Assembly: GCA_012798955.1 (NCBI GenBank)
Contig: JAAZMF010000146.1
Coordinates: 1-35,740, forward strand
Direction: 5' to 3'
DNA from: Bacillota bacterium
Lineage (GTDB): Bacteria; Bacillota; Limnochordia; DTU087
DNA: 35,740 bases
Part shown: positions 1 through 35,740 of the stretch, in pieces
Position numbering within the stretch: the first letter of the stretch is position 1
How the letters are laid out: each line of letters starts with the position of its first letter
The notes under the pieces: model-generated
Told to the model about the DNA's origin: nothing
The model's input: the letters and a program-made list of their open reading frames with translations, nothing else
Database searches by the model: none
Position numbers and translations under genes: made by a program

Positions 1-147
1 CATGGCGGACTACTGCGAACGCTGCTGGGCTGGATCACCGGCGAGAAGCGGCCGGATTTTCACCTTGACAACGGGGGCATTACTTTACTTAATAATAGCG
101 AGGGGCGTTTACGAGTGGTTTTTATCAATGATACCAGCCATTTATGA
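1..147 (+). CDS. Histidine phosphatase family protein (C-terminal fragment)
   Basis: This is the last 48 codons of a gene that enters from the left edge, read in frame 1 to a TGA. The fragment opens with HGGLLRTLLG, the second conserved histidine block (HGG.iRaLL) of the phosphoglycerate-mutase-like histidine phosphatases, and ends with the family's NDTSHL tail, where the final His-Leu is typical of GpmB/CobC-type members. The catalytic RHG motif lies outside the window, so the substrate cannot be inferred; it could be a sugar phosphate, alpha-ribazole phosphate or another small phosphomonoester. The family call is firm because of the two end motifs, the specific function is not. Confidence 0.8.
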   Translation, partial: HGGLLRTLLGWITGEKRPDFHLDNGGITLLNNSEGRLRVVFINDTSHL

Positions 148-280
148 ATAGACTAAACTCTTCTGCATAGCCTGCTTTGTAATATGCCACGTGGGTGGAC
201 GGGATGCCTCAACGTTCCATCTGCATGTGCCTATTTGCCAAGAAAGGGTTTTGCAGGTAGTGGGACACCCTCTTCATCCC

Positions 281-309
281 GCATAAACGGTCCCGCCTGG
301 GCATAACAT
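281..309 (+). promoter_or_regulatory. Candidate sigma-E-like promoter of spoIIM
   Basis: GCATAAA (281-287), a 14-base spacer and CATAACAT (302-309) match 5/7 and 6/8 positions of the Bacillus sigma-E consensus (KMATATT, 14-15 bases, CATACAHT). The element sits about 50 bases before the chosen spoIIM start. In Bacillus spoIIM is sigma-E dependent, which fits, but short matches of this quality arise by chance. Confidence 0.3.
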
Positions 310-362
310 GGTACAAATTACCGTTGCCATGATGGATGAAACAGGGACAAGGGGGAGACGGC

Positions 363-1001
363 ATGGCTAGGCAGGTATCAGGGACTGTCCGCACGCATTT
401 GCGTCGCAGATCAGGTATACATGTTTTTTTGCTAGTAGTTCTCATCATGGGGAGTGTGAGTGGGGCCTTCGCCGTCAAAACCCTAAGCCCTGAGCAAAAT
501 GATGAACTAACCAGCTACATCCACGGATTTCTCCAGGCTTTCCCCGTGGTACAGCCAGGGGACTCTTTGACAAGTGCTCGTCTATCATTTTTGAATAATA
601 TTGGTAAGACTGTGGGCTTAATGTGGTTGTTGGGATTGTCTGTGTTAGGGGCTCCATTTATCTTGGGTTTGGTATTTCTCAGAGGATTTGTGCTGGGCTT
701 TACCGTTGCCTTCATGGTGCAGGAAATGGTGCTCAAAGGTATAGCTTTGGCCATGGCCTCTGTGATTCCCCATAATCTATTGATGGTGCCGGCGATTATC
801 TTGGCAGGTGGTGCATCTTTTAGCTTTTCCTGGGCGGCACTGCAAACCCTTTTGGGGCGCCGGGATATTAATATGTACCGCCACTTCCTAAATACGGCAT
901 TACTGATCTTTCTCGCCTGTGGCCTGATGGGATTAGCTGCTTTGATTGAAGCCTACGTAACTCCTGTGCTAATTGAGGCTGCTACCCGCTATTTTACCTA
1001 G
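363..1001 (+). CDS. spoIIM: Stage II sporulation protein M
   Basis: SpoIIM is a mother-cell membrane protein that, with SpoIID and SpoIIP, drives septal thinning and engulfment of the forespore. The 212-residue product has a basic N-terminus, a first membrane segment (about residues 16-36), an extracytoplasmic loop with conserved small polar residues, then four further hydrophobic segments. The stretch GLMWLLGLSVLGAP followed by the hydrophobic FVLGFTVAFMV is typical of the family, and the length matches (about 210 residues). I chose the ATG at 363 because GGGGGAG at 351-357 lies five bases before it; an in-frame ATG at 336 would add nine residues but has no ribosome site. A terminator follows. 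The upstream gap carries a sigma-E-like element, as expected for this gene. Confidence 0.9.
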   Translation: MARQVSGTVRTHLRRRSGIHVFLLVVLIMGSVSGAFAVKTLSPEQNDELTSYIHGFLQAFPVVQPGDSLTSARLSFLNNIGKTVGLMWLLGLSVLGAPFILGLVFLRGFVLGFTVAFMVQEMVLKGIALAMASVIPHNLLMVPAIILAGGASFSFSWAALQTLLGRRDINMYRHFLNTALLIFLACGLMGLAALIEAYVTPVLIEAATRYFT

Positions 1002-1074
1002 GGTCCCATACAAGTAACACCTTGCCTGTTTTGCCCAAGGCTTTGGTTTGTGGCCTTAGCTAGGGAACTCGGGC

Positions 1075-1096
1075 AGAGCAGGTAACTGCTTTTTTG
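1075..1096 (+). terminator. Rho-independent terminator after spoIIM
   Basis: AGCAG (1077-1081), loop GTAA, CTGCT (1086-1090) form a perfect five-pair stem, extendable by two pairs, followed by T at 1090-1095. It separates spoIIM from the deoB-pdp unit. Confidence 0.6.
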
Positions 1097-1179
1097 TCTC
1101 GAAATATAACACGAACCGGGTAACGGAGAGGAGGCACACCTGATTACCACCGATGATAGATGGTGGAGCTGGGTGATAA

Positions 1180-2358
1180 ATGTTGGACAAGCCAAGAGTA
1201 ATTTTGCTTGTTTTAGATAGTGTGGGTGTTGGAGAGCTACCAGACGCCCCCACCTATGGTGATGAAGGCAGTGCAACACTGCCTAATGTGGCCAAATTCG
1301 TAGGGGGCCTAGACCTTCCCCACTTTGAAGCCATGGGACTTGGCAATATTGTTCCTATAGCCGGTGTTGGTCCGAAGGGAAATTGCAGCGCCGGGTGGGG
1401 GAAGATGGCTGAAAGGTCCCCTGGTAAAGATACGACTACAGGTCATTGGGAGATGATGGGCCTCGTGCTAGAAAGGCCTTTTCCGGTATACCCCCATGGA
1501 TTTCCCCCGGAAGTGATTAGGGCCTTCCAAGACAAAATCGGTCAGCCCGTCTTGGGTAACAAGCCTGCATCAGGCACAGTGATTATCGAGGAGCTGGGTA
1601 GGGAGCATATGGCTACTGGCCATCCCATTGTATATACTTCGGCAGACAGTGTATTTCAGATTGCCGCCCATGAAGACGTTATCTCCATAAAAGAGCTCTA
1701 TCACATGTGTCAAATAGCCCGGGAGTTGCTTCAAGGTGAACACGGAGTGGGTCGAGTGATCGCGAGGCCTTTTGTGGGCTCCCCGGGTGCATTTGTTCGA
1801 ACTGAGCGGCGCCGAGATTTTAGTTTGGCACCTTTTCAACCGACTCTATTGGATCATCTGGTAAGAGCAGGGCATGAGGTCTATGGTATTGGCAAGATTC
1901 CCGACATCTTCGCAGGCCAAGGGATTACACGGCAATTTGCGGCCCATGGTAACCAGGAGATCTTTGAGACCGTCTTAGTCGCCATGGAAGCCCTTCAGCA
2001 GCCAGGCCTGATTTTCGCTAACTTTGTTGATTTTGATATGCTATGGGGTCATCGCAATGATCCTGTAGGCTATGCCAAAGGTCTAGAGGATCTGGATGCC
2101 ATGCTACCCCGCTTACTAGATGGGCTATTGCCCCTTGATATGTTGGTCTTTGTTGCAGATCATGGGTGTGATCCAACTACCCCTAGCACCGACCATTCCC
2201 GGGAGTATGTGCCACTACTAGTTACAGGACCTGGGGTTTGCGGTTGTGTTGATTTGGGGGTCCGGGAGACCTTTGCCGATCTTGCCGCCTCCATTGCGGA
2301 GCTGTTTGGGGTGAAATGGGAGGGACCGGGACATAGTTTTCTAGATAGGTTTGCTTAA
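1180..2358 (+). CDS. deoB: Phosphopentomutase
   Basis: DeoB interconverts ribose-1-phosphate (or deoxyribose-1-phosphate) with the 5-phosphate, linking nucleoside salvage to central metabolism. The 392-residue protein belongs to the alkaline-phosphatase-like metalloenzymes. The N-terminal metal ligand lies in [15 protein letters not shown], the catalytic threonine in KDTTTGHWE (Thr85, matching Thr85 of the Bacillus cereus enzyme), and the C-terminal ligands in NFVDFD, the VADHGCDPT block and STDHSREY. The cap domain lies between about residues 100 and 215. Full length for the family. Start is the ATG after a GGTGGAG-containing region; a seven-codon reading frame (1153-1176) just upstream ends four bases before it. 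The next gene, pyrimidine-nucleoside phosphorylase, makes the sugar phosphate that this enzyme uses, so the pair is probably one operon. Confidence 0.97.
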
Positions 2359-2406
2359 GATAGGCCCACCTCGGGTTTGGGTATGTGGGGGAGGGAATGA
2401 AGCTAC

Positions 2407-3714
2407 ATGAGAATGTATGATTTGATTGTTAAGGCCCGGGAAGGTGCGGAGCTATCCCGGGAGGAGGTTCGCTTTATTGTTCGAGAGTATACAGCTGGTC
2501 GTATTCCCGATTACCAGATGGCGGCATGGTGTATGGCCGTGTATTTTCGAGGGCTACCCCCCAAGACTACAGCTGAATTGACTCTGGCCATGGTAGATTC
2601 CGGCGCAACTCTATCTTGGTCTGAACTAGATACGGTTATTGTGGATAAACACTCAACCGGGGGAGTGGGTGACAAGACAACCTTAGTATTGGTCCCTTGG
2701 GTTGCCGCCACCGGTGTCAAGATCGCCAAAATGTCCGGCAGAGGGCTTGGGCATACCGGTGGTACCTTGGACAAACTCGAAGCCATCCCTGGTTTTCGTA
2801 GTGACTTAAGTCGAGATGAATTTATTGATTCGGTACAGGAAACAGGCCTCGCGATAGTCGGCCAGACAAATGACCTTGTACCTGCTGATAGAAAGCTATA
2901 TGCCCTTCGGGATGTGACTGCAACGGTGGATTCTATACCACTGATTGCGAGCTCTATTATGAGCAAGAAAATCGCGGCAGGAGCCGATCGGATTATCCTC
3001 GATGTCAAGGTGGGCAAGGGAGCCTTTATGCAAGATTTGTCCGGAGCCCGCAGGCTAGCTGAGACTATGGTAGATATTGGCAGGAAGACGGGGCGCAACA
3101 CAGTGGCCCTAATTACCAATATGGATCAACCCTTAGGGTTTTCTGTGGGCAATGTCCTAGAAGTCCGGGAAGCTATAGATACTTTGCGTGGAAAGGGTCC
3201 AGCCGATCTCACTGAGCTGTGCCTTGCTTTAGGGGCGGAGATGGTGGTACAGGCCGGGAAAGCGGATAGTTTGCCCGCAGGCCGGGAACTCATGAACAAA
3301 ACCTTGGCCACCGGGGGGCCTTTGGAAAAACTTCGGCAAATGATTACTCGTCAAGGGGGAGAGGCTGGGGTAATTGATGACCCTAGTATCCTACCCACTG
3401 CCGCAGTAGTTCAGGAAGTTGTGGCCACCAAGACAGGTTATATTGAAGACATCCACGCTCGTACTGTGGGATTAATCGCCATGGGTCTTGGAGCGGGAAG
3501 ACAAAGGCTTGAAGATGAGATCGACTTGGCCGCGGGGGTGGAGCTTCTGGTGAAGGTCGGCGATGCAGTCCAAAAAGGTGACATCATAGCTAGGGTACAT
3601 GGTGCCACCGAGGACAAAGTTGCCGCAGCCAAGGCGCAAGTGCAAGAGGCGATATCGTGGAGTGCCTTGCCCGTCGTGGCACCACCTTTACTTTTGGATC
3701 GGGTCTCTAGGTAG
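2407..3714 (+). CDS. pdp: Pyrimidine-nucleoside phosphorylase
   Basis: The enzyme phosphorolyses uridine, thymidine and deoxyuridine to free base and (deoxy)ribose-1-phosphate in the cytoplasm. The 435-residue sequence follows Bacillus Pdp closely over its whole length: the N-terminal alpha domain (MRMYDLIVKA, IPDYQMAAW), the family signature SGRGLGHTGGTLDKLEAI in the phosphate and nucleoside site, the KHSTGGVGDKT phosphate-binding loop, the SSIMSKKIAAGAD segment and the C-terminal domain with MGLGAGR and EDEIDLAAGV. The GGGGAGGG upstream supports the ATG at 2407. It lies 48 bases after deoB, whose product consumes the sugar phosphate produced here. Confidence 0.97.
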   Translation: MRMYDLIVKAREGAELSREEVRFIVREYTAGRIPDYQMAAWCMAVYFRGLPPKTTAELTLAMVDSGATLSWSELDTVIVDKHSTGGVGDKTTLVLVPWVAATGVKIAKMSGRGLGHTGGTLDKLEAIPGFRSDLSRDEFIDSVQETGLAIVGQTNDLVPADRKLYALRDVTATVDSIPLIASSIMSKKIAAGADRIILDVKVGKGAFMQDLSGARRLAETMVDIGRKTGRNTVALITNMDQPLGFSVGNVLEVREAIDTLRGKGPADLTELCLALGAEMVVQAGKADSLPAGRELMNKTLATGGPLEKLRQMITRQGGEAGVIDDPSILPTAAVVQEVVATKTGYIEDIHARTVGLIAMGLGAGRQRLEDEIDLAAGVELLVKVGDAVQKGDIIARVHGATEDKVAAAKAQVQEAISWSALPVVAPPLLLDRVSR

Positions 3715-3823
3715 GCTTTGTCATATCAAGAAAAGGCTCCACATAGTCTTTATACGTAGCTTGCAATTACGGCCTTCGATGCCAAGTGCCAAAAGGCAGT
3801 TGGGCGAGGGAGGAGGGATCAGC

Positions 3824-5047
3824 TTGGGCAACCGTCATAGCAGACTTTTTGTTGTTATCCTGTGGATGATGCTCCTGGCTTTTGCGGCGAAACCTGTGGT
3901 CGCCGTAGCACAGGAGCTGAATCTGACAGCAAAGGCCGCCGTTCTCATGGAAGCCAATTCTGGTGCAATCATATATGAACATAATAAGGATGAGCCACTA
4001 CCAATGGCTAGCATCACTAAGATCATGACCTTGATACTGGCTCTTGAGGCAATTGAGGCAGGGACGGCTCGACTAGAGGACATGGTGACCACCAGTGAAT
4101 ATGCCAACAAAATGGGAGGTTCGCAGATTTGGCTTGAGGTTGGCGAGCAGATGAGTCTCAAGGAAATGCTCTATGCCATTGCCGTGGGTTCAGCTAATGA
4201 CGCGGCTGTAGCGGTGGCTGAGTACTTAAGCGGTTCAGAGGCCGCGTTTGTTGATCAGATGAATCGGCGAGCCCAGGAGTTAGGGCTCAAAAACACCGTT
4301 TTTAGTAATGCCAGTGGCCTGCCCCCCAGGACTTTGGGGATGGAGGGCGCAGAACACCACGCATCCGCCCACGATCTAGCCATTTTGTCAAAACGTGCGG
4401 CTGAGCTACCTTTTCTCATGAAAATGGTATCTACCCATGAGTATGTAATGCGACCGGATACCACCAAAAAACCGCATTTGTATACGTTAAATGAGCTACT
4501 AGACAGGGTGCTGGAGTCAGGGCGTCGATACGGCTATCCTGGTCTAGATGGAATCAAGACTGGCATGACTTCAGAGGCAGGCTATTGCCTAGCCTCAACA
4601 GCCGCTAGGGATGATATGCGGCTGATTGCTGTAGTGCTGGGGAATCCAACCAAGGAAGCTAGGAAAAAAGACACTGTAACACTGCTGGACTATGGATTTC
4701 GAATGTACGAACCGGTGGTGATTGCCCGGGTGGGAGAGTCGCTAGGAGAGGCAGTAATTCCCCGAGGTAAGGCAGAGAAAGTGTCTATTAGTGCCCGTAA
4801 AGATCTAGTGATAGGCATACCTCGGGGGAAAGCTGGTGAACTCACCCGGGAGATGGCTTGGCGTAAGGAATTGGTTGCTCCCCTGCAAAAAGGAGAAATC
4901 GTGGGGCAGTTGGTGGTTAAGCAGGCTGGCATGGAATTGGCCCGGGTGGAAGTTGTAACCGATGCCGCCGTGGAGCAAGCTAACACGTTGCAGATACTAA
5001 TACGCATGTCTAAACGTCTCTTGCGTAGTATTGTGCCCGGCCTATAA
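3824..5047 (+). CDS. dacF: D-alanyl-D-alanine carboxypeptidase, DacF/PBP5 type
   Basis: This is a low-molecular-weight penicillin-binding protein that trims the terminal D-Ala from peptidoglycan pentapeptides outside the membrane. All three serine-peptidase motifs are present: SITK (Ser63 nucleophile, Lys66), SAN (123-125) and KTG (245-247). A signal peptide covers about residues 1-29 (VVILWMMLLAFAAKPVVAVA), and a PBP5 C-terminal beta domain and a basic, amphipathic C-terminal helix (RMSKRLLRSIV) for membrane attachment follow. I chose the TTG at 3824 because AGGAGGG at 3811-3817 lies six bases before it; longer in-frame versions overlap pdp and lack such a site. In Bacillus dacF sits immediately before the spoIIA genes and is forespore-expressed; the order is the same here, but a strong terminator separates them. 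Confidence 0.93.
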   Translation: MGNRHSRLFVVILWMMLLAFAAKPVVAVAQELNLTAKAAVLMEANSGAIIYEHNKDEPLPMASITKIMTLILALEAIEAGTARLEDMVTTSEYANKMGGSQIWLEVGEQMSLKEMLYAIAVGSANDAAVAVAEYLSGSEAAFVDQMNRRAQELGLKNTVFSNASGLPPRTLGMEGAEHHASAHDLAILSKRAAELPFLMKMVSTHEYVMRPDTTKKPHLYTLNELLDRVLESGRRYGYPGLDGIKTGMTSEAGYCLASTAARDDMRLIAVVLGNPTKEARKKDTVTLLDYGFRMYEPVVIARVGESLGEAVIPRGKAEKVSISARKDLVIGIPRGKAGELTREMAWRKELVAPLQKGEIVGQLVVKQAGMELARVEVVTDAAVEQANTLQILIRMSKRLLRSIVPGL

Positions 5048-5071
5048 CAGTAGGAAAGATGAATGTAAGCT

Positions 5072-5100
5072 AAAGAGGAGGAGAACAGCCTCCTCTTTTT
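5072..5100 (+). terminator. Strong rho-independent terminator after dacF
   Basis: AAAGAGGAGG (5072-5081) and CCTCCTCTTT (5089-5098) form a perfect ten-pair stem with a seven-base loop, running into TTTTT. It should isolate the spoIIA operon from dacF read-through. Confidence 0.9.
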
Positions 5101-5174
5101 CTATGGAACGGATTTATCCAGTTTGATGATGACGGGGTGACATGACGAGATTTTCGAGTCTATCCACTGTGCTA

Positions 5175-5203
5175 GCAGGAATCCACTGCAATTTTGCGAA
5201 AAT
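5175..5203 (+). promoter_or_regulatory. Candidate sigma-H-like promoter of the spoIIA operon
   Basis: GCAGGAATC (5175-5183) matches RNAGGAWWW except for the last base, and after 11 bases TGCGAAAAT (5195-5203) matches RNNGAATWW except at two positions. The spacing equals that of Bacillus sigma-H promoters, and Bacillus spoIIA is sigma-H driven. It lies about 140 bases before spoIIAA. Weak by sequence alone. Confidence 0.3.
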
Positions 5204-5340
5204 AGCTTTTAAGGGATCGAATTTGCACTTGTGTTCAGTGATTATTTCCTGTTTACGAGTCTTGGTGGCGTAGTCTATGGGTGTTGGTGGTTTTGGTAGC
5301 AAATCATGGGTGATCTTAGCTCGAACATGGAGGGCTTGGA

Positions 5341-5691
5341 GTGGATATCACAACGAGACGTGTGGGACGAACCCTAATTGTGGCCCTAGAAGGCGAATTA
5401 GATTTGGCTACGGCTCCAGCGGTGAAAAGCACAGTGGATGCGGCTTTGGCCAATGATGCCAGATTGCGTCACCTGATTTGGGATTTGGAGAAGGTGGGGT
5501 TTATTGATAGCTCGGGACTTGGCGTAATCTTGGGGCGCTATAAAAAGATCCAGGCGAGAGCTGGGGCTGTAGTAGCCATCCGTGCCTTAGATCCTGTCCG
5601 CCGCATGCTGGTAATGGCGGGTATGGAGCGCATTATACAGTTTGCTGATTCTGAGGAGCAAGCACTAGCGGAGATTGGGGGAAGACACTAA
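5341..5691 (+). CDS. spoIIAA: Anti-sigma-F factor antagonist SpoIIAA
   Basis: SpoIIAA is the STAS-domain anti-anti-sigma factor that, when dephosphorylated in the forespore, displaces SigF from SpoIIAB. The 116-residue protein shows the STAS core and the phosphorylation loop FIDSSGLGVILGRYK; Ser58 corresponds to the serine phosphorylated by SpoIIAB in Bacillus. The GTG start at 5341 is supported by GGAGGG at 5329-5333 seven bases upstream. Its stop overlaps the ATG of spoIIAB (TAATG), so the two are translationally coupled. Length and motif match the family exactly; the call is secure also from the spoIIAA-spoIIAB-sigF order. Confidence 0.96.
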   Translation: MDITTRRVGRTLIVALEGELDLATAPAVKSTVDAALANDARLRHLIWDLEKVGFIDSSGLGVILGRYKKIQARAGAVVAIRALDPVRRMLVMAGMERIIQFADSEEQALAEIGGRH

Positions 5692-6131
5692 TGGAGACTG
5701 CCAACAATCAAGTCATAATGCAATTTCCCAGTAAGGCGGCGAATATTGGTTTTGCCAGAACAGCTGTGGCTTTATTTGCTGCTCAGCTGGATTTTACTTT
5801 GGACGAATTGGATGAAATAAAGATAGCGGTGTCTGAGGCGGTATCCAATGCTGTGATCCATGGATACAAGGGGACCGAAGGATTAGTTACAGTCACTTGC
5901 ACCCTCATAGAAGGTCTTCTAGAAATACACATCAAAGATGAGGGCATAGGTATTGCCGATGTAGCCAAGGCCTTTGAGCCTGCTTTTACAACTGAGCCAG
6001 ATGAACGCATGGGCCTGGGATTAGTGTTTGTCAAAGAGTACATGGATGAGCTCGTCATTGATTCCTCATTAGGCAAGGGTACATCCCTTACCATGAGAAA
6101 ATCCCCGTGGCAGACTAAGGTGGGGGCATAG
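5691..6131 (+). CDS. spoIIAB: Anti-sigma-F factor and serine kinase SpoIIAB
   Basis: SpoIIAB holds SigF inactive in the predivisional cell and phosphorylates SpoIIAA. It is a GHKL-fold ATPase of 146 residues. The N box is SEAVSNAVIHGY (Glu49 as the likely catalytic base, Asn53 binding magnesium), the G1 box is DEGIGI (83-88) and the G2 box is MGLGLVFVKEYMD (107-119). It begins one base inside the spoIIAA stop codon and is followed 12 bases later by sigF, the usual three-gene operon. No unusual substitutions are seen in the nucleotide site. Confidence 0.96.
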   Translation: METANNQVIMQFPSKAANIGFARTAVALFAAQLDFTLDELDEIKIAVSEAVSNAVIHGYKGTEGLVTVTCTLIEGLLEIHIKDEGIGIADVAKAFEPAFTTEPDERMGLGLVFVKEYMDELVIDSSLGKGTSLTMRKSPWQTKVGA

Positions 6132-6143
6132 GGAGAGATTATT

Positions 6144-6908
6144 ATGCCAGGAGGGTTGGGCAAAATCCAGCTCCCGCCTACACCTAATTTGACTGCAGAA
6201 GAGATTCGTTATCTCTTAGGACATGCCCAGGCGGGGGATGTGAAGGCAAGAGAGCATTTAGTTAACAGCAATTTGCGTCTAGCCATGAGTATCGCAGGAC
6301 GATTTCGAGGTAGAGCAGACTTTGAGGACATATTCCAAGTGGCATGTGTGGGGCTAGTTAAGGCTATTGACCAATTTGACTTATCCTATGACGTAATGTT
6401 CTCCACCTATGCTGTTCCGGTTATTATGGGGGAGATACGTCAATTCTTGCGGGACGGAGACCCTGTTAGAGTTAGCCGACGGCTTAAGGAAAGGGCGGCA
6501 AGGACGGCTGAAGTTCGAGATGAGCTAGAACAGGAGTTGGGCCGGGCCCCTACCCTGGGGGAAATCGGTGCTAAGCTAGATCTCACCGGTGAGGAAATCG
6601 TAGAGGCCCTTGAGGCGGTGGCACCAATTGCATATTTTCAAGATGTGATACATCAAGATGAGGATTCCCCTGTATTGCTTCAGGATAAGCTAGGACGAGA
6701 TGCGGAATCCGATGTTTGGGTGGAAAACTATGCACTGAAGCAAGTTTTTGACCGGTTGCCCCATAGGGAGCGCACTATTGTGCAATTGCGCTTCTTAGAG
6801 GAAAGGACTCAAAGTGAAGTCGCCGAGGAATTGGGAATTTCTCAGGGTCAGATTTCCCGATTGGAGAAACGGATTCTAGGGATTTTGCGGGAGTGGCTCA
6901 TTGAATAG
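6144..6908 (+). CDS. sigF: RNA polymerase sporulation sigma factor F
   Basis: SigF is the first forespore-specific sigma factor. The 254-residue protein has sigma region 2 (REHLVNSNLRLAMSIAGRF, DIFQVACVGLVKAIDQFDLSYDV, FSTYAVPVIMGEIRQFLRD), region 3 (RRLKERAART onwards) and region 4 with a helix-turn-helix (QSEVAEELGISQGQISRLEKRIL). SigG looks similar, but position directly after spoIIAB and the DLSYDV sequence favour SigF. Start ATG 6144 has GGGAGAG about seven bases upstream. No T-tailed terminator is visible after it; GTCCCATGGGAC (6933-6944) is a perfect 12-base palindrome in the following gap. Confidence 0.95.
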   Translation: MPGGLGKIQLPPTPNLTAEEIRYLLGHAQAGDVKAREHLVNSNLRLAMSIAGRFRGRADFEDIFQVACVGLVKAIDQFDLSYDVMFSTYAVPVIMGEIRQFLRDGDPVRVSRRLKERAARTAEVRDELEQELGRAPTLGEIGAKLDLTGEEIVEALEAVAPIAYFQDVIHQDEDSPVLLQDKLGRDAESDVWVENYALKQVFDRLPHRERTIVQLRFLEERTQSEVAEELGISQGQISRLEKRILGILREWLIE

Positions 6909-7036
6909 ATGCAATAGTTGCCTGTTTAGTCGGTCCCATGGGACGATTGGTTACAATTGCTTAGAGGTTCCCTTTGCACCAGATAGAAATCTGTGGTTAC
7001 AGATGTGAACCAGAGGTAAGGGAGTGGCTTTAGGCG

Positions 7037-7594
7037 ATGGTGATTCAAGGGGATAGAATTGTACTTAGGCTTCTGCTGCCATCAGATTTTGCCAAAATCG
7101 TACAATGGACGAAAGACCCCAATGTGGGCCATTACATGGATGATGATGGGTGTCCCGAGGTATTGGGAGATTGTGAGGCATGGTATAACGAGCTTCGCCG
7201 CAATCGCTTGAATCTGCGGCTGATTATCGCCACTCTAGATGGGTTAGCTATTGGCGATATTGAGCTAGATCACATCACTTGGCGAAGTGGAGAGGCGGAG
7301 CTGCGTATTCGCATTGGCGAAGGCGCGTACCGAGGTAAGGGCTATGGTACTGAGGCCATTACAGCTCTTTTGATTCATGCCTTTGATCAAATGAAACTAT
7401 CGCAAATTTACTTACGGGTGGCTAGCAATAATCTAGCCGCTATTCGCTGCTATGAAAAGGTCGGATTTAGGAAAGAGGGCAGACTGGTTCGTAACGCATC
7501 ACAGCCGGGCTTGCAGCGGGAGATCTATCTAATGCGCATATGTAAAGACGAATTTACCCCCAAGCACGCCTGTTGGCATAGGCAGGTAGGCTAG
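7037..7594 (+). CDS. GNAT family N-acetyltransferase, RimJ/RimL-like
   Basis: A 185-residue acetyl-CoA-dependent acyltransferase. The pattern is that of the RimJ/RimL/SpeG branch: RIVLRLLLPSDF at the start (residues 7-18), the acetyl-CoA pyrophosphate-binding loop IGEGAYRGKGYGTEAI (motif A, Arg-x-x-Gly-x-Gly) near residue 100, and the terminal SNNLAAIRCYEKVGFRKEGR block (motif B). The substrate, whether a ribosomal protein, an antibiotic or a polyamine, cannot be read from the sequence. It is 128 bases after sigF and converges with the SASP gene, with no clear terminator between the two. Start ATG 7037 has AAGGGAG about 14 bases upstream, a rather long spacing. Confidence 0.85.
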   Translation: MVIQGDRIVLRLLLPSDFAKIVQWTKDPNVGHYMDDDGCPEVLGDCEAWYNELRRNRLNLRLIIATLDGLAIGDIELDHITWRSGEAELRIRIGEGAYRGKGYGTEAITALLIHAFDQMKLSQIYLRVASNNLAAIRCYEKVGFRKEGRLVRNASQPGLQREIYLMRICKDEFTPKHACWHRQVG

Positions 7595-7638
7595 CTTGGT
7601 GACAGTAACCGCAGATCTCCTCCGGGCTAGCTTGCTGA
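7589..7638. repeat. Pair of 14-base direct repeats
   Basis: GGCTAGCTTGGTGA (7589-7602) and GGCTAGCTTGCTGA (7625-7638) agree at 13 of 14 bases and fill the 50-base gap between the two convergent genes; the first copy includes the GNAT stop codon. No T-run follows either copy, so they are not a terminator. Function unknown. Confidence 0.5.
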
Positions 7639-7644
7639 TATGTA

Positions 7645-7893
7645 TCAAGAATCTGGATCGGGCTTTTGGGCACTATGGTCTTGTTTTTCGGCTTCTTCCA
7701 TGGCGGCTAACTTGCGCAGGATATTCCTACTTAGTCGACTTCCCATTCTACCCCCAATGCGACCACAATCCTTGGCGGCTAATTCTCCCCAACCTTGGGT
7801 CCGCACTAGCTCACCAAAACCCATCTCTTCGGCTAAGTCTTGCTTGAGTTTACCCATGGCTTGGCTACGCATTTCCTTGGATTTGCTATCCAT
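7645..7893 (-). CDS. Small acid-soluble spore protein, alpha/beta family, SspF-like
   Basis: The 82-residue product resembles Bacillus SspF and the alpha/beta SASPs, which coat and protect forespore DNA. The first conserved helix is KLKQDLAEEMGF (compare EFKYELAKDLGF in SspF), followed by GWGELAAKDCG (compare GWGEIRARDAG) and GRIGGRMGSRLSR, close to the GxxGGxxxxRLV signature of classical alpha/beta SASPs. It therefore combines SspF-like and classical features. The charged C-terminal tail (about residues 66-82) is an extension. AAGGAG (complement of 7901-7906) lies seven bases before the ATG. A sigma-G-like promoter precedes it. It is the only gene on this strand for several kilobases. Confidence 0.82.
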   Translation of the reverse strand: MDSKSKEMRSQAMGKLKQDLAEEMGFGELVRTQGWGELAAKDCGRIGGRMGSRLSRNILRKLAAMEEAEKQDHSAQKPDPDS

Positions 7894-7930
7894 ACAATAA
7901 CTCCTTGCTAATCGATGGGGATATTAGTAA

Positions 7931-7959
7931 TAGTATACCCTAGGACTATAGGGCTATCC
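7931..7959 (-). promoter_or_regulatory. Candidate sigma-G/sigma-F-type promoter of the SASP gene
   Basis: Read on the minus strand, GGATA (7959-7955), 17 bases, then TATACTA (7937-7931). The sigma-G consensus is GNATR, 17-18 bases, CATNNTA; only the first base of the -10 differs. The predicted transcript would start about 30 bases before the start codon. Position and gene type agree with forespore control. Confidence 0.45.
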
Positions 7960-8072
7960 TGTAGCATGCTTTTACCACCGGCGGAAGGTCGTTCGGCAGG
8001 ATTTATTTTGCTCCTTGTCGAAACTGCCAAAGGGGGAAATTCCGGGGAAGTTACTCCAGGAAGGCTGTGCAG

Positions 8073-8810
8073 ATGATGGAAGAACCGATTATCGAATTTC
8101 AGAACGTAAACAAGTATTTTGGAGATTTTCAAGTATTATGTGACATAAGTGAACAGGTTCATAAAGGGGAAGTCGTAGTAGTGATCGGACCTAGTGGTTC
8201 GGGCAAGAGTACTTTTCTGCGCTGTATGAACAGACTAGAGGAAATCCACTCTGGTCGGGTCATCGTCGACGGGGTGGACATTTTCTCACCCAGCACTGAT
8301 ATCAACAAAGTTCGCACCGAAATCGGGATGGTGTTTCAGCAGTTCAATCTATATCCCCACATGTCCGTCTTGGATAATATCACCCTAGCCCCCCGCAAAG
8401 TGCGTGACTTACCTAAAGCCGAGGCTGAGATCATCGCCAAGGAGCTTCTTAGCAAGGTAGGGTTGCTAGACAAGGCTTGCAGTTTCCCCAACCAGCTATC
8501 AGGTGGACAGCAACAACGGGTTGCCATAGCCCGGGGTTTGGCTATGCATCCTAAGATTATGCTGTTTGATGAACCTACCTCCGCCCTTGACCCTGAGATG
8601 ATTAAAGAAGTGCTCGACGTCATGAAGGAGCTCGCTAGGGAAGGCATGACAATGGTAGTAGTCACCCACGAAATGGGATTTGCCCGAGAAGTCGCCGATC
8701 GGATTCTGTTCATGGATGAAGGGCGGATTGTGGAACAGGGGACTCCAGGGCATTTTTTTACTGCTCCGGTGGAGGAGCGTACCCGGGCTTTTCTTAGGCA
8801 AATTCTGTAA
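8073..8810 (+). CDS. Amino-acid-type ABC transporter ATP-binding protein (GlnQ family)
   Basis: This 245-residue ATPase would power uptake of a polar amino acid. Motifs are intact: Walker [11 protein letters not shown]-loop [12 protein letters not shown], signature [16 protein letters not shown], Walker [13 protein letters not shown] and the switch histidine in [11 protein letters not shown]. The [12 protein letters not shown] and LAPRKV segments are typical of the GlnQ/HisP polar amino acid family. The ATG at 8073 has AGGAAGG (8058-8064) eight bases upstream; a GTG at 8067 is too close to it. No permease or binding protein is nearby, so it must partner with subunits encoded elsewhere or be an orphan. 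About 80 bases downstream begins exbB. Confidence 0.93.
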
Positions 8811-8889
8811 AAGCAATCTAGGCAGGATATGGTAGAAAGCTGTCGAATAATCTTATCCAATATGCGCTGATGGGGTGGAGGTAGATAAT

Positions 8890-9504
8890 GTGCTTGATAT
8901 GATAATCCGGGGCGGGCCGGTGATGATCCCGTTATTGCTCTGTTCTGTTTTGATGTTGGCTGTCTGTTTAGAAAGGTTGTTTTACTTATGGCGGAGTCGT
9001 ATTGATACCGAGGATCTTATGGATGACATCAAGTTGGCGTTGCAGCAAGGCAAGATCCTGGAAGCAATGCAGATCTCTAAAAAAGCCAGAGGACCCGTGG
9101 CAGCTGTTTTGGCCGCCGGTATCGCCCACTATGACAAAGATAAGGAACATATTCGCGAACGCTTAGAAGAAGTTGCCCATGAGGAAGTATTTAGGATGGA
9201 AAGACGTCTGGGTATGCTGGACGTGCTAGTAACCATTGCTCCTTTGCTGGGGCTACTAGGTACTGTGACAGGTATCATCAAGAGCTTTCAGGTCATCACC
9301 GCCGTAGGAGGAATGGATGATCCTTTAGCCCTTAGTGGAGGCATTGCAGAGGCTTTAGTCACCACGGCTGTGGGGTTGATTATCGCCATCCCCGGTATGC
9401 TCGTTTACTCTTACTTGACTAGTTTGATTGATCGCTTAGTGGTGGATATCAATAAGCGTTCATCGGAGCTTTTAGTTATCTTGGAGACGAGGGGTGACGT
9501 TTGA
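8890..9504 (+). CDS. exbB: ExbB/TolQ/MotA family proton channel protein
   Basis: ExbB forms the pentameric inner-membrane channel that, with ExbD, couples the proton gradient to TonB. The 204-residue protein has an N-terminal membrane segment (GGPVMIPLLLCSVLMLAVCLER), a long cytoplasmic part, then two conserved segments: TIAPLLGLLGTVTGIIKSFQ, and GIAEALVTTAVGLIIAIPGML. These are the core ExbB/TolQ motifs. I chose the GTG at 8890 because GGAGGT (8877-8882) lies seven bases before it; a GTG at 8875 would overlap that site. The stop codon overlaps the start of exbD (ATG 9504 in TGATG). Confidence 0.93.
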   Translation: MLDMIIRGGPVMIPLLLCSVLMLAVCLERLFYLWRSRIDTEDLMDDIKLALQQGKILEAMQISKKARGPVAAVLAAGIAHYDKDKEHIRERLEEVAHEEVFRMERRLGMLDVLVTIAPLLGLLGTVTGIIKSFQVITAVGGMDDPLALSGGIAEALVTTAVGLIIAIPGMLVYSYLTSLIDRLVVDINKRSSELLVILETRGDV

Positions 9505-9917
9505 TGCTGGTGCAGCGTCGTCCACCGAGAAAGCCAAACGTTCAGATTGTGCCCTTGATCGATGTGATTTTCTTTATCCTGGTCTTCTTTATGCTTTTTA
9601 CAACCTTTCGAACGCATCCGGCTGGGCTGAATTTGGAGTTGCCTAAATCTGTTACTTCAGATAAGTCGACACCAACACAAGTAGTGATTTCTATATCGGC
9701 CGATGGCAGGATGTTTCTAGGTGAACGACAGGTCAACTCCGCTAGCCTCAAGGCAGAGATCGGTCAGAGCATCAAGAAAAGGCCTGATCTGTTCGTAGTG
9801 ATTAAGGCTGATAAGAACACAAAGTATGACTATGTAGTACAGGCCATGGATGATGTGCGGCAAGTAGGGGGATATCGCTTTGGTCTGGCAGTGCGCCCCC
9901 GGGATGCCACTAATTGA
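9504..9917 (+). CDS. exbD: ExbD/TolR family biopolymer transport protein
   Basis: The 137-residue partner of ExbB has a single membrane helix, PLIDVIFFILVFFMLFTTF, whose Asp20 corresponds to the proton-carrying aspartate of E. coli ExbD (Asp25), followed by a periplasmic domain ending in VRQVGGYRFGLAV, typical of the family. It starts at an ATG that shares one base with the exbB stop; GAGGGGTG lies eight bases upstream. A perfect eight-pair hairpin spans its stop codon just before the tonB ribosome site. Confidence 0.93.
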   Translation: MLVQRRPPRKPNVQIVPLIDVIFFILVFFMLFTTFRTHPAGLNLELPKSVTSDKSTPTQVVISISADGRMFLGERQVNSASLKAEIGQSIKKRPDLFVVIKADKNTKYDYVVQAMDDVRQVGGYRFGLAVRPRDATN

Positions 9918-9924
9918 GTGGCAT
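9904..9924 (+). other. Perfect hairpin across the exbD stop codon
   Basis: ATGCCACT (9904-9911), loop AATTG, AGTGGCAT (9917-9924) pair over all eight positions. No T-run follows, so it is not a normal terminator; it may affect mRNA stability or the ratio of ExbD to TonB. Confidence 0.55.
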
Positions 9925-9947
9925 GAGGGAGGGGGAGGTGGTTTGGA

Positions 9948-10886
9948 TTGTATATGACAGATGAATCAGAGAGATCTTTAGGTGCTTTTATCTTGGTCTC
10001 ACTGATCCTCCATGCTTTGGTTATATTTTTGTACCCTGAATGGAAGATTGCCGCCGGGCCAGGTATGTTAATGGCAGGTAACGGCGGTATCGTCACTCTC
10101 GTGCCTTTAGAGCCTCAGCGACCCTCACCCCAGGCAAGAGTCACTAGGCAACCTGCCCAAGGCGCTGTAGGGGAGACGAAATCAACAACGGAGACAAAGG
10201 AGCCCACACCAAAGCCAGAGCCTGAGGCTAAGGCCGAGATCAAGCAAGAAGCACCTCCGGTATCCGCTCCTGAGCCCGTAAAAGAAGAGGCGCCACCATC
10301 GGTACCTAGCCAAGAAGTAGCCGCTAAGCCAGAGCCTGAAGCCGGGGAGGCTCCGCGACCAGTGGAGACTAAGGACCTAAATGTGATGGAGCCAGGGCAG
10401 GATCATGACACCCTGTTAACCAGCGATCATGGACAAGAGGTTGCTGTGTCAGGGGGGGGTTCTGTGGAGAAACCCATGGGTGGTACAGAGGTTGATTCTA
10501 CAAATCGCGAGACTGCACCGCCACCGAAACCAGAGCCACCACCGCCACCGCCATTGCCAGCGGCAGGTAGTGTAGTGGTGGGAGGTGGCAGAGTCCAGTA
10601 TCCGAAAAACGCGATCAATGAGGGAGCAGCCGGTGAAGTAAAGTTGGAGGTACACGTTCCCAAGGGCTCTACCAAAGCCAGTCATATTACTATTAAGGAC
10701 TCATCGGGTATACAAAATTTAGACCAAGTGGCCCGACTTACGGTGCAGAACGGTTGGACTATGGAGCCACTTCTAGAAGACTATATACTATCGGTGACCG
10801 TGGTGTTCAGTGGTCCACCTAGATTTGAAGTGGGGATCCTGTATGACGGCATTAGATATGCCAGGGATGTGGAAACAGGCAACTGA
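9948..10886 (+). CDS. tonB: Energy transducer TonB
   Basis: TonB carries energy from ExbB-ExbD across the periplasm to outer-membrane receptors. The 312-residue product has an N-terminal membrane anchor (about residues 11-30, GAFILVSLILHALVIFLYPEW), a long Pro/Glu/Lys-rich spacer from about residue 55 to 205 (repeated PKPEPE, PPPPPLP), and a C-terminal domain starting GGRVQYPKNAINEGAAGEVKL, the usual yP..A...g..G.v.v pattern of TonB. The C-terminus extends about 30 residues past the usual domain end. Start TTG 9948 has GGAGGT (9934-9939) eight bases upstream; an ATG two codons later is a possible alternative. No TonB-dependent receptor is in the window, but the presence of this triad argues for an outer membrane. 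Confidence 0.92.
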   Translation: MYMTDESERSLGAFILVSLILHALVIFLYPEWKIAAGPGMLMAGNGGIVTLVPLEPQRPSPQARVTRQPAQGAVGETKSTTETKEPTPKPEPEAKAEIKQEAPPVSAPEPVKEEAPPSVPSQEVAAKPEPEAGEAPRPVETKDLNVMEPGQDHDTLLTSDHGQEVAVSGGGSVEKPMGGTEVDSTNRETAPPPKPEPPPPPPLPAAGSVVVGGGRVQYPKNAINEGAAGEVKLEVHVPKGSTKASHITIKDSSGIQNLDQVARLTVQNGWTMEPLLEDYILSVTVVFSGPPRFEVGILYDGIRYARDVETGN

Positions 10887-10892
10887 TCTTAA

Positions 10893-10920
10893 GCTTACCA
10901 GGGTTATTCCAAAGGTAAGC
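10893..10920 (+). other. Hairpin between tonB and the secreted protein gene
   Basis: GCTTACC (10893-10899) and GGTAAGC (10914-10920) form seven perfect pairs around a 14-base loop. It lacks a T-run; possible mRNA processing or stability element. Confidence 0.4.
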
Positions 10921-10957
10921 AAAGTGATCATGGAGTGAGTAGGGAGGCTGGTGGTTG

Positions 10958-12994
10958 ATGCGGCATCGGGTGATGGTAGGTTTTGTTTTGATCCTAGCCT
11001 TGACTGTTATGCCAAGTGGGGCTTGGGCCAGTACACAGAATGGATTAGGCAGTAATGTAATAATTGCCAACGAATATATAGCAATTATTGTGAACGCGGG
11101 GGCGGAGAACACAGGTAGGTTTTCCATCACCACCACCGGTGGTGATCCGGACCGAATTGGGGACGAGAACAAGCCACTGGTTTATGGTATGGCTGATCCT
11201 TGGACCTCCTATACGACTATCAGGGTAGATGGGGAGGATTTTGTCTTTGGTGGACGTACCCAAACTTCGGCGGGGCGCAAGGGGCCCTTTGGCAAGATGA
11301 TAATGGGACCCCAGACTGCCGAAGACAACATGATCCGGACTATCTGTCAGGTTGGGCCCATCGAAGCCGAACAGATACTTAGTTTCACTAGAAGTAGCAC
11401 TACGGGCCTTAAAGATACCGCCCGTATAGCTTACAAGTTGACTAACGTAGACGCTGCTCCCCACCAAGTTGAGATGCGATTAATGCTAGATACGATGCTT
11501 GGGTCCAATGATGGGGCCCCCTTTCGGGTGAAAGAACGATCGATCACTACCGATACGCTTTTTAGAAAGGCCGATATGCCAGATTTCTGGCAGGCCTTTG
11601 ACTCTTTAGCAGATCCCAAGGTGATGTCCCAGGGTACACTGCAGGGTCCAGGGGTTACTGCCCCCGATCGAGTCTACTTTTCCAATTGGGGAGTCCTAGC
11701 TGAGAGCATTTGGGATTTTGATTTCGAACCCGATCGCATATTTCTACGTAAAGGCGAGTTCGAGCTGGACTCAGCTATCGCCATGTTCTGGGAACCTAGG
11801 CTACTTCAGCCAGGTGAAAGTGTTACTTGGGTTACCTACTATGGTCTAGGTGGCATTACAATTGCACCAGGAAAGCTATCTTTGGGTGTGACATCTCCAG
11901 CGATAGTGACCCAATCTAGGGAGGGGCGCACACGCTTTCCAGTAGTGGCTTACCTGGAAAATACAGGCGAAGGCGAGGCTAGGGACGTAAGGGCCGCTAT
12001 TCAGCTTCCCCAGGGACTGACGCTAGCGGCAGGCGAAGAAGCAGTAGCTCGGATAGGTAATCTACCAGTAGGAGGTTCTGTCCAGCTTGCGTGGCAGCTA
12101 GAGGTGGAAGAGCGAGCCCGGGGTGAGCTAAGTTACCAAGTGCGGGTAGAAGCCGCCAATAGTGAGCCTAACCAAGTTAGACGTCAAGTGCAGGTAGTGA
12201 ATCCTGCTAGATTGGAGACGGAGGTCGTAGGGCCTCCCCGGTTAATGGTGGAGGAAGGTTGTCTACAGCCTGTACCATTTGCTGTGCGAGCAACTATCCG
12301 TAATGTCGGAGAGATGGACGCGCCTTGGGTGCAGGCAGAATGGCAGGCTCCGTTAGGGCTACAGCTTGCTCCAGGCGAAAGTCGCATTAAGTTAGCAGGT
12401 GATATTCCGCCTAATACTACAGAGGTCCTTCAGTGGTTTATCACACCCACCGATGTTGCCAGTGATAACTTGCCCTATTCGGTGCGGGTGGAATCTGGGG
12501 CTACTGACCCCCAGGTGGTAAATAGGTTTATCAGCGTTCCGCAGCTACCGCAGGTGGTTTCCTTAATAGCAGAAGACCGAAGTGCCTTGGTCTCTTTAGA
12601 TGAGCCTTACAAGGTCATGGTACAAGGGTATAACCTACGGAACGTAAGAGAGACAGAGTTGGTTTTGCGATATCCAGTTGGATTACTGCGGGTTGTCGGT
12701 GGTCGTTTGGGAATTGAACCGGGGCAGGTATTTGCACCTTACATGGAGCGCACAGGGGTCAGGGTGCCAATGCAGGTGGAGGTTGATGCTGATCTTGGCT
12801 TAGTATGGGTACGGATTACCCATCCTCCAGAAACAGAGGTAGACCGATTGACTGGCAGCTTATGTGCCATCCGTCTGATGGGTACTGAGGTGGGTCAAGG
12901 GAGGATCTACTTGGATTCAGCTCGTTTTACAACTACTGGCGGCCAAGTGCTAGAGTTAGGAGCAGTCGAATTACCTATTAGTGTTGCAAGATAG
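10958..12994 (+). CDS. Large secreted protein with CARDB-like repeats and a cohesin-like C-terminal domain
   Basis: I do not recognise a named gene. The 678-residue protein has a signal peptide (about residues 1-25, ending GAWA), then a roughly 300-residue module with conserved-looking blocks ANEYIAIIVNAG, GRFSITTTGGDP, MLDTMLGSNDGAPFRV, DRVYFSNWG and YYGLGG. Residues from about 320 to 530 form two or more Ig-like CARDB-type repeats (VVAYLENTGEGEARDVRAAI, VRATIRNVGEMDAPWVQAEW). The last 130 residues resemble cohesin or bacterial Ig folds (VMVQGYNLRNVRETELVLRYP, IYLDSARFTTTGG). No catalytic motif is evident; a surface or periplasmic adhesive or structural role is plausible. AGGGAGG (10941-10947) serves the ATG at 10958 or an adjacent in-frame TTG at 10955. 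It lies between tonB and an SLH envelope protein, suggesting an envelope role. Confidence 0.75.
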   Translation: MRHRVMVGFVLILALTVMPSGAWASTQNGLGSNVIIANEYIAIIVNAGAENTGRFSITTTGGDPDRIGDENKPLVYGMADPWTSYTTIRVDGEDFVFGGRTQTSAGRKGPFGKMIMGPQTAEDNMIRTICQVGPIEAEQILSFTRSSTTGLKDTARIAYKLTNVDAAPHQVEMRLMLDTMLGSNDGAPFRVKERSITTDTLFRKADMPDFWQAFDSLADPKVMSQGTLQGPGVTAPDRVYFSNWGVLAESIWDFDFEPDRIFLRKGEFELDSAIAMFWEPRLLQPGESVTWVTYYGLGGITIAPGKLSLGVTSPAIVTQSREGRTRFPVVAYLENTGEGEARDVRAAIQLPQGLTLAAGEEAVARIGNLPVGGSVQLAWQLEVEERARGELSYQVRVEAANSEPNQVRRQVQVVNPARLETEVVGPPRLMVEEGCLQPVPFAVRATIRNVGEMDAPWVQAEWQAPLGLQLAPGESRIKLAGDIPPNTTEVLQWFITPTDVASDNLPYSVRVESGATDPQVVNRFISVPQLPQVVSLIAEDRSALVSLDEPYKVMVQGYNLRNVRETELVLRYPVGLLRVVGGRLGIEPGQVFAPYMERTGVRVPMQVEVDADLGLVWVRITHPPETEVDRLTGSLCAIRLMGTEVGQGRIYLDSARFTTTGGQVLELGAVELPISVAR

Positions 12995-13060
12995 GCTGTT
13001 AATCTAGATAGTTAGGCTAGAAGGGCTTTTAGGGGACGAATCGATAGGGGGCGGGAGAAT

Positions 13061-14602
13061 ATGCTGAGAAAGCTATTGGGCAAATCAGGGATATTGGCAA
13101 TGGTTGTGGTTTTGGTACTAGGTGGGCAGGTGGTTTTGGGTGCTGAAGTTAAGATTGCAGATGTTCCCGAGAGTCACTGGGCCTACCAAGGGGTAAAAAA
13201 GCTAGTTCAAGAAGGCTATATGGGTGTATTTGAGGACGGAACATTTCAAGGTCAAAGACCCGTTGATCGATATACTCTGGCATCGGTAGTAGGCACAATG
13301 CTATTGGAGATCGAGAAAGGCCAGCTAGGGGTTACCCAAGCAGACCTTGAGCTATTGCGGAAACTCTCTACAGAGTTTCGAGATGAATTGGTGCGTTGGT
13401 ACAACGAAAGTGAGCAGCTCCGTACTACCGTAGCCGATACTCAAAAACGGGTACAGGTTATGGATGATACCATCACCAGAGTAATTGATACCATGGAACA
13501 AGAGGATGCTGCTACACGCAAAGCCATGCAGGAACAGGTTACGTTGATCCTGGAGGAGATTGCCCGCACAAAGACTGAGCTAACTGCAGCCGATGCGGCC
13601 ATCGGCGAACGCATCACCACCGCTGAGCAAGAGCTTGCAGCTCAAGGGGCACAGATTAAGTCAACAGAAATAGCCTTGGCAGAAACAAGTGCGGCAGTAG
13701 AAGGAAACACTGCTGTCATCAAGGAACATACCCGGTGGCTAGCCTTACAGGGTGAATCTCTTAATGCTCTAGAAGATGCAGTAGGTGTCAAGGTGCAGAG
13801 CAGGTTTGCCGAAAGGGAGGCAGCCTTAAGTCTGCTTCAGTCGGATCTAGAAGCAAGGGATGAAGAGCTTGAAGCTGAACTTCGGCAAGTTGAGACTGAT
13901 CTGGCCCATGCAACTGCCCAGATATTAGAGGTTGAATCTAAGCTAGGTGATTGGCAGAAGGCTAGCACCCAAAGAGATGGAGAGCTCCGTATCCGGGTAG
14001 AAGGGCTAGAAGCAGGAGTAAACGAACTAAGCCAAGCACTAAAAACGGAACAAGTGACAGTAGATGACCTTTCCAAGGATATTGAAACGTTGCAGGAACA
14101 GTTAGCTAGGCAGGCCGAAGCTATGGCTGCCGCCGATGGCCAACTCATGAAGGATGTTAATACCCTACGACAGGATCTAGTTCGAAGTCTAGAGGCAGTG
14201 CAGGTGGATCCGGTGAACATTAGCGACAGAATCGTTGCTTTAGATAAACGGACAGCTATTTTGCAGCAAGGGACTGCCACAGATAGCAAGGATCTAGCTG
14301 ACTTGAAAGGCTTTGTAGGCGAGTTGCATGATGAGTTCGTCGTACTAAGTGATCGGCTCGTAGCAACCGAAGAGAAACTATCTGCCATGGATGAGCAGGT
14401 TACTACACAATCATCCTCTCAGTTAAGTGCCTCCTTGATGAGGGAAAAGCGCCTAGAACGACAGGTACAGGAGCTTCAAGAGGAATTTGACAGCTATCGG
14501 AAACAGGCAGAAAAAGATAACAAGAGCCTGAAGGGCGCTAGCAATATTGCAACCATCGCCGCAGTAATAGCCCTAATCGTAGCGGTAGTGGTCAACAACT
14601 AG
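13061..14602 (+). CDS. SLH-domain coiled-coil envelope protein, Omp-alpha-like
   Basis: The 513-residue protein has a signal peptide (about residues 1-28), one S-layer homology domain (about 30-85: IADVPESHWAYQGVKKLV, GVFEDGTFQGQRPVDRYTLASVV), then some 400 residues of heptad-rich, Glu/Gln/Ala-rich sequence predicted as a rod-like coiled coil, and a final hydrophobic helix at about 493-511 (IATIAAVIALIVAVVV). This order matches Omp-alpha of Thermotoga, a periplasm-spanning spacer whose SLH domain binds the cell wall while its C-terminus sits in the outer membrane. In contrast OmpM proteins end in a beta barrel, for which there is no room here. Inference: it tethers the outer membrane to peptidoglycan. 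No paralogue is adjacent. Confidence 0.8.
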   Translation: MLRKLLGKSGILAMVVVLVLGGQVVLGAEVKIADVPESHWAYQGVKKLVQEGYMGVFEDGTFQGQRPVDRYTLASVVGTMLLEIEKGQLGVTQADLELLRKLSTEFRDELVRWYNESEQLRTTVADTQKRVQVMDDTITRVIDTMEQEDAATRKAMQEQVTLILEEIARTKTELTAADAAIGERITTAEQELAAQGAQIKSTEIALAETSAAVEGNTAVIKEHTRWLALQGESLNALEDAVGVKVQSRFAEREAALSLLQSDLEARDEELEAELRQVETDLAHATAQILEVESKLGDWQKASTQRDGELRIRVEGLEAGVNELSQALKTEQVTVDDLSKDIETLQEQLARQAEAMAAADGQLMKDVNTLRQDLVRSLEAVQVDPVNISDRIVALDKRTAILQQGTATDSKDLADLKGFVGELHDEFVVLSDRLVATEEKLSAMDEQVTTQSSSQLSASLMREKRLERQVQELQEEFDSYRKQAEKDNKSLKGASNIATIAAVIALIVAVVVNN

Positions 14603-14660
14603 TCGGAAGCTAGTGACGCCAGTGATTGCATACTACCGCTTTGAGCCATAGGATAAAGGA

Positions 14661-14713
14661 AAACCGCGAGGGCACCCATCCCGGTGGATAGGATGTGAGT
14701 GCGCTCGCGGTTT
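14661..14713. terminator. Long bidirectional terminator hairpin
   Basis: AAACCGCGAG (14661-14670) pairs perfectly with CTCGCGGTTT (14704-14713); inside, GCAC/GTGC and CATCC/GGATG add nine further pairs after a mismatch and small bulges. It sits between two convergent genes, with TTT on the plus side and TTTTCCTTT on the minus side. Confidence 0.8.
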
Positions 14714-14745
14714 AGCTTTACTAGAAGAACATATTGTCTAGACGA

Positions 14746-14916
14746 TTAGTGCGGATGACTCCCTTGACCTAGAAAGAGCTTTACATAGGCCCTGTCCCGT
14801 TCACGATCAATCTGTCTTTGCTGGACCGATTGGCGATGTACCCTTTCAGCTACCTTGGCTTTTTCCTGTTCCTGAACCTTAATATCGATTTCCCAGTTGC
14901 CTACAGTAATAATCAT
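14746..14916 (-). CDS. Small uncharacterised protein (56 residues)
   Basis: I do not recognise this protein. It begins MIITVGNWEIDIKVQ, a possible beta hairpin, followed by a highly charged helix rich in Glu, Arg, Gln and Lys (about residues 16-48) and a short tail. No signal peptide, membrane segment or cysteine is present. Its expression signals make it credible: AAGGAG (complement of 14925-14930) eight bases before the ATG at 14916, a minus-strand promoter with a perfect TTGACA, and the bidirectional terminator just past its stop. An in-frame ATG at 14934 would lie upstream of the ribosome site and is less likely. Charged helical proteins of this size include regulators and chaperone-like proteins, but no function is claimed. 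Confidence 0.65.
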   Translation of the reverse strand: MIITVGNWEIDIKVQEQEKAKVAERVHRQSVQQRQIDRERDRAYVKLFLGQGSHPH

Positions 14917-15004
14917 GGGGGTCACTCCTTTCATATGTGTTTAAGACTAGTCTAAACTCCAACTAATCGAGACTGTATTCTGTATACACACCAACTTCAT
15001 CTTT

Positions 15005-15033
15005 AATGTACCATCGATTCCTTGTTTTGTCAA
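15005..15033 (-). promoter_or_regulatory. Vegetative-type promoter of the 56-residue gene
   Basis: On the minus strand TTGACA (15033-15028), 17 bases, TACATT (15010-15005; four of six matches to TATAAT). It would give a leader of about 80 bases. Confidence 0.55.
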
Positions 15034-15048
15034 CCGCGTAAAACGCGG
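15034..15048. repeat. Inverted repeat abutting the -35 box
   Basis: CCGCGT (15034-15039) and ACGCGG (15043-15048) with an AAA centre. It touches the upstream edge of the TTGACA element and could be an operator or activator site for the 56-residue gene. Confidence 0.45.
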
Positions 15049-15150
15049 GAATTTCCAAGATGTTGTCTCCGTTTAGCATGATAGCAACCTCTTTTTTCTA
15101 GCCAAAGACGCCGGGGGATGTAAGTGTTTCTTCTAGGCATGTACGGAGTG

Positions 15151-15188
15151 TTACGAGAAGTTAGCATTTTGGTAACAAACGGTTAACA
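15151..15188 (+). promoter_or_regulatory. PhoP-box-like tandem array upstream of pst
   Basis: TTAGCA (15161), GTAACA (15172) and TTAACA (15183) start exactly 11 bases apart, and a weaker TTACGA (15151) lies 10 bases before them. Tandem TTAACA-type hexamers with about 11-base periodicity are the PhoP binding pattern at Bacillus phosphate-starvation promoters. A TAGGAT at 15198-15203 could be the -10 element. The array precedes pstC and contains no other feature. The rest of the gap from the 56-residue gene (14917) to pstC holds that gene's promoter and inverted repeat; I see no other gene there. Confidence 0.6.
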
Positions 15189-15263
15189 GGCAAGTGATAG
15201 GATTAGTTCTAGAGGCACGTCTACGAAACGACTCCTTGGAGAGGGGGGCATTGCGGTACCCAG

Positions 15264-16184
15264 ATGGACTCAGTCTGGGTTTCTGCATCTATTGCCATGG
15301 ACAAGAGCGCGACCTCTGGCAAGTTCGGCTCGATAGTCACGGGAGATGGTTCTTCTACGATGGCAGAGCGCAATATAGAGAGAGTCCTACGACTGTTTGC
15401 TGTGCTAACAGCCCTGATCTTGGCGATGGTAGTTGGGTTTATTGCCAAGCAGGCTCTGTTGCCAGTCCCTAGCGTAGCTAGTATAGAATCGAGTTCTGAA
15501 TTTCGCATAATCCCATGGCTAATTGATTGGTTATTGGTATCGGCTTTCGCCATCTTGATGGCTTTCCCTATGGGCCTACTTACGGCTTTGTACGTAAGTG
15601 AGATTGCGCCTGAGCCAGTATCGCAAGTCTTGGTTAGGCTATTTGGAGTTTTGCAGGCCATACCTTCCATAGTTGTTGCATGGGTAGGTGCGGTCTTTGC
15701 CACGGTCCGATGGGGTAACGATATGGCCCAGCTACCCACAATGGGCTTGATCGCGGTGCTATTGGCTATGGCTACATATCCTAATCTAGTCCATACTTTG
15801 CTAGAGAGATTTGCTTTGGTGCCGCCATCATTTAAGGCGGCATCCTATGCATTAGGCGCTAGTCGTTGGCAGACCATCAGACAGACCATTTTGCCTATGG
15901 TCAGGCCTGGAGCGATCGCGGCTGCGCTAATTGGCTTTCGGCGTGTCTTAGGAGAGACTGCTATAGTACTCGTGATTACACACGGTATTGCCCTAGGTAC
16001 CCTTGCCGTTGAGACATGCAAAACCATACCAGTAGCCATAGCCACGGGAGCTGAAGTGGCTACGCCCGGTACCATCCAGTATCAAGGTGTTTTTTTCTTA
16101 GGGCTGATAGTGTTAGTGGTGGCCTATCTGCTAAACCACCTCGCCCAATGCCTTATGCGCTTGCAGGGTGGTGAGTGGGAATGA
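15264..16184 (+). CDS. pstC: Phosphate ABC transporter permease, PstC-like
   Basis: An inner-membrane permease of the Pst phosphate importer. It has about six hydrophobic segments and the cytoplasmic loop that contacts the ATPase, KAASYALGASRWQTIRQTILPMV (EAA-type), followed by GFRRVLGETAIVLV, the Pst signature. The first 32 residues from the ATG at 15264 are Ser/Thr/Gly rich and unlike the family; an in-frame ATG at 15360 (MAERNIERVLRLF) would start right before the first membrane helix, with GGAGATGG ten bases upstream, and may be the true start. It overlaps pstA by ATGA. PstC versus PstA is assigned by order. No pstS gene precedes it, which is unusual. Confidence 0.85.
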   Translation: MDSVWVSASIAMDKSATSGKFGSIVTGDGSSTMAERNIERVLRLFAVLTALILAMVVGFIAKQALLPVPSVASIESSSEFRIIPWLIDWLLVSAFAILMAFPMGLLTALYVSEIAPEPVSQVLVRLFGVLQAIPSIVVAWVGAVFATVRWGNDMAQLPTMGLIAVLLAMATYPNLVHTLLERFALVPPSFKAASYALGASRWQTIRQTILPMVRPGAIAAALIGFRRVLGETAIVLVITHGIALGTLAVETCKTIPVAIATGAEVATPGTIQYQGVFFLGLIVLVVAYLLNHLAQCLMRLQGGEWE

Positions 16185-17044
16185 GCAAAAGGCAGGATGT
16201 AGCTGGAAGACAAGAGACCGTAATCTTTCGGGTTCTGACTTGTATAACTGCTTTGTCGGTTCTTCTGATTTTGGGTGTTGTAATGTATATAACTATGCGT
16301 GGTTGGAGAGCCCTAGTAGAAGATTTGATGGGAGCAATCCTGGGCACCGAATCCAGCATTCTGCTACCACTTTTCTGGGAAACAGTATATGTTATAGTGG
16401 GAGCTACTTTACTAGCATTGCCCTTTGGACTAGGTATGGCTATTTATCTCAGCGAATATGCTCTCCACAGTCCTTTGGCCCTTGCCATGCGAGATACTAT
16501 AGATAATCTGGCTAAAGTACCCCCAATAGTATATGGGCTTTTCGGATGGGGCGCTTTGGCCCGGGGTCAAAAGGGAGCATCGTGGTCCGTCATTGTGCTT
16601 ACCTTGAGTATCTGGATGCTACCTAAGGTAGCCACTATTACTTTGAGGACGCTTGAGCAAATCCCCCTAGCTTTCCGCCGGGAAAGCCAAGCATTAGGTG
16701 CAAGTCGCTGGCAGACATCAATCCATGCTGTATTGCCTTGCGGAAGAAGGCAGATTGCTTCCGATATCCTGAAGGCTATGGCAAGGTTGACGGGGGAAGT
16801 GACACCCTTGATTATGCTCATTGGAGTGGAACCTACTTTTGGGTTCGGCGTACCGAAGCTATTATCTTACCACGTCTATTATTCGTTGATTGACTACCTT
16901 CGATGGAACCAGGCCATGCCATACGGGGCGGTCTTGTTGCTTCTCATGATGGCGCTATTATTGCAGTTGCTCGGGGTGATGATTGAACCCGCCCGGCAAC
17001 AAACTGTTGATTACTTGGGTAATCAAGTAGGAAAAGGATGGTAA
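16181..17044 (+). CDS. pstA: Phosphate ABC transporter permease, PstA-like
   Basis: The second membrane subunit of the Pst importer, 287 residues with six predicted membrane helices. Family motifs include VPPIVYGLFGWGAL, the ATPase-contact loop RESQALGASRWQTSIHAVLP and the following LKAMARLTGEVTPLIML, corresponding to the usual R..GETAPL. The GET motif reads GEV here. The ATG overlaps the pstC stop (ATGA); a GTG two codons earlier is possible. The pstB reading frame begins six bases after the stop, so the operon is tightly coupled. Confidence 0.87.
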   Translation: MSKRQDVAGRQETVIFRVLTCITALSVLLILGVVMYITMRGWRALVEDLMGAILGTESSILLPLFWETVYVIVGATLLALPFGLGMAIYLSEYALHSPLALAMRDTIDNLAKVPPIVYGLFGWGALARGQKGASWSVIVLTLSIWMLPKVATITLRTLEQIPLAFRRESQALGASRWQTSIHAVLPCGRRQIASDILKAMARLTGEVTPLIMLIGVEPTFGFGVPKLLSYHVYYSLIDYLRWNQAMPYGAVLLLLMMALLLQLLGVMIEPARQQTVDYLGNQVGKGW

Positions 17045-17050
17045 ATTGCG

Positions 17051-17806
17051 TTGGCAATCAAGCTGGACATAAAAGAGTTGAGTGTACATTACGGTGATTT
17101 TGCCGCCTTGACCCGCATTGATCTTGCGATCCCCTCCGGCACTGCCACGGCCCTAATTGGTCCTACTGGTTCTGGTAAATCTAGTCTATTGCGCTCGCTC
17201 TGTCGGATGAATGAACTTTGGAAGGGCGTTACAACCCAAGGACAGGTGTTGCTAGATGGTGAAGATATTTATGGACCACATGTTGACGTTACAGAGGTAA
17301 GGCGTCGGGTGGGACTTATAGCGAGACGACCTTCGCCTTTTCCTTATAGTGTTTTTGACAACGTTGCCTATGGGCCCCGCATACATGGGGTGAAGGAAAT
17401 GGCAGAATTGGCCGAGATAGTCAAGAAGAGCCTAAAGCGGGCGGACCTATGGACCGAATTAAAGGGCCGACTAGAGAGATCGGCAGTTGAGTTATCTCCG
17501 GGGCAAAAGCAAAGGCTTTGTATTGCCCGAGCCTTGGCAGTCGAGCCTGAGGTACTTCTCATAGATGATCTAGCCTCTGGGCTTGATTCGGCTTCTACTG
17601 CCCGTATGGAAGACTTGCTTCTGGACCTCAAAGGCGATTACACCATAGTGTTGGCAACCCATGCCATGCAACAGGCCGGTAGAGTTTCAGATTATATTGC
17701 GTATTTGTCTGAGGGTGTTCTTATAGAATTTGGTTCCACACCGGATATTTTTTCGCGACCTAAGGATCAACGCACAGAGGACTACATTACTGGTAGATTC
17801 AATTAG
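17051..17806 (+). CDS. pstB: PstB-like phosphate ABC transporter ATPase with altered catalytic residues
   Basis: The 251-residue protein is clearly PstB-like (LRSLCRMNEL, SVFDNVAYGPRIHG, QRLCIARALA). Walker A is intact (GPTGSGKS, 37-44) and the switch histidine is present (His204). Other positions differ from normal PstB: the Q-loop Phe-Gln is Ala91-Arg92 (GLIARRPSPFP), the signature is LSPGQ (148-152) rather than LSGGQ, and the catalytic Glu after Walker B is Asp173 (LLIDDLASGLD). Such changes usually weaken ATP hydrolysis, so transport may be slow, regulated or lost while signalling persists. The start is a TTG at 17051; AAAGGATGG about ten bases upstream may serve it, and no ATG alternative exists. 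Confidence 0.85.
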   Translation: MAIKLDIKELSVHYGDFAALTRIDLAIPSGTATALIGPTGSGKSSLLRSLCRMNELWKGVTTQGQVLLDGEDIYGPHVDVTEVRRRVGLIARRPSPFPYSVFDNVAYGPRIHGVKEMAELAEIVKKSLKRADLWTELKGRLERSAVELSPGQKQRLCIARALAVEPEVLLIDDLASGLDSASTARMEDLLLDLKGDYTIVLATHAMQQAGRVSDYIAYLSEGVLIEFGSTPDIFSRPKDQRTEDYITGRFN

Positions 17807-17841
17807 GTGATACAACTCCATCAAAATGAGGGATTAAGGCA

Positions 17842-18582
17842 ATGACTAGAGAGAATTACAAGAGGGAATTGCAGTCTATTCAGGGCGAAATCCTCAAGAT
17901 GGGGAGCCTTGTGGAAAAACAGATTCATGAAGCGGTGCGCTGCCTCAGTAATCAGGATCTAGCCGGCGCCCAATCTGTGTTAGATAACGATGATATCGTG
18001 GACCAAATGCAAATCGACATCGAAGAGCACTGTATGAATATGATCGCTTTACAGCAACCAGTGGCATCGGATTTGCGCACCATAGTTGCCATTCTTAAGA
18101 TCACCACGGATGTACAGCGGATTGGTGATCATGCCTGCAATATCGCAGAGCTAACGCTGCGCATCGGGGAAGACCAGCTAATTAAACCCCTCAATGACAT
18201 CCCCTACATGGCCCGTAAAACCGAGACCATGGTAAGGGACAGCCTCACGGCATTTGTACAGAGGGACCTAGAGCTGGCCGAAAAAGTGCGACAAGCAGAT
18301 GAGCCGGTTGATGAGATGTACTCCTTGCTTTTCGATGAGCTAATCGGTCTCGTCTTAAAAGGATCTGAGGGGCGCCAAGCAGGGCAAGCGATTAATTTGC
18401 TATTTGTGGCTAGATATCTAGAGCGCATAGCAGACCATGCTACCAACATTGCAGAGCGGGTTATGTACATGGTCACAGGACATCGGGTAGATCATATGCG
18501 TACGGGCCCGGGCACCCCCCACGGTGTTGATATAGATGCCTTTGCATCCATACTAGATGAGGCCTCGGTAAGCGGTGGCTAG
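17842..18582 (+). CDS. phoU: Phosphate signalling protein PhoU
   Basis: PhoU is a cytoplasmic three-helix-bundle protein that links the Pst transporter to the PhoR kinase and limits phosphate uptake. The 246-residue sequence has the two tandem PhoU repeats, with metal-binding blocks DVQRIGDHACNIAE (near residue 92) and YLERIADHATNIAERVMYMVTG (near residue 193), the latter being the family signature. A C-terminal tail of about 30 residues after VTGH is extra. It follows pstB by 35 bases and completes a pstCAB-phoU operon. The start ATG has GAGGGATTAAGG upstream. Confidence 0.95.
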   Translation: MTRENYKRELQSIQGEILKMGSLVEKQIHEAVRCLSNQDLAGAQSVLDNDDIVDQMQIDIEEHCMNMIALQQPVASDLRTIVAILKITTDVQRIGDHACNIAELTLRIGEDQLIKPLNDIPYMARKTETMVRDSLTAFVQRDLELAEKVRQADEPVDEMYSLLFDELIGLVLKGSEGRQAGQAINLLFVARYLERIADHATNIAERVMYMVTGHRVDHMRTGPGTPHGVDIDAFASILDEASVSGG

Positions 18583-18683
18583 GCTAGTCCCTTGCAAAGC
18601 ATAATATAGACATAGGCTAGGCACCATATCGAAAGTGCCACTAGAAAGGAGAAGCGCGGGTTACTAAGCGCTGGTAAGTTGTG

Positions 18684-20015
18684 ATGGTTAAGGAGCGACT
18701 TGCATTTATTCGGACATTCGGTTGTCAGATGAATGAGCGGGACACCGAGACAATTATGGGCTTGCTTGCAGAGATAGGTTACGATTTTACAGACGATCCC
18801 AATGCAGCCCATTTGATTTTATATAATACATGTTGTGTAAGGGAAAACCCGGAGCGCAAGGTCTATGGACAAGTTGGCCTCTTAAAGGCCACAAAAGCTG
18901 TAAGACCGGAACTCATAATTGGCATCTGTGGTTGTATGCCCCAGCAAAAGGAAGAACTAAATCAGATGGTGGAAAGACTCCCCCATGTAGACCTGTTTTT
19001 TGGCACCCACAATCTTCACCGTTTGCCAGAGCTATTGCATAGGGTAGAGACTACAGGTGAACGCATCGTGGAAGTTTGGGATGAAAGTGATGAGCCACTA
19101 GAGGGGCTGCCTGCGCTTAGGCAAAATGATTCTAAGGCTTGGGTAACAATCATGCATGGCTGCAACAACTTTTGCTCTTACTGTATAGTGCCTTATGTGC
19201 GTGGGAGAGAGCATAGCCGTTCCCCAGCCGCCATTGCCGAAGAGGTGCAAGCACTAGCAGATAAGGGCGTAAAAGAAATCACCTTGCTTGGACAGAACGT
19301 GAATTCATATGGCAAAGACCTTGCCATTGATCTAGATTTTGCCGATTTGCTGCATACCCTCAATGAAGTCAAGGGCATCGAGCGAATTCGCTTCACTACT
19401 TCCCATCCTAAAGACGTTAGTAACAAGCTGATCCATGGGCTCGCCCATTTGGAGAAAGTATGTGAGCACCTGCATTTGCCAGTCCAAGCCGGTAGCAACA
19501 ATGTTCTTAAGCGCATGAACCGCGGGTACAATCGAGAATACTACTTGGAGTTAGTAGATAGGATCCGGGAGGCTGTGCCAAGCATTAGTCTGACCACCGA
19601 TATCATGGTGGGGTTCCCTGGTGAAACTGAGGCAGACTTCGCCGATACTTTATCCCTAGTAGAGCAGGTAGGGTATGATGCTGCATTTACCTTCATATAT
19701 TCGCAACGCGAGGGGACCCCAGCTACCCTAATGGAGGATCAGATACCAGAAGAAGTAAAAAAGGATAGGATATATAGGCTGATCGAGCTGCAGAACGAGA
19801 TTAGTCTAAAGCGTAACCAGGATCTAGTTGGTCAGAGGCAAGAGATCTTGGTAGATGGAGTTAGTAAGGGCAATCCCCGCATGCTAACAGGCAAGACCCG
19901 GACCGCCAAGACTGTACTATTCCCTGGTACCGAGGATTTGGTGGGCAAATTGGTTCAAGTGACAATCAAGAAGGCTGAAACCTGGAGTTTAACTGGGGAG
20001 ATGTCTTCGCAGTAG
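18684..20015 (+). CDS. miaB: tRNA-2-methylthio-N6-dimethylallyladenosine synthase MiaB
   Basis: MiaB is a radical-SAM methylthiotransferase acting on A37 of tRNAs already prenylated by MiaA, which is encoded further along this window. Cysteines for the auxiliary cluster are Cys14 (TFGCQMNERDTE), Cys50 (NTCCVRE) and Cys84 (GCMPQQ); the radical-SAM cluster is Cys161, Cys165, Cys168 (HGCNNFCSYCIVPYVRGRE). The C-terminal TRAM domain spans about residues 375-440. The QNVNSYGKD block supports MiaB over MtaB or RimO. An in-frame stop at 18675 limits the start to GTG 18681 or ATG 18684; the nearest good ribosome site, AAAGGAGA near 18646, is about 30 bases away, so initiation is unusual. Confidence 0.96.
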   Translation: MVKERLAFIRTFGCQMNERDTETIMGLLAEIGYDFTDDPNAAHLILYNTCCVRENPERKVYGQVGLLKATKAVRPELIIGICGCMPQQKEELNQMVERLPHVDLFFGTHNLHRLPELLHRVETTGERIVEVWDESDEPLEGLPALRQNDSKAWVTIMHGCNNFCSYCIVPYVRGREHSRSPAAIAEEVQALADKGVKEITLLGQNVNSYGKDLAIDLDFADLLHTLNEVKGIERIRFTTSHPKDVSNKLIHGLAHLEKVCEHLHLPVQAGSNNVLKRMNRGYNREYYLELVDRIREAVPSISLTTDIMVGFPGETEADFADTLSLVEQVGYDAAFTFIYSQREGTPATLMEDQIPEEVKKDRIYRLIELQNEISLKRNQDLVGQRQEILVDGVSKGNPRMLTGKTRTAKTVLFPGTEDLVGKLVQVTIKKAETWSLTGEMSSQ

Positions 20016-20036
20016 ACTTATAGGGGGCACGCATCT

Positions 20037-20435
20037 ATGCCAAAGGACGGAAAAGGCGAGGGTAACACCGTTTGCGGTACTGACACCACATTGCTAGAGG
20101 TGGCCAATAGGGATCTATGGCAATCACCACTGATTAGCCGGGATGGATATCAATGTGGCCATGTCATCAGGCAACTGGTGGAGCCAAGTATGTGCACCAT
20201 TAGATATATTATTGTTTACGATGAGATAGCTGACAGACACATACCTGTTCCTGCTACCACCATCCGAGATATCACCCGTGATGCTGTTTTCTGCGATGCC
20301 AAGGCAACTTCATTGCGTTCGCTACCAAGTCTTGCGTACCCCTTTGAGCGAGCCATCGAGGAACAGGTCCACGAGGTACTGGCCATACCGCCGTATTGGG
20401 TAGAAGAAGCCCGCCTAAATTTGGATCCAAACTAG
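20037..20435 (+). CDS. Hypothetical protein, PRC-barrel-like
   Basis: A 132-residue soluble protein. Residues 28-115 resemble a PRC-barrel fold: a strand-rich stretch with SRDGYQCGHVIRQLV, a hydrophobic strand IRYIIVYD, a VPATTIRDIT strand and a LRSLPSLAYPF end similar to the l..lP.y closing motif. PRC-barrel proteins occur in RimM and in photosynthetic and sporulation-linked contexts (YlmC/YmxH). No catalytic residues, signal or membrane segment. It starts 22 bases after miaB with AGGGGGC about nine bases before its ATG and is followed by a hairpin before mutS. The fold call is a pattern judgement. Confidence 0.6.
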   Translation: MPKDGKGEGNTVCGTDTTLLEVANRDLWQSPLISRDGYQCGHVIRQLVEPSMCTIRYIIVYDEIADRHIPVPATTIRDITRDAVFCDAKATSLRSLPSLAYPFERAIEEQVHEVLAIPPYWVEEARLNLDPN

Positions 20436-20473
20436 AGTCTAATACTGCTAACAGACTGCCCTCCGCTACCCAT

Positions 20474-20507
20474 ACCTTGGTTGGCTCAGCCAATCAAGGT
20501 TTCTGTT
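20474..20507 (+). terminator. Probable terminator or attenuator before mutS
   Basis: ACCTTGGTTGGCT (20474-20486) pairs with AGCCAATCAAGGT (20488-20500) over about 12 positions with one G-T wobble, followed by TTTCTGTT. The T-tract is imperfect, so termination may be partial. Confidence 0.55.
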
Positions 20508-20601
20508 ATGCTTAAGCTTAGTAAAGGCAAGACCTGACTAAAGCAGGAGCTGGTTTGGTAGCCATAGAACCTCTAATTGAAAAGGGAGGAGTAAGCACGC
20601 A

Positions 20602-23262
20602 ATGGATAATCTCACCCCTATGCTTCGGCAATATTACTCAATTAAGAGCGAATATGAGGATGCTATTCTCTTTTTCCGATTAGGGGATTTTTACGAAATG
20701 TTTGGTAGTGATGCCGAAATAGCTGCCCGTGTCCTTGATATTGCACTAACCGGACGAGATATGGGTAAAGGGCAAAGGCTACCGATGTGTGGTGTCCCCC
20801 ACCACGCGGCAGAGGGGTACCTAGCTACATTGATCCGTAAAGGCTATAAAGTAGCTATCTGTGATCAAGTAGGTGATCCCAAAACCTCCAAGGGTATAGT
20901 CGAGCGAGAGGTCACTAGGGTGATTACCCCTGGGACTGTAATCGAGCCAGGACTCCTTGATGATCGATCTAACAATTTCCTAGTTGCGGTCTGCCGCCAG
21001 CATCGTTACTACGGTCTAGCAGCTGTGGATATCTCCACCGGGTATTTTGGCCTCACTGAGATCAAAGGTGAACACGCCCTGGAGAAACTGTGGGATGAGC
21101 TTGGGCGTTTGGCGCCGGCTGAGTGTCTCGTTGAGCCAGGATTAGCTGAAGAGCAGTCTTGGCAAGCTACAGCCCCTCACCAAGTGTCATGTTCTCTGTC
21201 TACGTTTCAAGATAGAGCTTGGCGACTTGAGAATGCTGAAAGCCGAATGCGACAACATTTTGATGTGCGATCTTTGAGCTCTTTTGGTATAGAAGAGCAG
21301 ACGGCCGCGATCAGGGCCGGTGGGGCATTGCTTGCCTATCTTGAGGAGACCCAAAAGCGCTCCTTGACCCATATTACCAAGATCACGGTATATTCCACCG
21401 AGAACTACATGCTAATGGAGACTGCTACCCGTCGCAACCTAGAGCTAACCGAGACGATCAGAGACGGAGAACATAAGGGTTCCTTGCTGTGGCTTTTGGA
21501 TCAGACGGTAACTGCCATAGGAGCGAGACTTTTGCGGCAGTGGCTTCTGCAGCCTGTGCTAGACAAGCAAGAGATTGAGGGTAGACTTGATGCAGTGGAG
21601 GAGCTCACGAAGGTTACCCCACTAAGAAGTGAACTAAGAGAGCAGCTTCAGGGGGTCCACGATATAGAAAGACTAGTTGGTCGTATTACCTTTGGGAGCG
21701 CCAATCCCAGGGATTTAGCGGCCCTACGAGAGTCACTGCGACGTATGCCTCAAGTGCGGCGAGTTCTGGAGGGCACCACTAGCAAAAGGCTAAGAGGTCT
21801 TGCCGCGAGAATCGATGTACTACCGGACATCACCAATTTACTGGAGCAAAGTCTAGTGGATGAACCTCCCGTTTCTGCTAAGGAAGGAGGCATCATCGCT
21901 CCGGGGTATGTGGAGCACCTTGATGAATTGCGCCATGCTGCCAAGGAAGGCAAGACATGGATCGCAGCTTTTGAAGCCCAGGAACGGGAAAGAACTGGTA
22001 TCAAGAGCCTCAAAGTAGGGTTTAATCGAGTCTTTGGCTATTATCTTGAGGTTACGAAGGCCAATTTGGCTAATGTACCACAGGAATATCAACGGAAACA
22101 AACGCTAGCCAATTCGGAGCGGTATATTACTCCGGAGCTAAAAGATAAGGAAAGCCTGGTCATAGGTGCAGAAGATCGGGCAATGCAACTAGAATACGAT
22201 ATCTTCGTGGATATACGTAACCAAGTGGCCGAAGCATCTCCTCGATTATTGGAGCTAGCCCGAACTATTGGTCAACTAGACGTACTAGCTAGCCTTGCAG
22301 ATGTGGCTGTTGCCAGAGACTATGCTCGCCCTGTGATCTTGGATGAGCCTATGATCGACATCAAGTCGGGCCGCCACCCCGTTGTGGAGGCCATGTTACC
22401 GCCAGGTCAGTTTGTTCCCAACGATGTATACCTAGATGCTAGTTCAGCTCAGCTAATCATTCTTACAGGACCTAACATGGCTGGGAAGAGTACTTACTTA
22501 CGTATGGTGGCACTGATCACCTTGATGGCCCAGATGGGGTCCTTTGTACCGGCGGAAATGGCTGATATTGGTCTAGTCGATCGCATTTTCACACGGGTAG
22601 GTGCAGCCGATGATCTAGGTACTGGGCAAAGCACATTTATGGTAGAAATGAACGAGGTCAACACAGCATTGAGCCAAGCAACACCTCGTTCCTTAATCGT
22701 CATCGATGAATTAGGACGAGGTACCTCAACCTATGATGGGATGGCGTTAGCCCAAGCCATTGCCGAATACATCCATGATGTTGCCGGGGCCCGCACGATT
22801 TTCTCCACTCACTATCACGAGCTAGCCAAGCTGGCTTTGACTAAGCTACGGATTAGGAATTTGAGAATGGAGGTTTGGGAGGAAGGGCAGAAGATCGTCT
22901 TTCTTTATAAAGTTGGAGAGGGCGCGGCTGATCGGAGTTATGGGATACATGTGGCACGTTTGGCCGGGTTACCTAATTGTGTGATCAAAAGGGCCCAAGT
23001 CATCTTGCACGATCTTGAGCCCGATGTGGCTTATCGTCAGCTTGATCTAGCCAGATTCTTTTTGGCAGAAGATGCTAGTCTCGATACTGTCCAGGTTGAA
23101 GAAGTTGCCGCCGGGGCGGAATCAGGAACTGAGAAATCACTGGTACCCCATGATACAGGCCTTATCTTAGAAGAGATTGAAGCAGCAGATCTTTCTAGCT
23201 GGACGCCTCTTGAAGCTCTTAACCGAGTAGCTGACTGGCAAGCTCGCTTGCGCAAAGGTTAG
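20602..23262 (+). CDS. mutS: DNA mismatch repair protein MutS
   Basis: MutS recognises base mismatches and small loops and then recruits MutL. The 886-residue protein has every expected domain: the N-terminal mismatch-binding domain with the Phe-x-Glu motif (FYE, Phe30 and Glu32), the connector, the lever and clamp helices, and the C-terminal ATPase with Walker A TGPNMAGKST (near residue 622), the conserved STFMVEMNE and TPRSLIVIDELGRGTSTYDG (Walker B), and STHYHEL. The C-terminal tail is a helix-turn-helix dimerisation region. The start ATG has GGGAGGAG about ten bases upstream. It is followed 43 bases later by mutL, and miaA and hfq follow in the common Firmicute order. Confidence 0.98.
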   Translation: MDNLTPMLRQYYSIKSEYEDAILFFRLGDFYEMFGSDAEIAARVLDIALTGRDMGKGQRLPMCGVPHHAAEGYLATLIRKGYKVAICDQVGDPKTSKGIVEREVTRVITPGTVIEPGLLDDRSNNFLVAVCRQHRYYGLAAVDISTGYFGLTEIKGEHALEKLWDELGRLAPAECLVEPGLAEEQSWQATAPHQVSCSLSTFQDRAWRLENAESRMRQHFDVRSLSSFGIEEQTAAIRAGGALLAYLEETQKRSLTHITKITVYSTENYMLMETATRRNLELTETIRDGEHKGSLLWLLDQTVTAIGARLLRQWLLQPVLDKQEIEGRLDAVEELTKVTPLRSELREQLQGVHDIERLVGRITFGSANPRDLAALRESLRRMPQVRRVLEGTTSKRLRGLAARIDVLPDITNLLEQSLVDEPPVSAKEGGIIAPGYVEHLDELRHAAKEGKTWIAAFEAQERERTGIKSLKVGFNRVFGYYLEVTKANLANVPQEYQRKQTLANSERYITPELKDKESLVIGAEDRAMQLEYDIFVDIRNQVAEASPRLLELARTIGQLDVLASLADVAVARDYARPVILDEPMIDIKSGRHPVVEAMLPPGQFVPNDVYLDASSAQLIILTGPNMAGKSTYLRMVALITLMAQMGSFVPAEMADIGLVDRIFTRVGAADDLGTGQSTFMVEMNEVNTALSQATPRSLIVIDELGRGTSTYDGMALAQAIAEYIHDVAGARTIFSTHYHELAKLALTKLRIRNLRMEVWEEGQKIVFLYKVGEGAADRSYGIHVARLAGLPNCVIKRAQVILHDLEPDVAYRQLDLARFFLAEDASLDTVQVEEVAAGAESGTEKSLVPHDTGLILEEIEAADLSSWTPLEALNRVADWQARLRKG

Positions 23263-23305
23263 TCATTGGCATCAATCTGTAATATCGGAGAGAGGGGGAA
23301 TACAC

Positions 23306-25171
23306 ATCAATCCAATCATATTGCTGGAAGAGAATACTGCCAATAAGATAGCTGCCGGCGAGGTAATTGAAAGGCCGGCATCCGTCGTTAAGGAATTGGT
23401 GGAAAATGCCCTTGATGCCGGAGCCACCGCCATTGAAGTAGAAATCCGTGAAGGCGGGAAAGACTATATCCGGGTTGTAGATAACGGTAGAGGTATACCC
23501 GGGGCAGAGGTGCCTTTAGCCTTTGAGCGCCATGGAACAAGCAAGATTCGCCAAGCAGAGGATCTTTTTCACATTTTAACTCTAGGATTTCGAGGAGAGG
23601 CATTGCCTAGTATAGCAGCAGTATCTGACATGATCATGTGTACAAAAACTGCAGATGCCGCCGTGGGCACCTTAATCGCCTATCAAGGAGGAAAGCGAAC
23701 ACGCCTTGAAGCAGTAGGAACCCCAGTAGGGACTGGGGTGACCGTAAAGGATTTGTTCTTTAATATACCTGCTCGCTACAAATTCCTAAATCAAGCTGCT
23801 AGTGAGCGGCGCTACGTCTATGATATCTTAGGGCGCATTGCCTTGGCTAACCCGGCTGTCCGTTTCCGCTTGATCTCCGATGAAGAAGAGATCCTCATGA
23901 CCCCCGGTGATGGGCAACTAGAGACTGTCATGTGGAATATCTACGGTGGGCAGGTGGGCAAAAACCTCTTGCCGATCCACGGTGAAAGCAATTATCTAGC
24001 CATAAGCGGGCTAGTTTGTAAGCCTGAGATTCATCGGGGCAACCGACAAGCGGAAACATTTATTGTTAACGGCAGAGTGATAGATAGCCCTCTCTTGGCG
24101 AGTGCCCTAGAAAAAGGTTATCAGACTATGTTGCCAAGGCGACGTTTTCCCATAGCAGTAGTCTGCATCAATATTGACCCTACTCGGATTGATGTCAACG
24201 TCCACCCCGCAAAACGGGAAGTGCGTTTTAGTGATAGCAGCGAAATATACAAGCAAGTGATGTTCGCTGTAAGAAGGGCGCTTGCATCTACCATACCTTT
24301 TTCCCCTTGGCAGTTAGCCCCGTCCGAGACAGAAAAGGAGCCTCCGGAATCTGAGCAAGACCAAGGTACAGCAGTCCATCAGCAAAGGTTCTCCATGGAG
24401 CCCCAAAGGACGGTACCGAAACAGATCTCGACCACCCAAGGCATGGTGGCACGCCATCAAGATTACGCTAGAAAGCCCGTAGTCTCTAGAGCCGACACTG
24501 TACGGGAAATTGCCGGTGACAAGGTGGCGAGCCCGGTCACTAGGGCTCAAGAGTTAAGTGAAGATGGAGGGGTCACCACTACTGACCAAGTACCAACGAA
24601 ACTCCATCAGGAGTGGCGAGTGCTTGGTCAGTTTCAGCGGACATACATGTTAGTTGATATGAGCAAAGAGCTTTGGCTAGTTGATCAACACGTTGCCCAT
24701 GAACGGGTCTTGTATGAGCGCTTCCAAGGGCAGCTACTCGATGGTCATATTCAATCCCAGGTGTTCCTAATGCCCCAGCATCTAGAACTAGGGGTAACAG
24801 CCAGAGCGGCTATTGGTGAATGGATCCCAAGGTTTCGAGAACTAGGCTTTGAAGTTGAGGAGTTTGGCTCAAGAGATTGCCTTGTGAGGGCTGTTCCCTA
24901 TGAATTGTCCCAGATTAGCTCGGCGGAATTGGCTCAGCTGTTATTGGGGATTTTGGAGAAGGGCCTTACTGAAGATTATCGTGAAGAGGCATTGGTGCTC
25001 ATGTGCTGCAAAGGGGCGGTTAAAGCAGGCGAATCTTTGACCATACCAGTAATGGAAGAGCTACTTGAAAGTCTTTTTGCCACCGATAATCCCTTTACAT
25101 GCCCCCACGGTAGGCCAGTAGTAGTTCGCCTAGCTATTGAAGATATCCACAGGCGGTTCGGACGTCTCTGA
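23306..25171 (+). CDS. mutL: DNA mismatch repair endonuclease MutL (possible AUC start)
   Basis: MutL couples MutS to strand incision. The N-terminal GHKL ATPase shows ENTANKIAAGEVIERPASVVKE, ELVENALDAGA, DNGRGIP and GFRGEALPSI. The linker (about residues 335-430) is unconserved. The C-terminal domain has DQHVAHERVLYE, matching the endonuclease motif DQHA(x)2E(x)4E with Ala to Val, plus CCKGAVKAGE and CPHGRPVV, so it is probably an active nicking enzyme. The family N-terminus needs strand residues before LLEENTA, but no ATG, GTG or TTG exists there. AGGGGG (23293-23298) sits seven bases before ATC 23306, which would give MNPIILLEENTA. The first standard start, TTG 23321, lacks the strand and lies 22 bases from the ribosome site. 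Confidence 0.93.
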   Translation: MNPIILLEENTANKIAAGEVIERPASVVKELVENALDAGATAIEVEIREGGKDYIRVVDNGRGIPGAEVPLAFERHGTSKIRQAEDLFHILTLGFRGEALPSIAAVSDMIMCTKTADAAVGTLIAYQGGKRTRLEAVGTPVGTGVTVKDLFFNIPARYKFLNQAASERRYVYDILGRIALANPAVRFRLISDEEEILMTPGDGQLETVMWNIYGGQVGKNLLPIHGESNYLAISGLVCKPEIHRGNRQAETFIVNGRVIDSPLLASALEKGYQTMLPRRRFPIAVVCINIDPTRIDVNVHPAKREVRFSDSSEIYKQVMFAVRRALASTIPFSPWQLAPSETEKEPPESEQDQGTAVHQQRFSMEPQRTVPKQISTTQGMVARHQDYARKPVVSRADTVREIAGDKVASPVTRAQELSEDGGVTTTDQVPTKLHQEWRVLGQFQRTYMLVDMSKELWLVDQHVAHERVLYERFQGQLLDGHIQSQVFLMPQHLELGVTARAAIGEWIPRFRELGFEVEEFGSRDCLVRAVPYELSQISSAELAQLLLGILEKGLTEDYREEALVLMCCKGAVKAGESLTIPVMEELLESLFATDNPFTCPHGRPVVVRLAIEDIHRRFGRL

Positions 25172-25202
25172 CATACAAAACCAAGTAATGGAGTGACTCA
25201 GG

Positions 25203-26147
25203 TTGCGGCCCATTTTAGTTATCGTCGGCCCCACAGCCGTAGGTAAAACAGATTTATCCATAGCCATCGCCCAACGACTCGATGGTGAGATCATATCTGC
25301 CGATTCAATGCAGATCTACAAAGGACTAGATATTGGTACTGCCAAGCCCACCCTTGGTGAACGACAAGGGATTCCCCATCATATGCTAGATATCGTGGAT
25401 CCTAGCCAGGAGTTTAGTGTGGCTGAGTACCAAGCTATGGTCGAGGAGATCTTGGCAGATCTGGATGTGCGGGACAAAGTGCCAATCCTCACCGGTGGTA
25501 CCGGCCTTTACATCCGGGCCGTATTGGAAGGGTTTTTGCTTGGTGCCGAGGGCAAAAACGAAGCCTTGCGAGCTCACCTCCATTACGTAGCTGAAACCCA
25601 AGGGAATACGGCATTGCACACGAGGCTACAGGCCGTTGATGCCGAGACTGCCGCAAGGCTTCACCCCAATGATCGCCGTCGGGTCATCAGGGCCTTAGAG
25701 GTCTATGAGACCAGTGGGATACCTCTATCAGAGCATCTATCGCTTCAAAAAGAGCGAGGTCCTAGGCATGCCTCGGTCAAATTCGGTCTGGTTCGGGATC
25801 GAAAACGACTCTATCAAAGGATCGATCTCCGGGTCGATACGATGTTGGCCCAAGGGCTACTGGAAGAAGTAAAGCAACTTATCCAGCAAGGATTAGATCA
25901 TGATTCCACCGCAATGCAAGCGTTGGGATACAAGGAGCTAGTAGGTTACTTAAGAGGTCAATACGATCTTGAGGAGGCTACTCGCCTGCTCAAACGGGAT
26001 ACACGTCGCTACGCTAAGCGCCAGATGACGTGGTTCCGGCGGGACGAGACCATCATGTGGCTAGATCTTGATATGCTTACCCAGGATGAAGCCGTAGACA
26101 AGATAGTGACCAATTATGAGGAAGTTATCAGAGGAATCCGCAATTAA
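25203..26147 (+). CDS. miaA: tRNA dimethylallyltransferase MiaA
   Basis: MiaA transfers a dimethylallyl group to N6 of A37 in tRNAs reading UNN codons, forming the substrate of MiaB. The 314-residue enzyme has the P-loop GPTAVGKTDLS, DSMQIYKGLDIGTAKP, the ILTGGTGLYIRAVLEG prenyl-site loop, HPNDRRRVIRALEVYE, and the C-terminal YAKRQMTWFRR block. Full length for the family. Start is a TTG, with GGAG (25190-25193) nine bases upstream. It begins 31 bases after mutL and is followed by hfq. Confidence 0.97.
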   Translation: MRPILVIVGPTAVGKTDLSIAIAQRLDGEIISADSMQIYKGLDIGTAKPTLGERQGIPHHMLDIVDPSQEFSVAEYQAMVEEILADLDVRDKVPILTGGTGLYIRAVLEGFLLGAEGKNEALRAHLHYVAETQGNTALHTRLQAVDAETAARLHPNDRRRVIRALEVYETSGIPLSEHLSLQKERGPRHASVKFGLVRDRKRLYQRIDLRVDTMLAQGLLEEVKQLIQQGLDHDSTAMQALGYKELVGYLRGQYDLEEATRLLKRDTRRYAKRQMTWFRRDETIMWLDLDMLTQDEAVDKIVTNYEEVIRGIRN

Positions 26148-26157
26148 GGAGCGAAGT

Positions 26158-26256
26158 ATGACTTATGGCTGCCAATCTACCGCACAAGGAGGGTCCCAAG
26201 GTGAAGCCTGTGACCGGCCTGCAAGATGTGTATTTGAATCACATTCGCAAAACTAG
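26158..26256 (+). CDS. Possible overlapping leader ORF upstream of and into hfq
   Basis: A 32-codon reading frame starts at ATG 26158, six bases after a perfect AAGGAG (26146-26151), and runs out of frame through the hfq start to a TAG at 26256. The encoded peptide has no recognised features. It may simply be chance, or it may be a leader whose translation affects hfq initiation. Confidence 0.25.
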
Positions 26257-26437
26257 CACACCCATAATCATATATTTGATGAATGGCGTACAGTTACGGG
26301 GGGTAGTCCGAGCTTTTGACAACTTCACAGTACTGCTGGAAAGCGATGGCAGAAGCGATCTGATTTACAAGCATGCTATTTCCACGATTACCCCTCACAA
26401 GGCCATTGATCTGCCATTACCAACAGCAAATAGTTAA
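26201..26437 (+). CDS. hfq: RNA chaperone Hfq
   Basis: Hfq forms a hexameric Sm-like ring that binds small RNAs and U-rich mRNA segments. The 78-residue product starts [17 protein letters not shown] and contains the Sm1 motif ([18 protein letters not shown]) and the Sm2 motif (IYKHAIST). I chose GTG 26201 since AAGGAGGG (26186-26193) lies seven bases before it and the length and N-terminus then match Bacillus Hfq; an in-frame ATG at 26165 would add 12 atypical residues and has no well-placed ribosome site. It follows miaA as in many Firmicutes, and a terminator follows. Confidence 0.96.
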
Positions 26438-26462
26438 GAACCTCCACGACAACCAGTAACAA

Positions 26463-26491
26463 CCTCCCCTAGAGCAAAATCGGGGGTTTTT
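26463..26491 (+). terminator. Rho-independent terminator after hfq
   Basis: CCTCCCC (26463-26469), a loop, then CGGGGG and TTTTT (26487-26491). The GC pairing is short but the T-run is clean. It closes the miaA-hfq unit. Confidence 0.7.
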
Positions 26492-26498
26492 CATTTAA

Positions 26499-26527
26499 AC
26501 ACATTCCTCGATTCAGCTACATATATA
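26499..26527 (+). promoter_or_regulatory. Candidate sigma-E-like promoter of the spoVK cassette
   Basis: ACACATT (26499-26505), 14 bases, CATATATA (26520-26527) match 5/7 and 6/8 of the Bacillus sigma-E consensus. It is the first possible start after the hfq terminator, about 40 bases before spoVK. Bacillus spoVK is a mother-cell sigma-E gene. Confidence 0.38.
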
Positions 26528-26564
26528 TATTAAGGTACGAATATGGTCTCCGTGGGGTGGCAGG

Positions 26565-27530
26565 ATGCAGCCTAAGAATTTAGCGCCGATGACCATGGAT
26601 GAAGTGTTGGAATGGTTAGAACTCGGCCGGATTTCATCGGCTGAGGCCTTTGCTCTTTTTCAGGCCATGTCCCGATGTGCTGAGCTGGCCACATCAGTGA
26701 CCAGTGACTCTGAAGAACAGCTAAAGGATGTTTTGGCAGAGCTTGATCGGCTGATCGGGCTTGGTGAAGTCAAACAGCTGGTCCGGGAGATTCAGGCATT
26801 TGTGCAGATTCAAAGGCGCCGGGCAGCAGAGCAACTAGTGACCGAACCTTTGGTATTACATACGATTTTTCGGGGAAATCCAGGCACCGGGAAAACCACT
26901 GTGGCGAGGGTTTTGGGACGGATGTATCGCCATATGGAAGTCTTACCTAAAGGTCATCTAGTTGAAGTTGAACGGGCCGATTTGGTGGGAGAGTATATTG
27001 GCCATACAGCCCAAAAGACCCGGGAACAGATACGCAAAGCCATGGGTGGTATTTTATTTATTGATGAGGCCTATTCCCTTGCTCGGGGTGGTGAGAAGGA
27101 TTTTGGGAAAGAGGCTATTGACGCCTTAGTAAAGGCTATGGAAGACCATAAACAGGAATTTGTCTTGATTTTGGCCGGGTACACCAATGAAATGGAGTTT
27201 TTCCTGCAAAGTAATCCTGGGCTGCGCTCTCGGTTTCCTCTGCACATTGATTTTCCCGACTATAATGCCAATGAACTTCTGGCCATAGCTGAACTGATGC
27301 TAGATCAACGGCAATATCGCTTGACAGAACGGGCCCGTCGTCGATTAGCACTGTTGATTCAAAAAGGGTTGAGAGTAGAGGCATATAGCTTTGGCAATGC
27401 CCGCACTGTACGGAATTGGATAGAGCTTGCTATTCGCAGACAAGCAGTACGATTAGTGCAAAGACCCGGTGAGATGACCCGTAAGGATCTACTATACATT
27501 GAAGCCGAGGATTTCGGGGAGGGCTGGTGA
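26565..27530 (+). CDS. spoVK: Stage V sporulation protein K, CbxX/CfxQ AAA+ ATPase
   Basis: SpoVK is an AAA+ ATPase needed for spore maturation; its substrate is unknown. The 321-residue protein starts with a short helical region (1-50), then the conserved ELDRLIGLGEVKQLVREI segment, Walker A GNPGTGKTT (104-112), EVERADLVGEYIGHTAQKT, Walker B ILFIDEAYSL, sensor VLILAGYTNEM and a RSRFPLHIDFPDY arginine-finger block. These are the marks of the CbxX/CfxQ subgroup. As in Bacillus it lies downstream of hfq. Its stop overlaps the next gene (GTGA), beginning a four-gene coupled set. Confidence 0.92.
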   Translation: MQPKNLAPMTMDEVLEWLELGRISSAEAFALFQAMSRCAELATSVTSDSEEQLKDVLAELDRLIGLGEVKQLVREIQAFVQIQRRRAAEQLVTEPLVLHTIFRGNPGTGKTTVARVLGRMYRHMEVLPKGHLVEVERADLVGEYIGHTAQKTREQIRKAMGGILFIDEAYSLARGGEKDFGKEAIDALVKAMEDHKQEFVLILAGYTNEMEFFLQSNPGLRSRFPLHIDFPDYNANELLAIAELMLDQRQYRLTERARRRLALLIQKGLRVEAYSFGNARTVRNWIELAIRRQAVRLVQRPGEMTRKDLLYIEAEDFGEGW

Positions 27531-28141
27531 GATTGAAGCAGTGTGTCATCATTGGCAAAGCCAATGTAGGAAAAACCCTCTTTGCCATCAATTTCGCCAG
27601 TTATTTGGGTATATCCAAACTAGAGATAGAGTTTACCACCCCCGGTGGGGAGGTCTATAGGCGCGCCCTTCCCTACGGGGAGGCACTGGAAGAATTGACG
27701 AGTGATCAGCCCCACCATACTTTGGGGCTACAGAGCATAAACATTAAGATGCCTGGATTTAAGGGCCAAAAGCATTTTGCCTTGGTAGATACCAGTGGGC
27801 TGACTGAAGGGATCCACGGGGAATCACTGGTGCGTAAAGCCATGGCTCAGACTCTAGCTCAAGTTAGACATGCCCAGGTGATATTGCACCTAATCGATGC
27901 TGGTAGTGTGGGCAAAGTTGGCACCATTCGGGCGATGGGAGAGGTGGATTGGCAGGTGGCGCAATTTGGGGGGATGCGCCAAGGCTATGCCATCTTGGTT
28001 AACAAGATGGATCTCGAGGAGGCACGCCAAGGGTTGGTGCAGGTTCGCCAGGATTTCCCTGGCCACTTAATCATCCCCATATCTGCCCTGCAGAGGCTGG
28101 GATTTGCCGAGGTGAAGCAATTTGTCTGGCGTCATCTTTAA
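27527..28141 (+). CDS. Small GTPase of unknown role
   Basis: The 204-residue protein is a TRAFAC-type small GTPase. G1 is GKANVGKT (10-17), G3 is DTSG (88-91, Ser for Gly compared with the usual DTPG or DTAG), G4 is NKMD (159-162) and G5 is ISAL (185-188). A G2 threonine may be in the EFTTPGG stretch. There is no KH, MMR_HSR1-plus-extension or HflX domain. In Bacillus this position after spoVK is held by hflX (ynbA), so this may be a functional or positional substitute. It starts at GTG 27527 or TTG 27533; GGGGAGG (27517-27523) is nine bases from the TTG and three from the GTG. Its last 20 bases overlap the next gene. Confidence 0.82.
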   Translation: MRLKQCVIIGKANVGKTLFAINFASYLGISKLEIEFTTPGGEVYRRALPYGEALEELTSDQPHHTLGLQSINIKMPGFKGQKHFALVDTSGLTEGIHGESLVRKAMAQTLAQVRHAQVILHLIDAGSVGKVGTIRAMGEVDWQVAQFGGMRQGYAILVNKMDLEEARQGLVQVRQDFPGHLIIPISALQRLGFAEVKQFVWRHL

Positions 28142-28754
28142 TGGGCTGGCTACCTACCTACGACTTTTTGTAGCTTGTCTGTCCACTGGTATTGCCATCA
28201 AGATCATGGACGATTACATAGATGGACCTTGGGATGCCTTGATCGGTCAGAAAACTTGGGCGGCAGGGTTAAAAGAGGCTGCTCTGCCTTATGCCCTTAT
28301 GGCCCTTTGCTTGGGGTGTTTAGCCGATTCCACTTGGGCAGTGACGTTTTTTTGGGCAAGCTATGCGGTAGGTATGCGAGGAGATCTAATTAGGCCGCTG
28401 GCGTTGGGTCTTACCGGCTGGCAGGAGGTTGCCCTTGCGGGCGTTGTGATTTATTTGACTTGTGGCGGGTACGCCATGTTTACATCTTGGGCAGCAATCT
28501 TTGTGATGCAATGTATTGATGATCTGCTGGATCAAAGCCTAGATAGAATGTCCGGAGCCCACAATTGGGCTACCAAATGGGGAAAAGTAGAGATAGGAAT
28601 TAGCCTGGCGATTGCTTTGGTGGTATTAGCTCAGTTGCATCCTGTTAAATTGATCTTGGCGCTTGTTAGCTATGCTTTGATCGCTTTTTTGCTGCGCCCA
28701 AAGCATAGTATGGGAGGCGAAGCCGGTGTGGATGGCAATATCGTGCCTAGCTAG
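28122..28754 (+). CDS. Integral membrane protein with two aspartate-rich motifs
   Basis: I do not recognise a named family. The 210-residue protein has about six hydrophobic segments. After the first (8-28) comes MDDYID (Asp30, Asp31, Asp34, then Asp38), and after the fourth comes IDDLLDQSLD (Asp133, Asp134, Asp137, Asp141). Two DDxxD-type motifs at equivalent positions after a membrane helix are the pattern of UbiA-type prenyltransferases, where they hold magnesium and diphosphate. The protein is shorter than usual UbiA members (about 280-300), so it could be a compact relative or an unrelated metal-dependent membrane protein. The TTG at 28122 is well supported: GAGGTGA (28109-28115) lies six bases upstream, inside the GTPase gene. 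Confidence 0.65.
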   Translation: MSGVIFNGLATYLRLFVACLSTGIAIKIMDDYIDGPWDALIGQKTWAAGLKEAALPYALMALCLGCLADSTWAVTFFWASYAVGMRGDLIRPLALGLTGWQEVALAGVVIYLTCGGYAMFTSWAAIFVMQCIDDLLDQSLDRMSGAHNWATKWGKVEIGISLAIALVVLAQLHPVKLILALVSYALIAFLLRPKHSMGGEAGVDGNIVPS

Positions 28755-29001
28755 TATGCTCTTGGGTTTTGCTCTTGGTCGCAGGCTCGGGATCGTGCAA
28801 GGGTTCGAGTTGGGAGTTGCCTATGGTAGGTTGGATTTGCGTAGGCAAAGCCTGGAGAAAGGCAAGTGCGCCATATGCATGCTGGAGGCTCCCAACACCG
28901 GTGAGTCAGATAAGGAAGGGCAGCTTTTTATTTCCCAAAATAATAAGGGGTCTAACCAAGATGAAGGTTCCGGAGTCGACATATCGTCTTGTGATATTTG
29001 A
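28726..29001 (+). CDS. Small membrane protein with a CxxC motif
   Basis: The 91-residue protein is not one I can name. It begins with a hydrophobic helix (about residues 3-18), a LGRRLGIVQGFELGVAYGRLDLRRQSLEKG segment that looks conserved, and a Cys48-Ala-Ile-Cys51 pair, then a Ser/Asn/Gly/Asp-rich tail. The motif may bind a metal alone or with a partner or be a redox pair. GGGAGG (28712-28717) lies eight bases before GTG 28726, within the previous gene, and the two genes overlap by 29 bases. The dapL promoter overlaps its last codons. Confidence 0.6.
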   Translation: MWMAISCLASMLLGFALGRRLGIVQGFELGVAYGRLDLRRQSLEKGKCAICMLEAPNTGESDKEGQLFISQNNKGSNQDEGSGVDISSCDI

Positions 29002-29016
29002 GCCTTGGTGTATAAT
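28989..29016 (+). promoter_or_regulatory. Vegetative promoter for the dapL leader
   Basis: TTGTGA (28989-28994), 16 bases, perfect TATAAT (29011-29016). Transcription would start near 29023, about 170 bases before dapL. Confidence 0.6.
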
Positions 29017-29020
29017 TTTA

Positions 29021-29194
29021 GGAGACAATCACGGTAAAAGCAATGATATACGTGGAACGGGGCAGGATGTCATCGGTCGATATGGAATTTGTCTATGGAG
29101 CCCGCTAGAGGCTTCGTATTCGAGCTCGTTTTTAAGGAGGGGGAAAGCGGCTAAAAGGGCAAGGGCTGCATGTCTGACTTAGCCGCAATATGAT
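29021..29194 (+). promoter_or_regulatory. Structured 5' leader of dapL (unidentified)
   Basis: The stretch between the promoter and dapL contains AGACAA/TTGTCT (29023-29028 with 29089-29094) as a possible closing helix, a T-tailed hairpin ending at 29133, then a strong AAGGAGG (29134-29140), and a perfect eight-pair stem GCGGCTAA/TTAGCCGC (29147-29154 with 29179-29186) placed between that site and the dapL start. A seven-codon frame (29170-29193) ends one base before the dapL ATG. The layout suggests attenuation or a riboswitch. It does not match a class I know, and it could also be a separate small RNA of about 110 bases. Confidence 0.4.
29108..29133 (+). terminator. Possible intrinsic terminator inside the dapL leader
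   Basis: GAGGCTTCG (29108-29116) pairs with CGAGCTC (29121-29127) over seven pairs with two bulged bases and a TATT loop, followed by GTTTTT (29128-29133). Confidence 0.5.
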
Positions 29195-30364
29195 ATGAAG
29201 ACGGCCAAGCGCATTAGGGGATTGCCACCGTATTTATTCGCTGAAATCGACAAGAAAATTGCTAAGGCAAAGGCCGCGGGCGTGGATGTGATTAGTCTAG
29301 GGATGGGGGATCCCGATCGTCCTACACCACACCACATTGTGGAGAGCCTAAAAAGTGCTGCAGACGATCCGAAAACTCATCGCTATCCTGTTTATCAGGG
29401 CACGTTGGCCTTCCGTCAAGCTGTTGCCAATTGGTATGGGAAATCCCGTGGGGTAGAGCTAGATCCAGTTAGCGAGGTTGTAGCACTAATTGGCTCCAAA
29501 GAAGGGCTTGCCCACATATCTCAGTGTTATGTCGATCCCGGGGACTATAATCTCGTACCTGCTCCAGGTTATCCTGTGTATGGCATTGGCACAACCCTGG
29601 CGGGAGGCGAAGTCTATCCCATGCCTCTGCTGGCTTCAAATAGGTTTCTGCCGGATTTAGATGCTATACCGGTGGATGTAGCCAACCGGGCTAAGCTAAT
29701 GTTCTTGAATTATCCCAATAACCCCACCGGTGCCGTGGCCCCTAGGGAGTTTTTCGCAGATGTTGTGGCCTTCGCCCGGGAGTATGATATCATCGTGTGC
29801 CATGATGCTGCCTATAGTGAAGTGGCTTTTGATGGTTACCGGCCCCTAACTTTTCTTGAGATAGACGGCGCCAAAGAAGTAGGTATTGAATTTCACTCGT
29901 TGTCCAAAACATATAATATGACAGGATGGCGATTGGGCTGGGCCGCCGGCCACCCCCAAGTGATCGAAGCATTGGCAAGAATAAAGAGCAACATCGACTC
30001 TGGGGTGTTTACTGCCGTCCAGCATGCGGGCATTGCGGCTCTAGAAGGTCCTCAAGATTGTGTGACCACCATGCAAAGGGTTTATGCCGAAAGGCGTGAT
30101 GCAGTGGTAGAAGGGCTCAGGGAGCTTGGTTGGAATATAGAGAAACCCCAAGCCACAATTTATGTATGGGTGCCAGTACCCCAAGGCTACACGGCCACTG
30201 AGTTTGCATCCCTAGTGCTAGAGGAAACAGGAGTCGTGATCACGCCAGGCGTTGGCTATGGTGAATATGGTGAGGGCTATTGTCGAATATCACTTTGTGT
30301 AGAGAAAGAGCGCATCATGATGGCACTAAAGCGTTGGAAGGATGCAGGCATTAAGTACTGCTAA
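29195..30364 (+). CDS. dapL: LL-diaminopimelate aminotransferase
   Basis: DapL converts tetrahydrodipicolinate directly to LL-diaminopimelate using glutamate, feeding peptidoglycan and lysine synthesis, and, since dipicolinate branches from the same intermediate, spore metabolism. The 389-residue class I/II PLP aminotransferase shows [41 protein letters not shown] and [15 protein letters not shown] with the PLP lysine Lys238. The pattern fits the DapL2 type found in Firmicutes such as Moorella. An in-frame stop at 29180 fixes the ATG at 29195. The ribosome site is unusual: AAGGAGG lies 54 bases upstream, separated from the start by a stable hairpin. Confidence 0.9.
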
Positions 30365-30390
30365 GATAAATGGCTTAAGCCAATAACCTG

Positions 30391-30418
30391 AGGGCGCCGT
30401 GGTTGCGGCGTCTTTTAA
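30391..30418 (+). terminator. Rho-independent terminator after dapL
   Basis: AGGGCGCCG (30391-30399) pairs with CGGCGTCTT (30406-30414) over nine positions with two wobbles and a six-base loop, followed by TTTTAATT. Confidence 0.75.
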
Positions 30419-30462
30419 TTGGTGGAAAGACGCCATATTGTACGTTCGAAGGAGACAAGCAT

Positions 30463-31728
30463 ATGCAGACTAATCAATCAAACCGCAATTGGCAAGAGGT
30501 TATCGCCGAAGCGAAACTGGCGCTTCGGGACAAATGGGATGAAATCGAAGCAATGAAATTATCTAACCAAGCAAGGGTGCTAAGAGCCTTTCGTCAGCAT
30601 CAGGTAAGTGAATACCATTTCGCTGGTAGTACTGGCTATGGTTATAACGATAGCGGTCGAGAAGTCATCGAGACCTTGTACGCACAAGTGTTTGGTGCCG
30701 AGGACGCCTTAGTTAGGCCCCAGCTAGTTTCAGGTACCCATGCTATAGCAACTTGCCTTTCGGCACTGCTAAGCCCAGGAGACGAGCTAGTATCTATTAC
30801 AGGCTCCCCCTATGATACCCTACAACAAGTTATCGGAGTGAAGGGCAATTTGGCTAGTAGTCTTGTGCAAACAGGTGTCACATACAAGGAAGTTGCCCTT
30901 AACGAAAAAGGTGGATGGGATCGTGAAGGCATCAAAGCCACGGTGAGTCCCCGAACCAAGATGGTGATGATTCAGCGTTCCCGTGGCTATAGCTGGCGTC
31001 CGGCATTTACGATTCAAGACATTCAGGAGATGATCCTAGTAGTGCGGGAGATAGACCCCCACATCACGATTTTCGTAGACAATTGCTATGGAGAGTTTGT
31101 GGAGGAGTGGGAGCCCTGCCATGTGGGGGCCCATCTCATAGCTGGCTCACTCATAAAAAACCCCGGTGGTGGGTTAGTTGCCGGAGGAGGGTATGTTGCC
31201 GGTAACAGTGATCTAGTGGAGGTTGTAGCAGATCGTATGACAGCACCGGGCTTAGGGCGACAATTAGGCCCGACCTATGGATTGAACCGTTGGATCTTAC
31301 AAGGGTTCTGGATGGCTCCCCACGTGGTGGGTGAGGCGTTGTCGGGTGCCCTTTTAGTAAGTAAGGTCATGGAGGATCTAGGCTATAGGGTATCTCCCCA
31401 TTGGCTAGACCCAAGAGGCGATATTGTACAAGCGGTAATGCTTCCTTCAGAAGAGGCGCTTTTGACTTTCTGCCGGGGTATCCAAGCGGCATCACCCATT
31501 GATAGTTTCGTGCAACCGGTGGGGGGAGCGATGCCCGGCTATGAAGATCTTGTGGTAATGGCCGGAGGCACCTTTATTCAGGGCTCCACCATGGAACTTA
31601 GTGCCGATGGGCCTATGCGGTCTCCATATATTGTGTACTTGCAGGGCGGACTGTGCAAAGAACACGTCGAATTAGCGCTTATAGAGGTGCTAGAAGCGCT
31701 TACCCCGGCAAAAGGGGACAATATCTAG
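30463..31728 (+). CDS. PLP-dependent methionine gamma-lyase family protein, YnbB-like
   Basis: The 421-residue protein belongs to the Cys/Met-metabolism PLP enzymes and resembles Bacillus YnbB, often annotated as an aluminium-resistance protein or methionine gamma-lyase family protein. Landmarks are YGYNDSGREVIE, RPQLVSGTHAIA, a substrate-side QRSRGYSWRPAFT block, FVDNCYGEFVEEWEP and AGSLIKNPGGGLV with the PLP lysine Lys232. The exact reaction is not established for this subgroup. In Bacillus ynbB also follows the hfq-spoVK-hflX region, so synteny supports the assignment. The ATG at 30463 has AAGGAG (30449-30454) eight bases upstream. Confidence 0.9.
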   Translation: MQTNQSNRNWQEVIAEAKLALRDKWDEIEAMKLSNQARVLRAFRQHQVSEYHFAGSTGYGYNDSGREVIETLYAQVFGAEDALVRPQLVSGTHAIATCLSALLSPGDELVSITGSPYDTLQQVIGVKGNLASSLVQTGVTYKEVALNEKGGWDREGIKATVSPRTKMVMIQRSRGYSWRPAFTIQDIQEMILVVREIDPHITIFVDNCYGEFVEEWEPCHVGAHLIAGSLIKNPGGGLVAGGGYVAGNSDLVEVVADRMTAPGLGRQLGPTYGLNRWILQGFWMAPHVVGEALSGALLVSKVMEDLGYRVSPHWLDPRGDIVQAVMLPSEEALLTFCRGIQAASPIDSFVQPVGGAMPGYEDLVVMAGGTFIQGSTMELSADGPMRSPYIVYLQGGLCKEHVELALIEVLEALTPAKGDNI

Positions 31729-31756
31729 GGGAATCGCTGTTCTCCTCCTATTTTCC

Positions 31757-31784
31757 TTGACATGTAGTCATGATCTGTTAGAAT
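31757..31784 (+). promoter_or_regulatory. Strong vegetative promoter of speD
   Basis: Perfect TTGACA (31757-31762), 16 bases, TAGAAT (31779-31784; five of six). Transcription would start near 31791, about 70 bases before speD. Confidence 0.75.
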
Positions 31785-31862
31785 GGTAGCTGAAAAAGAG
31801 TCTTGAACTACCGTCTTTCTTGGAGGGGTGGAGGGAGCAAAGGAGAGGGGGCAACGAATGGA

Positions 31863-32237
31863 ATGAAAGATGCTTTGGGCCGTCACATCCTTTGTGAGGC
31901 GTATGGGTGTGATCCTGAGGTATTGGACAACAGAGATTTGGTGGAATCCATTATGGTTAGAGCAGCCCTAGCTGCCGGGGCAGAAGTGCGGGAGGTTGCG
32001 TTTCACGAATTTAGTCCGCAGGGCATCAGCGGTGTTGTGGTGATATCTGAGTCACATTTGACTATTCATACTTGGCCAGAGCTCGGGTATGCTGCAATTG
32101 ATGTGTTTACATGTGGAGATGCGGTGGATCCGTGGGATGCAGTGGAGTACCTCATACAGCATTTTGAAGCCAAGGATACGGCTTGCTCAGAGATTAAGAG
32201 AGGTGTGATGCAACATGAGATGGTCAAAATCTCATAA
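31863..32237 (+). CDS. speD: S-adenosylmethionine decarboxylase proenzyme
   Basis: SpeD makes decarboxylated SAM, the aminopropyl donor for spermidine. The 124-residue protein is the short prokaryotic class. It cleaves itself to create a pyruvoyl cofactor; the site is Glu63-Ser64 in SESHLTIHTWPE, and the catalytic cysteine lies in DVFTCGD. The ATG at 31863 matches the family N-terminus (MKDALGRHILCEAYGCD) and has GAGGGGG (31845-31851) 11 bases upstream; a longer in-frame start at 31803 would add 20 atypical residues. It has its own promoter and terminator, so it is a single-gene unit. No spermidine synthase is in the window. Confidence 0.95.
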   Translation: MKDALGRHILCEAYGCDPEVLDNRDLVESIMVRAALAAGAEVREVAFHEFSPQGISGVVVISESHLTIHTWPELGYAAIDVFTCGDAVDPWDAVEYLIQHFEAKDTACSEIKRGVMQHEMVKIS

Positions 32238-32295
32238 CTTAGAAAAGGGGAGGCGAAGCTAGTTTTGTATGTGTTACTCTAGGATGAATGCTAAT

Positions 32296-32342
32296 TAAAG
32301 CCCTGACTGTGCCACTTGACAGCCAAGGGCTTTATTGTTTTT
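32296..32342 (+). terminator. Rho-independent terminator after speD
   Basis: TAAAGCCCT (32296-32304) pairs with AGGGCTTTA (32326-32334), with an inner CTGT/ACAG pair set (32307-32310 with 32319-32322), followed by TTGTTTTT. Confidence 0.85.
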
Positions 32343-32446
32343 GGTCAAAAACGAGAGGATTTACGGCCTCGATGTTGAAATGTATATTTTGGTAGATATT
32401 CTGAACATGGAAACGTTGACGTGACTCAAAAGGGGTGGTCGTATTC

Positions 32447-33085
32447 ATGGGCAGTGTATTACCGCTCAACTATCAAGTGGACGGATTTAGGGCGTACCGG
32501 GACTTGCCAGATGAAGATATTGTCCTCGAAGCCCAGGCTGGTCGCCAAGACGCCACAGACTATCTGCTTTTTAAGTATCAAAAGCTGGTGTACATTTGGA
32601 CAAGGCCTTACTTTTTACAAGGAGCGGAGGATGACGATCTTCTCCAGGAGGGGATGATTGGACTGTATAAGGCTATCCGGGATTTTACGCCGGGTTCGTC
32701 ATCCTTTTGGTCCTTCGCTAAGCTCTGTATAACCCGCAACATTATCAGTGCTATCAAGGGGACCACAAGGCAGAAGCACATACCGCTCAATTCCTATACC
32801 TCGTTGCACAAGCCTATCTATGATGCTGAAGGTGACCGCACCTTAATGGAAGTTCTCTCGAATAATCGAATTGATGATCCCGAGACTCTAGTTATCGACC
32901 GAGAGCGTCTGCAGCACACCCAACGTTACATCAAAGAAGTGCTTAGTGATTTTGAATATCGGGTTTTTAGACTTTACATTAATGGATTGAGCTACAAGGA
33001 AATGGCCGAAGAGCTAAATACACATACCAAGTCCATTGATAACGCTCTATGTAGGATTAAGACAAAAATGGAAAAAGATTTCTAG
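32447..33085 (+). CDS. sigH: RNA polymerase sporulation sigma factor H
   Basis: SigH directs transition-state and early sporulation genes, including spoIIA in Bacillus. The 212-residue protein has region 2 (DATDYLLFKYQKLVYI, GAEDDDLLQEGMIGLYKAIRDF, FWSFAKLCITRNIISAIK) and region 4 with a helix-turn-helix (SDFEYRVFRLYINGLSYKEMAEELN, KSIDNALCRIKTKM). The order and wording fit SigH rather than ECF or SigF-type factors. The ATG at 32447 follows AAAAGGGGTGG; a GTG at 32435 would overlap that site. Upstream, TTGAAA (32375-32380) and TATTCT (32397-32402) are a weak possible promoter. Confidence 0.94.
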   Translation: MGSVLPLNYQVDGFRAYRDLPDEDIVLEAQAGRQDATDYLLFKYQKLVYIWTRPYFLQGAEDDDLLQEGMIGLYKAIRDFTPGSSSFWSFAKLCITRNIISAIKGTTRQKHIPLNSYTSLHKPIYDAEGDRTLMEVLSNNRIDDPETLVIDRERLQHTQRYIKEVLSDFEYRVFRLYINGLSYKEMAEELNTHTKSIDNALCRIKTKMEKDF

Positions 33086-33263
33086 TCATAGTCCTGATAA
33101 CAGAGGACTACCCCCATTCTGCAGCAGGAGTTGTCTACTTACGTGGAGAACTAGAATTTGCATGACCTGTTCTATATATTGTTGCCTATGTGTTGCATAT
33201 CGATAGGAAAGGGGACAAGGTGCCCACTTGCATATGTGACCTTGAGTTTGGTGCCGCCTATCA

Positions 33264-33611
33264 ATGAATTGGCTATTAATCAACTTGGCTATCACAGTCC
33301 CGATGGCATACTGGGTGTATAGGGACGCCAAGGGGCGAGATGCCCGCCCTATCCTGTGGACAGCTGCCATTATTATGGCTGGTCTTTTTTTTCTTGGTCC
33401 CATCGGGGCCGCCACAGTTCTACTATTCTACAGTCTATTTAGACCAAAGGGAGCCATGCGGACTTGCCCCCACTGCAACAAGCGTGCACTTGCGTGGTTG
33501 GCCTTCTGTCCGCACTGCAAGGGGATTTTGAAACGTGATTGTTATCGGTGCTTTGCTGCCGTTGACATTGAAAACGAGTTCTGCCCCCACTGTAGAGCTA
33601 AACTAGGCTAG
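33264..33611 (+). CDS. Zinc-ribbon membrane protein
   Basis: The 115-residue protein has two N-terminal membrane helices (about 3-19 and 30-58) separated by the charged YRDAKGRDAR turn, then a cytoplasmic or extracytoplasmic tail with four CxxC knuckles: Cys68-Cys71, Cys82-Cys85, Cys93-Cys96 and Cys107-Cys110. Together they can form two zinc ribbons. Similar double zinc-ribbon tails occur in many uncharacterised Firmicute membrane proteins. The ATG at 33264 has no convincing ribosome site, so the start is uncertain. It is 178 bases after sigH; no clear link to it is visible. Confidence 0.75.
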   Translation: MNWLLINLAITVPMAYWVYRDAKGRDARPILWTAAIIMAGLFFLGPIGAATVLLFYSLFRPKGAMRTCPHCNKRALAWLAFCPHCKGILKRDCYRCFAAVDIENEFCPHCRAKLG

Positions 33612-33674
33612 ATTAGTCAGCAGGCCCAGGGAGAAACTACAATAGAGCAACGGCGCTATATGGGGGTACTTGAG

Positions 33675-34331
33675 ATGATTACACAATGGGAAATCCTATT
33701 GCGGCTGGTCCTTGCGGTAGCGGCAGGTGGTTTGATCGGACTCGAAAGAGAGATTCATGGTCGTGCCGCTGGGTTTCGAACCCATATCCTTGTATGCTTA
33801 GGTTCAACTCTAGTCATGCTACTTTCCATTTACGGTTTCCCGCAAGCGGCTGTGCATTGGTCAAGGTTTGATCCCGCAAGGCTGGCCGCCCAAGTCGTTA
33901 GCGGCATAGGCTTTCTGGGTGCCGGAACTATCTTGAGGGAAGGCCTTAGTATTCGGGGTTTGACAACTGCCGCAAGCCTATGGGTTGTGGCAGGTATTGG
34001 TTTGGCCATCGGTTCAGGTTTTTATTTGGCTGCTGTATTTGCCACGGCACTCGCTGTCTTGACTTTAGTGAATAAGTTGGAGCAATACCTGATTCCCCAT
34101 GAAGAACGCTTTCTGCGATTGCACATAGCGGACAGGCCCGGCCAAGTAGCCGCCATTGCTACGCATTTGGGGCAAAGGCGAGTGAATATCCGTTCTATGA
34201 AACTAGACACCACCGATGATGGAGAGTGCTACATGGAGATGCGTGTAGAGTGCCCCTATAGTGTGCGAGTGGAGCGGATAATGGAGGAACTATCCGGCCT
34301 GCCGGAAGTAAAGGAGATTAGCTTGCTGTGA
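33675..34331 (+). CDS. MgtC/SapB family membrane protein with C-terminal ACT-like domain
   Basis: The 218-residue protein has the MgtC/SapB core: LRLVLAVAAGGLIGLEREIHGRAAGFRTHILVCLGSTLVML, VVSGIGFLGAGTIL and GLTTAASLWVVAGIGLAIG, spanning about five membrane helices, followed by a soluble domain (about 140-218) resembling ACT domains (LHIADRPGQVAAIATHLGQRRVNI). In this family the membrane part is conserved, while roles in magnesium homeostasis or in modulating other proteins are debated. The ATG at 33675 has GGGGGT (33662-33667) seven bases upstream; an in-frame ATG at 33660 lacks a site. Confidence 0.9.
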   Translation: MITQWEILLRLVLAVAAGGLIGLEREIHGRAAGFRTHILVCLGSTLVMLLSIYGFPQAAVHWSRFDPARLAAQVVSGIGFLGAGTILREGLSIRGLTTAASLWVVAGIGLAIGSGFYLAAVFATALAVLTLVNKLEQYLIPHEERFLRLHIADRPGQVAAIATHLGQRRVNIRSMKLDTTDDGECYMEMRVECPYSVRVERIMEELSGLPEVKEISLL

Positions 34332-34440
34332 CAGTGCTTACCGGGCTGGCTACGGGCCGCTGACGTTCCCTTGATTGGGTACGTATCCACCGTGTATATC
34401 ATAGTCTATCCTTACTTCAGGATATGGGGAGAATTCGGAC

Positions 34441-35097
34441 TTGTTTAAGAGCGTGAACTACGGAATCAAGAGATTGCCCTTTGTGTTTCTGTTGCTAGCT
34501 GCGTTGCTTAGTGTACCCGTTTTACTGGTGCCCTCTTCCAGTGAGGTTCGAGCCGGGTCCAAAGCCATCAACTGGCATGATGTGATTGCCAAGACATCTG
34601 ATAAAGGTGATGTGGAGAGTCGATTACTCCGGGGAATAGCCTACGCGAATCTTGGACGACTACCGGAGTCGTTTAAGGAATTTGAGATAGCTGGGCAAGA
34701 GGCTTACACTGATGAGATTGCCAGCTTTGTGCTGGGCAAAGTGGGGGATCTCAGGAGAGCACCAGAAGACCTGTTGCTACTTAACTGCGTGGCCTTTGGC
34801 TCCTATGCCTTTGGAGATTTTGCGGCATCTACGGATAACTTTGAACACATTATTCGCCTAGATCCAAAGAATGTCTGGGCCCGAAATTTCGCCGCCATTG
34901 CCTATGGTCAGGTCGGGGAATTCGACAAAGCACTACACCACCTGCAAGGTGCTTTAGCCATAGACACAAAAAACCAATACACTCATCTGCTTCTAAGTGC
35001 TGTTTACAAAGAGAAAAATCAGTATCTTATGGCAGCCTACCACTACCTACAGGCACCAGATGCCGTTAAGGAACTTCATAGCTACGGTATCTTATAG
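34441..35097 (+). CDS. Tetratricopeptide-repeat protein with N-terminal signal or anchor
   Basis: The 218-residue protein starts with basic residues and a hydrophobic segment (about 11-32, RLPFVFLLLAALLSVPVLLV), either a signal peptide or a membrane anchor. Two to three TPR units follow: LRGIAYANLGRLPESFKEFEIA, AFGSYAFGDFAASTDNFEHIIRLDPKN and FAAIAYGQVGEFDKALHHLQGALAIDTKN. Such proteins act as scaffolds in envelope complexes; no partner is evident here. The TTG at 34441 has GGGGAG (34426-34431) nine bases upstream. Confidence 0.78.
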   Translation: MFKSVNYGIKRLPFVFLLLAALLSVPVLLVPSSSEVRAGSKAINWHDVIAKTSDKGDVESRLLRGIAYANLGRLPESFKEFEIAGQEAYTDEIASFVLGKVGDLRRAPEDLLLLNCVAFGSYAFGDFAASTDNFEHIIRLDPKNVWARNFAAIAYGQVGEFDKALHHLQGALAIDTKNQYTHLLLSAVYKEKNQYLMAAYHYLQAPDAVKELHSYGIL

Positions 35098-35445
35098 GCG
35101 AAAGCACGACTTGCCGGACCATCACATGTCAACTATTACCAGTAGAAAGTGGACTAACATGGGACACAAAGGCGAATGACGGCACATATCCTGGGCCCTA
35201 GATACTAATCCTATTATTGGTAAGAAAGGTAAGCGGGTAATCGCTAATTTGTTGAGCCTAACTGGCATATGGTATGCTAAGAGGAGCGTGGGGTGGCTAT
35301 ATAGGGAGTACGTCGTATCATGGCTATGTTTCATGTATTGGTCGTTTGGGATTATGGAGAATAACATAAGATCATGAAAGGATTTGCACCTACGAAGGCG
35401 AAGTAATCATTAAGCTTGTTATCAACCACCAGGGGGGAATAAGCA
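35098..35445. other. 348-base gap with no convincing gene
   Basis: I see no supported reading frame on either strand here. A weak promoter-like pair, TTGAGC (35252-35257) and TATGCT (35273-35278, 15-base spacer), would leave a leader of about 160 bases before the next gene. No T-tailed terminator is obvious after the TPR gene. Confidence 0.4.
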
Positions 35446-35740
35446 ATGATAATGGTAGCCAAAGATGATGTCCTCAGGGGGTTGAAGAAGTTCAAGCGGC
35501 TGGCCAAACAGGACCTACTGGCAAGCACCTTGACCTCCAACCCCGACTTTTGGAAGGCCCAGGCTGAGGCCCGACGGCATAAGTACGATGACCTGATGGA
35601 ACTCGTTGAGGCAAAAGGGGTAGATTTGGCATGTAAGGTTGCGATGAGCGATTATGCCAAACTACCTCTTTTTGATTCCCTTGAGGGGGATGCACCCGAG
35701 ATCCGGGGAACAGAACAAGCCTTAGAGATGTTTTTTACAC
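35446..35740 (+). CDS. Hypothetical protein, truncated at the window end
   Basis: An open frame begins at ATG 35446, with AGGGGGGAA (35431-35439) about seven bases upstream, and runs 98 codons off the right edge without a stop. The product is charged and mainly helical (GLKKFKRLAKQDLLAS, FWKAQAEARRHKYDDLMELVE) with no signal peptide or membrane segment in the visible part. I do not recognise it. Good ribosome site and uninterrupted frame support a real gene; no function can be given. Confidence 0.7.
   Translation, partial: MIMVAKDDVLRGLKKFKRLAKQDLLASTLTSNPDFWKAQAEARRHKYDDLMELVEAKGVDLACKVAMSDYAKLPLFDSLEGDAPEIRGTEQALEMFFT

Follow-up and report, generated by a model that had tools for sequence, protein, structure and literature searches.

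The window, by which is meant the whole stretch of 35,740 nucleotides of Bacillota DNA analysed here, carries on its forward strand the gene order mutS-mutL-miaA-hfq-(spoVK-GTPase-membrane protein-CxxC protein)-aminotransferase-metGL-speD, as read from the sequence and its open reading frames. The four genes in brackets overlap by 4 nt (spoVK/GTPase), 20 nt (GTPase/membrane protein), and 29 nt (membrane protein/CxxC protein), and the three ribosome-binding sites placed within them by an earlier sequence-only reading, which had also listed these overlaps, are all present in the sequence. The block is composed of the following features:

26499..26527, + strand: promoter-like element ACACATT-N14-CATATATA, upstream of spoVK, kept in 11 genomes of the family
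26565..27530, + strand: spoVK, an AAA+ ATPase of the SpoVK/CbbX clade, 321 aa
27516..27523, + strand: ribosome-binding site GGGGAGGG of the GTPase gene, within spoVK, read from the sequence
27527..28141, + strand: GTPase gene, GTG start, a stand-alone TRAFAC GTPase (Era/HflX/Obg/FeoB-type), 204 aa, of no named family
28109..28115, + strand: ribosome-binding site GAGGTGA of the membrane-protein gene, within the GTPase gene, formed by conserved Glu-Val-Lys codons under synonymous constraint
28122..28754, + strand: membrane-protein gene, TTG start, a predicted seven-helix UbiA-like protein
28712..28717, + strand: ribosome-binding site GGGAGG of the CxxC gene, within the membrane-protein gene, read from the sequence
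28726..29001, + strand: CxxC gene, GTG start, a small single-pass membrane protein of 91 aa with GxxxGxxxG and CxxC

The GTPase gene could also start at an in-frame TTG (27533) that has a better spaced ribosome site, and use of this start would make the 4-nt overlap vanish. Chance open reading frames are ruled out by the conservation of the proteins across the phylum, the GTPase sharing 75% identity with its nearest relative; a recently transferred cassette is ruled out as well, since the four genes follow the conserved gene order of the region. By its gene content, the host genome is that of a spore former: the sporulation genes sigG and spoIVA are present, and a sigma factor encoded in the window (6144-6908) is probably sigF.

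A sigma-E-like promoter and a terminator had been proposed to mark the front of the unit, and support for both designations is weaker. The two parts of the upstream element, ACACATT (26499-26505) and CATATATA (26520-26527), separated by 14 nt, are conserved with small variations in the 11 family genomes; at 5 of 15 positions they mismatch the B. subtilis-type sigma-E consensus, a score equalled by 272 of 500 random 130-nt stretches of the window. The element is compatible with a sporulation promoter, with a match to the sigma-E consensus no better than chance. A genome-wide search for near-exact copies returned two other sites (one forward and one reverse, against one and none for the control) and no regulon signal, and no comparable element was seen upstream of spoIVA. 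Past hfq, the C-rich/G-rich stem with its T-run (~26466-26490) folds no better than shuffled sequences (z -0.07), and a terminator scan with a loop limit of 8 nt did not report it.

SpoVK of the window matches TIGR02881 with an E-value of 3.5e-123 and 409.7 bits, which lies below the curated cut-off of 422.95, and its second-best family, CbbX, scores far lower (281.5 bits). The cut-off appears to be too strict here because it is exceeded in only 33 of the 200 phylum genomes that match the model at E <= 1e-90. The AAA+ core with the AAA lid was matched by PF00004 and PF17866, in a genome that also has spoIVA and sigG. B. subtilis SpoVK belongs to the same AAA+ family (TIGR02881 as best match) and likewise comes from a spore former; unlike there, three additional overlapping genes come after spoVK here. 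The corresponding region of B. subtilis, spoVK-ynbA(hflX)-ynbB, is not known to carry the three partner genes. The substrate of SpoVK, which the sequence-only reading regarded as unknown, is reported to be MurG: a preprint describes SpoVK as an AAA+ chaperone of the mother cell through which MurG, the lipid II-making enzyme, is activated at the outer forespore membrane, and as a protein confined to sporulating firmicutes (PMC10659427, 2023). Figure 3A of the same preprint draws operon arrangements of the SpoVK clade, including a protein labelled 'ZnBd' (zinc-binding), and part of the four-gene arrangement may be among them (PMC10659427).

The GTPase matches MMR_HSR1 in Pfam (E 4.4e-9) and scores under every NCBIfam cut-off; it belongs to no named family. 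Its G1-G5 motifs are conserved in an alignment of 26 sequences as GxxxxGK(T/S), Thr65, DxxGL, NKxD, and SA, and its AF2 model (pLDDT 90.8) has Era (3iev, E 7.9e-9) as the best fold match in Foldseek, with the G domains of FeoB and HflX also among the closest. The G-domain fold and the G1-G5 motifs are common to Era, HflX, Obg, and Der, but the window protein is a bare G domain of 204 aa, without the KH, HflX, Obg, or second G domain of these families. A further likeness may be drawn, by analogy, to FeoB, in which a small GTPase is functionally tied to a polytopic membrane protein; here, in contrast, the two are encoded by separate genes, and no sequence match between the membrane protein and FeoB was found.

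Searches of Pfam, NCBIfam, and the PDB with the membrane protein of the window alone returned no convincing match, and none at all in Pfam. In its family, PF01040 (UbiA) is by far the commonest Pfam match, found in 20 of 33 class members (best E 2.7e-9) and in 17 of 46 members phylum-wide, with one family member over the gathering score (37.2 vs. 34.2 bits). The first and the second half of the family proteins each match the C-terminal half of PF01040, and the protein therefore looks like a duplicated half. Profile-profile comparison with the canonical UbiA proteins of the same genomes gave an E-value of 1.9e-5 over motif 2 (alignment A1); the phylum-wide alignment A4 scored more weakly (E 5.8e-4, probability 29%) and paired motif 2 with UbiA motif 1, so that it adds little beyond the internal repeat. 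Eight residues are invariant in 77 proteins, namely D28, D32, Y55, G82, M83, E100, D131, and D135 (counting, as in A1 and A4, from Gly3 of the protein that begins at TTG); they comprise two DxxxD motifs, one Tyr, and one Glu, and D139 is mostly kept. Some lineages (loci L091-L092 and L095-L100) have lost either the third Asp in motif 1 or the second one in both motifs.

The AF2 model of this protein (pLDDT 92) has seven long helices, four of which lie between the two motifs, and four helices between the two Asp-rich motifs are the canonical UbiA spacing. In a Foldseek search against solved structures, the best match was a soluble prenyl-diphosphate synthase with a non-significant E-value of 0.3, and the UbiA structure 4tq4 was listed at E 1.0 with a TM-score of 0.34. 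If the N terminus lies outside, both motifs of the model would face the cytosol. The protein resembles UbiA in its two DxxxD motifs, which correspond to the N/DxxxDxxxD and DxxxDxxxD motifs of that superfamily and are predicted to share one membrane face at a distance of ~103 residues and four helices, in a G-x2-N-x-A-x3-G pattern past motif 2, and in the weak profile matches that many members give. What sets it apart from UbiA is its length of ~200 aa with seven instead of nine predicted helices, the resemblance of both halves to the C-terminal half of UbiA, an Asp that replaces Asn in motif 1, and YxxGM instead of YxxxKR, with no conserved Lys/Arg past the conserved Tyr. Because of the seven helices, the Asp for Asn in motif 1, and the lack of a significant Foldseek match, it is named UbiA-like and not a canonical member, and it is likely to be a short, divergent, internally repeated UbiA-like protein. 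This corrects the 'double-DDxxD' label given to it before. Many of these genomes encode canonical UbiA proteins as well. The likeness to UbiA points to a polyprenyl-diphosphate ligand.

The CxxC protein has one N-terminal membrane segment, GxxxGxxxG, and then CxxC; the CxxC motif is 95% conserved and the three core glycines are 96-100% conserved.

In other genomes, 68 of 77 loci have the GTPase and membrane-protein genes overlapping by exactly 20 nt, and the membrane protein there mostly starts at TTG behind a Shine-Dalgarno match, as placed by a script that favours starts with a good ribosome site. The overlap between the membrane-protein and CxxC genes is variable, with 49 of 73 loci overlapping and a median of 4 nt. 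At the embedded site, GAGGTG was observed in 56 of 67 cases, where codon choice elsewhere in the gene predicts 10.7. The embedded Glu-Val is written GAGGTG in 58 of 70 cases, compared with 5 of 32 at a conserved GEVD control site within the GTPase gene (p 9e-11). The Phe/Tyr codon that follows has T as its last base in 62 of 63 cases, with 38 expected, which preserves the TTG/ATG start even in high-GC genomes, and codons for Ile, His, Val, or Leu at that position usually still give TTG or ATG. Sulfobacillus, in which the search for the membrane protein came up empty, has GAA GTC at this place and has lost the embedded start. The codons at the end of the GTPase gene are synonymously constrained, preserving the ribosome site and the start codon of the membrane-protein gene; protein conservation alone does not explain this codon bias, which is the strongest single result of the analysis. 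The proposal of the sequence-only reading that the genes are meant to be made together is borne out for the GTPase and the membrane protein by the 20-nt overlap and the selected ribosome site, and the conservation of the overlaps in relatives, on which that proposal was to be judged, was found for this key overlap.

Single-sequence searches of 41 genomes of the class detected the membrane protein in 32, the GTPase in 38, spoVK in 39, and the CxxC protein in 29, some of the weak GTPase and spoVK matches being other GTPases or AAA proteins. With profiles, all four genes were found in 33 of 38 fetched class loci; the remaining loci were four, from two families, with spoVK alone and one short contig with the last two genes. 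A scan of one genome per species yielded 80 loci in records labelled Bacillota, its lower taxa, or unspecified bacteria, most of which have the order spoVK-GTPase-membrane protein-CxxC. They include Thermosediminibacter, Tepidanaerobacter, Halothermothrix, a Thermaerobacter MAG, Geosporobacter, Anaerophilus, Thermohalobacter, two Alicyclobacillus, and a Negativicutes MAG, and the order recurs in many other MAGs. Sulfobacillus and Anaerosolibacter yielded spoVK and the GTPase only. The genes that come next are hflX and metGL in many lineages.

Among 300 genomes of the phylum, the membrane protein was present in 68, the GTPase in 73 (at E <= 1e-20, a threshold chosen after the score gap from 1.7e-24 to 1.1e-18 had been seen), spoVK in 200, and spoIVA in 249, these co-occurrence counts ignoring phylogenetic relatedness. 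No genome had the membrane protein without the GTPase. All 73 GTPase-positive and all 68 membrane-protein-positive genomes carry spoIVA, and 72 of the 73 carry spoVK, with one lacking it. As to whether the partners are widespread in non-spore-formers, none of the 51 genomes without spoIVA has the GTPase or the membrane protein (p 1.4e-7 and 4.8e-7, ignoring kinship). The GTPase is absent from 176 of 249 spoIVA-positive genomes and is not universal in spore formers. It lies within 200 nt of the membrane-protein gene in 66 of 68 genomes and within 300 nt of spoVK in 49 of 54 phylum genomes with coordinates, being unlinked from spoVK in the other five, and loci L178, L184, L185, and L204 contain no spoVK; adjacency of the partners to spoVK, as claimed before, is thus common but not obligatory. 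The GTPase, membrane protein, and CxxC protein are inherited almost as a set, only in spoIVA-carrying genomes among those sampled. Several observations speak against the sporulation model: most spore formers are without the three partner genes and still sporulate, the three genes lie away from spoVK in several lineages, the link to UbiA is weak for the window's own membrane protein, with its seven modelled helices and non-significant fold matches, and the neighbourhood (mutSL-miaA-hfq, hflX, and metGL) also has non-sporulation genes. The four-gene block is probably an unstudied part of spore building, and we are highly confident that it is a real, co-translated, sporulation-linked module.

A mechanism is offered tentatively, as a reading that falls somewhat short of probable, in which a mother-cell module of the UbiA-like protein, the GTPase, the CxxC protein, and SpoVK would handle a polyprenyl lipid for the cortex. 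It would be made in the mother cell and sit at the outer forespore membrane, on the side that faces the mother cell, where SpoVK would activate MurG for cortex synthesis. Between its two DxxxD motifs, the UbiA-like protein would bind Mg2+ together with a polyprenyl (di)phosphate, for which the most plausible candidate is the undecaprenyl carrier or a prenyl lipid related to it and specific to spores, and it would process or present this lipid or make a related spore lipid. The co-translated GTPase would act on it as a switch or assembly factor, the CxxC protein would be its small, probably metal-binding membrane partner, and SpoVK would remodel the enzyme(s) at this site. The substrate of MurG is a polyprenyl-diphosphate lipid, and by analogy we infer a polyprenyl-phosphate ligand and an involvement in the MurG lipid pathway. 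The 'membrane-associated spore-maturation module' of the sequence-only reading finds its support in the computed linkage, coupling, and restriction to spore formers, alongside co-inheritance and conserved putative active-site residues, while the roles of the partners, like the location, ligand, direction of the reaction, and contact with SpoVK or MurG, are as we infer them in this model.

The UbiA relatives are prenyl transferases or terpene cyclases, and this favours an alternative, doubtful yet the best surviving one, in which the GTPase, UbiA-like, and CxxC proteins would synthesise a prenylated lipid or quinone specific to spores, as a terpenoid component of the membrane, and share the operon with spoVK for timing only, with no role in MurG or in supplying lipid for the cortex. 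That the three genes can sit apart from spoVK agrees with it, as does the coexistence of canonical UbiA proteins in many genomes, which implies a separate job for the UbiA-like one; however, the presence of spoVK in 72/73 GTPase-positive against 122/176 other spoIVA-positive genomes exceeds what timing alone would give, and no isoprenoid gene was noticed among those neighbours that are annotated, which are a part of the whole. A non-catalytic membrane complex, in which the DxxxD protein, as a degenerate UbiA, would serve as scaffold or transporter and have its assembly or gating driven by the GTPase in the way that the FeoB G domain acts on the membrane part of FeoB, is judged quite improbable: a free GTPase translationally coupled to an adjoining polytopic membrane protein does resemble a split FeoB, and motif Asp residues are lost in the lineages named above, and FeoB G domains are among the best fold matches, but a match to FeoB is shared by every TRAFAC GTPase, and the eight residues that never vary, among them four Asp, one Glu, and one Tyr, have the look of a catalytic or ligand-binding site. 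Least likely of all is a housekeeping unit without a sporulation role that lies near spoVK merely through the old conserved mutSL-miaA-hfq-hflX-metGL block, which does include non-sporulation genes, since 0/51 genomes without spoIVA have the GTPase or the membrane protein (kinship being ignored in the p-values) and the set persists in spore formers even where it is unlinked from spoVK.

The lipid-handling module with SpoVK may also be put in a bolder form, which we consider unlikely, in which a GTPase-switched, short, internally repeated new type of UbiA would process or deliver a polyprenyl diphosphate, be it the undecaprenyl carrier or a different one, at the surface of the forespore and would work with SpoVK and MurG on the cortex, as a lipid-carrier branch absent from B. 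subtilis. No paper describing the four-gene set or joining SpoVK with UbiA was found in searches of non-subscription literature, and the preprint text mentions no UbiA protein (PMC10659427).

Most knowledge of sporulation comes from B. subtilis and a few clostridia, and here three uncharacterised proteins are kept by deep spore-former lineages. The end of the GTPase gene provides a clear case of a ribosome site and a start codon that synonymous selection maintains within the gene upstream, phylum-wide. Through its tie to SpoVK and its probable polyprenyl-lipid ligand, the set would connect lipid-carrier chemistry with the SpoVK/MurG step in building the cortex, in a way that can be tested.

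In many lineages (loci L169, L170, L172, L179, L185, L192, L195 and L199), an hflX-like gene lies directly 3' of the CxxC gene and 5' of metGL, and the cassette is therefore flanked by spoVK and hflX in those lineages. At four loci from two families of Limnochordia (L101-L104), spoVK is retained, while the GTPase, the membrane protein and the CxxC protein are jointly lost; at one of these, L103, a dapF-like gene comes next after spoVK. In one genome (G078, C21:57570-61682), approximately 3 kb separates the GTPase gene from the membrane-protein gene.

In one family, f6 (L091, L092 and L093), the membrane protein has lost the second Asp of each Asp-rich motif but retains both DxxxD pairs; the GTPase of the same three loci is likewise divergent, with 35% identity.

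Within the window, the CxxC gene is overlapped in a different frame by an ORF of 137 aa (28769-29182), which is probably spurious. Elsewhere, three consecutive ORFs of 116, 146 and 254 aa (5341-6908) look like spoIIAA-spoIIAB-sigF, and the last of them, the 254-aa ORF, is the second-best match to the sigG family in the whole genome.
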